A DNA stretch of 64,000 nt from an uncultured Alphaproteobacteria bacterium (GTDB taxonomy: Bacteria > Pseudomonadota > Alphaproteobacteria > HIMB59 > GCA-002718135). The notes under the pieces are model-generated. The model saw nothing but the letters and a program-made list of their open reading frames with translations. It was not told where the DNA came from and did no database searches. The position numbers and the translations under genes are program-made. Shown one piece after another: positions 1 to 64,000 of this stretch. Positions within the stretch are counted from its first letter, which is position 1, and each line of letters starts with the position of its first letter. The DNA lies in assembly GCA_902600225.1 (NCBI GenBank), contig CACKIH010000004.1:1-64000 (forward strand). The letters run 5' to 3'.

Positions 1-224
1 GCATCAGAGTCGTAATAAAAAGAAAGTTTATCCTCATTTAATTTTGGAACTAACCAAACTTGTGCCTGACATCCTGAAACTTTAAAAGTCTCATTTCTAT
101 ATTCTTCTGGAAAGATTTTAGCATTTTTTGCTTGATCGATTAAAAATTTATACTTGTCCATTCCATCATCGAATAAATCTAGACTTTCTTTATAATAATT
201 AATTTTTTCTTCTATTGTTTTCAT
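1..224 (-). CDS. sufE: SufE-like cysteine desulfurase sulfur acceptor, partial (runs off the left edge)
   Basis: Not in the ORF track. Reverse complement reads MKTIEEKINYYKESLDLFDDGMDKYKFLIDQAKNAKIFPEEYRNETFKVSGCQAQVWLVPKLNEDKLSFYYDSD, with the SufE GCQxQVW active-site Cys motif. ATG overlaps the galT stop. Confidence 0.8.
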   Translation of the reverse strand, partial: MKTIEEKINYYKESLDLFDDGMDKYKFLIDQAKNAKIFPEEYRNETFKVSGCQAQVWLVPKLNEDKLSFYYDSD

Positions 225-1270
225 GACATAAATTTTCTTAACACATTAGCAGAATCTTCTGGCAATACATCCATAATAAAAACACCTGCCATCGATTCTG
301 AGCCTGCTAAAATTTTTGGCTTATCGCCATGACGTAAGGGTGGGTAAAATTCGACATGAAAATGAAAATTATTGTCATTTAATTCAGGAGATGCATGCAG
401 GCCCATTATATAAGGACATTTTTTATTTAGAAAGGTATCGTATCCTTTTACAACTTTCTGAATACATTTTGAAAAATCCTCAATCTGATTATCATTAAAT
501 TTCCAAGGACCCTCAATCTTATTTTTTGGTATTATCCATACCTCATAAGCATATCTTGCAAAAGGTGGTATAGCGGCAACAAAATTTTCATTTTGATAAA
601 CATAATATTTTTCCTCTAGCTGCTTCATAATATTGATTAAAAAGTTTTCTTTTTTAAATGCTCTTATTTCCTTTTCAATTACTGGAGGAATAAAAGGATA
701 AGCATAAATTTGACCATGAGGATGATGAAGAGTAACTCCGCATTCCTCCCCCCTGTTTTCAAAAGGGAGTACATATTTAACATCTGGATTTTTTTGTAAT
801 TCCTTATATCGATCTATCCAAACCTTAGTTAATAATTCTATTCTGTTTAAAGGCATTTCTGATATCGTATCTAAGTGTTCAGGTGAATACACAACTACTT
901 CACACTCTCCTTTTGATGGTTTACTCAAAATATTTTCTAAATGAATATTTTCTCCCATTGAGTTGAAACTTGCCCATCGATTTGGAAAGACTGCAACTTC
1001 AAAGTTTTTAAAAGGTATTTCTGTTGGATAATTTAAATTTGCTCCAGGACATAACGGGCAGTACTCTTTAGGTGGAAAAAATGTTCTCTCTTTTCTTCCA
1101 GCTGAGTATGTTACCCATTCTTGTCTTGAAGGATTCCACCTCATATGTGGTTTAGGAATATCGTTTACATCAAGTTCTTGAGAAGGAGTTTCAGTGTGTT
1201 CTTGATAACCATAAAGAAGAAGTTCTTTATTATCATTTCTAATAAAGGTTCTTTTATGTATTTGATGCAT
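221..1270 (-). CDS. galT: galactose-1-phosphate uridylyltransferase
   Basis: 349 aa ORF with HPHGQIYAY active-site motif and CPLCPG zinc motif; overlaps galE. Confidence 0.93.
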   Translation of the reverse strand: MHQIHKRTFIRNDNKELLLYGYQEHTETPSQELDVNDIPKPHMRWNPSRQEWVTYSAGRKERTFFPPKEYCPLCPGANLNYPTEIPFKNFEVAVFPNRWASFNSMGENIHLENILSKPSKGECEVVVYSPEHLDTISEMPLNRIELLTKVWIDRYKELQKNPDVKYVLPFENRGEECGVTLHHPHGQIYAYPFIPPVIEKEIRAFKKENFLINIMKQLEEKYYVYQNENFVAAIPPFARYAYEVWIIPKNKIEGPWKFNDNQIEDFSKCIQKVVKGYDTFLNKKCPYIMGLHASPELNDNNFHFHVEFYPPLRHGDKPKILAGSESMAGVFIMDVLPEDSANVLRKFMS

Positions 1271-2237
1271 TAATTTTTTCTTCCCATCTTATCGATGAAT
1301 TAATTATTTCTCTAAGATCATTATATTTTGGTTGCCATTTAAAATAATTTAATAATTTAGAGGTATCTGCAATTAATTTTTCAACATCTCCTTCTCTTCT
1401 ACTAGAAAATTTATAATTAATTTTATTTTGATAGATGCTGTTTGTAGTTTTTACAACATCTAAGACACTAAATCCATTTCCATAACCACAATTAAATAAA
1501 TTTGATTCTAAATTTCTTAAAAGATATTTTGCTACTTCTAAGTGTATATCAGCAAGATCTGATACATGGATATAGTCCCTAATAGCAGTCCCGTCAGGAG
1601 TATTATAATTATTGCCAAATATTTCAATTTGATCTCTTTTTCCTACTACAACTTCTGATATTTTTTTTATTAGATGAGTTGATTTTTTTGAAATTTGTCC
1701 CGATCTTAGTTTTTTATCGGCTCCAGCAACATTAAAGTATCTTAAAATAATAAAATGAAAGTTATCTTTATTATCAAACAAAAATTTTTCTGTTTTAATT
1801 TTAGATTCCGCATATGGATTTTGTGGATTTAAATTAGTATGCTCATCAATTAATTTATCTTCACTTACTAACCCATAAGCTGCTGCAGTAGATGAAAAAA
1901 CTATTTTAGTTAAACCATTATTTTTGCAAGTATTAAAAAGTTTAATTGCATTATTAGTATTGTTCTCAAAATATTTCTCAGGCTGCTTAACTGATTCTTC
2001 AACTTGAATAAAACCTGCAAAATGCATAAGTAAATCAAAATTATTTGATTGTATAAGATTAGAAATTAATTCTTCATTATTAATATTACAATTAGTAAAT
2101 TTTGCATTTTTTGGAATTAACATTTCATTTCCAGTTGATAAGTTATCAATAATATGAACTTTATGACCGTCATCAAGTAGTGACAAAGCTGCATGACTTC
2201 CAATATAACCTGCCCCACCTGTTAGAAGAATATTCAT
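1254..2237 (-). CDS. galE: UDP-glucose 4-epimerase
   Basis: 327 aa extended SDR; MNILLTGGAGYIGSHAALSLL, YAESK, typical GalE C-terminus. Confidence 0.92.
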   Translation of the reverse strand: MNILLTGGAGYIGSHAALSLLDDGHKVHIIDNLSTGNEMLIPKNAKFTNCNINNEELISNLIQSNNFDLLMHFAGFIQVEESVKQPEKYFENNTNNAIKLFNTCKNNGLTKIVFSSTAAAYGLVSEDKLIDEHTNLNPQNPYAESKIKTEKFLFDNKDNFHFIILRYFNVAGADKKLRSGQISKKSTHLIKKISEVVVGKRDQIEIFGNNYNTPDGTAIRDYIHVSDLADIHLEVAKYLLRNLESNLFNCGYGNGFSVLDVVKTTNSIYQNKINYKFSSRREGDVEKLIADTSKLLNYFKWQPKYNDLREIINSSIRWEEKINASNT

Positions 2238-2282
2238 TATTTTGTTTCTTAATAAAGTAATTTAAAATAAATTAGTATAATT

Positions 2283-4367
2283 ATGTCTATTAATTTAGAA
2301 TTAGAAAAAAAAATATTAAACCTTATTACATCTTTTAACCAAAATTTATTTGATGAGGTTATAAAAGATGCAAGTGATTTATATAAACAAATAAATAACT
2401 TATCTGTAATACCAAATTTGATAGGTGCCTCGTATGCAGGTAAAAACGATCATCAAAATGCAGTCATATTTTATAAAAAGGCATTAACAATAGATCATAA
2501 CAATACGGAAATATTAAATAATCTTGCCAAAAGTCTCCTAGCTATTAATCTTTATGATGAGGCAATTGATACGTTACAGAAATCGATAATTTTAGATGAT
2601 AAAAATTATGATACTTATTTTAATTTAGGAATTATTAATTTTAATAAAGGTGAATATGATGAGTCATTAAAAAACTACAAACATGCTATTAAACTCAATA
2701 ATAAGATTGATAAAATACATTACAATATGGCAATTACACTTTCAAAAAATGGTAACAATAAAGAGGCGATAAATTTTTTTCTTAAAACTTTAAAGTTAAA
2801 CCCAAGTCATATTAAAGCATTAAACAATATTGGTTTACTTTATATTGACAATAATAATTATGAACTTGCATTTAATTATTTGAAAAAAGCTATTGATTTA
2901 AATCCAAATTATTCAAAAGCCTATAACAATCTAGGCGCATTATATTTTCAAATAAAAGATTACAAACAAGCTCTGCATTGCTTTGATAAAGCATTTAAAT
3001 TAGATAAAAATCTTTTAAGTGCAGGAGTTCAAAAATATTTTTTAAAAAGGCTTTCTTGTGATTGGTCTGATGAAAAAGATCTAAGTTCACTTTTAATTAA
3101 AACAATAAATTCTGATGAATTTGTATCTCCGTGGTATTGTTTATCTATGGAAGATAATATTAATAACCATTATTTAAGAGCAAAAAAATTTTCTAGTAAA
3201 TTTAAATTAAAAAATGAAAATAATAATTCTTACTTGAATAAAAAATTAAGAATTGGTTATTATGCAGCAGACTTTCATCAACATGCAGGTATGATAAATA
3301 TGGAAGGTATATTCAAAAATCATAATAAAGATGAATTTGAAATAATTGGATTTTATTATGGTGAAATAAAAAAAGATGAAACACATCGTAGGATAAAAAA
3401 GAATTTTAATAAATTTTTTTATGTCAATAAACTTGACGATGAAGAAATTTTGAATTTATCTTTAGAAAATAAAATTGACATCGCAATTTATAGAGCAGGC
3501 TTAACCGTTAATGCTAGAAGTAGTATTTTTAGTAAAAAGATTGCTCCAATTCAGGTAAATTTTCTTGGCTATCAAGGAACAACTGGACAGGAAGGTATTG
3601 ATTACATAGTTGCGGATGAATATGTTATTCCTGAAAATCAAAAAAACTTTTATACTGAAAATATTATATATTTACCGGGAAGTTATTTTCCAAGAGATAA
3701 TAATAGAATAATTGGAAAGAAAAAATTTACTAGAAAAGACTTAAAAATTTCAGAAAATTCTTTTGTCTTCTGCAATTTTAATAACTCTTACAAAATAACG
3801 TTGGAAGAGTTTGAAATTTGGATGAAGCTACTTCAAAAAATTGACAACTCAATATTATTGCTTTTGGAAACAAATAATGAAATGAAAAAAAATTTGTATT
3901 TTGAAGCGCAGAAATTCAAAATTAATGATGATAGAATAGTGTTTATAAAAAAAGCAATTTTTGAAGATCATTTATCAAGACATTCTTTAGCTGATCTCTT
4001 TTTAGATACTTTTAACTATAACGCCCACACAACTGCAGTAGACGCATTATGGACTGGATTACCAATAATAACTAAGCCTGGTAATAGTTTTTCATCAAGA
4101 GTCTGTGGAAGTCTATTAAAATTTTTTGATTTAGATGAATTGATTCTAAAAAATAAAGATGAATATTATAATAAAGCTTTAGAACTAGCAGAAAACCCCC
4201 TTAAGTTAAAAGCAATAAAGAATAAAATAGTGAAGTATAGGGACTCAAATAAATATTTCGATCCCAAAAACTATACTTTAAATTTAGAAAAAGCTTACAA
4301 AAAAATTCATTCAATGAGAGTTAATGAAAATAAATTTGAGAATATTCATATTAAAGATATAGAATAA
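2283..4367 (+). CDS. TPR-repeat protein with C-terminal OGT/SPINDLY-like glycosyltransferase (GT41-like)
   Basis: N-terminal tandem TPRs; C-terminus with RIGYYAADFHQHA, PIQVNFLGYQGTTG, DTFNYNAHTTAVDALWTGLPIITKPG. Confidence 0.85.
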   Translation: MSINLELEKKILNLITSFNQNLFDEVIKDASDLYKQINNLSVIPNLIGASYAGKNDHQNAVIFYKKALTIDHNNTEILNNLAKSLLAINLYDEAIDTLQKSIILDDKNYDTYFNLGIINFNKGEYDESLKNYKHAIKLNNKIDKIHYNMAITLSKNGNNKEAINFFLKTLKLNPSHIKALNNIGLLYIDNNNYELAFNYLKKAIDLNPNYSKAYNNLGALYFQIKDYKQALHCFDKAFKLDKNLLSAGVQKYFLKRLSCDWSDEKDLSSLLIKTINSDEFVSPWYCLSMEDNINNHYLRAKKFSSKFKLKNENNNSYLNKKLRIGYYAADFHQHAGMINMEGIFKNHNKDEFEIIGFYYGEIKKDETHRRIKKNFNKFFYVNKLDDEEILNLSLENKIDIAIYRAGLTVNARSSIFSKKIAPIQVNFLGYQGTTGQEGIDYIVADEYVIPENQKNFYTENIIYLPGSYFPRDNNRIIGKKKFTRKDLKISENSFVFCNFNNSYKITLEEFEIWMKLLQKIDNSILLLLETNNEMKKNLYFEAQKFKINDDRIVFIKKAIFEDHLSRHSLADLFLDTFNYNAHTTAVDALWTGLPIITKPGNSFSSRVCGSLLKFFDLDELILKNKDEYYNKALELAENPLKLKAIKNKIVKYRDSNKYFDPKNYTLNLEKAYKKIHSMRVNENKFENIHIKDIE

Positions 4368-4394
4368 AATATTCACAAATATTTTAAATATGTT

Positions 4395-5249
4395 ATGCTA
4401 AACTTTATGGAATTAATTGATACACATCAGCATCTAATGTACCGTGATCAAGTTGGGTATAGTTGGGCAAATGAATTTCCACCAATTGATAAAGGTAATT
4501 TTACTTTAGAAGATTATAAAGAACTGACAAAAGACTATGAGATCAAAGGTACACTATTCATGGAAACAGGAGTAGATGACTCTGATTATAAAAAAGAAAC
4601 AAAATTCATAAAATCTATAATGGATCAGCCCGGAAGTAATATGAAGGGTTTAATTGTTTCAATAAGACCGGAAGAGGAAAATGGTTTTGATCAATGGTTG
4701 GAAGAAACTATTGATATGAACGTAGTTGGATATAGAAGAATTTTCCACGTAATGCCTGATGAATTTTCACAAAATACAGTACTAAGAAATAATGTAAAAA
4801 AAATTGGATCAGCTGGGAAACCTTTTGATATTTGTTTTCTGCCAACACAGCTTAAAATTGCAAAAGAATTTGCAAAAGATTGCGATCAAATGGACTTAGT
4901 GTTAAATCATTGTGGAGTTCCTCCTATTGCATCTGGAGAGATTGATGAATGGGGCAAGGATATTAAATCTCTGTCTGAACTTCCTAATGTTACTTGTAAA
5001 TTATCAGGTCTAATGGCCTATTGTGCACCTGGCACTTCCTCTTATGAAACAATAAAGCCATATGTAGATCATTCTTTAGAATGTTTTGGTCCGGATAGAA
5101 TGGTTTGGGGAAGTGATTATCCAGTAGTTAATGCTGGTAAAGGAATTCAAGAGTGGATTAAAGTTACACATACTATTCTAGGTAACCTTTCAGATGATGA
5201 GGCAAAGAAAATTGCAAGTTCTAATGCTGAAAGAATTTATAAGATATAA
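4395..5249 (+). CDS. amidohydrolase-2 family hydrolase, L-fuconolactonase-like (start may be 4407)
   Basis: IDTHQHLMYRD metal motif, WGSDYPV near the C-terminus; lies near fucose pathway genes. Confidence 0.72.
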   Translation: MLNFMELIDTHQHLMYRDQVGYSWANEFPPIDKGNFTLEDYKELTKDYEIKGTLFMETGVDDSDYKKETKFIKSIMDQPGSNMKGLIVSIRPEEENGFDQWLEETIDMNVVGYRRIFHVMPDEFSQNTVLRNNVKKIGSAGKPFDICFLPTQLKIAKEFAKDCDQMDLVLNHCGVPPIASGEIDEWGKDIKSLSELPNVTCKLSGLMAYCAPGTSSYETIKPYVDHSLECFGPDRMVWGSDYPVVNAGKGIQEWIKVTHTILGNLSDDEAKKIASSNAERIYKI

Positions 5250-6278
5250 CTATAGTTTTTTTGCTGTAGCAACTAATATTTTTATTTTATTTTTTACTAT
5301 ATCTATTGGTACATGACCAAATCCGCACTCACTTGTTAATAAAATTTTTTCTTTAGGAAAATATTCTAAGGCAGGTTTTATAGCTTTTATAATGTCTTCC
5401 TCAGTTTCTGTTTTGTCAATTCTTTGATCAATTACCCCAAGAGATACTTTTCCATCAAAATTCCAATCGTTAAATACATCCAACATTTTATAGTGTAAGC
5501 TACAGTGCTCTAGATGTATTTCATCAACTTTTAAAATTTTAAATGCATCAATCATATCAGTGTATTTTCCAAAAAAACCTCTTTTCCTGTGAGCATTACC
5601 TCCACACACATGAAGATTAAAATCTACATTTGGAAATTTTTCAATAATTCCATTTAGTATTTCAGCAGCCCATCGCGTTTCATTAACGTTTTCTGTCCAA
5701 ACAGGTTCATCAAATTGAATATAATCACATCCTTCATTCACAACTTCTTCTAGTTCTGTGGTTAATGCATTAGCATAAGCTTTTGCAAGAGCAATATCGT
5801 CAGGATAGAGGTCAGGTCTTTCATTAACACTAAATCTTGCTAGCATGTGAGGGCCAGTTATTGTTTGTTTCACTCTGACGTTAGCAGGAGTATTATCTCT
5901 CGCCACCCTCCATTTTTTTGCTAATCCAGTTTTCAAATTTTTAATTTCATCTTTTACTACCGCACACTCAATTCCAAACCCCTTTGTTCCATGAGTTTTA
6001 CTCAAATCCACACCTTTCATAGAACCACCGAGGGTAAAATCTTTGCGAATTTTATTTATAGCATCCACCCCATCCAGTCGTAATTGGTAGAACCAATACA
6101 TATTTTCCCTGTATCCTTCACCATCAGTAATTATATCTAGACCAAGATCAGACTGTTCTTTAACTGCCCATTTAATCATTTCAAAAGACTCTTCTTCAGA
6201 AACACTTGGTTTACGAAGTGTATCTTTTTGTACTTCTTTTCTAGGATAACTACCTGTGACTGTTGTTGTGTAACTCAT
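5250..6278 (-). CDS. MetE C-terminal-domain-like (core MetE, cobalamin-independent methyltransferase family) protein
   Basis: GSYPR start, HVCGG and SECGFGH zinc-ligand-like motifs; only the catalytic domain is present (342 aa). Confidence 0.75.
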   Translation of the reverse strand: MSYTTTVTGSYPRKEVQKDTLRKPSVSEEESFEMIKWAVKEQSDLGLDIITDGEGYRENMYWFYQLRLDGVDAINKIRKDFTLGGSMKGVDLSKTHGTKGFGIECAVVKDEIKNLKTGLAKKWRVARDNTPANVRVKQTITGPHMLARFSVNERPDLYPDDIALAKAYANALTTELEEVVNEGCDYIQFDEPVWTENVNETRWAAEILNGIIEKFPNVDFNLHVCGGNAHRKRGFFGKYTDMIDAFKILKVDEIHLEHCSLHYKMLDVFNDWNFDGKVSLGVIDQRIDKTETEEDIIKAIKPALEYFPKEKILLTSECGFGHVPIDIVKNKIKILVATAKKL

Positions 6279-6281
6279 ATA

Positions 6282-7247
6282 TCAATTACTTTCTCTTACA
6301 TCTTGTATAAGACATTTAACTCCTTCTTCAAAGGATCTTGGATTAAAATCTATTTCTTTTCGAATTCTTTCATCATTTTGATCATCAATTAATGGTGTTG
6401 ATTTTACACTTTCATCAAAATAGATTTCTGCATCTGGAATTATTTTTTTAACTGTTGCTTCTAATTGTTCACCATCTAAAGTTTCCGCCCCTGTATTAAA
6501 GCAAGAAAAATTTAAAGTTTCTTTTAATGCTAAACGAACAAGTTGTTCAGCACAATCATCTACATAAATCCAATTATCTCTATTTTTTTTTGAAAATGGT
6601 AAATGAGCTACTTGTCCCAAAGCAGGTTTAGCTGCAAAATCCTCGGCCCAGTTTATTGCAGTATTTTGTCTTCCATAACCAAAGACAACTGATGGTCTAG
6701 TATAGGCAATACTACATCCATGTTTCTTGATATATTTTTCAGCCATAAACTCATTAAGAAGCTTCATTACGCCATATGTATAAAAGTGATTATTAATACC
6801 TGAGTAATCTTCTTCTGTTACAGCTCTGTTTCCAAAAAATTCTTGATGAGCACCATAAACAGTTTCGCTACTTGCAAATACTAATCGTCTAATTTTATAC
6901 TTCACAATCATCTCAAATATTGAAGTAGTACCTACAATATTTATTTTACTTGCAAGCAATGGATTTTCTTCGCATATAGTTCCTATTCCATACGCTAAAT
7001 TAATAACTGAATCTATTTTGTTATTTTGAAAAATATTTTCAATTTCTTTATAATTGGTAATATCTAATTTTTGATATTTTACTTTGTCTTTATTTTTCCC
7101 AATTTTTAATATGTTACTTTCAAGTTTGTCTTTATTTTTTACAATATCTAGATCAGTCACTAAAACATCAATATCTTTTTTTAGTAATTGCAAAACAACC
7201 TTAGATCCAATAAAACCTAAACCACCTGTAACTAAAACAGTCATCAA
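6282..7247 (-). CDS. NAD-dependent epimerase/dehydratase (extended SDR)
   Basis: VLVTGGLGFIGSKVV Rossmann motif; YTYGVMK catalytic Y-x3-K. Confidence 0.8.
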   Translation of the reverse strand: MMTVLVTGGLGFIGSKVVLQLLKKDIDVLVTDLDIVKNKDKLESNILKIGKNKDKVKYQKLDITNYKEIENIFQNNKIDSVINLAYGIGTICEENPLLASKINIVGTTSIFEMIVKYKIRRLVFASSETVYGAHQEFFGNRAVTEEDYSGINNHFYTYGVMKLLNEFMAEKYIKKHGCSIAYTRPSVVFGYGRQNTAINWAEDFAAKPALGQVAHLPFSKKNRDNWIYVDDCAEQLVRLALKETLNFSCFNTGAETLDGEQLEATVKKIIPDAEIYFDESVKSTPLIDDQNDERIRKEIDFNPRSFEEGVKCLIQDVRESN

Positions 7248-7577
7248 TTATTCCATAAAAAAAATTTGATCCATCATAACCCAGGATTCATTGTCATCAT
7301 TATTTGGGAAAGGATTAAAGCAATCTATCATTAGTTTCGTCCATTTATCTACAATTGGTATTTGTTGCATCTTTCCCATATCACCATCAAAATCATTCCC
7401 TGTATACTCCAGATATCCAAACATAAAATCTTCTTTTAAGAAGATACTATAATTTTGAACATTAATTTTTTTTAACTCTGCTAAAACTTCAGGCCAAACA
7501 TTTGCATGATTGTCGATATAATATTGTCTTTTCTCATCTTTCAACCTGACAGCCATTCCATATCTTTGTATAGCCAT
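7248..7577 (-). CDS. RhaM-family sugar mutarotase (L-rhamnose/L-fucose mutarotase)
   Basis: 109 aa; RYGMAVRLKDEKRQYYIDNHANVWPEVL and FGYLEY typical of L-rhamnose mutarotase family; SD AAGGAGGT. Confidence 0.85.
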   Translation of the reverse strand: MAIQRYGMAVRLKDEKRQYYIDNHANVWPEVLAELKKINVQNYSIFLKEDFMFGYLEYTGNDFDGDMGKMQQIPIVDKWTKLMIDCFNPFPNNDDNESWVMMDQIFFME

Positions 7578-7580
7578 ACA

Positions 7581-7588
7581 ACCTCCTT
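7581..7588 (-). promoter_or_regulatory. Shine-Dalgarno AAGGAGGT of the mutarotase gene
   Basis: plus-strand acctcctt 3 nt from the start codon (cat 7575-7577). Confidence 0.75.
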
Positions 7589-7728
7589 AATTTTTCAAAT
7601 TAACTTAACATAGAACTTACAATGAAATGAAACAAAATCATCAGTTATTCATAATTTTTTCTTATCTTAATTTTTATTACTGTATGATTTATTGCTTTTT
7701 TAAAAAATTTAGTTAAAAAATATTTTCT

Positions 7729-8814
7729 ATGGAAAAAATTAGTACAGAAGATATAGCAAATTTAAATACTGTTTGGGAGCTTCCAAAAAATAAAAAACCA
7801 ATTGTAATCATTGGTGCTGGTGGAATAGTAAGCGACGCTCATTTGCCAGCTTATAAAAAGGCAAACTTTACTGTTAAAGGTATTTTTGATCCCGATATAG
7901 AAAAAGCAAAAAAATGTGCTGAAAATTTTTCTATTGAAAAGATTTACTCTAGTGAAGAAGAAGCATTAGCAGAAAAAGATGTAGTATTTGATATTGCTGT
8001 TCCTCCTCAAGTACTTTTGAGTATAGTTGAAAAGATCCCATCTAACTCCGTTTGTCAATTACAAAAACCAATGGGGAATAGTATGGAGGAGGCTAAAAAA
8101 ATCAGGGATATTATTCATGAAAAAAAAATTACTGCATGCGTAAATCTTCAATTAAAATTTAGCCCTATGATGATTGCTTTAAAAGAAGCAATAGATAAAA
8201 AAATGTTAGGTAAACTAACTGAATTAGAAATAAGTTTAAGCGTTGGAACGCCTTGGCATCTATGGCCTTTTTTAGAAACATTAGATAACGTTGAAGTACC
8301 TCTTCATTCAATTCATTATTTGGATTGGATAAGATCAGTTCTTGGCAATCCAATAAGCGTTCATTGCAAATCAGTAAAACATCCAAATCTTCCTAATCTG
8401 GCAGATGCAAGATCAAGTATAATCCTACAATATGAAGATGATGTAAGATGTTGTTTATCTATAAATCATACACATGATAATTCTTCACATGGAATGAAAC
8501 ATTCACATGCGTATGCTAGGGTCGAGGGTTTAGACGGTGCAGCATATATAAAATTTGGATTACTTCTTAATTATCCAAATGGAGAACCAGAAGAAATTGA
8601 AATATCGACAAAAAACGTTGATTGGACAAAAGTAAATAATGTAGGCACTTGGTTTCCAGATGCATTTATAGGCACTATGTCTAGCTTACAAAGATATGCG
8701 TCAGGAGAAGAGGCTGAATTAACTCATTCAGTAGATAATGCTTATAATACAATGGCTTTAGTTTATGCTTGTCTTGAGTCTAATTCTCAACCTGGGACGA
8801 TTGTTCACTATTAG
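7729..8814 (+). CDS. Gfo/Idh/MocA family oxidoreductase
   Basis: PIVIIGAGGIVSDAHLPAYKKA Rossmann motif, LQKPMGNSMEEA (EKP-like variant). Confidence 0.85.
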   Translation: MEKISTEDIANLNTVWELPKNKKPIVIIGAGGIVSDAHLPAYKKANFTVKGIFDPDIEKAKKCAENFSIEKIYSSEEEALAEKDVVFDIAVPPQVLLSIVEKIPSNSVCQLQKPMGNSMEEAKKIRDIIHEKKITACVNLQLKFSPMMIALKEAIDKKMLGKLTELEISLSVGTPWHLWPFLETLDNVEVPLHSIHYLDWIRSVLGNPISVHCKSVKHPNLPNLADARSSIILQYEDDVRCCLSINHTHDNSSHGMKHSHAYARVEGLDGAAYIKFGLLLNYPNGEPEEIEISTKNVDWTKVNNVGTWFPDAFIGTMSSLQRYASGEEAELTHSVDNAYNTMALVYACLESNSQPGTIVHY

Positions 8815-8885
8815 TGTAATTTTTTTCTAAAGTTATTGTATTTTTTTCAAATAATTGCATCATAGCTTCATAAATTAACAAATAT

Positions 8886-8891
8886 GGAGGA
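8886..8891 (+). promoter_or_regulatory. Shine-Dalgarno (GGAGGA) of SBP gene
   Basis: tggaggaatgatg just upstream of the start (8892 or 8895). Confidence 0.65.
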
Positions 8892-10220
8892 ATGATGTTA
8901 AGAATATTTTTATCATTGATTCTTGCCGTATCTTTCTTTGGTTCATTTTCAGCAAAAGCAGAAACTGAGTTATGGGGAGATTATTCTGGTGTAACTCTAA
9001 GAGTTAAACTTATCGGCGGAGGTCAATACGAAGGCTTATACAATGAAGTAATTCCATGGTGGGAAGAAAACACAGGTGGAAAAATTGAAATCGTCACACA
9101 AAAAAATCACTTTGAATTAGATAAAGAGATTAAGAAAGATATTGCTTCAGGCAATTTAGATTTTTGTGTAGCTTCTAACCACACAAGTTTTGCATCTCAG
9201 TATGGCGATATTTACACAGACTTGAATAATATTATGCCTGCATCTGTTTTAGCAGATTATACACCATTAATTTTAGAACACTCTACTGTTAATGGAAGAT
9301 TAGTTCAAATGCCTAGACACAGTGATGTAAGTAATTTGTATTATCAAAAAAGTTTATATGAAGATGCTGATAACAAAGCTAACTTTAAAGCAAAGTACGG
9401 CTATGATTTAACACCGCCTGAAACTTGGGATCAAGTTAAGGATCAGGCTATCTTTTTCTCAAACCCACCTGATTTCTACGGAACTCAATATGTTGGTAAA
9501 GAAGAAGCGATAGCAGGTCGTTTCTATGAGCTAGTAATTGCAAATGGTGGAGCATTATTTGACGAAGATTATCGTCCAATATTCAATTCTCCTGCAGGTG
9601 TTGAAGCTCTTCAATGGTTCATTGATTTGTATAATGCAAAAGCAGTTCCTGATGGTGTTTTAAACTATCTTTGGGATGACACTGGATTAGGTTTTGCAAG
9701 CGGAACAATTGCTATGAATCTTGACTGGGCAGGATGGGCAGGTTTTTTTAATGATCCAGAAAACTCAAAAGTTGCTGGAGATATTGGACTTGTACGTGCT
9801 CCAATGGGTTCTGGTGGTTTAAGAACTGGTTGGTCAGGATCACACTCTTTCTCAATGACAGAGTCATGTCCGGATAAAGAAGCAGCTGCATCTTTCTTAT
9901 GGGCTTTAACAAGTAATAAAGCACAAATGATTGAAGCAAGAGGTGGACTATCACCAACTCGTCCAGCTATTTGGGATGCAATCATTGCTGAGAAGAAAGC
10001 TGAAGGTGATGAGTTTATGTTAATGGTATTTGAAACTTTTAAAATGTCATTAGCAGAAGATGCATTCACTCCACCACTAATTCCTGAGTGGATTGAATTT
10101 ACTAACGCTCTATATCCAGAACTTCAAGCAGCTATTCTTGGGGACAAATCTCCTGAAGATGCGCTAGCTACTGCTTCTAAGAAAGCAACTGAAATTATGG
10201 AAGACGCTGGTTACTTCTAA
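8892..10220 (+). CDS. sugar ABC transporter substrate-binding protein (CUT1, COG1653-type)
   Basis: N-terminal signal peptide (LRIFLSLILAVSFFGSFSAKA); followed by MalF/MalG-type permeases. Confidence 0.9.
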   Translation: MMLRIFLSLILAVSFFGSFSAKAETELWGDYSGVTLRVKLIGGGQYEGLYNEVIPWWEENTGGKIEIVTQKNHFELDKEIKKDIASGNLDFCVASNHTSFASQYGDIYTDLNNIMPASVLADYTPLILEHSTVNGRLVQMPRHSDVSNLYYQKSLYEDADNKANFKAKYGYDLTPPETWDQVKDQAIFFSNPPDFYGTQYVGKEEAIAGRFYELVIANGGALFDEDYRPIFNSPAGVEALQWFIDLYNAKAVPDGVLNYLWDDTGLGFASGTIAMNLDWAGWAGFFNDPENSKVAGDIGLVRAPMGSGGLRTGWSGSHSFSMTESCPDKEAAASFLWALTSNKAQMIEARGGLSPTRPAIWDAIIAEKKAEGDEFMLMVFETFKMSLAEDAFTPPLIPEWIEFTNALYPELQAAILGDKSPEDALATASKKATEIMEDAGYF

Positions 10221-10233
10221 CAATTAATATAAT

Positions 10234-10260
10234 ACCTAGCTCTATTCACTAGAGCTAGGT
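10234..10260 (+). terminator. intra-operonic hairpin between SBP and permease (11-bp perfect stem)
   Basis: acctagctcta-ttcac-tagagctaggt; weak T tract downstream (ttct). Confidence 0.8.
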
Positions 10261-10273
10261 TTCTAAATCTATC

Positions 10274-11161
10274 ATGAGAAAATTTCTAAACGGACCATGG
10301 GTTTTACTAATGCCCACTTTAATAATACTTACTTGTGTTGTTTTATTACCTTTGCTCCTATCATTATGGACAAGTTTTACACCTTTTAAGTTAACAAAAC
10401 CCGATACTCTCTATCGTTTCGTTGGATTTAGAAATTATGAAAGACTAATTGGAGATCTTGATTTTTGGATAGCTTTTGGAAGAACAGTTTTATTTTTAGC
10501 TATTGCTCTTAATCTAGAATTAGTCTTTGGTCTTGGAATAGCACTTTTAATAAATAAAATTACTTACGGACAAAGAACATTGAGAACACTAATGATGTTT
10601 CCAATGATGTTTTCTCCAATTCTAGTAGGATTTCAATGGAAGTACATTTTTAATGACAATATTGGTTTAATGAATAATTTTTTGAGAGAGTTTGGAGTCA
10701 TACAACCAATACCATGGCTTGTTGATGGCATTTTAGCAAACGTTTCAATAATGGCTGCTGAAATATGGTCAAGTACATCAGTATTTGCGATTTTATTATT
10801 AGCAGGTTTATTAGGTATACCTAAAGACCCTATTGAGGCTGCCAAAGTTGATGGATGCAACTCATGGCAAGTATTTAAAAATATTACATTACCTTTTTTG
10901 ATGCCATTTGTATTTATTGCGATGACGATCAGATCATTAGATGTTGCAAGAGCTTATGATATTGTTCAGATGATGACTGGTGGTGGTCCTGCCAAAAGAA
11001 CAGAATTACTTTGGACTTTAATTTCGAGAACTGGATACGTAGATGCGAAGATGGGAATGGCTAATGCAATGTCATATATTTCAATTTTTCTTTCAATTGC
11101 ATTCACTTTTTTCTTTTTTTATAAATTAGTAGAAGCAAGGCAGAGGTTAAGTTATGAATAA
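10274..11161 (+). CDS. sugar ABC transporter permease (MalF/UgpA-like)
   Basis: multi-TM; EAAKVDGCNSWQVFKNITLPFL EAA motif. Confidence 0.9.
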   Translation: MRKFLNGPWVLLMPTLIILTCVVLLPLLLSLWTSFTPFKLTKPDTLYRFVGFRNYERLIGDLDFWIAFGRTVLFLAIALNLELVFGLGIALLINKITYGQRTLRTLMMFPMMFSPILVGFQWKYIFNDNIGLMNNFLREFGVIQPIPWLVDGILANVSIMAAEIWSSTSVFAILLLAGLLGIPKDPIEAAKVDGCNSWQVFKNITLPFLMPFVFIAMTIRSLDVARAYDIVQMMTGGGPAKRTELLWTLISRTGYVDAKMGMANAMSYISIFLSIAFTFFFFYKLVEARQRLSYE

Positions 11162-12014
11162 AAAACAAATCAATAATATTCTAATTTGGTTTTCAGCTAT
11201 TATTTTAATAATTCTAATTATGACTCCTGGCTTGTGGGTAGTGCTTACAGCATTTAGACCTCAAGTAGATGTTATGGCAAAACCTGCTGTTTGGATACCG
11301 CGTAATCTAAACTTAATTCAATTTGAAACTATGCTCTTTGGTGGTTCCGAGGGATCAATGGGTAGAAGTCCTATACCTGTTTTAAGTTATTTACGAAATT
11401 CACTTATAATTTCTTTTACAAGTACATTTATAGCAGTGTTAGTGGGTACAATTGGAGGATATGGTTTTGCGAGACATAATTTTAAGCACAAAAATAAATA
11501 TTTTTTATTAATCATGTTAACTAGAACAATTCCTGGCATATCTTTAAGTTTACCAATCTTTATTATTTTTTCAAAAATTGGTTTAATCGATACGCATATT
11601 GGGATTATACTCGTTTTTGTTGCTTTAAATATTCCATTTACAATTTGGTTAACTGATGGTTTTTTTAGACAAATTCCAAGAGCGATGTCGGAAGTAGCGA
11701 TGACTGATGGCTGTACTAAACTACAAGCATTTTGGCATATTGAATTACCACTATCTCGATCAGGAATAGCATCTGCTGGAATTTTTGCATTTTTAATTTC
11801 ATGGAATGAATATGCATTAGTTTCAAATCTAGCAAGAAGTACAGATTCAAAAACATTAACTGTCGGACTTATGGATTTCACTGCGCAATTTACAATAAAT
11901 TGGCCTGGCATGTGCGCTCTCGCAGTCTTTATAATTATTCCAGCACTAATCTTAACCTTTATGGTTCAAAAGCATTTAGTAACAGGATTAACATTTGGAG
12001 GAGTAAAAGGATAA
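11154..12014 (+). CDS. sugar ABC transporter permease (MalG/UgpE-like)
   Basis: multi-TM; SEVAMTDGCTKLQAFWHIELPLSRSG EAA motif. Confidence 0.9.
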   Translation: MNKKQINNILIWFSAIILIILIMTPGLWVVLTAFRPQVDVMAKPAVWIPRNLNLIQFETMLFGGSEGSMGRSPIPVLSYLRNSLIISFTSTFIAVLVGTIGGYGFARHNFKHKNKYFLLIMLTRTIPGISLSLPIFIIFSKIGLIDTHIGIILVFVALNIPFTIWLTDGFFRQIPRAMSEVAMTDGCTKLQAFWHIELPLSRSGIASAGIFAFLISWNEYALVSNLARSTDSKTLTVGLMDFTAQFTINWPGMCALAVFIIIPALILTFMVQKHLVTGLTFGGVKG

Positions 12015-13108
12015 TGGCAAAAGTAAGCTTACAAGGTGTCTCAAAATTTTATGGAAAGGTTCAAGCAGTAAAAAAAATTGATCTAGAAATTATTAATAAA
12101 GAATTTTTAGTTCTAGTTGGACCATCGGGTTGTGGAAAATCATCTTCTCTAAGAATGATCGCAGGATTAGAGGAAATAGATGAGGGTATTATCAAAATTG
12201 GTGACAAAGAAATGAATAATCTAGAACCTAGAGAAAGAAATGTTTCGATGGTATTTCAAAACTATGCTCTTTATCCTCATATGACAGTAGAAGAAAACTT
12301 AGGATTTTCACTAAAGATTGCAGGACTTGCTAAAAATGAAATTGAAGAAAGAGTACACGAGGCTGCAGGAATTTTAGATATAACTGAATTTTTACAAAGA
12401 AAACCATCACAATTATCAGGCGGTCAAAGACAAAGAGTTGCAATGGGAAGAGCAATTGTAAGAAGACCAGATGTTTTTTTATTTGATGAACCTCTATCTA
12501 ATTTAGATGCAAAATTAAGAAATCAAATGAGGACAGAAATTAAAAGATTACATCAAAAAGTATCAACAACAATTGTCTACGTTACGCACGATCAAGTTGA
12601 AGCAATGACTTTAGCTGATCGAATTGTAATCATGAAAGATGGTATAATAGAACAAATAGGAACACCATTAGATCTATTTGAGAGACCGGCTACAAAATTT
12701 GTAGCCACTTTTATTGGATCTCCTTCCATGAATATGATCAAGGCTTCAATAGTGAAACAGAATAATGAATTATCTATGAAGACAAACGATGGAATTATAG
12801 TACCAGTACCCAAAGATAAACAGAATTCCGTAATTGAAGGTCAAAATATTTCTTTTGGATTTAGAGCTGAAGATATAGTGCCACTAAAATTTGGACAAAA
12901 ACCATCTAGTGCTTGGGAAATGCAATCATCAGTTAATTTAGCTGAACCGCTTGGTACTGAAACTTTGATTTTTACAAACTTTGGTGAAATTGAAATAGTT
13001 AGTAGAATGTTTACACCTGAACAAGTTAAATCAAATGATGTTTTAGATTTTGCTTTAAATTTAGATAGAACATATTTATTCGATGAGAATAGCGGCTTAG
13101 CAATATGA
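12014..13108 (+). CDS. sugar ABC transporter ATP-binding protein (UgpC/MsmK-like)
   Basis: Walker A GPSGCGKSS, signature LSGGQRQRVAMGRA, Walker B FLFDEPLSNLDAKLR. Start corrected from 11900 to ATG 12014 (TAATG overlap). Confidence 0.93.
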   Translation: MAKVSLQGVSKFYGKVQAVKKIDLEIINKEFLVLVGPSGCGKSSSLRMIAGLEEIDEGIIKIGDKEMNNLEPRERNVSMVFQNYALYPHMTVEENLGFSLKIAGLAKNEIEERVHEAAGILDITEFLQRKPSQLSGGQRQRVAMGRAIVRRPDVFLFDEPLSNLDAKLRNQMRTEIKRLHQKVSTTIVYVTHDQVEAMTLADRIVIMKDGIIEQIGTPLDLFERPATKFVATFIGSPSMNMIKASIVKQNNELSMKTNDGIIVPVPKDKQNSVIEGQNISFGFRAEDIVPLKFGQKPSSAWEMQSSVNLAEPLGTETLIFTNFGEIEIVSRMFTPEQVKSNDVLDFALNLDRTYLFDENSGLAI

Positions 13109-13761
13109 TAAGCTCTACTGAAATATCAGATAGATTATCAAAATGTTTTAGTAGTGTTATTCATGATGTCATGAGAGATGATGGATTTAAAAATTTTGTT
13201 TTGAATCCAAATATTAAACCTAATAAGGAAAAACACAAAATTGCAGGGCAAATTTTTACTATTGAAGGGGAATCAAATACTAGTTTTTCTCATCATGAAA
13301 CACTCCTTGCTTGGACTGGTCTTTTATCTAAGGCTCCATCAGATAAAGTTCTTATCTGTCAACCAAACGATAATAATATAGCTTTAATGGGTGAACTGAG
13401 TGCTGAAACTTTACAAAAGAAAAATATTAGAGGCTACATTGCCGATGGTGGGTGTAGAGATTTAGAATTTATAAATAAAATTGATTTTCCTGTTTGGTCA
13501 AAATTTTATACACCTAAAGATGTTGTTGCTTATTGGAAGCCTACTAAATTTGAAGAAACTATTAAAATTGGAGATGTAGAAATAGATAACGGTGATTATG
13601 TAATGGCAGATATTGATGGTATTGTTATTATTCCCCAAGAAAAAGTAATAGATATTTTGGAAAAATCGGAAAAATTAATTAATACTGAAAGCCAAGTTAG
13701 AAAAGCTATAAGAGAAGGAATGGATCCACAAGAAGCATACATTAAGTATAGCGTTTTTTAA
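13105..13761 (+). CDS. RraA-like / HMG aldolase family protein
   Basis: MGELSAETLQKKNIRGYIADGGCRDL motif of the RraA/HMG aldolase fold. Confidence 0.75.
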   Translation: MISSTEISDRLSKCFSSVIHDVMRDDGFKNFVLNPNIKPNKEKHKIAGQIFTIEGESNTSFSHHETLLAWTGLLSKAPSDKVLICQPNDNNIALMGELSAETLQKKNIRGYIADGGCRDLEFINKIDFPVWSKFYTPKDVVAYWKPTKFEETIKIGDVEIDNGDYVMADIDGIVIIPQEKVIDILEKSEKLINTESQVRKAIREGMDPQEAYIKYSVF

Positions 13762-14207
13762 GTATTTTTTCTTTCAACCAAAAGTATATGTTCAGAATAA
13801 CAAACACATTTGTCATTTTGATTTAAAATTTCACACGCTTCATTAACTTGTCCGTATTGAGGCCTTTTCGGATCATCCTTTTTTTCTTTTATTGTAACCT
13901 TAGTGTGAATTGTATCACCTATAAAAACAGGATTAGGAAAACGTAATCTTTCAAACCCATAGGTAAAAGCTCGCTTGTTAACTATTGAAGCTGTAAGCGC
14001 GATACCTATCGAAAAAGTACAACTAAATTGTGCTATTCGTTGACCAAACGGACCCTTTTTAGCAAACTCAGCATCAGTATGATGAGGGTAAAAGTCTCCA
14101 GAGTGCATTGCGTGCATTACAATATCAGTTTCAGTGATGGTTCTGCCAACAGTGACTCTTTCCGCACCAAGTTCATAGTCTTCGAAGAATTGTTCTATTT
14201 CTACCAT
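13758..14207 (-). CDS. MaoC-like (hotdog) dehydratase
   Basis: [51 protein letters not shown]. Confidence 0.85.
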   Translation of the reverse strand: MVEIEQFFEDYELGAERVTVGRTITETDIVMHAMHSGDFYPHHTDAEFAKKGPFGQRIAQFSCTFSIGIALTASIVNKRAFTYGFERLRFPNPVFIGDTIHTKVTIKEKKDDPKRPQYGQVNEACEILNQNDKCVCYSEHILLVERKNT

Positions 14208-14255
14208 TTTTATTGAATAAATATTTCTCTGTAATAAGGTAGCATAATTGTAAAA

Positions 14256-14819
14256 ATGAATAAAGATAATAAATTTGAAAACACTGTTGGGATTGAGTCA
14301 ACATTTCCAAAAGATATGCCTAATGAGCATGGAGAAATTCCAGTATGGAATTCTGAAAACTGGTTTTATGAAGACGTTATTGTCGGTCATAAAATTAGAT
14401 CTCTTCGCAGAACAATATCTGAAGGAGAGGCCATGCAATTTAATTGTATGGTTTTAGATATGCATCCATATGTAGGTGATGAACATTTTGCCAAAAATGA
14501 AGGTATGTTCCAAAAAAGATTAGTAGCAGGAGCAATGGTTTTTTCTTATGGGTTAGGTTTAGTTGCAACTAACTGTGTAAATTCTTTTAGTTATGGATAT
14601 GACCGTTTAAGATTCATCAAACCAGTTTTTATTGGAGACACAATTTATACAATTAGAACTAATATGGAAAAAAAACCAAAATATGAAAAAATGGGTTTAG
14701 TTAGAACCAGTTACGAAGTTTTTAAAGGGGAAGGCGAAATCGTTCTATATTGTGAGCACCTACATTCAGTTTTATATAAAAAACCAGAAGACTTTAAAGA
14801 TAAATACGAAAAAAAATGA
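14256..14819 (+). CDS. MaoC-like (hotdog) dehydratase
   Basis: [42 protein letters not shown]. Confidence 0.8.
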
Positions 14820-15949
14820 TTAACTTAAAGGGGATGACTTGGGATCATTCTAGAGGTTTTGATCCAATGGTTGCTACATCTAAAAAATTTCAGGAGTTTC
14901 ATAATAATAAAGTTTCAATTGAATGGGATAAAAGACCGTTACAAGCATTTGCAGATAGACCCATAGAAGACATGACTGATGATTATGATTTAATAGTAAT
15001 AGACTATCCTCATGTTGGTGAAGTAGCTCACAAAGGACTTTTACAAAACTTAAATCTCAATGAATATCAATCTAAATTAAACGATTTAAAAAAGCAATCA
15101 GTTGGAAAATCACATGAGAGCTATTTTATAGATAATAAACAATGGGCTCTTGCCATAGATGCTGCCTCACAGACCGCGTGTTACAGAGAAGACTTAGTTA
15201 GAACAATTCCATCTAAATGGGATGATCTTCTTTCATTAGCAAAAGAGAGAAAAGTTCTTTGGCCTTTAAAACCAGTCCATGCAATAAGTAGTTTTTATAG
15301 TATTTATAACAACATTACCGAAGAATTAATCCCAGAAGAAAAAAATTTTATTAATAAAGATGCTGGCGTTAAGACCCTTACAATGATGAAAGCTGTATCC
15401 AAAGAAATAATCAATGATTGCTTAAGTATGGATCCAATTCAAACTGCTGAACTCATGACAGAGACTAATGATTTTTATTATTGCCCATACATTTATGGAT
15501 TTTCAAATTACTCGAGAAATAATTATAGAAAAAATATTTTGAAATATATTGATGTTTTAGATTTGTCAGGCAAAGGTCCATCAGGTACACATTTAGGTGG
15601 CACTGGCATAGCAGTATCAAATGTTAGTAAGAATAAAGATCTAGCAATTGAATATGCATTTTGGATTGCAGGTGCTGAATGTCAAAAGTCACTTTTTTAC
15701 CAAAGTGGTGGACAACCAGGAAATTCTGAAGCTTGGGAGGATGAAAAGATAAATCTAGAAACAAACGATTTTTTTAAAGCAACTCGTAAAACTCTTGATT
15801 TAGCATGGGTAAGACCAAGGCATAATGGTTATATGGAATTTCAGGACAAAAGTGGCGATGTTATTAATGAATACCTACAAACAGAAATTTCAGCTGAAAG
15901 TATTTGTGAAAAATTATCTGATATGTACAATAACAGTTTCAAAGAATAA
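14816..15949 (+). CDS. ABC solute-binding-protein-fold protein lacking a signal peptide
   Basis: Resembles extracellular solute-binding proteins (TEWDRR-type N-lobe, [30 protein letters not shown]) but starts [19 protein letters not shown]-coupled to upstream MaoC gene. Confidence 0.65.
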
Positions 15950-15957
15950 ATTATTGT

Positions 15958-17106
15958 ATGACTAAACCATTAGAAGGATTAACTGTATTAGAATTTAGCC
16001 AGTTTTTATCCGGGCCATATGCAGGCTTAAGACTTGCTGATTTAGGAGCAAGAGTAATTAAAATTGAAAGACCAGAAGTTGGGGATCTTTGTAGAAACTT
16101 ATATATCAGCGATACTGATCTCGAAGGTGATAGCACTTTATTTCATGCAATTAATAGAAATAAGGAAAGCTTTGCAGCAAATTTAAAAGATGCCAAAGAC
16201 ATAGAGTTAGTAAAAAAATTAATTGAGAAGGCGGATATAATTACACAAAATTTTAGACCAGGAGTAATTGAACGTATTGGTTTAGATTATAAAAATGTAA
16301 AAAAAATAAATCCAAAAATAGTTTACGGAACTATTTCTGGTTACGGATCTGATGGACCTTGGAGTTCATTACCTGGACAAGATTTATTAGCGCAATCTAG
16401 AACAGGTTTAGTTTGGTTAAATGGTAATGGAGGTGAAGCACCAACCCCAATGGGTTTGGCAGTTGCTGACATGTTGGCAGGACATACACTTGTTGAAGGT
16501 ATACTAGCAGCGGTTATCAAAAGATTTCGAACGGATAATGGATCCCATGTAGAAACAAGTTTAGTTGAGGCCTTATTAGATTTTCAATTTGAAGTTCTTA
16601 CGACATATTTTAACGATGGAAATAGAAAGCCGCAAAGAAGTTCCTATAATAATGCCCACGCATATCTGTCAGCTCCATATGGAATTTATAAAACATCAAA
16701 TGGATATATAGCAATTGCAATGACACCACTTCCTCAACTTGGTGAATTACTTGATTTAAATTCAATTAAAGATTTGCATGATCAAAAAGAATGGTTCACA
16801 AAAAGAGATGAAATTAAAAAAGATATTGGCGACTGGATTGAAAAACAAACAACAGAACACTGGTTGAGTATTCTTGAGCCAGCAGATATATGGTGTGCTA
16901 AAGTACTTGATTGGGAAACAATGGTTAAACACGAAGGATTCAAGATTCTCGATATGGTTCAGAGAATTAAAAGAGATGATGGACTTGATATTGAAACACT
17001 TCGTTGCCCAATTAAAATTGATGGAGAGATTTTTAAATCAAGTAAGGCAGCTCCAAAAATTGGGAATGACAATAATAGTATTATGAAAGAATTTGGTATC
17101 TCATGA
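15958..17106 (+). CDS. CaiB/BaiF family CoA-transferase
   Basis: MTKPLEGLTVLEFSQFLSGPYAGLRLADLGARVIKIERPEVGDLCR; NRNKESFAANLKD; TQNFRPGVIERIGLDY. Confidence 0.92.
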   Translation: MTKPLEGLTVLEFSQFLSGPYAGLRLADLGARVIKIERPEVGDLCRNLYISDTDLEGDSTLFHAINRNKESFAANLKDAKDIELVKKLIEKADIITQNFRPGVIERIGLDYKNVKKINPKIVYGTISGYGSDGPWSSLPGQDLLAQSRTGLVWLNGNGGEAPTPMGLAVADMLAGHTLVEGILAAVIKRFRTDNGSHVETSLVEALLDFQFEVLTTYFNDGNRKPQRSSYNNAHAYLSAPYGIYKTSNGYIAIAMTPLPQLGELLDLNSIKDLHDQKEWFTKRDEIKKDIGDWIEKQTTEHWLSILEPADIWCAKVLDWETMVKHEGFKILDMVQRIKRDDGLDIETLRCPIKIDGEIFKSSKAAPKIGNDNNSIMKEFGIS

Positions 17107-18209
17107 AAATTAAAGATATAGAAATTCGTATGTGTCAACACAAAGAGCCTGTCATGAAAGATTCAGAAATGAGAGATGGGAAAAAATCAGATTTAGAATT
17201 CTTAGTTATCACATTTCACACTGATGAAGGTCTATCTAGCTCTACTTTTGGGTTTGCAGGAAGGGGTGCAGAAATGGCTGGTGAAATCGCAAATTCAATT
17301 TTTAAACCTTTTTTTATTGGCAGAGACCCACTTTATCGTGAACAACATTGGCATGAATACAGAACTGCAGACAGATGGTGGAACCACGCACCTATATATA
17401 GTTATGGACCATTTGATATTAATTGTTGGCTTCTCTCATCTATGCAAGCAGACCAACCTCTTTATAAGTATTTAGGCGCTTATAGAGACAAGGTTCCAAT
17501 TTATGGAAGTTCTCTAGTTTTAGATTCACCTGAGGCTTACGCAAAAGAAGCCTTGGAATATAAAAAGAGAGGTTTCAATGCTTATAAACTTCATCCTCCT
17601 GGAAAATATGATTTTGATTTGGAAGCTCATAAAAAAACACGTGAAGCAGTTGGTGATGAATTTAAGCTTATGAGTGATCCAGTTGCCCCTTATACTTTTG
17701 AACAAGCTCTACGTTTTGGAAGAGAGTTAGAAAAATTAAATTATTATTGGTACGAGGAACCTTTGTTTGATGAAAATTTTCATAATCTAAGAGAATTAAC
17801 TAGAATATTAGATATCCCTATTATTGGAACAGAGGTTATAGCAAAACACCCTTACAGTGTTGCGGAATGTATCTCTACAAGGGTTGTTGATATGGTAAGA
17901 GCTGATGTTTCATGGAGTGGAGGCATTACAGCTACAATGAAAACAGCACACTTAGCAGAAAGTTTTGGTGTTCAGTGTGAAATTCATACAGCTATTTATC
18001 ATCCTTTAGAACTTGTTAACTTACATTGTTGTGCAGCTATAAAAAATTCTGAATTTTTTGAAGTACTGGTTCCTTATGAATATTTCAATTTTGGTTTAAA
18101 AGATTCTATCAAAGTCGAAAACGGTTATGCCCATTTACCTTCTAAGCCAGGTCTTGGCATTGATTTAGATTGGGATTTTATAGATAATACAACTTTCAAA
18201 AAAATTTAA
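17103..18209 (+). CDS. enolase-superfamily (mandelate racemase/muconate lactonizing-type) enzyme
   Basis: AYKLHPPG, LMSDPVAPY, YYWYEEPLFDEN, IIGTEV, EIHTAIYHPLE. Confidence 0.8.
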   Translation: MKIKDIEIRMCQHKEPVMKDSEMRDGKKSDLEFLVITFHTDEGLSSSTFGFAGRGAEMAGEIANSIFKPFFIGRDPLYREQHWHEYRTADRWWNHAPIYSYGPFDINCWLLSSMQADQPLYKYLGAYRDKVPIYGSSLVLDSPEAYAKEALEYKKRGFNAYKLHPPGKYDFDLEAHKKTREAVGDEFKLMSDPVAPYTFEQALRFGRELEKLNYYWYEEPLFDENFHNLRELTRILDIPIIGTEVIAKHPYSVAECISTRVVDMVRADVSWSGGITATMKTAHLAESFGVQCEIHTAIYHPLELVNLHCCAAIKNSEFFEVLVPYEYFNFGLKDSIKVENGYAHLPSKPGLGIDLDWDFIDNTTFKKI

Positions 18210-18211
18210 AA

Positions 18212-19513
18212 ATGACAAAGATTACTAAATTTAGTGTTCAAGATGTAAGATTTCCTACTTCAAAAGATTTAACTGGATCTGATGCCATTCATACAGATCC
18301 TGATTATTCAGCAACGTATGTGACAGCTTTTACTGATCAAGCAGAATTAAAAGGATACGGTATTGCCTTCACGATTGGTAAAGGAAATGACATTGTTGCT
18401 GAATGTATAAAACATTTTTTTCCAATTTTTGAAAATATGGACTTAAATGATTTAGAAAATAATATTGGTAAGCTCTGGTTCAAGTGTGTTGATCATAGTC
18501 AGTTACGTTGGTTAGGTCCTGAAAAAGGAGTTGTTCATATGGCTGTATCAGCAATCTTTAATTGTTTATGGGATTTAATTGCTAAGAAGCACAAAAAACC
18601 TTTGTGGCAGTTTATTGTAGAAAGTGAGCCTGAAAAAATAGTTAGCTGGTTAACATTTAAATATATTGAAGATGTTTTAACTCCAGAGGAAGCGTTAGCG
18701 ATTTTATCAAACAATCAAAATGATAAACAAAAACGTATCGATACAGTATTGCAAGAAGGATATCCATCTTACACAACTGCTGCAGGATGGCTTGGCTATT
18801 CAGATGAAAAAATAATTCAATTATGTAGAGAATATATGGCGAAAGGTTGGAAACATTTTAAAATCAAGGTTGGTTTAGATCTAGATGCAGATGTAAAAAG
18901 ACTTGAGTTAATTAGAAAAACAATTGGTGATGATTGCTTTATTATGGTTGATGCAAACCAACAATGGAACGTAGAACAATCGATTAAACATATTAATGCA
19001 TACAAAAAATTTAATTTATTTTTTGTAGAAGAACCTACAAGTCCAGATGATGTAATGGGTTTTGCCAAAATAAAAAAAGAAGTTGGAAACGTAAGACTTG
19101 CAACTGGAGAAGCTTGTGGGGGTCGTATCATGTTTAAACAATTTCTCGAATCTGGTGCAATGAACATTTGTCAAATTGATAGTTGCAGGTTGGGAAGCAT
19201 CAATGAAATAATAACTGTGTTGTTAATGGCACATAAATTTAATGTTCCAGTCTTTCCTCATGCTGGTGGTGTTGGTCTTTGTGAGTATGTCCAACACTTA
19301 TGTATGATTGATTATATTTTAATTAATGGTTCTAAAAATGATAAAGTAGTAGAATATCAAGATAGTTTACATGAACACTTCATATACCCATGTAAAATTG
19401 AAAATGGAAATTATATGCCTCCACGTGATCATGGATATTCTATTGAAATGAAAGAAAAGTCTGTTAATGAGTTTTCTTTTCCTAACGGAGAGTATTGGAA
19501 GAATAATATATGA
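18212..19513 (+). CDS. fucD: L-fuconate dehydratase
   Basis: 433 aa enolase superfamily; HFKIKVGLDLDADVKR, MVDANQQWNV, FVEEPTSPDD, ATGEACGGR, FPHAGGVGLCEYVQHL. Confidence 0.9.
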   Translation: MTKITKFSVQDVRFPTSKDLTGSDAIHTDPDYSATYVTAFTDQAELKGYGIAFTIGKGNDIVAECIKHFFPIFENMDLNDLENNIGKLWFKCVDHSQLRWLGPEKGVVHMAVSAIFNCLWDLIAKKHKKPLWQFIVESEPEKIVSWLTFKYIEDVLTPEEALAILSNNQNDKQKRIDTVLQEGYPSYTTAAGWLGYSDEKIIQLCREYMAKGWKHFKIKVGLDLDADVKRLELIRKTIGDDCFIMVDANQQWNVEQSIKHINAYKKFNLFFVEEPTSPDDVMGFAKIKKEVGNVRLATGEACGGRIMFKQFLESGAMNICQIDSCRLGSINEIITVLLMAHKFNVPVFPHAGGVGLCEYVQHLCMIDYILINGSKNDKVVEYQDSLHEHFIYPCKIENGNYMPPRDHGYSIEMKEKSVNEFSFPNGEYWKNNI

Positions 19514-20247
19514 GACTAAAAGATAAAAAAATAATTGTAACTGCTGCAGCACAAGGAATAGGAAGGTCAACAGCTTTAAGATTTGCTAATGAAGGTGCGC
19601 ATGTCACTGCAACTGATATTAATGAAGATAAACTTAAAGAATTAAACAAAGAAAATACTTTAATAAAAACTCAAAAATTAGATTCAACAAATAAAAATGC
19701 CGTTGAGGAATTTTGTTCAACTATTGATTATGTTGATGTTCTCTTTCACGCTGTAGGTTTTGTTCATCATGGAACATTATTGGAATGTGATGATGTAGAA
19801 TTTCATCGATCAGTTAATGTAAATGTATATTCAGCCTATCTAATGAGTTATAATTTACTACCTAAAATGTTGGATAATGGAAAAGGAAACATAATAATTG
19901 TATCTTCTGCAGCTTCAAATGTAAAAGGAGCTCCTAACAGATTTATTTATGGAACAACAAAAGCTGCATTAAATGGTTTTGTAAAAGCTCTAGCAGCAGA
20001 TTATGTCAAAAAAGGAATTCGTTGCAATGCAATACTTCCTGGAACAGTAGAAACACCATCTTGGGAAAGTAGGGTGAATATGGCTGATGATCCAAAACAA
20101 GCTCGAAGGGATTTTATTGCTAGACAAGCTATGGGAAGATTAGCTCAACCAGAAGAAATTGCTTCACTTGCAACTTATTTAGCAAGTGATGAATCAGATT
20201 TTGTAACAGGAACACTAAATTTAATTGATGGAGGGTGGACTTTATAA
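19510..20247 (+). CDS. SDR dehydrogenase, probable 2-keto-3-deoxy-L-fuconate dehydrogenase
   Basis: AAAQGIGRSTALRFANEGAHV, SSAASNVKGAPNRFIYGTTKAAL; directly downstream of fucD. Confidence 0.82.
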   Translation: MRLKDKKIIVTAAAQGIGRSTALRFANEGAHVTATDINEDKLKELNKENTLIKTQKLDSTNKNAVEEFCSTIDYVDVLFHAVGFVHHGTLLECDDVEFHRSVNVNVYSAYLMSYNLLPKMLDNGKGNIIIVSSAASNVKGAPNRFIYGTTKAALNGFVKALAADYVKKGIRCNAILPGTVETPSWESRVNMADDPKQARRDFIARQAMGRLAQPEEIASLATYLASDESDFVTGTLNLIDGGWTL

Positions 20248-21095
20248 TGAAAACTTTAAGATATAGAATTGGTAAAGATGTTAAGCCAGGAATTTTGGAC
20301 TCAGAAGAGAACATACGCGATGCTTCTTCTTTGGTAAATGATTGGGATAATAAGAATGTAACTATTGAAAAGCTGAATGAAGTAAAACAAGTTGATTTAA
20401 GTTCATTACCTATTGTCAAAAGTCATGACAGTATAGCACCATGTATTTGTAAAGAAAGTATTGGTAAAATTATTTGTATAGGCCTTAATTATTCTGACCA
20501 TGCAGAAGAAACAGGACAAAAAGTACCTCCCGAACCAATTATTTTTGCAAAAGCAACAAGTTCAGTAATTGGACCAAATGATGATGTGGAGATCCCCAAA
20601 AAATCAGTTAAATCTGACTGGGAAGTTGAATTAGGTGTTATTATTGGAAAAGAAGCAAAGTATATTTCTGAAAGTGAATCACAATCTCATATTGCTGGGT
20701 ACTGTGTTATTAATGATTTAAGCGAGAGAGAATTTCAGATTGAACATTCAGGCCAATGGATGAAAGGTAAATCATGTGATACTTTTGGACCAATAGGCCC
20801 TTATTTAGTTACAACAGACGAAATTCCTGATCCTCAAAATCTTAAAATGTGGCTTGAGGTTAATGGTAAGAAAATGCAAGATGGATCTACAAGTACGATG
20901 GTTTACGGTGTAGACTTTCTCATTAGTTATTTAAGTCAATTTATGTCATTACAGCCAGGAGATATTATCTCTACTGGAACACCTCCAGGTGTAGGTATGG
21001 GAATGAACCCTCAAGTTTTTTTAAAAGCTGGTGATGTAATGAAATTAGGAATTGAAGGCTTAGGAGAACAATCACAAAAAACAATTCAAGCTTAA
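20247..21095 (+). CDS. fumarylacetoacetate hydrolase family protein, probable 2,4-diketo-3-deoxy-L-fuconate hydrolase
   Basis: CIGLNYSDHAEETGQKVPPEPIIFAKATSSVIGPND; GDIISTGTPPGVGMG. Start adjusted to ATG 20247 (TAATG overlap). Confidence 0.85.
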   Translation: MKTLRYRIGKDVKPGILDSEENIRDASSLVNDWDNKNVTIEKLNEVKQVDLSSLPIVKSHDSIAPCICKESIGKIICIGLNYSDHAEETGQKVPPEPIIFAKATSSVIGPNDDVEIPKKSVKSDWEVELGVIIGKEAKYISESESQSHIAGYCVINDLSEREFQIEHSGQWMKGKSCDTFGPIGPYLVTTDEIPDPQNLKMWLEVNGKKMQDGSTSTMVYGVDFLISYLSQFMSLQPGDIISTGTPPGVGMGMNPQVFLKAGDVMKLGIEGLGEQSQKTIQA

Positions 21096-22249
21096 TGTTT
21101 GGAAGTATCAATAACTGTCATAATGTAAAAGACTTTAGAAATTTAGCAAAAAAAAGGCTTCCAAGTCCAATCTTTCATTATATTGATGGCGCCGCTGATG
21201 ATGAAATAACTTATAAAAGAAATACTGATGCATATGAAGAATGTGATTTAATTCCAAATGTTTTAAGTGGCGTTGATAAAGTAGATATGTCAACGACTGT
21301 GATGGGACAGAAATTAGATATGCCATTGTATTGTGCTCCAACCGCTCTTCAGAGGTTATTTCATCATGAAGGTGAGATTGGAGTAGCAAAAGCTGCTGAA
21401 AAATTTGGAACCATGTTTGGAATTTCTTCGCTAGGGACTGCAAGTATAGAAGAGATATCTAATTTAGTTAAAACACCAAAACTATTTCAGCTGTATGTTC
21501 ATAAAGACAAAGGACTAAACAAAGCTCTTATAGAAAGGTGCAAAGAATCTAACTTTGAAGCAATGGCGGTTACAGTTGATACTGCTGTCGGTGGAAATCG
21601 TGAAAGAGATTTGTATACTGGTTTTACTATTCCAATGAAACTAAAACTTAATAGTGTTTTAAGTTTTATGCTACATCCAAAATGGGCAGTAGATTATTTT
21701 ACAAAACCTAAATGGGAATTAAGCAACTTAAAAGACCATATAAGTGAAGGCACAAAAGTAATGACTACAATAGGTGATTATTTCACAAAGATGCTTGATA
21801 ATTCAATGAGTTGGAAAGATGTTGAAAATATTAATAAAGAGTGGGGTCGTCAATTTGCAATTAAAGGAGTTATGTCAGTGGAAGATGCAAAAAAAGCAGT
21901 TGATGTTGGGGCTTCAGCTATAATGATTTCAAATCATGGAGGACGACAGTTAGATGGATCAAGATCACCGTTTGATCAATTAGCTGAAATTGTTGATGCT
22001 GTTGGAGATAAAATAGATGTAATATGTGAAGGAGGTATTAGAAGAGGCACCCATGTTTTAAAAGCATTATCACTTGGTGCAAAAGCATGTTCTGGAGGAC
22101 GAATGTATTTGTATGCTTTAGCTGCTGGAGGTCAAAAAGGCGTTGAAAAAAGTTTATCTAATTTACGCAATGAAATTGAACGAGATATGAAATTAATGGG
22201 AGTTTCTAACGTAAAAGAACTAACAAGAAACAATCTTAAATTCAGATAA
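21095..22249 (+). CDS. lldD: FMN-dependent L-lactate dehydrogenase / alpha-hydroxyacid dehydrogenase
   Basis: FHYIDGAADDEITYKRNTDAYEECDLIP; SNHGGRQLDGSRSPFDQL; DVICEGGIRRGTHVLKALSLGAKACSGGRMYLYALAAGG. Confidence 0.88.
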   Translation: MFGSINNCHNVKDFRNLAKKRLPSPIFHYIDGAADDEITYKRNTDAYEECDLIPNVLSGVDKVDMSTTVMGQKLDMPLYCAPTALQRLFHHEGEIGVAKAAEKFGTMFGISSLGTASIEEISNLVKTPKLFQLYVHKDKGLNKALIERCKESNFEAMAVTVDTAVGGNRERDLYTGFTIPMKLKLNSVLSFMLHPKWAVDYFTKPKWELSNLKDHISEGTKVMTTIGDYFTKMLDNSMSWKDVENINKEWGRQFAIKGVMSVEDAKKAVDVGASAIMISNHGGRQLDGSRSPFDQLAEIVDAVGDKIDVICEGGIRRGTHVLKALSLGAKACSGGRMYLYALAAGGQKGVEKSLSNLRNEIERDMKLMGVSNVKELTRNNLKFR

Positions 22250-22309
22250 ATCAACAATTTTCTTAAAAAAAATATTTATTCTAATTCAATTTTATTTTAC
22301 AAATTTTTT

Positions 22310-22630
22310 ATGAATGATGAAATTGATCCAATCTTAGTTGGTGAAACTGATGATATTGAAGTTGGAACTGTTGAAAGTTTTGAACACGATGATACCAACT
22401 ATGCAATTTATCATTTAGAAGGAGGTTTTTTTTGTACTCAAGGGAATTGTAATTGTGAAGAAAACGCACCTTTAAGTGAAGCAGAAGTTGATGGTGAAGA
22501 ATTAGAGTGTGTTGGTTGTGGCAAAACTTATAGTATTGTTTCAGGAGATTGCATCAGCGAACCTGAATTAGATGGTTTAAAAATATTTGATATATCAGAA
22601 GAGGATGGAAATCTTTACTTAAATATTTAA
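22310..22630 (+). CDS. Rieske-like (MocE-like) small ferredoxin with Cys at both canonical His ligand positions
   Basis: 106 aa; FFCTQGNCNCEENAPLSEAEVDGEELECVGCGKTYSIVSG. Layout of CxH-x15-17-CxxH but reads CNC...CVGC. Confidence 0.6.
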   Translation: MNDEIDPILVGETDDIEVGTVESFEHDDTNYAIYHLEGGFFCTQGNCNCEENAPLSEAEVDGEELECVGCGKTYSIVSGDCISEPELDGLKIFDISEEDGNLYLNI

Positions 22631-23592
22631 CTTACAATATCAAGATTTATAATATTTTTTTTGTTTAAATTTTTACTATTAGTTAAAAAATCAAAAACAT
22701 TTTCACACGACTCTACAGACATCCTTTTTCTGCATTCTAGAGTTAACGCTGCATTATGTGGAGTTAACAAAGTATTATTTAATGAAAATAGTTTATGATT
22801 TTCTATTGGTGGTTCTTTTTCAAAAACATCAACACCAGCTCCAAAAATTTTTTTATTTTTTAAAGCTTGATATAAGGCATCTTCATTAATTATACCGCCT
22901 CTTGCCGTATTAATTAAAATCAAATTAGATTTAAAGGATTCAAATTGATCAAAAGAAATCAAATTTTTAGTTTCTTCATTTAAAGGTAAATGAATACTTA
23001 TATAATCAGCAATTTTAAAGCCTTCTTCTTTATTGATTGGAATACATTTATGATTTTTTATTTCTTCATCCGAAAGAAATGGATCATATACATAAACTTC
23101 CATTTCAAACCCACTACATCTTTTTGCTAGAGCTCTTCCTATTCGACCAAAACCAAGAATTAAAATTTTTTTATCATAGAGTTCAAAGTAGTTGGGTAGA
23201 TTACCTTTTTCTTGAAATCTACCTAATTTAACTAATCTATCTGATTCAAAAATATTTTTTGTTAAACAAAGCATCATTGTCATTACATGTTCAGCTACGC
23301 TGGTTGCGTTTGCTGTTCCAGTAATGGCCATAGCTATCTTATTATTATTTAAATATTCAGTATCTACATTGTCATAGCCAACACCGTGCCTTGCAACAAT
23401 TTTTAGGTTCTTTGTTTGTGAAAGAATATTTTTATTTATTTCTGCCGTTCTTACGACAATACCATCCACATCTCGTAATTTTTCTATTAGATGTTCTTCA
23501 TCAATATTATTGGTGACAAAGTATTCAATATTATTTTTATCAAATATCTCATATCCACTTGGATGAATTTCACCAACAATCCCAACTTTCAT
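22627..23592 (-). CDS. D-isomer-specific 2-hydroxyacid dehydrogenase (SerA-like)
   Basis: VARHGVGYDNVD, LILGFGRIGRALAKR, NTARGGIINEDAL, GVDVFEKEPP, TPHNAAL. Confidence 0.88.
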   Translation of the reverse strand: MKVGIVGEIHPSGYEIFDKNNIEYFVTNNIDEEHLIEKLRDVDGIVVRTAEINKNILSQTKNLKIVARHGVGYDNVDTEYLNNNKIAMAITGTANATSVAEHVMTMMLCLTKNIFESDRLVKLGRFQEKGNLPNYFELYDKKILILGFGRIGRALAKRCSGFEMEVYVYDPFLSDEEIKNHKCIPINKEEGFKIADYISIHLPLNEETKNLISFDQFESFKSNLILINTARGGIINEDALYQALKNKKIFGAGVDVFEKEPPIENHKLFSLNNTLLTPHNAALTLECRKRMSVESCENVFDFLTNSKNLNKKNIINLDIVS

Positions 23593-23692
23593 GAATAATT
23601 CTATATTCTAAAATATTAGAAAAATAAATTGTTTAACTCTTTAAATTATTTTTTTATTATAATAGTATCTATTTTTTTTGGGAAAGGAACAC

Positions 23693-25537
23693 ATGAAAAC
23701 AGTTAGAATGTCATGTTCACATGCATTAATTAAATATTTAACTATGCAAAAAATTTTAATTAATGGAAAAAAAGAACCACTATTTCCTGGTGCTTTCGGT
23801 ATTTATGGCCATGGTAATGTTGCTTGTATTGGACAAGCTATGGAAGAATATCAAAATGAACTTCCTGGATACAGAGGTCATCATGAACAAAATATGGCAC
23901 TAACAGGTATTGCATATGCTCGTGCCAAAAGAAGACAACAAATATTTGTAGCAACTTCATCTGTTGGACCTGGTTCTACTAATATGGTTACAGCTGCTGC
24001 AGTTGCTTTAAGTAATAGACTTCCAATTTTACTTTTACCAGGTGATACATTTTCTAGTCGTTTTCCAGATCCTGTTTTACAACAAGTAGAACATTTTAAT
24101 TCTCCTTCAGAAACTCAAAATGATTCATTTAAATCTGTATCAAGATATTTTGATCGAATTACTAGACCTGAACAAATTTTAACATCTTTACCGCAAGCAA
24201 TTAATGTAATGCTTGATCCTGCTGACTGTGGTCCAGCAGTAATTTCTATGTCTCAAGATGTTCAAGGAGAAGCCTATGATTATCCTGAAATCTTTTTTGA
24301 AGAAAAAATACATGAAATTAGAAGAATTTATCCTGATCCAAATCAAATACAAAAAGCAGCTGATAAATTAAAACAATCTAAACAACCAATTATTATTTCA
24401 GGTGGAGGTGTTTTATATTCAGAAGCGGAGGAGGAAATTTCCGCATTTGCAAAAAAACATAATATTCCTGTAACAGCAACTGTGATGGGTATTGGTTGTA
24501 TGAATAAAGATGATCCCTATTATATAAGCGCAATTGGATGCTTAGGAGAAGGCTCATCTAATAACCTTGCTACTGATACAGATTTAGCACTAGCTGTGGG
24601 AACAAAATTAGGAGACTTTACAACTGGTTCTTGGACTAATTTTGAAAATGAAAATTTTCAACTTGTCTCAATAAATACTTCACGATTTGACACTACAAAA
24701 CATCGCGCAACTCCTGTTGTAAGTGATGCAAAAATTGGACTTCAAGAATTATCAAAGGCATTAGGAGATTGGAAAGCACCAGATAATTGGTACCACCGTT
24801 CAATTGACGAAAGAAATAAATGGGATGAATATGTCGCAAAAGAAAGTGGACCAACAAACCAAGAATTACCATCATATGCTCATGCTGTAGGTGCAGTTTA
24901 TAGAAACTCAGACCCATCAGATATTGTCGTAACTGCAGCTGGAGGGTTAGTAGGTGAAGTGGTTCAAATATGGAAACCTAAAGAACTAAATACTTTTGAA
25001 ACTGAATGGGGTTTTAGTTGCATGAGTTATGAAATATCAGGTGCACTTGGAATCAAAATGGCAAAACCTAATCAGGATGTAATTGTATTTGTAGGTGATG
25101 GATCATACCTTTTACAAAATAGCGACATCTACAGTTCAGTTTTATATGATAAAAAATTAATTATAGTTGTTTGTGATAATGGCGGTCACATGGTTATTAA
25201 TAGATTGCAACTAGCAAAAGGTGGAAATGAATATCTTTGTAATCTCAATGCAGCCAGAGCGACAAATGTACAGTTTGTAGATTTTGAGGCTCACGCAAAA
25301 AGTATGGGGGCAAATGGTGAGACTGTTAAATCCATTTCAGAGTTAGAGGCTGCTTTCAAAAGAGCAAAAGAATCAGACAAAACCTATGTTATTTCTATGA
25401 AAACAGATGGGTATGAATGGTTAGAGGGGACAGCTTTCTGGGAAAGTCCAACACTTGAAGTAGATAATACCGAAGGTAAGAAATCAGCTCTTAGTGAATT
25501 TTTAGAAGGAAAAAATAAACAACGTAAAGGCGTATAA
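23693..25537 (+). CDS. iolD: 3D-(3,5/4)-trihydroxycyclohexane-1,2-dione hydrolase (ThDP-dependent)
   Basis: MKTVRMSCSHALIKYL...LFPGAFGIYGHGNVACIGQAM; VGDGSYLLQNSDIYSSVLYDKKLIIVVCDNGGHMVINRLQ. Start adjusted to ATG after gggaaagga. Confidence 0.9.
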   Translation: MKTVRMSCSHALIKYLTMQKILINGKKEPLFPGAFGIYGHGNVACIGQAMEEYQNELPGYRGHHEQNMALTGIAYARAKRRQQIFVATSSVGPGSTNMVTAAAVALSNRLPILLLPGDTFSSRFPDPVLQQVEHFNSPSETQNDSFKSVSRYFDRITRPEQILTSLPQAINVMLDPADCGPAVISMSQDVQGEAYDYPEIFFEEKIHEIRRIYPDPNQIQKAADKLKQSKQPIIISGGGVLYSEAEEEISAFAKKHNIPVTATVMGIGCMNKDDPYYISAIGCLGEGSSNNLATDTDLALAVGTKLGDFTTGSWTNFENENFQLVSINTSRFDTTKHRATPVVSDAKIGLQELSKALGDWKAPDNWYHRSIDERNKWDEYVAKESGPTNQELPSYAHAVGAVYRNSDPSDIVVTAAGGLVGEVVQIWKPKELNTFETEWGFSCMSYEISGALGIKMAKPNQDVIVFVGDGSYLLQNSDIYSSVLYDKKLIIVVCDNGGHMVINRLQLAKGGNEYLCNLNAARATNVQFVDFEAHAKSMGANGETVKSISELEAAFKRAKESDKTYVISMKTDGYEWLEGTAFWESPTLEVDNTEGKKSALSEFLEGKNKQRKGV

Positions 25538-25570
25538 AAATAAATTTCTATTTCTAAAATAAAAAATTGT

Positions 25571-26599
25571 ATGAGTCAAAACAAGCCTATAATTTTATTA
25601 GATCCATATCCAAGAACAATGGACCTACTTTTTTCTAAAGAAAATTTAAACTACTTAAAAAAAAATTTTAAACTTATTACAGCGCCAAATAAAAATAAAA
25701 ATAATTTTTATGAAAAAAATCTACCTAAGGCAGATTATATTTTTGGGCAACCCAATTTACCTTCATCTTTAATTTCAAAATCTACAAAACTTAAAGCCAT
25801 ATTTAATGTAGAGAGCAATTTTATGGACAATATGGATTACGATTATTGTTTTAGAAAAGGAATACATGTTTTAGCAACATCTCCTGTGTTTGCTCAACCT
25901 GTTGCTGAAATGGCAATGGGTCTTACTCTATCTATAGCGAGAAGTATTCATATTGCTCACTCCGACTTTATTTCAAAAAAAGAAAAATATGGTGGTACAA
26001 TAAGTCAGAAAAATTTTTTAATAAAAAATAAAACATTTGGTTTAATTGGATTTGGTGATTTAGCTAAATCTCTTACGCCTATACTAAAAGCATTTTCTAA
26101 TAATATTATGGCTTATGATCCTTGGATACCCAATAAAGAAATTGAAAAATTTGATGTTAAGCCAACCAGTTTAAATTCGTTACTCAAGAATGCTGACATA
26201 ATTTATGTATTAGCTTCCATTACTTCCTCTAATGAATCTATGATTAATTCTTCTAAACTTAAATTAATAAAAGATGGCTCAGTTTTTGTATTAATGAGTA
26301 GAGCAGCCATAATAAATTTTGTTGATTTTTTTAATTTTTTAAAAAATAGAAATGTGTTTGCTGCAATTGATGTTTTTCCACAAGAACCATTTCCTAAAAA
26401 TCATAAATTAAGAAAACTTAAAAATGTAATTTTTTCTCCGCATAGGGCTGGCGCATTAGACAGTGTATTTAAAGAGATGGGTGAATTAGTAATTCAAGAT
26501 TTAAAACTTATTTCAAAAGGTCTACCTCCTAAATTATGCAAAAAAGCTGAAAGAGAAACTGTTAAATATTTACGTTCAAAACCAGTTGATATTAATTAA
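25571..26599 (+). CDS. D-isomer-specific 2-hydroxyacid dehydrogenase
   Basis: GLIGFGDLAKSL, MSRAAIINFVD, AIDVFPQEPFP, SPHRAGAL. Confidence 0.85.
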   Translation: MSQNKPIILLDPYPRTMDLLFSKENLNYLKKNFKLITAPNKNKNNFYEKNLPKADYIFGQPNLPSSLISKSTKLKAIFNVESNFMDNMDYDYCFRKGIHVLATSPVFAQPVAEMAMGLTLSIARSIHIAHSDFISKKEKYGGTISQKNFLIKNKTFGLIGFGDLAKSLTPILKAFSNNIMAYDPWIPNKEIEKFDVKPTSLNSLLKNADIIYVLASITSSNESMINSSKLKLIKDGSVFVLMSRAAIINFVDFFNFLKNRNVFAAIDVFPQEPFPKNHKLRKLKNVIFSPHRAGALDSVFKEMGELVIQDLKLISKGLPPKLCKKAERETVKYLRSKPVDIN

Positions 26600-26620
26600 A
26601 ATTTATTTAAAAACACTCTT

Positions 26621-27367
26621 ATGTCAGATAACTTAGTACTAGAAGCTAAATCAGTTTCAAAATTTTTTGGTACTATCACAGCTCTTCAAAATGTAGATCT
26701 TCATTTAAATAAAGGTGAGGTTCTTGGTGTCGTCGGAGATAACGGTGCTGGAAAATCTACATTGATGAAAGTTTTATCAGGATTATATAAGCCAAGTGAG
26801 GGTTCACTTTTTTTTGATAAGGAAAAAGTAACTTTAAATAGTCCCAGAGACTCACAAAATTTGGGCTTAGAAATGGTATATCAAGATTTAGCACTAGCTG
26901 GTAATCTCCCTATCGGTGACAATATTTTTTTAGGAAGAGAACCAACAAGAAAAGTTGGCCCTTTCAATTTTTTAGATCATAAAAAAAGAAAACAGTTAAC
27001 GGAAGAGCATCTTGCAAAACTTAAAATAAACGTAAAGAGTGCTGATCAAAAGGTTGAAGAATTATCAGGCGGACAAAGACAAGCAGTTGCAATTGCTAGA
27101 GCTACAGCTTTTAATGCAAAAATTGTATTGATGGATGAACCAACAGCAGCACTTGCTGTTAAAGAAGTTGGAAAGGTTCTAGATTTAATTTTAAATCTAA
27201 AAAAATTAGGTGTTAGTGTAATTGTAATTAGTCACCGTATGGATGATATTTTTACTGTTTGTGATCGCGTAATGGCACTTTTTCAAGGAACAAACTTCGC
27301 TGAATCAGAATTAAAAAATACTTCAAGAGACGAAGTGATTGGATGGATCATGGGGAAAAAAGATTAA
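26621..27367 (+). CDS. sugar ABC transporter ATP-binding protein (CUT2, single domain)
   Basis: GDNGAGKST, LSGGQRQAVAIARA, VLMDEPTAAL; 248 aa, a single NBD. Confidence 0.92.
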   Translation: MSDNLVLEAKSVSKFFGTITALQNVDLHLNKGEVLGVVGDNGAGKSTLMKVLSGLYKPSEGSLFFDKEKVTLNSPRDSQNLGLEMVYQDLALAGNLPIGDNIFLGREPTRKVGPFNFLDHKKRKQLTEEHLAKLKINVKSADQKVEELSGGQRQAVAIARATAFNAKIVLMDEPTAALAVKEVGKVLDLILNLKKLGVSVIVISHRMDDIFTVCDRVMALFQGTNFAESELKNTSRDEVIGWIMGKKD

Positions 27368-28374
27368 TGGATAAGAATCAAGAAACTTTATTTGTCAGAC
27401 TTATTCCTTTTTTTGAGAGATATGGAATCTTATTACTGATCCTAATAATGATTGCTGTCCTACATTTGTTGCAACCTGATGTTTTTTTATCATGGAGAAA
27501 TGTAACAAATATTTTTAAACAAGTTTCTTGGCAGTCTATGTTAGCGCTTGGTGTCTTTATGGTCATTGTAACTGCAGGTATAGATCTATCAGTCGGTTCA
27601 ATTATTATGTTATCATTAATGGGACTCGCTATTGCTTCGAAGGCAGGAATGCCTTGGTACGTTGTCATGTTAGTTGCACCAGCAATTGGATTTTTGTGCG
27701 GTATGTTTAATGGTATTGGCATTACCTTACTTCGCATGCCTCATCCGTTTATTATGACATTGGGCACGCTGTATATATTTAGAGGAATTGGAAACCTTAT
27801 TTCTGGAGGAGTGCCAATAACAGGTTTTGCTGAACAGATAAGAGTTATCGGAAATGGTAAAATTAAACTGGATGTTTTTTTCGGAGAAGGGGCGCGAGAG
27901 TACATTCCTACAAGTTTGATTTTAATGATTGTTATATTCTTTATCTTTTGGATATTTTTAAATCATACAAGAATAGGTAAATGGATTTATGCGATTGGTG
28001 GTAACCCTGGAGCAGCAAGAGCAGCAGGTATAAATGTTGATCGTATTTTAATCGTAGTTTACACCCTTTGTGGTTTCTTGGCTGGTATTGGAGGGTTAAT
28101 TTTAGCTGGAAGAACGAATTCTGCTTATCCGAATGCTGGTTTACAATCTGAGTTAGATGCGATTGCAGCAGTCATTATAGGTGGTGCAAGCTTCTTTGGG
28201 GGCAGAGGAACCGTTTTAGGTGTGTTTGCTGGAGTCATGATCATGGGCATACTCCGAAATGGTCTAAATCTAATGAATGTTAGTGTTTTCTGGCAACAAG
28301 TTCTTATTGGGTCAATTATTATTTTGGCTGTTTATATCGATGTTCTAAGAAGACAACTTGCGACCAGAACATAA
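27367..28374 (+). CDS. sugar ABC transporter permease (CUT2, RbsC-like)
   Basis: TAGIDLSVGSI, IYAIGGNPGAARAAGINVDR, IAAVIIGGASFFGGRGTVLG. Start adjusted to 27367 (TAATG). Confidence 0.92.
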   Translation: MDKNQETLFVRLIPFFERYGILLLILIMIAVLHLLQPDVFLSWRNVTNIFKQVSWQSMLALGVFMVIVTAGIDLSVGSIIMLSLMGLAIASKAGMPWYVVMLVAPAIGFLCGMFNGIGITLLRMPHPFIMTLGTLYIFRGIGNLISGGVPITGFAEQIRVIGNGKIKLDVFFGEGAREYIPTSLILMIVIFFIFWIFLNHTRIGKWIYAIGGNPGAARAAGINVDRILIVVYTLCGFLAGIGGLILAGRTNSAYPNAGLQSELDAIAAVIIGGASFFGGRGTVLGVFAGVMIMGILRNGLNLMNVSVFWQQVLIGSIIILAVYIDVLRRQLATRT

Positions 28375-28452
28375 TATTAAAAAATAATTACTTTCTGACA
28401 AACAGTCACTTGATTAGATTTCATTTTTGATTAATGATTAAAAAAAAATTTT

Positions 28453-28459
28453 AGGAGGA
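28453..28459 (+). promoter_or_regulatory. Shine-Dalgarno AGGAGGA of SBP gene
   Basis: ttttaggaggaaaaatg. Confidence 0.75.
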
Positions 28460-28462
28460 AAA

Positions 28463-29380
28463 ATGAAATTTTTTATTTCTTTAATTACTACTTCTATATT
28501 GTTTTTTTCAGGTAGTCTTTTAGCAGGCTCACATGCAAAAACAATAATGCTAAGTACTAAAGGACCAGGTGCTGGAAACCCTTTTTGGGCTTCAGTTGAA
28601 GCTGGTGCTAAAGATGCTGCTGAAGAGTTTGGTGTAAACCTAATCATACTTTCACCACCACAAGAAAGTGATGTAATGGCTCAGGTAGCTCAAATTGAAG
28701 ACCAAATTGCAAAAGGTGTAGACGGTATTGCGATCGCACCAACTGATCCTAACGCAGTTGCACCAATTCTTGATGATGCAATGGCTTCAGGTGTTCCAGT
28801 TGTATACATTGATACTAATGGAATTAATGAAGGTGTAACTTTCATTGGTACAAACAATATCAATGGTGCTGCTTTAGCTGCTCAATACATTTGTGATAAT
28901 GTTCCAAGTGGTTCTGATGTTGCAATCCTTCAAGGTATGATCACTCAAACTACTGGTCAACACAGAGCTGAAGGATCTAGCAAAGGTCTTAAAGCATGTG
29001 GTATGAACGTTGTTGCTGAACTTCCAGCTAACTGGGATACTGCACAAGGTATGTCAGTAACTGAAGATATCATCACTGGTAACCCAAATCTAAAAGCAAT
29101 CTTTGCTTCTAATGATAATATGGGTCTAGGTGCTATCCAAGCATTAAAAAATGCTGATATGCTAGATGATGTTGTCGTTGTTGGATTTGATGCTAACCCT
29201 GATGCTGCCGCAAGTGTAATGGCTGGTGAAATGTCAGCTACTATTGCTCAATTCTCATATAACATGGGATATATGGGTGTAGAAAATGCACTTAAATTAG
29301 CAAATGGTGAAAGCATTCCAGATAACATTGATACTGGAACTGTATTAGTTACTAAAGAAAACGCTGCAGACTTTATGTAA
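28463..29380 (+). CDS. sugar ABC transporter substrate-binding protein (CUT2, RbsB-like)
   Basis: signal peptide; GAGNPFWASVEAGAKDAAEEFGV; GVDGIAIAPTDPNAVAPILDDA. Confidence 0.92.
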   Translation: MKFFISLITTSILFFSGSLLAGSHAKTIMLSTKGPGAGNPFWASVEAGAKDAAEEFGVNLIILSPPQESDVMAQVAQIEDQIAKGVDGIAIAPTDPNAVAPILDDAMASGVPVVYIDTNGINEGVTFIGTNNINGAALAAQYICDNVPSGSDVAILQGMITQTTGQHRAEGSSKGLKACGMNVVAELPANWDTAQGMSVTEDIITGNPNLKAIFASNDNMGLGAIQALKNADMLDDVVVVGFDANPDAAASVMAGEMSATIAQFSYNMGYMGVENALKLANGESIPDNIDTGTVLVTKENAADFM

Positions 29381-29405
29381 GCTGTAGAAAATAAATTTCT
29401 CAAAA

Positions 29406-29430
29406 GGGCCGCTTTGCGGCCTTTTTTTTT
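29406..29430 (+). terminator. rho-independent terminator after SBP
   Basis: GGCCGC-ttt-GCGGCC stem followed by nine T (29422-29430). Confidence 0.92.
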
Positions 29431-29492
29431 ATCAATATTTATAATTTTTATATACTTATCTTTATTTTTCCTTAAATTAAATCTCATTAAAT

Positions 29493-29499
29493 AGGAGGA
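29493..29499 (+). promoter_or_regulatory. Shine-Dalgarno AGGAGGA of SBP gene
   Basis: ataggaggaataatg. Confidence 0.75.
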
Positions 29500-29502
29500 A
29501 TA

Positions 29503-30456
29503 ATGAAAAAATTAATTTTTATTATAGCTTCGGCTATTACTTTTTTAACTATTTCTTTCTCAGCAAACGCACTTAAAGTTGGTGCTCTATATTTAGATAC
29601 TGCTGGTTTTTTTGGTGAAATCAAATACGGTATAGAAAAAGCTGGAGAAGAAGAGGGTATCGAACTTACAGGTGCTAACTCTCAAAGTGATGTTGCTAGA
29701 GAAGCTGAATTCATAGATACACTGCTTGCAACTGGTGTTGATGTTGTAATTATGTCACCAGTGTCAACAGAATCTTCTGTTGCGGCTGTTGAAAGACTTG
29801 CAGAAGCAGGAGTACCAGTAGTTTGTTACAACACTTGCTTAAATGATGAAGATGCTAAAAGACTTGCATATGCTTTGGTAACTACAAGTCAAAGAGAGCT
29901 AGGATATCCTGTTGGTATTATTGCTGGTAACTGGGCAATTAAAGCAGGAATAGATCTAAAAATTGGAATTCACAATTGTAACAGATATGAAGCTTGTCAA
30001 GAAAGAGAAGATGGTTTCATTGATGGATTAAAATCAACAGGTGTGAATTTTGAAGTAGTTAACAATCAAGAAGCTTTTTCAAATGATGTTGCAACACAAG
30101 TTGGAACAGATATGCTAATTGCAAATCCTGAAATCAATCTAATGTACGCAGCAAACGAGGGTGGAACAATTGGTGCCGTTAATGCTGTTTTAGCAGCTGG
30201 TCAAATTGGCAAAACATATGTTATGGGTACTGATGCAACAGCAGAGTTGATGAATTTTGTCAGTGATGGTGAAATTTTGTTAGCAGTTAATTCACAATTT
30301 CCAAGAGACATGGGAGCAGGTGCAATGAGAGCTGCATTAAAAGCTGTAAAAGGTGAGGCAATTGATGAATATGTTCAATTAACACCTACTAAAGTATTCA
30401 CTTCAATAGATAAGATAGCAATTGATACTTGGTTATCTGAAAGAGGATACGATTAA
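29503..30456 (+). CDS. sugar ABC transporter substrate-binding protein (CUT2)
   Basis: signal peptide (MKKLIFIIASAITFLTISFSANA); GVDVVIMSPVSTESSVAAVERLAEAGVPVVCYNT. Confidence 0.9.
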   Translation: MKKLIFIIASAITFLTISFSANALKVGALYLDTAGFFGEIKYGIEKAGEEEGIELTGANSQSDVAREAEFIDTLLATGVDVVIMSPVSTESSVAAVERLAEAGVPVVCYNTCLNDEDAKRLAYALVTTSQRELGYPVGIIAGNWAIKAGIDLKIGIHNCNRYEACQEREDGFIDGLKSTGVNFEVVNNQEAFSNDVATQVGTDMLIANPEINLMYAANEGGTIGAVNAVLAAGQIGKTYVMGTDATAELMNFVSDGEILLAVNSQFPRDMGAGAMRAALKAVKGEAIDEYVQLTPTKVFTSIDKIAIDTWLSERGYD

Positions 30457-30466
30457 TAAATCATTT

Positions 30467-30495
30467 AAGGGGTATCTTAAGATACCCCTTTTTTT
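30467..30495 (+). terminator. rho-independent terminator/attenuator hairpin directly before permease ATG
   Basis: aaggggtatc-ttaa-gatacccctt + ttttt; permease ATG at 30496. Confidence 0.88.
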
Positions 30496-31488
30496 ATGAC
30501 AGAACAGACTTTAGAAAAAAATAAAAAGAAAATAAAAATTAGTAATCTTCATGAGATAGGATTGTTAATTGCGTTGATTTTAGTTCTTCTTTTATTTTCA
30601 TTCACTACTGAAAATTTTTTTACTCAAAGAAATTTTACTAGTATTTTAAGAAGTGCTTCTTACGTTGGATTAATTGCATTCCCAATGACCTTTGTTTTAA
30701 TTACAAGAGAAATTGATATCAGTGTTGGCCCTTCTGTTGCATGGTCTGGTTTATTTTTTGTTATTTTAATTAAGTGGTATGATTTCAGTTATTTTTCATC
30801 AGCCGCTATTGTAATTTTATGGGGAATACTCTTAGGTTATTTTATAGGTATTGCTCGAACAAAATTATTTATTCCAACGTTTATTACAACTTTAGCATTG
30901 TGGAGCGCTTTAAGAGGTTACTCACTATTTGTAACAGAAGGCAGACCAATTGCAATAAGTAATAAAGAGTTTCGATATCTTTTTGGTGGTGACATTTTAG
31001 GTTTACCAACTGTTACATGGATAATGCTTGGGGCCTTTCTAGTTTTTTGGTTTGCTAGTAAGTATACAGTCACTGGAACAAATTTTTATGCTGTTGGCGG
31101 CAATCCTAAAGCCGCAAGAAATATTGGTATTAATGTTGATAGAGTGAAGATTCTAGCATTGATAGGAACTAGTCTTTTTGCTGCTATTGTAGGAATATTA
31201 TTTGTCGCAAGAGTATCTTCAGGAAATGCAAACCTTGCAGATGGCATGGAGTTCGATGTTATTGCTGCAGTTGTAGTTGGCGGAACAGCACTCGGAGGTG
31301 CAGTAGGAACTATGACTGGCACTTTACTTGGATGTGTATTTATAGCTATGATCAGTAATGGTTTAATACATTGGGGAATAGATCCAGATTTAAACAAAGT
31401 TGTTAAAGGTATTATAATTTTTTTAGCAGTAGTAATTAATTCTAATGTTACTTTTAAATCGAATTCGGGCGGACCAAAAGAGGATTAA
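30496..31488 (+). CDS. sugar ABC transporter permease (CUT2)
   Basis: TREIDISVGPSVAWSG, FYAVGGNPKAARNIGINVDR, DVIAAVVVGGTALGGAVGTMTG. Confidence 0.9.
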   Translation: MTEQTLEKNKKKIKISNLHEIGLLIALILVLLLFSFTTENFFTQRNFTSILRSASYVGLIAFPMTFVLITREIDISVGPSVAWSGLFFVILIKWYDFSYFSSAAIVILWGILLGYFIGIARTKLFIPTFITTLALWSALRGYSLFVTEGRPIAISNKEFRYLFGGDILGLPTVTWIMLGAFLVFWFASKYTVTGTNFYAVGGNPKAARNIGINVDRVKILALIGTSLFAAIVGILFVARVSSGNANLADGMEFDVIAAVVVGGTALGGAVGTMTGTLLGCVFIAMISNGLIHWGIDPDLNKVVKGIIIFLAVVINSNVTFKSNSGGPKED

Positions 31489-32228
31489 TGGAGATTCTAG
31501 AATTAAATAATATTTCTAAAAGTTTTGGAGCTATCAAAGCACTAGATAATGTAACATTATCTTTACGATCAGGAGAAGTTCTAGGACTAATGGGCGATAA
31601 TGGTGCTGGGAAATCTACCTTAATAAAAATTATAGCTGGGAACTTTAAACAATCATCTGGAACAATAAATTTTGAAAACCAAAAGGTTGAATTTTCAAAA
31701 CCAATGGAAGCTAGAGATAAAGGTATAGAAGTTGTTTACCAAGACTTAGCATTATGTGATAATTTAACAGCAGCTTCTAATATTTTTCTTACTAGAGAGA
31801 TTAAAAGAAATTTTGGATTAATAAAAATTATCAATTTTTCAGAGATGTTTAAAAGAGCTAAAGATATTTTCAAAGATCTTAAGTCAGAAACATTACCAGA
31901 TGAAGAAGTGAAAATGATGTCTGGAGGTCAAAGACAGGCAGTGGCTATTGGTAGAACAAAATTATCGAAAGCTAAAGTTGTATTGTTAGATGAGCCCACT
32001 GCAGCAATCAGTGTAAGACAAGTGGCGGAAGTATTAGAGTTAATTAAGCAACTTAAAAATCAGGGTATAGCTGTTGTTATCATTAGTCATAGAATGCCCG
32101 ATGTTTTTGCAGTCAGTGATAGAATTGCAGTACTAAGAAGAGGTCAATTAGTGGCAAACAAACTTGCAAAAGAAAGTTCACCTGAAGAAGTTACAGCTTT
32201 AATCACAGGCGCTATTGAAAAAGCCTAA
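31488..32228 (+). CDS. sugar ABC transporter ATP-binding protein (CUT2, single domain)
   Basis: GDNGAGKST, MSGGQRQAVAIGRT, VLLDEPTAAI. Confidence 0.92.
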   Translation: MEILELNNISKSFGAIKALDNVTLSLRSGEVLGLMGDNGAGKSTLIKIIAGNFKQSSGTINFENQKVEFSKPMEARDKGIEVVYQDLALCDNLTAASNIFLTREIKRNFGLIKIINFSEMFKRAKDIFKDLKSETLPDEEVKMMSGGQRQAVAIGRTKLSKAKVVLLDEPTAAISVRQVAEVLELIKQLKNQGIAVVIISHRMPDVFAVSDRIAVLRRGQLVANKLAKESSPEEVTALITGAIEKA

Positions 32229-32250
32229 TTGTTGATTTATTTTAATATTT

Positions 32251-33222
32251 ATGCACGTTGATGATACTTGGTTTAAGCCTAAATTAAACAAAAAATTATT
32301 AAAAGAATTATCAAAAAGAAGTGATTGGGAAGGTTTCAAACATTTTGGAATTTACTTCTTTTTTTTATTCTTATTTGGTTTTCTTACCTACCTAACCTGG
32401 GGAAGCTTATTATCCCTACCCCTTCTCATCTGCTACAGTACGATATGGGCTTATAGCCCCTCTAATTGGCATGAAACACTACATCGGACAGCATTTAAAA
32501 ATAAAATATTAAATGATGTTTTTTATTATGTTAGTTCTTTTATGGCTAACATGGAGCCAGTAAGATGGAGATGGAGTCATACTTTTCATCATAGTCATAC
32601 TCTTCAAACACATGGTGATTATGATCACGAGATACAATTAACAAGACCAACAGATTTAATACATTTCTTTTGTCAATTTATTCCATTTGGACAACTAATC
32701 TATCCGCATAAAACTCTTCAGTTCGAAATAGTAAAACACTCAATGGGCTACTTAACAGATGTTGTAAAACAGAATGCTCCAGAAAAAGAAAAATCAATCA
32801 TAATTAGAAATTCAAGATTGTTTGTGTTGTTGTGGTTATTAATTATTTCAATTTCAATATATTATACTTCTTGGTTACCAATTTTTTTATTTCTACTTCC
32901 AAATTATTTAGGCGCACCTCTAAATCAAATTGTTAACATAACACAACATTTGGGTGTGCCATTTGATGTTAAAGATCATCGATTAACAACTCATAATATA
33001 AAATTAAATCCTATCTTTAGTTTTTTATATTATCATATGGAATATCATCTTGAGCACCATCTATTTCCAACTGTGCCATCTTATAATCTTCCGAAATTAC
33101 ACAAGCTCATTAAAGATCAAATACCTCAGCCCCATCCTTCATTATTTTCATTTTGGAAATCAGTTCTTCCATCCGTTATAAAACAAGCTTACAATTCAAA
33201 GCATTCATACAAAATGTATTAA
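32251..33222 (+). CDS. fatty-acid-desaturase-superfamily membrane diiron protein (MocD-like?), paralog 1
   Basis: His boxes HETLHRT, HTFHHSHT, YHLEHH; multiple TM segments. Confidence 0.85.
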   Translation: MHVDDTWFKPKLNKKLLKELSKRSDWEGFKHFGIYFFFLFLFGFLTYLTWGSLLSLPLLICYSTIWAYSPSNWHETLHRTAFKNKILNDVFYYVSSFMANMEPVRWRWSHTFHHSHTLQTHGDYDHEIQLTRPTDLIHFFCQFIPFGQLIYPHKTLQFEIVKHSMGYLTDVVKQNAPEKEKSIIIRNSRLFVLLWLLIISISIYYTSWLPIFLFLLPNYLGAPLNQIVNITQHLGVPFDVKDHRLTTHNIKLNPIFSFLYYHMEYHLEHHLFPTVPSYNLPKLHKLIKDQIPQPHPSLFSFWKSVLPSVIKQAYNSKHSYKMY

Positions 33223-34043
33223 TATTTATCTGATAATTTCAAAAAGCTTTCGTATTCTTTATCCTCAATTCCAACAGTGATCTTAGGGTCATCAAACTTT
33301 TTATCTTCAGTGTCTTTAATAAATTCCTTGTAAGCATTTACTCTTTCAACATGAAGTTTATCGAACTCTTTTTTAAAGTTTCTATAGATTCTTGAATGTC
33401 TTGGAACGTGGCCTGTGTTGTATCCAAGAATGTCTTGAGAAAATAAATATTGTCCATCACAACCAGAACCACTGCCCATTGAAATTGTTAATAGCTTTAC
33501 TTTTTTTGTAATTATTTCAGCTACTTTTGGAGGAACAACTTCAACCTCTAGACCTATTGCTCCTGCATCATCAAGTTCTAAAGCATGTTCTAATACTTGA
33601 ATTGCTTCTTTGGCATTTTTACCAATCGCTCTAAAACCACCAATCCAATTTACATGACCTGGTATCAAACCAACATGACTAATTACTGGAACTTTTTCTT
33701 TTCTCAAACTTTTAATAATACTTGAACTATTATTTGTATAAAATGAATCACAACCAATTGATAACAATTTGTACGCCGCTCTCACTGCTTCATCAGCAGT
33801 TGCGTATGATTTTTCAGGTGCAGCACTCATCAGGTGAGTGTTAGGTGCCGCATCTCTTATTCTTTTAACATCATCTAATTTTCCAAAAATTCCATGGTGC
33901 GGCATATCATACGCTGTACATATCATATCAATCCCAGCCTCTTCTGCTGCTATTGCCTCTTCTACATTATTTACATATACCTCATGAATTTGTCTGACAC
34001 CCTTAAGCTTTAATAGGTCATATACGGTTAGTTTTTTTTTCAT
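33219..34043 (-). CDS. divergent PanB-family (ketopantoate hydroxymethyltransferase-like) protein
   Basis: KKKLTVYDLLKLKG, SHVGLIPGHVNWIGGFRAIGKNAKEAIQVLEHALELDDAGAIGLEVEVVP, GSGCDGQYLFSQDILG. Confidence 0.75.
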   Translation of the reverse strand: MKKKLTVYDLLKLKGVRQIHEVYVNNVEEAIAAEEAGIDMICTAYDMPHHGIFGKLDDVKRIRDAAPNTHLMSAAPEKSYATADEAVRAAYKLLSIGCDSFYTNNSSSIIKSLRKEKVPVISHVGLIPGHVNWIGGFRAIGKNAKEAIQVLEHALELDDAGAIGLEVEVVPPKVAEIITKKVKLLTISMGSGSGCDGQYLFSQDILGYNTGHVPRHSRIYRNFKKEFDKLHVERVNAYKEFIKDTEDKKFDDPKITVGIEDKEYESFLKLSDKY

Positions 34044-34089
34044 AAATCTTGTTTATTTTTTTTTTATAAAAATTATATATATTAAATAT

Positions 34090-35118
34090 ATGACTGTCAT
34101 TAGAGATACAAATGTTTCTGCGGATCTTGAAGCCAAACTAGGTAAGAATATTTGGTGGAAACCAGATCTTGACAGAAAAGTATTAAAAGAACTCTGTGTT
34201 AAAAGATCCTTACCAGGAATTATTTATGTCTCATTATATTTTTTTGCTTTAGCTATTTCAGGTTATCTAGCATATTATACCTGGGGTACTTACTGGACAA
34301 TTTTATGGTTTTGGGTCTATGGAACTATTTACACTTTCAGCGGTGCTTATGACCACGAAAGTCGACATAGAACACTTTTTAAAGAAAGATGGTTAAACGA
34401 TTTATTTCAATATATTTTTTCTTTCATGACAAATTTTGAACCAGTGCGATGGAGATGGACTCACACTTTACATCATAGTTACACATTACATACAAAAGAA
34501 CCTCATGATTTTGAAATTCAAGTAGATAGACCAAGTAAGCTATTTAAATATTTCGTTAGTTTTATCCCTTTTGGACCTCTGCTATGGATACATCAGTCCT
34601 ATTTAGTAGAAACATTAAAAAATTCCCTAGGTATAATGACCCCGGTAATAAGAGATTGTGTGCCAAAAGAACATCAATGGAAAGTTTTTTTATCTTCTAG
34701 AATTCATATGTTAATATGGTTATCTATAATTTTATTTTCTATATATTTTCAAACTATTTTACCTGTATTGTTTTTTCTTTTACCTACATTTTATGGAAAC
34801 ACGTTATTTTTTATGTGCGGTTTAACTCAACATGCAGGACTTGCATTTGATGTTAAAGATCACAGAGTAAATACAAGAACAGTAATTCTTAATCCAATAT
34901 TAAGCTGGCTTTACATTAAATTAGAGTATCATATTGAACATCACATGTACCCTCAAGTACCTTGGTATAATCTACCAAAATTACATAAAATTATTAAGAA
35001 TCAACTACCAAAACCAAACTATGGTTTAATTAGCGCCTACAAAGATATTGTGCCAGTTATTATTAAGCAGGCATTTGATCCAAACTACGTTCCTGATAGA
35101 AAAATACCAAACGTATAA
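34090..35118 (+). CDS. fatty-acid-desaturase-superfamily membrane diiron protein, paralog 2
   Basis: His boxes HESRHRT, HTLHHSYT, YHIEHH; similar overall to the ORFs at 32251 and 40208. Confidence 0.85.
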   Translation: MTVIRDTNVSADLEAKLGKNIWWKPDLDRKVLKELCVKRSLPGIIYVSLYFFALAISGYLAYYTWGTYWTILWFWVYGTIYTFSGAYDHESRHRTLFKERWLNDLFQYIFSFMTNFEPVRWRWTHTLHHSYTLHTKEPHDFEIQVDRPSKLFKYFVSFIPFGPLLWIHQSYLVETLKNSLGIMTPVIRDCVPKEHQWKVFLSSRIHMLIWLSIILFSIYFQTILPVLFFLLPTFYGNTLFFMCGLTQHAGLAFDVKDHRVNTRTVILNPILSWLYIKLEYHIEHHMYPQVPWYNLPKLHKIIKNQLPKPNYGLISAYKDIVPVIIKQAFDPNYVPDRKIPNV

Positions 35119-35179
35119 CGTAATTTTATTTTTCAATTTTTTATTTTAAATTTTGTAGTAATGTATATCATTTAACAAT

Positions 35180-36337
35180 ATGAAAAATATTGGATTGATT
35201 GGCTGCGGTAATATTGCAGAAACATATTTTAGAGCGCAAGAATATTTTAACAACATAAATTTTGTAGCTTGTGCTGATATCAATTTAGATGCAGCTAAAA
35301 AAACAGCTGAGCAGTACAATATTGCAGCTCTATCAGTTGATGAAATATTAAATGATAAAAATGTAGACATTATTCTTAATCTCACAATCCCTCAAGCGCA
35401 TTATGAAATATCTAAAAGAGCTCTTGAGGCAAACAAACATGTTTATTGTGAAAAACCAATGAGTGTTAAATTTGATGACGCAAAAGAATTATTAAATTTA
35501 GCAAAAAAAAATAGCTTATATATTGGTAATGCCCCAGACACTTTTTTAGGAGGAGGAGGACAGCTTACTAGAAATTTAATTGATAATAATGATATTGGAC
35601 AAGTTTTAACAGGCAATTTTATATTTGCTTTTCCTGGCGTTCAAGATTTCCATCCAAGTCCTGAGTCTTGGTTTCAAGAAGGGGGAGGGCCTGTAATAGA
35701 CATGGGTCCATATTTTTTTACCACACTTGTCAATCTTCTAGGGCCTGTTAAAAATATAAGAGGCAGAGGAGCAAAATTTTTTGACAAAAGAGAATACAAA
35801 GCTGGTCCAAAAAAAGGTGAAACTTTTAATGTTGAAATCCCAACTTCGTACATGTTTAATATTGAGTTTCAAAGTAAAGCAATTGTTCAGGGTTTCATTT
35901 CATTTGATGTCTTAAATCATAAACGTAATCATATGGAGCTTTATGGTACTAAGGGTTCAATAGTAGTCCCTGACCCAAATATGTTTGGTGGTCCAGTATC
36001 TATCTCTGGCGAGTTTGGATCTGAATGGAAAGATATTAGCGTCGAAGATAAACCCCTTGGAAAAACAAATATAGTTAACCATAGTGGAAGAAGTAATGAG
36101 GCGCCTGAACAAGCAAACTATAGGGGTATTGGTCTTGCAGAAATGATTGATGCAATTGAAAATAATAGAATGCATAGATGTAATGGAGAACTTGCTCTTC
36201 ACGTTTTGGATGTAATCGAGTGTGCCATGATTTCTTCAATTTATAAAGTGGAGGTTGAACTCCGCTCCTCATGCGTGAAACCTGAACCTATGCATGATGA
36301 TTTTGTAAGATATATCCTGAAAAAAGACACATCTTAA
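35180..36337 (+). CDS. Gfo/Idh/MocA family oxidoreductase
   Basis: IGLIGCGNIAETYF, VYCEKPMSVKFDDA (EKP motif). Confidence 0.9.
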   Translation: MKNIGLIGCGNIAETYFRAQEYFNNINFVACADINLDAAKKTAEQYNIAALSVDEILNDKNVDIILNLTIPQAHYEISKRALEANKHVYCEKPMSVKFDDAKELLNLAKKNSLYIGNAPDTFLGGGGQLTRNLIDNNDIGQVLTGNFIFAFPGVQDFHPSPESWFQEGGGPVIDMGPYFFTTLVNLLGPVKNIRGRGAKFFDKREYKAGPKKGETFNVEIPTSYMFNIEFQSKAIVQGFISFDVLNHKRNHMELYGTKGSIVVPDPNMFGGPVSISGEFGSEWKDISVEDKPLGKTNIVNHSGRSNEAPEQANYRGIGLAEMIDAIENNRMHRCNGELALHVLDVIECAMISSIYKVEVELRSSCVKPEPMHDDFVRYILKKDTS

Positions 36338-36353
36338 TTCTTAAGCCGACTGC

Positions 36354-36375
36354 GCTATTTTTTCATTAAAATAGC
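36354..36375. other. small hairpin in intergenic region (8-bp stem gctatttt/aaaatagc)
   Basis: gctatttt-ttcatt-aaaatagc between Gfo/Idh and SBP genes. Confidence 0.45.
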
Positions 36376-36428
36376 CAACATTTCTCCTTGTTTTACCAAC
36401 CTATTCTTGCTAGGAAATTATTATTTAT

Positions 36429-36435
36429 AGGAGGA
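36429..36435 (+). promoter_or_regulatory. Shine-Dalgarno AGGAGGA of SBP gene
   Basis: ataggaggaatgcatg. Confidence 0.72.
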
Positions 36436-36439
36436 ATGC

Positions 36440-37405
36440 ATGAAAAAATTTGCTTCAATTATTCTTGCCTCAGTAGCTTTTTTTGCTACTTCAGCAAAGG
36501 CAGAATATAAATTTAACTTTGTAATGCACAGTGATACGAACAATGCTTTTTGGGCAGCTGTTCACAAAGGTTTTAAAGATGCTTGTGCACAAGTTGGCGC
36601 TGATTGCCAAATGTTAACTCTATCTGGTGATGGAGATCAACAAGAGCAATTACAAAACTTGGAATCATCAATTGCTCAAGGTGTTGACGGTATCGTAACT
36701 ACAATTACTAACCCAACTATCTTTGATGCTGCAGTTGATGAAGCTTTAGCTGCTGGTATTCCAGTAATTACAGCTAACACAGATGATCCAGAAGGTGCAG
36801 CAGGTAGTAATAGACTTGCTTATGTTGGACAAGATTTAGAAGCAGCAGGTTATGAACTTGCAGCAACTTTATCAAAACAATTCCCTGATGGTCCTGTACA
36901 CGTATTAATTGGTGTCGCTGATATGAACCAATCTTGGGCTTACACAAGAGCTAATGGTATTGCTAGATTCATGGATGATTTCAAAGCTGCTAACCCAGAC
37001 AGAGAAATTACATATGAAAAAATTGAATCTGGTATGGACCTTTCAACTGTTGGAAACAGAGTTGCTTCATACGTACAAACTAACCCAAACACTACTGCTT
37101 ACTTTGATGTAGGATTTTGGGAAGCAGGTGCTGCACAAGGTATAAGAAACCTTGGTTATGAGCCTGGTCAAATGTTGCTAGCAGGATTTGACTTAGTTGA
37201 CGTTGTATTTGAAGAAATGGAAAAAGGTTATGTTCAACTTACAGTTGACCAACAACCATACTATCAAGGATACATGTCTGTACACCAACTATATTTAATG
37301 AATAAATATGGTTTAAGTGCATTAGATATTAATACTGGTAAAGCTATGATTGGACCGGATGATGTTGCAAAAATCCGTTCATTCAAAGGTATGTCAGTTA
37401 GATAA
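36440..37405 (+). CDS. sugar ABC transporter substrate-binding protein (CUT2, RbsB-like)
   Basis: signal peptide; MHSDTNNAFWAAVHKGFKDACAQVGADC; IAQGVDGIVTTITNPTIFDAAVDEA. Confidence 0.92.
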   Translation: MKKFASIILASVAFFATSAKAEYKFNFVMHSDTNNAFWAAVHKGFKDACAQVGADCQMLTLSGDGDQQEQLQNLESSIAQGVDGIVTTITNPTIFDAAVDEALAAGIPVITANTDDPEGAAGSNRLAYVGQDLEAAGYELAATLSKQFPDGPVHVLIGVADMNQSWAYTRANGIARFMDDFKAANPDREITYEKIESGMDLSTVGNRVASYVQTNPNTTAYFDVGFWEAGAAQGIRNLGYEPGQMLLAGFDLVDVVFEEMEKGYVQLTVDQQPYYQGYMSVHQLYLMNKYGLSALDINTGKAMIGPDDVAKIRSFKGMSVR

Positions 37406-37420
37406 TCTAACTATAACTTT

Positions 37421-37449
37421 AGCCGGATAGTTCCTATCCGGCTTCTTTT
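37421..37449 (+). terminator. rho-independent terminator/attenuator between SBP and permease
   Basis: agccggatag-ttc-ctatccggct followed by tcttttt. Confidence 0.88.
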
Positions 37450-37459
37450 TAAAAAAAAT

Positions 37460-38491
37460 ATGAACACTAATAATTTAAAATCAATTTTAATGCGTCCTGA
37501 GATAAGTACCTTCATTATGTTTGTGGTGATTATGACAGGTTTTTTTATTGCTAATGAGAATTTTTTAAGTGCCCGAAATATTCGAATTGTTATGGGTATT
37601 ACTCCTGAATATATTATTGTAGCTATTGGTATTGCAATACTCATGATATCAGGTGAGTTTGATCTTTCTGTAGGCTCGGTATTTGCACTTGTTCCAATGA
37701 CCATGGTTCAACTTGTTCACCAAGGTATGCCGCCATGGGTTGCAATTGCATTAGGTCTTTCAATTGGTATTGCAGTTGGTTTTGTTAATGGTTTCATAAC
37801 ATTAAGGTTTGGTATCCCTTCATTTATTGCAACACTAGGAATGCTCTATATTGCTAGAAGTTTAACAACAGTTGCAACAGGTGGCTTTCCACCTCCTTTC
37901 CCACATGAATTACCAAACGAACTATTTGTTTTTCAATTTGAAGTATTCAGAGCTTCATTATTTTGGATGTTAGGGGTAGCCTTTATTGCTGGAATTATGT
38001 TGCATAGAAGTAATTTAGGTAACTGGATTTATTCAACTGGCGGCGATACAGCAGCTGCATCATCCATGGGTATTAAGACCAATAATGTTAAAATGTTTTG
38101 TTTCATTCTTTGTGGTTTTTTAGCTGGATTTGCAGGAATGATCCAAACATTTAGAATTGAAGCTCCACTACCCTCGCAAGGTTATTTACTTGAACTAGAA
38201 TCAATAGCTGCTGCAGTTATTGGAGGAGTAAGTTTATTTGGAGGAGTAGGAACTATTTTTGGTGCAGCAATTGGAGCAATCTTAATTCGCTTTCTAGAAA
38301 GTGGAATTATCATGGCAAGGATAGACGCTGAATGGTTTAGAGCAGGATTAGGATCATTAATTATTATTTCTGTAGTTTTCAATACTTGGGTTGTTAGAAG
38401 AGGTGAAAACATGGTTCATAAAAATCAAGCAGAAGAAAATGAAAATAATTCTCAAAATAATGAAACTGTAACGGAGAGTAAAGATGAGTAA
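37460..38491 (+). CDS. sugar ABC transporter permease (CUT2)
   Basis: ISGEFDLSVGSVFAL, IYSTGGDTAAASSMGIKTNNVK, SIAAAVIGGVSLFGGVGTIFG. Confidence 0.9.
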   Translation: MNTNNLKSILMRPEISTFIMFVVIMTGFFIANENFLSARNIRIVMGITPEYIIVAIGIAILMISGEFDLSVGSVFALVPMTMVQLVHQGMPPWVAIALGLSIGIAVGFVNGFITLRFGIPSFIATLGMLYIARSLTTVATGGFPPPFPHELPNELFVFQFEVFRASLFWMLGVAFIAGIMLHRSNLGNWIYSTGGDTAAASSMGIKTNNVKMFCFILCGFLAGFAGMIQTFRIEAPLPSQGYLLELESIAAAVIGGVSLFGGVGTIFGAAIGAILIRFLESGIIMARIDAEWFRAGLGSLIIISVVFNTWVVRRGENMVHKNQAEENENNSQNNETVTESKDE

Positions 38492-39227
38492 TGAAAACAT
38501 AATTGAGTGTAAAGATCTTAATAAATACTACTCTGGTGTTCACGCTCTTAAAAATCTTAGTCTGAAAATTAAAAAAGATTCAGTTGTTGGTCTCATTGGA
38601 GACAATGGAGCTGGTAAATCAACATTGATAAAAATTTTATCAGGAGCTCATTCACCTGATTCAGGACACATATACTTTGAAGGTAATGAAGTAAAATTTA
38701 AATCTACTAAAGAAGCTATGAATCTTGGTATTGAAACTATTTACCAATACTCAGCTCTTATTCCTCAAATGTCCATTGCTAGAAATATTTTTATTGGAAG
38801 AGAACAAACCACTTTCTCTCTTGGTTCTATAGGATTAATGAAAACTAAATCTATGGATAAAGCTGCTATGGATGCTTTAAATGATGTTGAACTTCATTTA
38901 AGATCTCCAGATACACCAGTAAATCAATTATCTGGTGGAGAAAGACAAGGTGTCGTTATTGCAAGAGCAATGTATTTTAAATCAAAAGTTTTAATACTTG
39001 ATGAGCCAACTAACCACTTATCTGTTAAAGAAACCAACAAAGTGTTACGATTTGTTGAGGGTTTGAAAAAACAAGGTGTGACTTCAATTTTTATTACACA
39101 TAACTTAAGTCATGTATATCCTATAGCGGATCATCTTTGTGTTATGGCAAGAGGTGAGAAAATTGCTGATTTAGCTAAAGAAGATACAAATATTGATGAA
39201 TTAACTGATTTATTGGTAAATGGGTAA
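38484..39227 (+). CDS. sugar ABC transporter ATP-binding protein (CUT2, single domain)
   Basis: GDNGAGKST, LSGGERQGVVIARAM, LILDEPTNHLS. Confidence 0.92.
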   Translation: MSNENIIECKDLNKYYSGVHALKNLSLKIKKDSVVGLIGDNGAGKSTLIKILSGAHSPDSGHIYFEGNEVKFKSTKEAMNLGIETIYQYSALIPQMSIARNIFIGREQTTFSLGSIGLMKTKSMDKAAMDALNDVELHLRSPDTPVNQLSGGERQGVVIARAMYFKSKVLILDEPTNHLSVKETNKVLRFVEGLKKQGVTSIFITHNLSHVYPIADHLCVMARGEKIADLAKEDTNIDELTDLLVNG

Positions 39228-39257
39228 ATATATTTCAATTTCTTTGTGGGGGAATAA

Positions 39258-40193
39258 ATGATTAGTAAAGAACAAATCGAACAATATAACGAAGAAGGAT
39301 ACACGATTGTAGAAGATGTATTTGATAAAGATGAATTAAATCCAATTCTAAATGAATTTGATGAAATTGTAGATGACTTTGCAGAAAAGGCTTTTCAAGC
39401 TGGTAAAATTCAAAACAAGCATGAAGACAAAGATGTATTCAAAAGATTAGCTTCATTGGAAAAAGATTTTAAAGGTTCTTCAGTATTAATTCATCACAGA
39501 GGTGAGTTAAAGCCTGCTCTTGCCAACCTTTGGGGATCAAAAAAACTTTTAGATATGGTAGAAAACTGGGTTGGTAAGGATATTTCTGGTCATCCTGTTT
39601 GGAATATTAGATCAAAAACTCCTCAAACTGCAAGAATGACTGTTCCGTGGCATCAAGATTCAGCATATTTAAAAGAGGGGGCAGAAAAAACTACCCAACC
39701 TGCTGCATGGATACCCTTTCTAGACGTAAACAAAAATAATGGTTGTATGCAAGTTGTTCCTGGTGGACACAGACCTGAGAGAGTCTTGAATCACAAGCTT
39801 GAAAAAAAAGATGGATCAGTAAAAGATTCTTGGTATTTGTTTATTGAAGAAAAAGATATTCCAGATGAAAAAGTAGTTACATGTGAAATGAAAGTTGGTT
39901 CTGTCTTATTTCTTCATCAGCTAGTACCTCATCGATCTCTTGAAAATTTATCTGATGATGTAAGATGGAGTGTTGATTTAAGATTTCAAAATCCAAAAGA
40001 TGAAGCTGGTTTTCATACTGGTCTTGTTGATCCAATTATTATGAGAAAATCGGAAGACCCTAGTTACACCGCTGATTGGGACTCATGGTTTAAAGGTTAT
40101 GAAGAAGAGCATACTAAATTTAGAGGAACATCAAAAAAGGATCAATTTGACTCTTCTGTTGATGGATCTTGGCTTGATCGTTGGGATAACTAG
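39258..40193 (+). CDS. phytanoyl-CoA dioxygenase (PhyH) family Fe(II)/2-oxoglutarate oxygenase
   Basis: VPWHQDSAYL (HxD), GCMQVVPGGHRP, VGSVLFLHQLVPHRSLENLSDDVRWSVDLRF. Confidence 0.88.
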   Translation: MISKEQIEQYNEEGYTIVEDVFDKDELNPILNEFDEIVDDFAEKAFQAGKIQNKHEDKDVFKRLASLEKDFKGSSVLIHHRGELKPALANLWGSKKLLDMVENWVGKDISGHPVWNIRSKTPQTARMTVPWHQDSAYLKEGAEKTTQPAAWIPFLDVNKNNGCMQVVPGGHRPERVLNHKLEKKDGSVKDSWYLFIEEKDIPDEKVVTCEMKVGSVLFLHQLVPHRSLENLSDDVRWSVDLRFQNPKDEAGFHTGLVDPIIMRKSEDPSYTADWDSWFKGYEEEHTKFRGTSKKDQFDSSVDGSWLDRWDN

Positions 40194-40207
40194 ACTAAAT
40201 ATTTATA

Positions 40208-41191
40208 ATGCACGTTAATTTAGATGACTGGTACAAACCTGAAGTTGATAAAAAGGTATTAAAAAATCTATCAAAGAGAAAAGATCTTCCAGGATTAATA
40301 CATTTCTTTTTTTATTTTTTATCTTTATTTGCATCAGGTTATCTAGCGTACTTAACTTTAGGAACTTGGTGGACATATTTGTTCTTTTTTATTTACGGTA
40401 CAATTTACGCATTTAGTGTAGCGAACTGGCACGAAACTGTTCATCGAACTGCTTTTAAGACACGTTGGATAAATGAAGTTTTTTATCACATTAGTTCTTT
40501 TATGTGTGACTTTGAAGGTTTTAGATGGCGGTGGAGTCATACTTTTCATCATTCAAAAACATTACAAACAGAAGATGATTATGATCACGAAATACAAGTT
40601 TCAAGACCTATTGAGTTATTTGCATTCTTTTTGAATTTTATACCTCTTACAGATTTATTATATCCACATAAATTAATTAAGTTTGAAGTTCTAAAACATG
40701 CTTTTGGAAAATTTACTCCAGTCATTGATATAACTGCACCTAAAGAAGAAAAGAAAAAAATTCTTTGGAATTCCAGATTGTATGTCTTTATTTGGGTTTT
40801 GGTATTTGCTTACTCTTTTTATATCGGTTCTTTTTTACCAATTATTTATATTATTCTACCTACTTATATTGGAAAGCCAATTTGGTTTGCTGTTAATGTT
40901 ACGCAACACCTAGCTGCAAAAGTTGACACAAAGGATCACCGTTTAAGTACTTATTCTGTGAGAATCAATCCAATTTTAAGTTTTCTATATTGGCACATGG
41001 AATATCATTTAGAACATCATATGTTTCCAATGATCCCGTCTTATAATTTAAAGAAATTACGAAAAGAAATTGATAATGAACTACCTAAACCTTTTACTAG
41101 TCTTTTCGATTTTTATAGAAAAGTTTTACCAGCTGTTATCTCTTTAGCAACAGATCAAAATAAATACTACAAAGTAAAATTAAATAACTAA
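40208..41191 (+). CDS. fatty-acid-desaturase-superfamily membrane diiron protein, paralog 3
   Basis: His boxes HETVHRT, HTFHHSKT, YHLEHH; close to paralog 1 (both begin MHV..). Confidence 0.85.
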   Translation: MHVNLDDWYKPEVDKKVLKNLSKRKDLPGLIHFFFYFLSLFASGYLAYLTLGTWWTYLFFFIYGTIYAFSVANWHETVHRTAFKTRWINEVFYHISSFMCDFEGFRWRWSHTFHHSKTLQTEDDYDHEIQVSRPIELFAFFLNFIPLTDLLYPHKLIKFEVLKHAFGKFTPVIDITAPKEEKKKILWNSRLYVFIWVLVFAYSFYIGSFLPIIYIILPTYIGKPIWFAVNVTQHLAAKVDTKDHRLSTYSVRINPILSFLYWHMEYHLEHHMFPMIPSYNLKKLRKEIDNELPKPFTSLFDFYRKVLPAVISLATDQNKYYKVKLNN

Positions 41192-41193
41192 AT

Positions 41194-41619
41194 TTACCAA
41201 GATCCAGAGTTTTCCATTGATTTCCAAGGCTCTTGTTGTGGTAATGATTCACCCTCTTGCAAGATTTCAATTGAAATTCCATCAGGAGAACGAACAAATG
41301 CCATGTGCCCATCTCTTGGAGGTCTGTTTATAGTAACGCCATTATTCATAAGTTTTTCACAAACTTCATATATATTTTTAACACTGTAAGCGAGATGACC
41401 AAAATTTCTTCCACCAGTATATTTTTCAGGATCCCAGTTATACGTTAATTCTAATAAACCAGTTTTTTCATCACTATTTTCTGCCGCTAAAAATATTAAT
41501 GTAAACCTACCTTTTTCATTTTCTACTCTTCTAACTTCTTTCAATCCAAGTTTATTACAATAAAAGTCTAGTGATGCATCAATATTTTCTACTCTCACCA
41601 TTGTATGCAAATATTTCAT
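41194..41619 (-). CDS. VOC family protein, glyoxalase I-like
   Basis: LHTMVRVENIDASLDFYCNKLGLKEVRR; LLELTYNWDPEKYTGGRNFGHLAY; RSPDGISIEILQ. Confidence 0.85.
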   Translation of the reverse strand: MKYLHTMVRVENIDASLDFYCNKLGLKEVRRVENEKGRFTLIFLAAENSDEKTGLLELTYNWDPEKYTGGRNFGHLAYSVKNIYEVCEKLMNNGVTINRPPRDGHMAFVRSPDGISIEILQEGESLPQQEPWKSMENSGSW

Positions 41620-41676
41620 TGTAGATAAATATAATACTAATAATAATTTTAAATCAATTATTATTTATTTATAAAG

Positions 41677-43740
41677 CTAATATTCCAAAACTAACGCTTC
41701 ATGTATTTGAAACTTATCCACTTTAATTTGGATAGATTTTCCATCTTCTAATTTAATTTCTTTTTCAAGATTTACAAAATATGCTTTTTTAATTTTTTCA
41801 TTTAGATTAATATTTAATTCAACACCGTGAATTTCAGGCACATCTTCAATTATTAAACATCTTCCTCTTTGTAGTGGTGGAGCATATAAGAGATGAACAA
41901 CATATCGATTTTTATTTTCTTGATGAAGTAATGTAATTCTCCCAGAGCTTGGTAAACCCTTGCTTTCGATTAATAGATTTTTGTGTAAGTGCCTAATTGT
42001 ATTTCCAAATAGTTGACGATGAACTTTTGATCCATTTTCTGCATATATTCTATCTAAATCATGAGCAAAAAAAACTGTGTTCTTATATTGTAGTACAGCT
42101 GGATAATTTTCTTTATCAAGTTTGTTTGGCGCATATAAGTGTCCATTATATTTTTCTAATGTTCGACTAAAATATGGCACTTTAATATCTGCTAGAATAT
42201 TACTATCCTCAACAGCTTCTGATTTAATACCAGGTAAATAAGTTATAAACGGAGAAGAAACTAAATTATTTGATAACTCTTTTCTTACTTGTACATAATC
42301 CATATCAAAATCAGATGGCCCAATATATTTTGCTCCAAGATCAAAAATAAATTTATCACTTTTATTATTAAGAGCACCTTTCCCAATCACAACCAACGCC
42401 CCACCTTTATTCTGAAAATGTTTCAGTTTTTTTATTTCTTCTTCCGATAGAGTATTTGATGATGGAATAATAATTAATTCAAAGTTGTTAATTCTTTCTT
42501 GAGAAGCGTTAATACTTACGACTTCGTATTCAATATGCTCTTCCAATAACATTCTAGCAACACCATCATCGGCATTGTAAGAACCTGTCAAATAAAGAGC
42601 AATATTTGAAAAAGGTTTGCCACCAATTCCATAATCTTCAATTTTTTTTATATATTCAAAAGCAACACCGACGTTCTTATATGTATCCAAATCCATTTCT
42701 CCACTTGGGTGAAGATGATCGCCAAAATTACATCGTGCACCGTGGGAGATCATAGCAGCTGCTTCATATTTTAGTGCATCAGGATATTTAAAACCTCCAA
42801 ATTCTCCCCATGAAGTATGAAATTTACCACTCATACCAATTATAGGTTTATTTGTATAATTATGAAAATATCTAGACTGAGTTGCTATCTTATCATAGCC
42901 GCCCCAAGTTGTTGGTAAATCTTCTAAATCATTTTTAGTTGAGTTTTCATGAACGCGGTAAAGTAAATTTTCTTTTCTCTCAAGAACAGTTAAACCATTA
43001 TAAAATATACTTGCATCTGGTTTCATAGACTGAATATGAGCAGTCATATTTTTAGTAAAATTTTTTAGAACAATTTCATTCCAATGAGCATTTACTTCTT
43101 CAGGGTTACCGATATCATAACCAGTTTCCTTTATAGATTGCTTACAATTATCACAGTAACATTTTAGTTGAGTGAAATGTATATCAAAGAAAAAACCATC
43201 CACTTGGTAATTTGAACACAATTCAGTAACCATGTTTGAAATTAATTCTTCATACTTTCCCGAGGGACACATAAATTTCCAATTACAATAAGGTCTAAAC
43301 TCTTTACTTTTTTGTCTTATCTCTTTATCGCTATGTTGACCGGTGCTTGTAATTTCTTCAATTTCGTTTCCAGTTTTTTTATTAAACTCAATTATACTTC
43401 CATCACTATTTCTTGCGCACCATTCTGGATGAATTTCTGCATCATGTGCTGACCATCCGACAGTTAAATATATTGGAGCTTTTACATTAATTTCGTGACA
43501 AGCTTCAATTTGTTGACCAAGTAAATCAATATTTAAATTTGGATGAATTTTTGCATGCTTTAATTTTGTTGGATAATAACACCAACTATGATGACATTTT
43601 CCAAAAATATTAATCTGATTAATATGCCCAATTTGTAGAGCTTCTTTAAATTGTTCTTTTGAAAAATATTTTCCGACATCAGGGATATGCTCTGACGTGT
43701 GAAAATCTAAGTGTATTTGCCTTGATGGTTCATTCATCAA
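41677..43740 (-). CDS. cytosolic glycoside hydrolase, GH151-type alpha-L-fucosidase candidate
   Basis: RQIHLDFHTSEHIPDVGKYF, FGKCHHSWCYYPTKLKHAKIHPNL, QIEACHEINVKAPIYLTVGWSAHDAEIHPEW, VDGFFFDIHF; beta-galactosidase-trimerisation-like domain; no signal peptide. Confidence 0.7.
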   Translation of the reverse strand: MMNEPSRQIHLDFHTSEHIPDVGKYFSKEQFKEALQIGHINQINIFGKCHHSWCYYPTKLKHAKIHPNLNIDLLGQQIEACHEINVKAPIYLTVGWSAHDAEIHPEWCARNSDGSIIEFNKKTGNEIEEITSTGQHSDKEIRQKSKEFRPYCNWKFMCPSGKYEELISNMVTELCSNYQVDGFFFDIHFTQLKCYCDNCKQSIKETGYDIGNPEEVNAHWNEIVLKNFTKNMTAHIQSMKPDASIFYNGLTVLERKENLLYRVHENSTKNDLEDLPTTWGGYDKIATQSRYFHNYTNKPIIGMSGKFHTSWGEFGGFKYPDALKYEAAAMISHGARCNFGDHLHPSGEMDLDTYKNVGVAFEYIKKIEDYGIGGKPFSNIALYLTGSYNADDGVARMLLEEHIEYEVVSINASQERINNFELIIIPSSNTLSEEEIKKLKHFQNKGGALVVIGKGALNNKSDKFIFDLGAKYIGPSDFDMDYVQVRKELSNNLVSSPFITYLPGIKSEAVEDSNILADIKVPYFSRTLEKYNGHLYAPNKLDKENYPAVLQYKNTVFFAHDLDRIYAENGSKVHRQLFGNTIRHLHKNLLIESKGLPSSGRITLLHQENKNRYVVHLLYAPPLQRGRCLIIEDVPEIHGVELNINLNEKIKKAYFVNLEKEIKLEDGKSIQIKVDKFQIHEALVLEY

Positions 43741-43916
43741 AACAGCTTATTTTATAAATTATTAAATTTAAATAATTTTTTTAAAAAAATTAAAAATAAA
43801 AAAAATTAAGTAATTCTCTAGTTTTTTTTATACTTTTAAAGTCAATTTAAAATACGAAAATATTCAAAAAGTATTTATTTTTGGCTCCTTTATGCTAACT
43901 TCTTACTATCTTAATA

Positions 43917-43923
43917 AGGAGGA
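43917..43923 (+). promoter_or_regulatory. Shine-Dalgarno AGGAGGA of SBP gene
   Basis: aataaggaggaatgtaagatg. Confidence 0.75.
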
Positions 43924-43930
43924 ATGTAAG

Positions 43931-45214
43931 ATGAAACAATATTTTAGTCGTTTATGGACTGGATTATTAATTACTTTTTTTTCTTTTTCTTTTATTAGCA
44001 GCTCGTATGCTATTGATATAAAACTTTGGGATCTGTCAGGTAGACAAGGTCAAGATGAGTTTTATGAATTATTACAAAAAGAAGTAAAAAAATATAATCC
44101 AGATATTAATGTTATTGTTACTGAGTGGGAAAATGAGGCATATAAAACTCAAATTCAACTTGCTCTAAATGGTAACGATGGACCTGATGTCTTCTTTAAC
44201 TGGTTTGGTGAAGATAGTGCAAGATTAGCAAGAGCTGGTTTAGCACTAGATTTGACACCTTACGCTGATATGGAAGGTGGTTATGGAAACTTTATAAGTA
44301 AAGGTTGGCAAGATGCTGGTGCAGTAGATGGAAAAATTTATGGTGTTGCTAATAAAGCAGTTTCAAAATACTTCTATTACGATCCTGCATTCTTTGATCA
44401 ACATAACTTATCTGTTCCTACAACATTTGGAGAGTTAATTGATACTTGTAAAAGTATTAAAGCAATAGATCCTTCAATCGTTCCATGGCCAATGGGTAAT
44501 TCTGAAAGATGGAAATTAAATCATGTTATTACTATGCTTAATCAAAGAGTAGTAGGAGCAGAAAACACAAAAGCAGATTATGCGTTAACTGCACCTGATG
44601 ATGAATTATTTACAAATCCTAAATATGTTGAAGCTTGGGAAAAAGTTGTTGAACTAAATGAGAATTGTTTCAATGATGCACCAAATGCAACTAATCCAGA
44701 ATTAACGCGATCAATGTTTGCAGCTCAAATTTCACCTATGATGTATTGTGGAACTTGGTGTGGAGGTATTTTCGCTTCTGAAGGTTTTACAGATTTTAAA
44801 ATGTTTAGATTTCCACGAGTTGAAGGTGGAGCTGATGATGGAACTGTAGGCTTTTTAGTTGCAGAAGGATTACAAGTATCGGCAAAAACTAAACATCCAG
44901 AAGCAGCAGCTTTAGTAGCATCAATTAATGTATCTGATATTATGGCTCTAGCAGATGCTGAGTTGAGAGGTAGTTTGATATCAAATGCAGCTTTAATTGA
45001 TCAAATGGAAGATGCTCCTCATTGGTTTACATTTTATGTCAATGATATCGCTGACAAAAGTGGACATGTAAATGTTCTAGATGTTCTTTTAGAAGCGAAT
45101 GTATCTAATGCTTATCTTGATATGGGAACTGAAGTTCTTAATGGAACTAAATCTCCACAAGAAGCAATGGATTTCATTAGAAAAGTTGCTTTAGAAGCTA
45201 AAGCAGCAATGTAA
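43931..45214 (+). CDS. sugar ABC transporter substrate-binding protein (CUT1)
   Basis: Start corrected from 43892 to ATG 43931 after AGGAGGA; signal peptide MKQYFSRLWTGLLITFFSFSFISSSYA. Confidence 0.9.
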   Translation: MKQYFSRLWTGLLITFFSFSFISSSYAIDIKLWDLSGRQGQDEFYELLQKEVKKYNPDINVIVTEWENEAYKTQIQLALNGNDGPDVFFNWFGEDSARLARAGLALDLTPYADMEGGYGNFISKGWQDAGAVDGKIYGVANKAVSKYFYYDPAFFDQHNLSVPTTFGELIDTCKSIKAIDPSIVPWPMGNSERWKLNHVITMLNQRVVGAENTKADYALTAPDDELFTNPKYVEAWEKVVELNENCFNDAPNATNPELTRSMFAAQISPMMYCGTWCGGIFASEGFTDFKMFRFPRVEGGADDGTVGFLVAEGLQVSAKTKHPEAAALVASINVSDIMALADAELRGSLISNAALIDQMEDAPHWFTFYVNDIADKSGHVNVLDVLLEANVSNAYLDMGTEVLNGTKSPQEAMDFIRKVALEAKAAM

Positions 45215-45227
45215 TAAAAAAATTAAT

Positions 45228-45254
45228 TTCGGCTATTAAAAATTAATAGCCGAA
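45228..45254 (+). terminator. intra-operonic hairpin between SBP and permease (12-bp stem)
   Basis: ttcggctattaa-aaa-ttaatagccgaa; no clear T tract. Confidence 0.8.
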
Positions 45255-45262
45255 GTTATCAT

Positions 45263-46168
45263 ATGAATAAAACTCAAACAAACTCAACTGGTTTTTCTTT
45301 ATCAAGTGATAGGGTATCCGTAATTATTCTCTTAATCCCAGCCCTAATATTTTGTACAATATTTATCTTTATTCCAGCATTTTGGGCCATAGTTGGATCG
45401 TTTTATAGCTATGGGATGACTTCTCTTAATGATTGGAAGTGGGTTGGTTTTGATAATTATATAAAAGCATCACAAGATGAATTTTTTTGGATTGCATTAA
45501 AAAATAATTTTATAATTGTTTTTGCATCAATCGTCCTGCAAGTAGGTGTGGGTACAATACTAGCAGCAATCTTGGATCGAGGAATAAAATATGGAAAAGT
45601 AATTTTTCGAACTATTATATTTACACCAATGGTTATATCATCCGTTGCAGTAAGTATAATTTGGTTAATAATTTATGATCCAAATGTTGGAATCTTAAAT
45701 AGCATATTAAAAGCAATAGGCTTGCCAACACCTTCAATGGGTTGGTTGGGGGACCCGGATATATCTATTTGGATGATTATGATTGTTGCAGGTTGGCAAA
45801 ATACTGGATTTATGATGGTATTAATCTTAGCTGGTTTACAAGGAGTTTCTAAAGAAGTTTATGATGCAGCAGAGATAGATGGTGCAACGGGTGTAAAAGC
45901 ATTTTGGTATATTACTCTTCCTATGATTAGAAATATTCTAATCGTTGCAATTTTGATAACAACTATTGGTGCATTTAAAGTATTTGAATTTGTTTATGTC
46001 TTAACGCAAGGTGGTCCATCGAATGCAACTCAAGTATTAGGAACATATATTTATTTACAAGCATTTAATTTATTGCATATGGGTTATGCCAATGCCTTGT
46101 CAGTTGTACTATTAATTATTGCTTTAATTTTAGGCTGGTTTCAACTTAAAGCAAGTAGGAGAGCGTAG
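45263..46168 (+). CDS. sugar ABC transporter permease (MalF-like)
   Basis: multi-TM; YDAAEIDGATGVKAFWYITLPMI EAA motif. Confidence 0.9.
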   Translation: MNKTQTNSTGFSLSSDRVSVIILLIPALIFCTIFIFIPAFWAIVGSFYSYGMTSLNDWKWVGFDNYIKASQDEFFWIALKNNFIIVFASIVLQVGVGTILAAILDRGIKYGKVIFRTIIFTPMVISSVAVSIIWLIIYDPNVGILNSILKAIGLPTPSMGWLGDPDISIWMIMIVAGWQNTGFMMVLILAGLQGVSKEVYDAAEIDGATGVKAFWYITLPMIRNILIVAILITTIGAFKVFEFVYVLTQGGPSNATQVLGTYIYLQAFNLLHMGYANALSVVLLIIALILGWFQLKASRRA

Positions 46169-46986
46169 TGAGTAAATTTAAGTTAGCTAATATATTTGCT
46201 TACGGTTTTGTAACTCTCTTTAGTATCTATGTACTATTACCAATAATAGTGATGATACTGACTACTTTTAAAACAAGAAGGGAAATTTTTTTAGAACCAC
46301 TAGGTTTACCAGGTCAATTTAATTTTTCTTCATTTGAAAAGGCATTATCCATTGGCCTTGGGGGTTTTATCTTCAATTCTTTTTTGGTTTCATTATTTTC
46401 AGTTATTTTAATAGTAATAATTGCAGGAATGGCTGCCTATGTTCTAGCAAGAATAGATTTTAGAATAAATAGATATGTCTATTTATTAATCGTTGCAGGT
46501 TTCGCAATACCTCCAGCAGCTGTGCTTGTACCACTTTATGCAACAGTATCAAATTTAGGATTATTAAATAGTATATATGGTGTTGTAATGCCGTTAACTG
46601 CATTTGGAATTCCATTTACCGTTATTTTATTTTATGCTTTCTTTTTAGATTTCCCAAAAGAAGTTGAGGAAGCAGCCACTATTGATGGTTGTAGTAAGAT
46701 GCAGATTTTTTTTAGAATTATTATTCCATTATCTGGTCCAGCTATTGCTAGTGCAGCAATTTTTCAAACTGTGTGGATCTGGAATGAATTTCTACTAGCC
46801 TTAATTATGTTGACATCTGATGAAGTAAAAACTTTGCCATTAGGATTAATGAAGCTGAGAGGAGAATGGTCATCTGATTGGCCATCCATTATGGCTGGAC
46901 TAACTATAGCAATCTTACCAGTTCTTATAGTATTCTTGATTTTCCAAAAATACTTTGTAAGGTCTTTGGCAGGTTTAGGAAAATAA
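46168..46986 (+). CDS. sugar ABC transporter permease (MalG-like)
   Basis: multi-TM; EEAATIDGCSKMQIFFRIIIPLSGP EAA motif; likely GTG start at 46168. Confidence 0.88.
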   Translation: MSKFKLANIFAYGFVTLFSIYVLLPIIVMILTTFKTRREIFLEPLGLPGQFNFSSFEKALSIGLGGFIFNSFLVSLFSVILIVIIAGMAAYVLARIDFRINRYVYLLIVAGFAIPPAAVLVPLYATVSNLGLLNSIYGVVMPLTAFGIPFTVILFYAFFLDFPKEVEEAATIDGCSKMQIFFRIIIPLSGPAIASAAIFQTVWIWNEFLLALIMLTSDEVKTLPLGLMKLRGEWSSDWPSIMAGLTIAILPVLIVFLIFQKYFVRSLAGLGK

Positions 46987-46991
46987 ATAAC

Positions 46992-47270
46992 ATGGCCAAA
47001 AGACAAAAAGTTTTAGTTCTTTATTTAAAGTTACCAAGCTTAGAAGGCGAAGTAATTTCTTGGGCAACCTTTGATGGCACGGGAAAAAAACTGCATATGA
47101 CAGGTGATAGTGATGAACCGCCTTATCCTACAGGTTTGGATGCTTTATTAGATGGCTGGAGATTATTTCAAGCAAGTCAAGCTATTCCAGAACATCCAGG
47201 TCAAGAATTCAGAACATCGTATTTAAAGCATGAATTTTTTTTTGAAAAATTAGAAGAAGGAGATTTTTAA
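46992..47270 (+). CDS. small protein of unknown function (92 aa)
   Basis: MAKRQKVLVLYLKLPSLEGEVISWATFDGTGKKLHMTGDSDEPPYPTGLDALLDGW...; start adjusted from 46878 to ATG 46992; embedded in operon. Confidence 0.65.
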   Translation: MAKRQKVLVLYLKLPSLEGEVISWATFDGTGKKLHMTGDSDEPPYPTGLDALLDGWRLFQASQAIPEHPGQEFRTSYLKHEFFFEKLEEGDF

Positions 47271-47271
47271 T

Positions 47272-48192
47272 ATGGCTAAGTTATTGACAACAGAGCAAAT
47301 GGCAGAATTTGCAAATAGTGGATGCTTATTTTTTGATGAATTAATTGATGAACAAACTAATAAAGAGTTTTTAGATGATATTGGTCATACAGAAATTGAT
47401 GAAGTTGATAGTGTTCAGGATTATTATAGAAATATTAAAGCAACTAGTAGTATTCCCAGAATACCAGCAGGAACAAAACTTAAAGATGCCTATCCAAAAG
47501 GTTCTCCTTTAGAAAAAATCTTCGCACATGAAGTTGTTGATGGTGCTATTAAAAGTTTAGTTGGCAGCAACACAATAATTGATCACCAGTTTCTTCATAT
47601 TACATTTCCTACCAAATACTTTAAACAAGCTAATCAACGTCAGATGTCTCAACAAAATCATCAAGATAGCACAATTGATCCAAGAAGTACTTTTGACGTA
47701 CAATTATTTTATTTTCCAACAGAGGTAACAAAAGCAATGGGAGGAACAAGATATCACCCTGGTACGCATTTACGTATTGTTAATGAATTTGGAATTGCAA
47801 AATATCAAAATATTTTAGGCCAAAAGAGTATAGTGTGTAAACCTGGCACAATTGGTATTTTCCATAGTGGATTATGGCATGGTGCAGGTGTAAATTTTTC
47901 AGAAAATATTCGCTATATGTTTAAAGTGAGACTCCAACCCACAGAAAAACAGGAATTATTATGGGATCCTGAAAAAAAATATCAGCCATTGCCAAACCGT
48001 GCACTTTATTGGACGGATGAAAGTAAGGATAAAACAATAAATGATATTTTAATGAGATCTTACCCCTGGCAAGAAGCAGATACAAATAGACTAGACAAAA
48101 TCAATGTTGTTAAATTTTGGAGATTGTTAACTGGTCATAAGAAAATGGATGTTGATTATTGGTTAACACGCATTGAAAATGAACTATACTAA
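47272..48192 (+). CDS. phytanoyl-CoA dioxygenase (PhyH) family oxygenase
   Basis: QQNHQDSTID (HxD), GGTRYHPGTHLR, GTIGIFHSGLWHGAGVNFSENIRYMFKVRL. Confidence 0.82.
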   Translation: MAKLLTTEQMAEFANSGCLFFDELIDEQTNKEFLDDIGHTEIDEVDSVQDYYRNIKATSSIPRIPAGTKLKDAYPKGSPLEKIFAHEVVDGAIKSLVGSNTIIDHQFLHITFPTKYFKQANQRQMSQQNHQDSTIDPRSTFDVQLFYFPTEVTKAMGGTRYHPGTHLRIVNEFGIAKYQNILGQKSIVCKPGTIGIFHSGLWHGAGVNFSENIRYMFKVRLQPTEKQELLWDPEKKYQPLPNRALYWTDESKDKTINDILMRSYPWQEADTNRLDKINVVKFWRLLTGHKKMDVDYWLTRIENELY

Positions 48193-48235
48193 ATAAATAA
48201 TTTTCATCACGATTATTTAAAAAAGAACTTATTTA

Positions 48236-49378
48236 ATGAAAACTGGAATAATTGGTTGTGGAAATATTGCAGACATATACTTCTCTAATTCAATAAAATA
48301 TTTCAATAATTTCGAAATTGTAGCTTGTGCTGATATTAAACCAGAAGCTTCTAAACATTATGCTAATATTTATAATGTAGAAAATTTAACTATTGATCAA
48401 ATACTTAATAATGAAGAAATAGAATTAATCATCAACCTAACAATTCCTGATGTCCATTTTGAAGTTTCTAAATCAATTATACAATCTGGAAAACATGCGT
48501 ATTCAGAAAAACCACTATCAATTGAGTTTGATCAGGGAAAAAAACTTTTAGAATTATCACGTCACAAAAATTTGTATTTAGGATGTGCACCTGACACCTT
48601 TCTAGGCGCTGGCATACAAGAATCAAAAAAAATTTTATCTAATAATACAATTGGTAATATCGTATTAGGAAGTATTTCAATGGGTGTGGCTGGTCATGAA
48701 ATTTGGCATCCAAATCCAGATTTTTACTATCAATATGGTGGTGGTCCAGTCCTTGATATGGGGCCATATTATTTTACAGCTCTTGTGAATTTATTAGGTC
48801 CAGCTAAAAATATTTATTCACAATCAAGGACGGTTTACAAAAACAGAGTGATTGGAAGTGGAGAAAGAAAAAACCAACAAATAAAAGTAGATATTCCTAC
48901 TACTTTAATTTCACAAATTGAGTTTGAAAACGGTACATTAATAGACTCATTTTTCTCTTTTGATATTTGGAAGCATAACAAAAATCATATTGAACTTTAT
49001 GGGGATTTGGGGTCCATAAATATCCCTGATCCAAATACTTTTGGCGGATCTATACAGTTATGTACAGAGAAAAATGGTGAATGGAAAACTATAGAGACTA
49101 ACGAAAATAATTTAGGTAAAATAAATGTTCAAAACAGTAAAAAAACTAATGAAAAACCAGGTATAGCAAATTACAGAGGAATAGGAGTTAGTGAAATGGT
49201 TGATTCTATTAAAAATAATAGATTAAATAGATGTAACGCCGAGTTAAGTCTTCATGTTTTAGACATCTTAGACACAATAATTAAATCTGCTAAAGAGGAT
49301 AAAAAATTGAAATTAAGAAGTTCTGTATCAGCGATTGAATATTTTTCAGAAGAGGAAAATTTTAAATTATTAAAATGA
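48236..49378 (+). CDS. Gfo/Idh/MocA family oxidoreductase (paralog of 35180..36337)
   Basis: GIIGCGNIADIYF, AYSEKPLSIEFDQG, GGGPVLDMGPYYFTALVNLLGPAKNI shared with the paralog. Confidence 0.9.
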   Translation: MKTGIIGCGNIADIYFSNSIKYFNNFEIVACADIKPEASKHYANIYNVENLTIDQILNNEEIELIINLTIPDVHFEVSKSIIQSGKHAYSEKPLSIEFDQGKKLLELSRHKNLYLGCAPDTFLGAGIQESKKILSNNTIGNIVLGSISMGVAGHEIWHPNPDFYYQYGGGPVLDMGPYYFTALVNLLGPAKNIYSQSRTVYKNRVIGSGERKNQQIKVDIPTTLISQIEFENGTLIDSFFSFDIWKHNKNHIELYGDLGSINIPDPNTFGGSIQLCTEKNGEWKTIETNENNLGKINVQNSKKTNEKPGIANYRGIGVSEMVDSIKNNRLNRCNAELSLHVLDILDTIIKSAKEDKKLKLRSSVSAIEYFSEEENFKLLK

Positions 49379-49391
49379 AGGTAAATTTATA

Positions 49392-50105
49392 ATGAAAAAA
49401 GCATTAATCGTGTTTGGAGGTTGGCCAGGACATGAGCCTGAAAAATGTAATGAAATTTTAAGTAAATTCTTAAATTCTGAAGGTTACGAAGTCAGATCTG
49501 AAAATTCAACAGAAGCTTTTGCTGAAGATTATGTACACGAAATGGATTTAATTATACCAATTGTTACAATGGCTTTTCATCATTCTCCCAAAGGAGAAAT
49601 AAAGAAAAATGAAGTTAATAATTTAATAAAAGCAGTTGTAAATGGTTGTGGTCTTGCAGGTCATCATGGAGGTATGTGTGATGCTTTTAGACAATCAATT
49701 GATTGGCAATTTTTAACTGGTGGTCAATGGGTAAGTCATCCTAATGGTATTCACGATTATAAAGTTAATATTACAAAAAGAAATGATCCAATAATGGAGG
49801 GTATTGAAGATTTTGATTATCATTCTGAACAATATTACATGCACGTTGATCCAATGAATGAAGTTTTAGCAACAACTACTTTTCAAGGTCATGAAATATG
49901 GAAATTAGAGCAAGAGCCAGGAAAGCCAGGAGATGATCAATATCAAACAGAATGGATAAAGGGTGTTGAAATGCCAGTTGTATGGAAAAGAAAAATTGGA
50001 AAAGGAAAAATTTTTTACACTTCCCTTGGTCATTTTGCTGATGAGCTTAATCATCCAGAAATGAAAAAAATTTATCATCGTGGTTTGCTTTGGGCATCAA
50101 GATAG
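49392..50105 (+). CDS. ThuA-like domain protein
   Basis: ALIVFGGWPGHEPEKC; GLAGHHGGMCDAFRQSIDWQFLTGGQWVSHP; GKIFYTSLGHFADELNHPEM. Confidence 0.85.
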   Translation: MKKALIVFGGWPGHEPEKCNEILSKFLNSEGYEVRSENSTEAFAEDYVHEMDLIIPIVTMAFHHSPKGEIKKNEVNNLIKAVVNGCGLAGHHGGMCDAFRQSIDWQFLTGGQWVSHPNGIHDYKVNITKRNDPIMEGIEDFDYHSEQYYMHVDPMNEVLATTTFQGHEIWKLEQEPGKPGDDQYQTEWIKGVEMPVVWKRKIGKGKIFYTSLGHFADELNHPEMKKIYHRGLLWASR

Positions 50106-50129
50106 AGTAAGATAATTTAGGGAGATTAT

Positions 50130-51443
50130 ATGACAGATTATTTTAAAAATATTCCTGAAATTAAATACGAAGGAGAAAATAGCTCTAATCCATTAGCATT
50201 TAAATTTTACGATGAAGATAAGGTTGTCTTGGGCAAAACAATGAAAGAGCATTTAAGATTTGCAACTTGTTACTGGCATACATTTACTTGGCCAGGTCTT
50301 GATCCATTTGGAGGTCAAACATTTAATAGACCTTGGATGCAAGCAGGTGACGAAATAAAAATGGCTGAAATGAAACTTAATGCTGCATTTGATTTCTTTA
50401 CTAAAATCAAAACTCCCTTTTTCTGTTTTCACGATAGAGATATATCTCCTGAAGGCTCAAACTATGCAGAAACCCAAAAAAATTTCTTTCATATAATAGA
50501 TTTAATGGAACAAAAAATTAATAACTCAGGTATGCAATTACTTTGGGGGACAGCAAATGCGTTCTCTCATAAAAGATATATGAGTGGTGCTTCTACAAAC
50601 CCAGATCCAGAAGTTTTTGCATATAAAGCTGCACAAGTAAAAGATTGTATGGATGCAACGATGAGATTGGGTGGTCAAAACTACGTTCTTTGGGGTGGTA
50701 GAGAAGGATACGAAACTATTCTTAACACTGACATGACGAAGGAGACAGCTAATCTTCAAAGATTTTTAGAATTAGTTGTTAACTATAAACACAAGATAGG
50801 ATTTAAAGGTCAAATTTTATTGGAACCAAAACCTCATGAACCAACTAAACATCAATACGACTTTGACTCTGCAACTTGTTTAGCATTTTTACGAAAGGCA
50901 GGTTTAGAAAATGAGATTAAACTAAATGTTGAAGTTAATCATGCAACTTTATCTGGTCATAATTTTGAACATGAAATTGCTTACGCTACTTCAAACAGTG
51001 CCTTAGGAAGTATTGATATTAATAGAGGTGATACTTTGATAGGTTGGGATACGGATCAATTCCCAAATAATCCTGCCGACTTAATTATGTCATTTTATTT
51101 TATCTTTAAGAATGGCGGCTTAGGCCAAGGAGGGATGAATTTTGATGCAAAAATAAGAAGACAATCTATCGATGCTGAAGATTTATTCCATGCTCATATT
51201 GGAGGCATGGATGTTTGTGCAAAAACACTTATTGCTGTTGAAAAAATGATGAATGATAATGTTATTCCTAAGTTTATTGAAGATAGATATGAAGACTGGA
51301 ATAAAAGTTTGGGGCAGTTTATTCATAATAAAGATACTGGATTAGATGATATAAATAAAAAAGTAATCGACGATAATATTGAACCAGAACCTCGTTCAGG
51401 AAGACAAGAATATCTGGAAAATATCTTAAATAAATATTTGTAG
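50130..51443 (+). CDS. xylA: xylose isomerase
   Basis: FATCYWHTFTWPGLDPFG, FFCFHDRDISPEG, VLWGGREGYE, LEPKPHEPTKHQYDFD. Confidence 0.95.
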   Translation: MTDYFKNIPEIKYEGENSSNPLAFKFYDEDKVVLGKTMKEHLRFATCYWHTFTWPGLDPFGGQTFNRPWMQAGDEIKMAEMKLNAAFDFFTKIKTPFFCFHDRDISPEGSNYAETQKNFFHIIDLMEQKINNSGMQLLWGTANAFSHKRYMSGASTNPDPEVFAYKAAQVKDCMDATMRLGGQNYVLWGGREGYETILNTDMTKETANLQRFLELVVNYKHKIGFKGQILLEPKPHEPTKHQYDFDSATCLAFLRKAGLENEIKLNVEVNHATLSGHNFEHEIAYATSNSALGSIDINRGDTLIGWDTDQFPNNPADLIMSFYFIFKNGGLGQGGMNFDAKIRRQSIDAEDLFHAHIGGMDVCAKTLIAVEKMMNDNVIPKFIEDRYEDWNKSLGQFIHNKDTGLDDINKKVIDDNIEPEPRSGRQEYLENILNKYL

Positions 51444-51485
51444 TTACTAACCATAAGTTTCTATACTAATTGATTTATAAATATT

Positions 51486-52415
51486 ATGAAAATTTATAAA
51501 TTAGATACAGCATCAGATTTTGAAAAATTAAACCTTTGTCTCGCAATAGGTAATTTTGATGGAATACATAAAGGGCACCAAGAAATAATAAATAAAATTA
51601 AGGAGATTGCATCAAACAATAATTTATTATCTTCTATAATGAGTTTTAATCCTCATCCTCGTATTTACTTTAATCAAATTAATGAGCCTTTTAATATTTA
51701 TACTCAAAATGATAAAATAAATTTTCTTGAAAGATTGGGTTTAGATATATTTATAGATTTTTCTTTTGATAACAATCTATCAGTATTATCAGCTGATGAT
51801 TTTGTAACTAAAATTCTTATTGATAAATTAAACATTAAATATTTAGTTATAGGTACTGACTTTAAGTTTGGAAAAGACAGAAAAGGTAATTTTAAAACAT
51901 TAGAAAAGTATGCTGAAAAAAATAATTTTAATATTCATTCAATCGAACCTATTATGCTTACTGATAAATCTGATAAATATTCATCTTCGATAATTCGATC
52001 ACAAATAAAAGAAGGTTATATGGAAGATGTTACAGAGTCTTTAGGTAGGCCCTGGCATATGCATGGAACAATAATTGAAGGCGATAAAAGAGCTAGAGAA
52101 ATCAATTTTCCGACTGCTAATATGATACCAGATCAACACATATTACCAAAAAGAGGTGTTTACTGTGTGGAAGTGCTATTAGAAGGCAAAAAATACAAAG
52201 GTGTTTCAAATTTTGGTTTAAGACCAACAGTCGATGGAAGCAAACTCCTTCTAGAGACACATATGTTTAATTTTAGTGAAGAAATATATGGTAAAGAATT
52301 GACTGTTGAATTCCTTACATTTATTAGGTCTGAACAAAAATTTAATAATTTTGAAGAATTAACCAAGCAAATCAACAAAGATATAAATACAGCTAAAGAA
52401 TATCATCAACTATAA
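51486..52415 (+). CDS. ribF: bifunctional riboflavin kinase/FAD synthetase
   Basis: AIGNFDGIHKGHQEII, SSIIRSQIKEG, INFPTANMIPDQHILPKRGVY. Confidence 0.95.
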   Translation: MKIYKLDTASDFEKLNLCLAIGNFDGIHKGHQEIINKIKEIASNNNLLSSIMSFNPHPRIYFNQINEPFNIYTQNDKINFLERLGLDIFIDFSFDNNLSVLSADDFVTKILIDKLNIKYLVIGTDFKFGKDRKGNFKTLEKYAEKNNFNIHSIEPIMLTDKSDKYSSSIIRSQIKEGYMEDVTESLGRPWHMHGTIIEGDKRAREINFPTANMIPDQHILPKRGVYCVEVLLEGKKYKGVSNFGLRPTVDGSKLLLETHMFNFSEEIYGKELTVEFLTFIRSEQKFNNFEELTKQINKDINTAKEYHQL

Positions 52416-55192
52416 TGGAATATAAAGATACAATTTTTCTTCCCAAAACATCTTTTGAAATGAGAGCTAACCTTCCGGCAAAAGAACCTGCAATAATAGA
52501 GGAGTGGGATAAAGAAAATATTTTTAAAAAGCTAAGAGATAAATCTAAAGGTAGAGAAAAATTTGTTCTTCATGATGGTCCGCCATACGCAAATGGACAT
52601 ATTCATATGGGAACAGCTCTTAATAAAATTTTAAAAGATGTCATTGTGCGAACACAACAAATGGCTGGTAAAGACTCTATCTATGTTCCTGGTTGGGATT
52701 GTCACGGTTTACCAATTGAATGGAAAATAGAAGAAGAATATAGAAAAAAAGGAAAGAACAAGGATGATGTTCCAACTGTTCAATTTAGAAATGAGTGTAG
52801 AGAGTTTGCAGAAAAATGGATCGAGATACAAAAAAAAGAATTTAGACGACTTGGTGTTGAAGGAGATTGGGAAAATCCTTACCTCACAATGTCAAATCAA
52901 GCAGAAGCGCAAATTGTTCGAGAGCTTGGAAAATTTCTACTTGATGAAAGCTTGTATAAAGGAGCAAAACCAGTTCTCTGGTCCGTTGTAGAAAAGACAG
53001 CTTTAGCTGATGCTGAAGTTGAATATGAAGATCATACGTCCAACACTATATATGTTAAATTTTTAATTAAAAATTCTACTGATAAAGATTTAATTGATTC
53101 TAATATAGTTATTTGGACAACAACTCCTTGGACTATTCCAGGTAACAGAGCTCTGGCATATGGTAAAGAATTAGATTATTCACTTATTGTCGTTGAAGAA
53201 TTAGAAGAAGATAGTCTAGCCAAAATAAATGATAAATTAATATTTGCTTCAGAACTTTTAGAAAATGTAACTAAAGAAATTGGGATTAAAAAATTTAGTA
53301 TAAAAAAGAAATTAAAAGGAGATAATTTATCTTCTTGTGAATGTGAACATCCGTTTAAACAATTGGGATACGATTTTATTGTAAAACCATTTCATGGAGA
53401 TTTTGTAAATTTAGAACAGGGAACAGGAGTTGTGCATATAGCTCCTGGACACGGAGATGACGATTATGTTTTAGGTATAGAAAATAATGTTGATATTATC
53501 CAGACAGTTCAAGATGATGGAAAATATAATCAACATGCCGTTGGTTTTGAAGGCGAGCATATTTATAAAGTAGATCACAAAATTGCAGATAAATTAGAAG
53601 AATTTTCAAAATTATTATTTAAAGGTACTCTTCGTCATAGCTACCCACATTCATGGCGGTCTAAAGCTCCTCTTATTTATAGAAATACTCCACAATGGTT
53701 CATTTCCATGGAAAAAAATAATTTAAGAGACATTGCTCTTAAATCAATTGATGAAACTATTTTCTATCCTCCTCAAGGCCAAACAAGGCTTAGATCAATG
53801 ATTGAAACTAGACCAGATTGGTGTGTATCTAGACAAAGAGTGTGGGGTGTACCTTTACCATTATTTGTAAATAAAAAAACGGGTCAACCTTTAAGAGATG
53901 AAAATATTATCAATAGAATAGCAGACATATATGAAAAAGAAGGAAGCAATACGTGGTTTACCGAAGATCCACAAAGGTTTTTAGGGGATGAATATTCACT
54001 TGAAGATTATGAACAGGTTAAAGATGTAGTTGAAGTATGGTTTGATAGTGGTTCTACACATGCTTTTTGTCTAGAACAAAGAGAAGATTTGAAATGGCCT
54101 GCATCGATGTACTTAGAAGGAAGTGATCAACACAGAGGATGGTTTCATTCATCTCTTTTGGAGTCTTCTGGCACAAGAGGTAAAGCGCCTTATGAAAGTG
54201 TTCTGACACACGGGTTTGTTGTTGATGGAAGAGGACGTAAAATGTCTAAATCTTTAGGTAATGTTATTTCTCCAGATGATATATTAAAAAAATATGGAGT
54301 AGATATTTTAAGATTATGGGTCGTCGCATCTGATTATTATGATGATCTGAAGCTTGATAATGCTATCCTCCAATCACAAGCTGAGTCTTATAGAAGAATA
54401 AGAAATACCTTTCGTTTTTTAATTGGCAATTTAAATGATTTCACTAAAGAGGAACCTATTGATGAGAGTGAGTTTCCAGAGTTAGAAAAATATCTGCTTC
54501 ATCGATTATGGGAAGTGGATCAAGTTGTTCAAAAATGTGTATCAACATTTAACTTTCACTTGATGTTTACTACATTACTGAACTTTTGTTCAAGTGATCT
54601 TTCAGCTTTTTATTTTGATATTAGAAAAGACACAATATATTGTGATAGCAAAGAGTCCGTTCAAAGAAGATCTACTAGAACTCTATTAAATATAATTTTT
54701 AATCATTTAGTAAGATGGTTTGCCCCATCTATTTCCTTTACTTCTGAAGAAGCCTGGAAAGCTATGGGAAATAAAGAAAGTATACACCTACAAGATTTTT
54801 TACAATGTAAAAATGAATATGAGGATAATCAATTAAATGAAAAATGGAGTTTAATTAAAAATATAAGAAAAGTTGCTACTGGAGCAATTGAAAAAATAAG
54901 AGAAGAAAAAATCATTCGCTCAAGTCTTGAGGCACACATAGATATTTTTGTTTCTGCAGAGAGTTATAAAAAACTAGAGAAAGTAATGTTTGATGAAATT
55001 ACAATTACCTCATCATTTTCTTTGTATGTAATTGACGAAAAATCCAAAGGTTTTTCTATTGAAGATATTTCTGATGTTATCGTAAAAGCTTCAAAGGTAA
55101 GTGGAGAAAAGTGTCAAAGATGTTGGAAATATGAGGCAAAGTTAATAAATGATGAAGTTTGTAACAGGTGTAATACTGTAATATTTAAGTGA
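52415..55192 (+). CDS. ileS: isoleucyl-tRNA synthetase
   Basis: HDGPPYANGHIHMGTALNKILKD, GWDCHGLPIEWK, KMSKSLGN, C-terminal zinc CQRCW...CNRC. Confidence 0.97.
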   Translation: MEYKDTIFLPKTSFEMRANLPAKEPAIIEEWDKENIFKKLRDKSKGREKFVLHDGPPYANGHIHMGTALNKILKDVIVRTQQMAGKDSIYVPGWDCHGLPIEWKIEEEYRKKGKNKDDVPTVQFRNECREFAEKWIEIQKKEFRRLGVEGDWENPYLTMSNQAEAQIVRELGKFLLDESLYKGAKPVLWSVVEKTALADAEVEYEDHTSNTIYVKFLIKNSTDKDLIDSNIVIWTTTPWTIPGNRALAYGKELDYSLIVVEELEEDSLAKINDKLIFASELLENVTKEIGIKKFSIKKKLKGDNLSSCECEHPFKQLGYDFIVKPFHGDFVNLEQGTGVVHIAPGHGDDDYVLGIENNVDIIQTVQDDGKYNQHAVGFEGEHIYKVDHKIADKLEEFSKLLFKGTLRHSYPHSWRSKAPLIYRNTPQWFISMEKNNLRDIALKSIDETIFYPPQGQTRLRSMIETRPDWCVSRQRVWGVPLPLFVNKKTGQPLRDENIINRIADIYEKEGSNTWFTEDPQRFLGDEYSLEDYEQVKDVVEVWFDSGSTHAFCLEQREDLKWPASMYLEGSDQHRGWFHSSLLESSGTRGKAPYESVLTHGFVVDGRGRKMSKSLGNVISPDDILKKYGVDILRLWVVASDYYDDLKLDNAILQSQAESYRRIRNTFRFLIGNLNDFTKEEPIDESEFPELEKYLLHRLWEVDQVVQKCVSTFNFHLMFTTLLNFCSSDLSAFYFDIRKDTIYCDSKESVQRRSTRTLLNIIFNHLVRWFAPSISFTSEEAWKAMGNKESIHLQDFLQCKNEYEDNQLNEKWSLIKNIRKVATGAIEKIREEKIIRSSLEAHIDIFVSAESYKKLEKVMFDEITITSSFSLYVIDEKSKGFSIEDISDVIVKASKVSGEKCQRCWKYEAKLINDEVCNRCNTVIFK

Positions 55193-55641
55193 TTAAAACA
55201 GCAGTATTTATTTTTTTGATTTTATTAGATTTATTTACAAAATTTTTTATTAAGAATAATTTATTTTTAAATCAATCAATACAAATCAATGAATATTTTG
55301 ATTTAGTTTATGTTCAGAACTTTGGTGTTTCTTTTGGTTTATTTTCTGGTTATGTTTCTCATTGGATATTAATACTTATAGCCTTAATAGTTGTTATATT
55401 AATTTTTTATTTACTTATTAAATCAGATAAACAACTTGAAAAACTGGCTTATTTCTTTGTTATAATTGGGGCTTTGTCAAATATTATTGATAGATTGATA
55501 AATAGTTATGTTGTTGATTTTATCTTACTACATTATGAAAATTTTTATTGGCCCGCATTTAATCTAGCAGATATTTATATTACAATTGGAATTATCATGT
55601 TAATAATGAGTTTTTTTATAAAATCAAAAACAGTAAAATGA
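55189..55641 (+). CDS. lspA: lipoprotein signal peptidase II
   Basis: VQNFGVSFGLFSG, GALSNIIDRL, VVDFILL, FNLADIYITIG. Confidence 0.93.
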   Translation: MIKTAVFIFLILLDLFTKFFIKNNLFLNQSIQINEYFDLVYVQNFGVSFGLFSGYVSHWILILIALIVVILIFYLLIKSDKQLEKLAYFFVIIGALSNIIDRLINSYVVDFILLHYENFYWPAFNLADIYITIGIIMLIMSFFIKSKTVK

Positions 55642-56138
55642 AAAACGTTATTTTTGTAACAATCATTTCCTCAATTTTTCTATTTTCTTGTAATACTATT
55701 CGAAGTAGTGCCGGTGTAGAAAGAAAAGTAATAGATGAATATAATGTAGTTGAAAATCCTCCATTAGTAATCCCGCCAAATTTTAATTTATTACCACCTG
55801 ATCAAATTGAATCAAAAGATATTGATGATACAGATAGTGAGCTTGCAAAGGAAATTCTTTTTGGCCTGGATGAAGAAAATGATGAAACACCTTCTGAAAA
55901 TTCTGTTATAGACAATATTTTAAAAGAAACTGAAGCAGATCAAGTAGATAATAGTATCAGAGAAGATCTTGATGGGAACTCAGAAGATGAAATAAGTCAA
56001 GATAATACAGATGTTGAAAGTGAAAATATAGAAGAGCCAAAAAAGAAGAAAAGATTTTTCTTTTTCAACAGTAAAGAAGAAAATGAAGATGGCGAAGAAG
56101 GTGAACCTAAAAAGAAAAAAAGATTTTTCTTCTTTTAA
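55638..56138 (+). CDS. lipoprotein, DUF3035-like, with repeated basic-aromatic tail
   Basis: lipobox LFSC; VENPPLVIPPNFNLLPP; C-terminus has two copies of EPKKKKRFFFF-type motif. Confidence 0.7.
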   Translation: MKNVIFVTIISSIFLFSCNTIRSSAGVERKVIDEYNVVENPPLVIPPNFNLLPPDQIESKDIDDTDSELAKEILFGLDEENDETPSENSVIDNILKETEADQVDNSIREDLDGNSEDEISQDNTDVESENIEEPKKKKRFFFFNSKEENEDGEEGEPKKKKRFFFF

Positions 56139-56146
56139 TTTTATAA

Positions 56147-57346
56147 ATGGAAATAAAATACTTTAATTCAAATTTTGACAAAATTACTCAAAATAAAGAT
56201 ACTGATCAAAGTATAACTAATGTAATAGAAAAACTCCCTTCTCTTAATATTATTTCAGATAAAAATTTATTAGAAGAAACTATAAAAATTTCAAATCAAT
56301 TTAAAGAGAAAAAGGAAAAAATAATTGTATTTGGAACAGGAGGTTCAAATTTAGGAGCTAGAGCATTAAATAATATTATTTTAAATAATAAAATTATCTT
56401 AGAATTTTATGATAATGTTGATCCTACTAATTTTGAAAAAAATTTTCAAAATATTAATTTTGAGCTAACTGGCTTCTTAGTTATCTCAAAATCGGGTACT
56501 ACACCAGAGACATTATCTCAATTTTCATGTCTCTACCAAAAGGCAATAGAAGCTAACAAAGTTGAAGATTTTTTTTCAAATACTCTAATCATAACTGAAT
56601 TTAAAGAATCACCACTTTTTAAAATTGCTAAAGATAATAATTGTTTACTATTAGAGCATCATAAAGATGTTGGAGGTAGATATTCTATATTTACCAATGT
56701 TGGTATAGTTCCTGCAATCATTTCTGGATTAAATATAGATGCACTTTTTGGCGGAGCATCTGAAGTAATTAATAATATTGATAATTACAAACCGTACGAT
56801 CTTGGAAGATATTTAACTCAAAAAGAAAATGTAAAATTTACTAATAATGTTTTAATGACATATTCTGATTCACTTTATTTTTTTGGAAAATGGTATCTGC
56901 AACTTTGGGCAGAAAGTATTGGAAAAAATAATAAAGGTATTACAGCAATTCATTCAGTAGGGACCACTGATCAGCATAGTCAATTACAACTGTATTTAGA
57001 TGGACCTAAAGATAAATATTTCACCTTTATCACTACAGATCATTCAAATAAGGGCATAAAAATTAATAATAATATGTTTGAAAATACCGATATTGACTAT
57101 TTTAAAGATAAAACAATGGGAGATCTAATGGAAGCTGAACAGCGCGCAACCATTGAAACTTTTAAATTAAATAATTTTAGTTTTAGAGAAATCTATATTC
57201 CTAAAATAGATGAACAAAACTTAGGTAAATTATTATCTTTTAGTATAATAGAAACAATTGCTTCCTGTATGTATTTAGATGTTGATCCCTTCGATCAACC
57301 TGCTGTTGAACAAGGTAAAAAACTAACTAAAACTTATTTAAGATAA
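56147..57346 (+). CDS. pgi: glucose-6-phosphate isomerase
   Basis: VFGTGGSNLGARAL, VISKSGTTPETLSQ, VGGRYSIFTNVG, AIHSVGTTDQHSQLQLY. Confidence 0.9.
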   Translation: MEIKYFNSNFDKITQNKDTDQSITNVIEKLPSLNIISDKNLLEETIKISNQFKEKKEKIIVFGTGGSNLGARALNNIILNNKIILEFYDNVDPTNFEKNFQNINFELTGFLVISKSGTTPETLSQFSCLYQKAIEANKVEDFFSNTLIITEFKESPLFKIAKDNNCLLLEHHKDVGGRYSIFTNVGIVPAIISGLNIDALFGGASEVINNIDNYKPYDLGRYLTQKENVKFTNNVLMTYSDSLYFFGKWYLQLWAESIGKNNKGITAIHSVGTTDQHSQLQLYLDGPKDKYFTFITTDHSNKGIKINNNMFENTDIDYFKDKTMGDLMEAEQRATIETFKLNNFSFREIYIPKIDEQNLGKLLSFSIIETIASCMYLDVDPFDQPAVEQGKKLTKTYLR

Positions 57347-57898
57347 TTTAAAAATATAAATTATTGTTTTACCGTAAGTCTTTTTTTGAAGGAGATTTAA
57401 ATTTTCTGGAATTACAATATTATCTTTCACACCCGTTTCTAAACCAATGACGGTAGTATTTTTAATGTTACTAGATAAATTTTCTAAAAGCTTTGTTAAA
57501 TTATACTTTGCATATGGTGGATCAATATAAACAACTGAAATATTTTTAAATTCTATTTCTAATTTAGAATGAATAAGGTCTTCTTCATAAATTTTAAATT
57601 GATTATTTTTACAAATACTTAAACAATTTTTTCTTAAAATTTTAAGAACTTCAATATTATTCTCAATAAAAATTACTTCACTCATTCCTCTAGAAATTGC
57701 TTCTAAACCCATTGTGCCAATACCTGCGAAAAGATCTAAAAAAATTTTATTTTTATATAATTCGATAGAATTTTTGATTGCATAACTTTCAATAATTGAA
57801 AAAAAAGCTTCTCTTTTTAGAGAAGAAGTTGGTCTTACAAAATCATTAATACTAGCTAATTTTTTTTGCTTAAACTTTCCCCCAGTAATCCGTATCAT
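57338..57898 (-). CDS. rsmD: 16S rRNA (guanine966-N2)-methyltransferase
   Basis: MIRITGGKFKQKKL, RPTSSLKREAFFSII, FLDLFAGIGTMGLEAISRG, VYIDPPY. Confidence 0.93.
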   Translation of the reverse strand: MIRITGGKFKQKKLASINDFVRPTSSLKREAFFSIIESYAIKNSIELYKNKIFLDLFAGIGTMGLEAISRGMSEVIFIENNIEVLKILRKNCLSICKNNQFKIYEEDLIHSKLEIEFKNISVVYIDPPYAKYNLTKLLENLSSNIKNTTVIGLETGVKDNIVIPENLNLLQKKTYGKTIIYIFKLS

Positions 57899-58587
57899 TT
57901 GCTAATTGAATTTAATTTTTGAAATTGCCCTTCTTTAAGTCTTCCAAGCTTATAAGGTCCATATCCAATTCTTATTAATTTAACTATATTCCATGAAAAA
58001 TAATTACATATATTTCTAATTTCTCTATTTTTTCCCTCTTTAAGTTTAAATATTAACCAACTATGATTTTTTAATTTTTTTTCAAAGGCAACTTTAATTT
58101 TTTTATAATTTATTTCTTTAATTGTAATGCCTTTATTTATTTTTTGTAAATCAGTTTTTTGTACATTGCTATTTATACAAACTCTGTAGACCCGCTCAAT
58201 GTTTGAAGATGGATGTTCTAAATATCTTGAATAATCACCATTATTAGTTAGTAAAATTAATCCTTCACTCATGTAATCTAATCTTCCAACACTTATCAAT
58301 TGACCAATATTTTTTGGTAATAAATCAAAAATTTTTTTTCTACCTAAATTATCTTTTGTACTACAAATATATTTAATTGGTTTGTATAACTTCCATAATT
58401 CAACTTTATTTATTTTTTTAACAATTTTATTATTAACTTTAATAACATCCAAATCACTTACTTTATGACTTGGATGAACACATAGTTGATTATTAATTTT
58501 AATTTTTTTTTCAACTATTAATTTTTCTGCATCTCTTCGTGAACAAATTCCAGCACTGGATAGATATTTTGAAATTCTAATATTCAC
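57895..58587 (-). CDS. 16S/23S rRNA pseudouridine synthase (RluB/RsuA family)
   Basis: N-terminal S4 domain RISKYLSSAGICSRRDAEKLI; VGRLDYMSEGLILLTNNGDYSRYLEHPSS; EGKNREIRNI. Confidence 0.9.
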   Translation of the reverse strand: MNIRISKYLSSAGICSRRDAEKLIVEKKIKINNQLCVHPSHKVSDLDVIKVNNKIVKKINKVELWKLYKPIKYICSTKDNLGRKKIFDLLPKNIGQLISVGRLDYMSEGLILLTNNGDYSRYLEHPSSNIERVYRVCINSNVQKTDLQKINKGITIKEINYKKIKVAFEKKLKNHSWLIFKLKEGKNREIRNICNYFSWNIVKLIRIGYGPYKLGRLKEGQFQKLNSISK

Positions 58588-59282
58588 TTTGCTTCATTAA
58601 TAAAATTTTTGATTATTTTTATATCATATTTTGTAATTAAAAATTCAGGATGCCATTGTAAGCCAATACACCATTTGTGTTTTTTGTGTTCTATTCCCTC
58701 AATAACACCATCATTAGCTACACATGAAACATTCAAGTCTTTACCAATTTTTTTTACTGACTGATGATGTGCACTATTAACTTTAATTTTTTGAGACCCA
58801 CATATTTTATGTAGTTGAGTATTTTTTGAAATATTAACAATATGACTAGTTTGATTTCTTGGATTTACTTGTTCATGGTTTATTGGATCTTTTTTTAAAT
58901 CTTGTATTAATGTTCCACCACATGCAACATTAATAAGTTGCGCACCACCACAAATTCCTAATATAGGTTTATTATATTTAAAAAATTTATTGAAAATATT
59001 TAATTCAAAATTCGTTCTCTTATTTTTAATATTTTTAGATTGAGTATTACTTGTTTTATATAATTTAGGGTGAATATCAAAATCTCCTCCAGTAATAATT
59101 AAACCATCAATTAAATGACAAAAATCATCAATATATTTTTTTTCGTGCAACAAAGGAAATGGAATAGCATTAAATTTTGTTAAGGAAGTTAAGTAATTTT
59201 CCCTTAGCGCATACCATGGAAATTTTGAGTATGTTTTCTTTTTTTCACTATCAAGAGTTATTCCAATAATTGGTTTTTTCAT
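58584..59282 (-). CDS. class I glutamine amidotransferase-like (peptidase C26, PuuD-like)
   Basis: GLIITGGDFDIHP, PILGICGGAQLINVACGG, GLQWHPEF. Confidence 0.85.
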   Translation of the reverse strand: MKKPIIGITLDSEKKKTYSKFPWYALRENYLTSLTKFNAIPFPLLHEKKYIDDFCHLIDGLIITGGDFDIHPKLYKTSNTQSKNIKNKRTNFELNIFNKFFKYNKPILGICGGAQLINVACGGTLIQDLKKDPINHEQVNPRNQTSHIVNISKNTQLHKICGSQKIKVNSAHHQSVKKIGKDLNVSCVANDGVIEGIEHKKHKWCIGLQWHPEFLITKYDIKIIKNFINEAK

Positions 59283-59322
59283 TATAATTCAACTATAATG
59301 TACAACATAAGTGTGTTCCAGA

Positions 59323-59778
59323 ATGAACGTTGATTTTTTTATGAAAGAAGCAATTATCGAAGCAGACAAAGCTTATAATTTAAATGAGGTTCCAGTTGGA
59401 GGAATACTTGTCGATAACACAACGAACAAGATTGTAGCCAGAAGTTACAATACAGTAAATAAAGATAAAAATGCTATTAAACATTGTGAATTAAATCTAA
59501 TTCAAGAAACTTGCGAAAGACTAAAGCTAAAATATTTAGAGAATATGACATTATTTGTTACCTTGGAACCATGCACTATGTGTGCTAGTGCAATAAGTGA
59601 GGTACATATTAAAGATGTATATTTTGGTGCATATGATGAAAAAAATGGAGGAATTGAAAAACTCCGAGTTGCTTTTCAAAGACAAAATATATTTATGCCA
59701 ACTATTTATGGTGGCATTATGGAAAAAGAATGTAGTAGTTTACTAAAAAAATTTTTTAAAAATAAAAGTGATAGATAA
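59323..59778 (+). CDS. tadA: tRNA-specific adenosine deaminase
   Basis: NEVPVGGILVD, AIKHCELNLI, VTLEPCTMCASAIS, VYFGAYDEKNGGIE; start likely MNVDFF at 59323. Confidence 0.88.
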   Translation: MNVDFFMKEAIIEADKAYNLNEVPVGGILVDNTTNKIVARSYNTVNKDKNAIKHCELNLIQETCERLKLKYLENMTLFVTLEPCTMCASAISEVHIKDVYFGAYDEKNGGIEKLRVAFQRQNIFMPTIYGGIMEKECSSLLKKFFKNKSDR

Positions 59779-61099
59779 AATTAATATACCAGAATTTGAG
59801 GTTTCAGAATTTAATCAAGCGTTTAAAGAAGTAATTGAGTCCAATTTTAATTATGTAAGAATTAAAGGAGAAATTTCTGAAGTTAAAACTGCAACAAGAG
59901 GTCAAATCTATTTAACACTTAAAGACGAGGATTCTATTTTAAGTGGAGTTATCTGGGATCAGAAAAAAAAATATTTAGATATAAATCCAGAAATAGGACT
60001 AGAAATAATAGCAACTGGCAGAATCACCACTTGGTCTCGTTATAAAACTACTTACCAAATTGATATTGATAAAATTGAAATTGCAGGAGAGGGAGCACTT
60101 TTAAAACTTATTGAAGAAAGAAAAAAAAGACTTCAAAAAAAAGGCTATTTTGATGAAGATAAAAAAATCCCATTACCTTTTTTGCCTGATAGATTAGGTA
60201 TAATTACCTCTCCCACTGGCTCTGTAGTACATGACATAATTAATAGGGTGAATGATCGTTTTCCAATGCCATTAGATATATGGCCTGTTTCTGTTCAGGG
60301 TGTTGACGCAGCAGATAGCATTATAAATGCTATCGAAGGTTTCAATAAACTTAAATCTAGTAAACCAGATATTCTTATTGTTGCCAGAGGTGGAGGTAGT
60401 ACTGAAGACTTAATGGCATTTAATGATGAAAATCTTGCAACAAGTGTTTTTGAATCAAAGATACCAATTATTTCAGCAATAGGTCATGAAACAGATACAA
60501 CAATTATTGATTTAGTATCAGATTTGAGAGCGTCTACACCAACTGCAGCAGCTGAAAAAGCTACCCCAGTTAGATTTGAATTAATAGAAAAAATTAAAAA
60601 TTTACAACTTAGATTAAACACAAAAGTAAATTCACAAATTCAATCCAAAAAAGAAAATTATGAATATTTAAATAAATTTCTTAAATCTCCAAGCTTGATA
60701 GTTAATAATTATAAGGAGAAGCTTTTAGATGATTTTAAAAATTTAACTTTATCAATTGAAAATAAATTTAGTATATCAAAATTGAATCTTCTTAACCTGG
60801 GAAAATCTATTATTTCACCAGATTCATCAATAAACTTAAGACAAACAAAGATTAATAATCTTTCAAAAAATCTTAATTTGAATATAGCCAATAATTACAA
60901 AGATAAGCTTGAAAAATATAAGTCTAATATAAGATTACTCAATTCCAATTCTATTTCTTCAAATCTTAAGAAAGGATACTCAATTTTGATGAATAAAAAG
61001 AAAATTGTTAAGACAAGTAAAAAAATTACTACTGACGATCAATTATCAGTGAAACTTATTGATGGTACAATTGATATAAAAGTAACAAAAATTAACTAA
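59768..61099 (+). CDS. xseA: exodeoxyribonuclease VII large subunit
   Basis: FNYVRIKGEISEVKTATRGQIYLTLKDEDSILSGVIW; LGIITSPTGSVVHDI; ILIVARGGGSTEDL; AIGHETDTTIIDLVSDLRASTPTAAAE. Confidence 0.95.
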   Translation: MIDKINIPEFEVSEFNQAFKEVIESNFNYVRIKGEISEVKTATRGQIYLTLKDEDSILSGVIWDQKKKYLDINPEIGLEIIATGRITTWSRYKTTYQIDIDKIEIAGEGALLKLIEERKKRLQKKGYFDEDKKIPLPFLPDRLGIITSPTGSVVHDIINRVNDRFPMPLDIWPVSVQGVDAADSIINAIEGFNKLKSSKPDILIVARGGGSTEDLMAFNDENLATSVFESKIPIISAIGHETDTTIIDLVSDLRASTPTAAAEKATPVRFELIEKIKNLQLRLNTKVNSQIQSKKENYEYLNKFLKSPSLIVNNYKEKLLDDFKNLTLSIENKFSISKLNLLNLGKSIISPDSSINLRQTKINNLSKNLNLNIANNYKDKLEKYKSNIRLLNSNSISSNLKKGYSILMNKKKIVKTSKKITTDDQLSVKLIDGTIDIKVTKIN

Positions 61100-61955
61100 A
61101 TCTTTTATGTTGCCAGAACCATTGACTGGGTTCTGCTTTAATCCACTGTTCAATCTTATTATGAATTTCTTCCATCATCTGAGTATCATTAATTTCTAAA
61201 TTATTATGATAAAGTGGCTCTAAAAATGTTAGCTCAATATTCCCATTATCAATTCTTTTATTTTGTATTGGAATTATTGGTAAGTTATATTTTCTAGCTA
61301 TTTTTAAAAAACCTGTTTGTGTTTTAACTTTTTTATTAAAAAACATTACTTCTTCTCCTGAGGAGTCTTTTTGATCTATTAATAATACAATTGATAAAGA
61401 ATTATTTATTGCATCAACAACATCTTTAGCACTTTTCTTACCTTTGGGAGTGTAAAAGCTATTTTTAGAAACAAGAGAATTTTGTCTAATATTAAGTATT
61501 AGTTTATCAATAAAATTATTGTTTATATGCCGATAAATGCCACCAATATTTATTCCAATTCTATCTAAACCTGGAACTAATACTTCCCAATTAGATTGAT
61601 GAATACTGATAAAAATTGCTTGTTTTTTGTTTTTAATAAAATCTTCTATATGTTCAAGATTGATATATTTTATTTTATTTTTAATAAAAATATCATTTAT
61701 TCTTAAAAGTTCACAAATTGTAATTCCAAGATTGTTCCAACTTTTTTTAATAATATTCTGTATTTCTTCATCTTTAAGATTCGGGAAAACATACTTACAG
61801 TTATTTATAGCTGTTTTGTTGGCTCGTGAAAATTTGCCAAAAGTTCTAAATAAAAATGATGAGAATTTCAAAGATAGATTGAGTGGTAAAATCTTATATA
61901 AAAAATAAATAAAAATAAATCCAATATACTGTAAAAAGTAAATTATCTGTTTCAT
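61092..61955 (-). CDS. LpxL/HtrB-type lipid A acyltransferase
   Basis: FISIHQSNWEVL (HxxxxE/D-type), IDQKDSSGEEVMFFNK, QWFWQHKRF. Confidence 0.88.
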   Translation of the reverse strand: MKQIIYFLQYIGFIFIYFLYKILPLNLSLKFSSFLFRTFGKFSRANKTAINNCKYVFPNLKDEEIQNIIKKSWNNLGITICELLRINDIFIKNKIKYINLEHIEDFIKNKKQAIFISIHQSNWEVLVPGLDRIGINIGGIYRHINNNFIDKLILNIRQNSLVSKNSFYTPKGKKSAKDVVDAINNSLSIVLLIDQKDSSGEEVMFFNKKVKTQTGFLKIARKYNLPIIPIQNKRIDNGNIELTFLEPLYHNNLEINDTQMMEEIHNKIEQWIKAEPSQWFWQHKRFS

Positions 61956-62950
61956 ATTGCTAAATCATTAATTTTATTTTCTAGTACATTACTTAAAATC
62001 TCTTTTAGCAAATTTTCATCTTCAAATTTGATTTCACCATTAAGTGTGCTGACTAAAGAACGATATGATTTTGGTATTCTTACAAAATCTTTTTTTGTAG
62101 TAACCAATACAGATTTTGTAAGATTAGCATTTTCTGCAAGATTTAACATGTCATTTTCATCAAATATATGATGATCTGGATAGCTAATTTTTTTTTCTAA
62201 AATGGCGCCTTGTTCACTTAGTGAATTATAAAATTTTTCAGGATAAGCAATGCCTGCAAAAGCTGTTACTTTTTGGTTTTTATAAATTTTATTATCTGTA
62301 CTAATTTGAAATTTTGCATGAATAATAGGAACAGTGCTAGGAATTTTATCTTTAACATCTTGAGCAATTTCACCAATTACAATTACTAAATTTGCTCTAG
62401 AAATACCTCTTGATATGCTTTCCCTAAGAGGTCCAGAAGGAATAACTCGTTTATTTCCAAATCCTTGTTCACCATTAATTACTATAATTGAAAAATCTTT
62501 TTGAAGAGTTGGATTTTGAAAGCCATCATCCATAATTATACAGTCAGCACCTTTTTCTTTAGCTAAAATGAACGATTTATTTCTATCTTGACCAATCCAA
62601 GTTGGAGCAACTTCAGCTAGCAACAAGGATTCATCTCCAACACTTTTTGCCGAATGCCACTCTTTAACGAGAACATTAGATGTTTCAACTCCACCATAAC
62701 CCCTTGAAACAAAGTGAGGATTGTATCCATTAAGTTTTAATAAATTTCCAATTTTTAATGCAACAGGTGTTTTACCAGCACCTCCAACCACTATATTCCC
62801 AATACAAATTACAGGAATTCCAGAAGATGTTTTTCTACTAACAAAATTTCTTATTTTAGTTCCAAATCTAAATAGTAATGAGAGTGGATATAAAGAATTT
62901 GATAAGTATGTGTCATTTTTTTTATACCAAAATTTAGGAGCTTTAAGCAT
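61952..62950 (-). CDS. lpxK: tetraacyldisaccharide 4'-kinase
   Basis: MLKAPKFWY, PVICIGNIVVGGAGKTPVALKI, FVSRGYGG, VGDESLLLA, IIMDDGFQNPTLQKDFSI; start adjusted to 62950 to clear waaA. Confidence 0.93.
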   Translation of the reverse strand: MLKAPKFWYKKNDTYLSNSLYPLSLLFRFGTKIRNFVSRKTSSGIPVICIGNIVVGGAGKTPVALKIGNLLKLNGYNPHFVSRGYGGVETSNVLVKEWHSAKSVGDESLLLAEVAPTWIGQDRNKSFILAKEKGADCIIMDDGFQNPTLQKDFSIIVINGEQGFGNKRVIPSGPLRESISRGISRANLVIVIGEIAQDVKDKIPSTVPIIHAKFQISTDNKIYKNQKVTAFAGIAYPEKFYNSLSEQGAILEKKISYPDHHIFDENDMLNLAENANLTKSVLVTTKKDFVRIPKSYRSLVSTLNGEIKFEDENLLKEILSNVLENKINDLAI

Positions 62951-62951
62951 T

Positions 62952-64000
62952 TTAATTAATGTACTTTTCGATGTCTTTGAAAAGCTTTTCTTTTTCAAAG
63001 AAAGTTCTATTAGAAAACTTAAGTGCATTTGCTTGAATTTTTTTTACTTCAAAATTATTATTTAGTAATTCTTTCATCTTTACATCAATATCTTCAAACT
63101 TATTTACCATTATACATGAATTTGCTTTTACCATATCTTCATAAATATTAGTCCAATTATCAACATAATTACCGCTAATAATAGCACATCCATAACTTGC
63201 AGGCTCTATAGGATTATGTCCGCCAATATTTTTTAAAAAAGAACCACCTAAAATAACTAAATCACTAATTTTAAAATATTGATCTAATTTTCCAAAACTA
63301 TCAATTATTACGATATTATTTTCCTCAAATTCTTTCTTCGATTCTAAAGAAATATTAAATCCTTCATTATTTAATTCTTGCTTAATTGTACTAATTCTTT
63401 CTGGATGCCTTGGTGCAAGATAAATTTTTAAATTAAATTCATGAATTGTTTTTTTAATACATTTAATTATCTCTTTTTCCTCATTAGAATGAGTACTTGC
63501 AATCATGATTGTATTTGATTGATCTTTATTTATTGAAGAATTGTTTTTGTTGTTAGCTAATTTTAAATTTCCAACATAGTCAATTTGTAAGTTTGTTAAT
63601 TCTTGAATTCTTTTTTTGTCATCTTTGCTTTGTGCAAAAATTTTATTAAAACTCTTTAATGAATTTCTGTAGAAATTTTTTAGACTTTTCCATTTTTTAA
63701 AAGAAGTTGGAGAAATCCTTGCATTTACATATAAACAATTGATATTTTTAACTCTAATTTTATTAAGCATATTTGGCCAAATATCTGACTCTATCCAAAG
63801 AATCAGATTTGGTTTCCAAAAGTTTAAAAATCTTGAACACCATAGAGACACATCAAATGGGATGTATTGATGGATAATTTTATTTTTATAAAACTCTTCA
63901 ATATATTCTGCTGAAGATTTTGTTGTTGTAGTAACTAAAATATCAAATACTTTATGATATCGTTCTATAATTAAATCTGAAGATTTAAATTCGCCAATAC
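62952..64000 (-). CDS. waaA: 3-deoxy-D-manno-octulosonic acid (Kdo) transferase, partial at right edge
   Basis: ORF track starts at 63851, but the frame stays open to 64000 (..IGEFKSSDLIIERYHKVFDILVTTTTKSSAEYIEEFYKNKIIHQYIPFDV-SLWCSRFL); LILWIESDIWPN, LGGSFLKNIGGHNPIEPASYG. Confidence 0.9.
   Translation of the reverse strand, partial: IGEFKSSDLIIERYHKVFDILVTTTTKSSAEYIEEFYKNKIIHQYIPFDVSLWCSRFLNFWKPNLILWIESDIWPNMLNKIRVKNINCLYVNARISPTSFKKWKSLKNFYRNSLKSFNKIFAQSKDDKKRIQELTNLQIDYVGNLKLANNKNNSSINKDQSNTIMIASTHSNEEKEIIKCIKKTIHEFNLKIYLAPRHPERISTIKQELNNEGFNISLESKKEFEENNIVIIDSFGKLDQYFKISDLVILGGSFLKNIGGHNPIEPASYGCAIISGNYVDNWTNIYEDMVKANSCIMVNKFEDIDVKMKELLNNNFEVKKIQANALKFSNRTFFEKEKLFKDIEKYIN

Follow-up and report, generated by a model that had tools for sequence, protein, structure and literature searches.

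A predicted Rieske-fold protein with cysteine at both histidine-ligand positions, encoded in the L-fucose operon of a marine alphaproteobacterial family

We analysed a stretch of 64,000 nucleotides (the window) from an uncultured alphaproteobacterium and found that the last gene of its L-fucose operon encodes a small acidic protein, P0001, that is predicted to have a Rieske fold and has the ligand motif CxC-x17-CxxC, not CxH...CxxH. In Rieske centres the two histidine ligands set the high, proton-coupled potential by which these centres are defined. The reading that we tentatively prefer is that a Rieske ferredoxin was recruited to the fucose operon, that both of its histidine ligands became cysteine, and that the product may be an all-Cys [2Fe-2S] carrier of low potential.

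The all-Cys gene and its predicted fold

The all-Cys gene and its main features are as follows:
22310..22630, plus strand: P0001, all-Cys protein with predicted Rieske fold, 106 aa, ATG start
22433..22435, plus strand: Cys42 (in CTQG), unconserved; most distinct orthologues have A or S here
22448..22456, plus strand: loop 1 ligand pair C47-N-C49 in place of canonical C-x-H, the same in all 65 distinct orthologues
22508..22522, plus strand: loop 2 ligand pair C67-V-G-C70, then G71 (canonical C-P-x-H-G), C67 and C70 invariant in 65 orthologues
22523..22549, plus strand: post-loop segment KTYSIVSGD, of which SIVSGD is invariant within the family

The reading frame, its length and the codons of CNC and CVGC are as a first-pass annotation of the window had given them; all four ligand codons are tgt (C47 at 22448-22450, C49 at 22454-22456, C67 at 22508-22510 and C70 at 22517-22519). 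The protein contains 28 D+E and 2 K+R, giving a net charge of about -26 (K+R minus D+E) and a pI of about 4, which fits an electron-carrier protein. The invariant SIVSGD segment is a candidate surface for contact with a partner.

P0001 matched the Pfam family PF00355 with 30.2 bits, above the curated cut-off of 20.3. This family was also matched at E <= 0.001 by 24 of 29 aligned orthologues and PF13806 (Rieske_2) by the other five, so the whole set reads as Rieske-like. The solved sequence relatives of P0001 are dioxygenase Rieske ferredoxins. In the alignment with these and with canonical relatives, C47 and C49 fall on C-x-H and C67 and C70 fall on C-P-x-H, and the glutamate preceding C67 and the post-loop glycine G79 are retained in the all-Cys proteins. 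The AlphaFold model of P0001 (pLDDT 91.3, pTM 0.80) was made from an alignment of the 29 orthologues with zero canonical Rieske sequences. When this model was searched with Foldseek, the top PDB matches were dioxygenase Rieske ferredoxins (TM 0.83-0.87, rmsd 1.6-1.9 Å). P0001 is thus predicted to adopt the Rieske fold that the first-pass annotation had proposed, with support from Pfam, AlphaFold and Foldseek; where an unrelated fold might have emerged, the model matched Rieske ferredoxins instead.

The same annotation had likened the protein to MocE and bacterial Rieske ferredoxins. The MocE family TIGR02377 was indeed the best NCBIfam match, with an alignment over the full length, at 35.9 bits, which is far below the cut-off of 136.15 and leaves P0001 outside that family. 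P0001 shares its fold, length, the glutamate before loop 2 and the post-loop glycine with the dioxygenase ferredoxins (BphF/BphA3, 1fqt and 2e4p; CarAc, 1vck), and its 17-residue loop spacing with the biphenyl dioxygenase ferredoxin BphF. It differs from them in that both histidines are cysteine, in an identity of 16-27% to the fold matches, and in its surroundings: the operon contains no ferredoxin reductase or oxygenase gene, so P0001 is not placed among the oxygenase ferredoxins. We regard P0001 as a variant of the Rieske ferredoxin kind, which belongs to the fold by prediction and departs from the ligand definition of a Rieske [2Fe-2S] centre (CxH...CxxH), the pattern being CxC...CxxC in 65 of 65 distinct orthologues.

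Conservation and origin of the four cysteines

Orthologues with 55-100% identity to P0001 were found in 86 of 110 genomes of the family. The relatives that have names include AG-337-I02, MarineAlpha5 bins and many uncultured marine alphaproteobacterial genomes, and from these names we take the family to be the AEGEAN-169/HIMB59 group. This clade has been described previously (PMC10308909). The 65 distinct orthologues came from 131 loci, among which some contigs count twice because two tools supplied them. C47, C49, C67 and C70 are identical in all of them, excluding chance or sequencing error as the source of the motif, and C42 (A, C or S) and C81 (P, C, S or A) vary. Pairwise dN/dS (Nei-Gojobori) was 0.04 in the closest pairs and had a median of 0.13 over the 25 pairs with usable synonymous sites, showing that the gene evolves under purifying selection. 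The all-Cys pattern is therefore fixed and selected, and C42 lies outside it.

These results bear on the first-pass annotation. Its claim of cysteine at both histidine positions holds, since C49 and C70 align with the Rieske histidine ligands and are conserved throughout, and the loss of conservation in CNC and CVGC that would have spoken against it did not appear. Its inclusion of an extra upstream cysteine, C42, in the site is not borne out; this residue is alanine in most distinct orthologues and no role for it is supported.

The invariance also bears on whether P0001 holds a metal at all. NirD keeps the Rieske fold without the ligands, so metal-free Rieske folds exist, and a putative NirD (3c0d) was among the Foldseek matches. 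P0001 could in the same way be a metal-free subunit whose cysteines form a disulfide or are left over from a former site. A site no longer in use would be expected to drift, whereas the cysteines at all four ligand positions are invariant under strong purifying selection, and we consider this reading very unlikely.

The closest relatives outside the family are all canonical Cys2His2 proteins (45 aligned rows, 22 from the class and 23 from the phylum), as are the MocE-like paralogues of the family itself and the one sister-family match inspected. The canonical paralogue from the same genome (G000:C6, CTH...CPMH) is approximately 31% identical to P0001 and, unlike it, adjoins ferredoxin reductase and desaturase-like genes. 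Its locus (L054, 101-4149) contains, besides the paralogue, an FAD ferredoxin-reductase-like gene, two fatty-acid-desaturase-like genes and a KPHMT/PEP-mutase-like enzyme, a set that by eye, from the open reading frames, resembles MocD/MocE/MocF. In a tree of 77 sequences built on a 106-column alignment, the all-Cys proteins formed one group (100/100), separate from the MocE family, on a long stem of 1.53 changes per site; the exact sister of the group is left open by this tree. No intermediate with one cysteine and one histidine was found among the sequences compared. Given the canonical ligands of the outside relatives and of the family's own paralogue, the change from histidine to cysteine is derived and fixed, apparently in one event. 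The simplest reading is that the pattern arose once, by two changes from histidine to cysteine in the family ancestor.

When 385 class and 399 phylum genomes were searched with profiles, every match outside the family was a canonical Cys2His2 protein, and no independent all-Cys Rieske protein emerged. A DNA pattern search for CxC-x17-CxxCG, at that spacing alone, was run over the 385 class genomes and had a single match outside the family, in an unrelated alphaproteobacterium, G388 (L204, 1464-1658, minus strand; HCRCWARSMPEGDRVANGQLHCAACGPIYSLRLGKPA). This 62-aa open reading frame is antisense to two longer ones and has no Rieske N-terminus. Its second half looks Rieske-like, which we discounted because the pattern itself imposes much of that likeness, and the match is most likely due to chance. 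Phage and viral collections gave no match. Plasmid collections gave seven weak ones, counted irrespective of their ligands; the two that carry an annotation are labelled MocE or oxygenase ferredoxin. No natural all-Cys Rieske protein was described in the open-access papers searched; the 'non-canonical Rieske' of PMC4683180 is a cytochrome b complex.

The L-fucose operon and the adjacent lactate dehydrogenase

The genes around the all-Cys gene are as follows:
17103..18209, plus strand: second enolase-superfamily enzyme, sugar-acid dehydratase-like (PF13378; NF040866 below cut-off)
18212..19513, plus strand: L-fuconate dehydratase, enolase superfamily (PDB 2hne, E 2e-139)
19510..20247, plus strand: SDR dehydrogenase, likely L-2-keto-3-deoxyfuconate 4-dehydrogenase (PF13561/PF00106; role inferred from operon position)
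20247..21095, plus strand: L-2,4-diketo-3-deoxyrhamnonate/fuconate hydrolase, FAH family (PDB 8gsr, E 5e-85; NF053535, 374.6 bits, below the cut-off of 500)
21095..22249, plus strand: FMN L-2-hydroxyacid (L-lactate) dehydrogenase, LldD/mandelate dehydrogenase type (PF01070, E 7e-130; match to 6bfg)
22627..23592, minus strand: D-isomer 2-hydroxyacid dehydrogenase, convergent, at the operon boundary; its gene shares 4 bp with the end of the all-Cys gene

This operon corresponds to route 3, the non-phosphorylating breakdown of L-fucose to pyruvate and L-lactate (PMC11199699), and its gene order is kept across the family. The all-Cys gene starts 60 bp downstream of LldD in the same orientation, suggesting that it is co-transcribed with the fucose genes. 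Upstream of the dehydratases and in the same orientation (window 14256-17106) are genes for a MaoC-like dehydratase, a solute-binding protein and a family III CoA-transferase, which are in part conserved together with the dehydratases. Just past the operon (window 23678-25537) is a gene for a 619-aa IolD equivalog of the myo-inositol pathway (TIGR04377, 769 bits, above the NCBIfam cut-off of 715). In a comparison of window 22200-23700 with L049 (G080), the all-Cys gene and the 2-hydroxyacid dehydrogenase gene shared 64-81% DNA identity, a drop from 93-99% ahead of them, and the value returned to approximately 89-97% afterwards. It looks as if this block was exchanged by recombination between close relatives.

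Among the 110 family genomes, 86 have the all-Cys gene, 86 have the diketo-acid hydrolase and 84 have both. The four mismatches (G003, G008, G010 and G107) are all at contig ends. Thus, the linkage of the all-Cys gene to the fucose operon is near-perfect.

Adjacency first suggested that LldD might use the all-Cys protein as its dedicated acceptor, which would pass electrons from lactate to the respiratory chain. LldD lies directly upstream on the same strand in 78 of 80 named-genome loci, and it is the only basic product (pI 8.5) of the nine operon proteins computed, beside a very acidic neighbour. It would also oxidise the L-lactate that the operon produces (pathway: PMC11199699). Against this, the two genes occur apart. 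In G103 (91% complete; L034, 1247-2493) the order is SDR, hydrolase and all-Cys gene, with LldD missing between the last two and absent elsewhere in the genome at E <= 1e-10. In G109, LldD faces the 2-hydroxyacid dehydrogenase with neither the all-Cys gene nor the hydrolase, and in the sister family thirty genomes have LldD and no genome has the all-Cys gene. LldD also appears to carry a membrane-anchoring segment like that of Pseudomonas l-iLDH (PMC3344892), a feature of quinone-linked enzymes: it matches (S)-mandelate dehydrogenase 6bfg in one unbroken stretch (residues 6-379), whereas its alignments with glycolate oxidase and other soluble relatives are interrupted near residue 187, and together these probably mark such a segment. 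Based on G103, G109, the sister family and the membrane segment, LldD is very probably independent of the all-Cys protein, and a dedicated pairing of the two seems improbable. In three of the six sister-family LldD loci opened, the gene adjoins an aldolase-SDR fusion and an FGGY kinase (domains checked in L197), a context that fits deoxysugar breakdown through lactaldehyde.

One sister-family genome, G118 (L196, 996-9032), has a fucose operon with 63-90% identity to that of the family and no all-Cys gene after LldD; it is the only carrier of the hydrolase among 52 sister-family genomes. The fucose pathway can therefore probably run without the all-Cys protein. Horizontal transfer of the operon between the two families is possible.

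The probable metal site and its significance

CxC pairs ligate [2Fe-2S] clusters in mitoNEET and anamorsin and zinc in Hsp33, so the sequence alone does not decide the metal in P0001. Three retained features, the whole ferredoxin fold, the spacing of the loops and the signature after them, incline us towards [2Fe-2S], together with the strong acidity of the protein. According to this model, a gene for a MocE- or dioxygenase-type Rieske ferredoxin would have been added behind the L-fucose genes in the family ancestor, and both histidine ligands of its product would have become cysteine. In the resulting cluster, C47 and C67 would bind one iron and C49 and C70 the other, and the protein would act as a one-electron carrier of low potential, lacking the pH-dependent potential of His-ligated Rieske centres. 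This very acidic protein may dock on a partner expressed together with the fucose enzymes.

The closest experimental comparison is with engineered mutants of the archaeal Rieske ferredoxin ARF (PMC2946596). In ARF, H64C gave a low-potential [2Fe-2S] cluster with three cysteines and one histidine, H44C alone failed, and H44C/H64C, which has the natural pattern of P0001, 'largely impaired the cluster assembly'. The triple mutant H44I/K45C/H64C, modelled on rubredoxin, gave a rubredoxin-like mononuclear site. Whereas the engineered double mutant was mostly without a cluster, the same pattern is fixed and selected in the P0001 clade. The ARF assembly defect counts against a [2Fe-2S] carrier, as do the lack of a reductase or oxygenase gene in the operon and the G118 operon that has no all-Cys gene.

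The mutant results, both the failed double mutant and the mononuclear centre of the triple mutant, point also to a single Zn2+ on the four cysteines, a zinc-ribbon-like site on a Rieske scaffold that would be structural, regulatory or a thiol redox switch and not a carrier. Rieske cluster loops share the geometry of rubredoxins and zinc ribbons, which likewise hold four cysteines on two loops with CxxCG in loop 2. In several members loop 2 is CPSCG or CPTCG, as in a zinc knuckle, and a weak LysW-type zinc-carrier match covers the site (E 0.024). G118 is consistent with such a role. A CxC...CxxC zinc site is known from Hsp33, in the form of a zinc switch with CxC-x(27-32)-CxxC in an Hsp33 domain; the spacing in P0001 is 17 and the domain is Rieske, so P0001 is not a switch of this type. 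Loop 1 is CxC and not the CxxC of the mononuclear ARF design, and the full ferredoxin fold and post-loop signature are strongly selected, beyond the apparent need of a structural zinc. We consider zinc somewhat unlikely.

A rubredoxin-like mononuclear iron site appears less likely still. In the ARF triple mutant the same scaffold did hold such a centre, and loop 2 of P0001 resembles a rubredoxin knuckle. However, rubredoxins bind one iron with two CxxC knuckles, and loop 1 here is CxC in all 65 sequences. P0001 also differs from rubredoxins and zinc ribbons in having a full Rieske domain and no significant sequence match to them, and no rubredoxin was among its Pfam or PDB sequence matches. 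[2Fe-2S] is our first choice and a mononuclear site a close second, with mononuclear zinc and iron taken together about as likely as [2Fe-2S].

If a cluster is present, it follows from the chemistry that its potential would be lower and that proton coupling would be lost. P0001 would then be a natural, lineage-fixed all-Cys [2Fe-2S] Rieske scaffold in which the assembly problem has been solved, with a low, pH-independent potential and a new partner in sugar catabolism; we hold this fuller proposal with slightly more reserve than the carrier reading itself. Comparing the natural loops with those of ARF, in which the double mutant mostly failed (PMC2946596), would reveal which second-shell changes permit metal binding or steer it elsewhere. 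What is surprising here is the chemistry, and it can be tested directly on a small soluble protein. A natural clade in which both histidines have become cysteine while the fold stays under selection shows what the histidines contribute and what a Rieske scaffold can hold. With the all-Cys protein, the L-fucose operon of these marine bacteria also has a puzzling further component.
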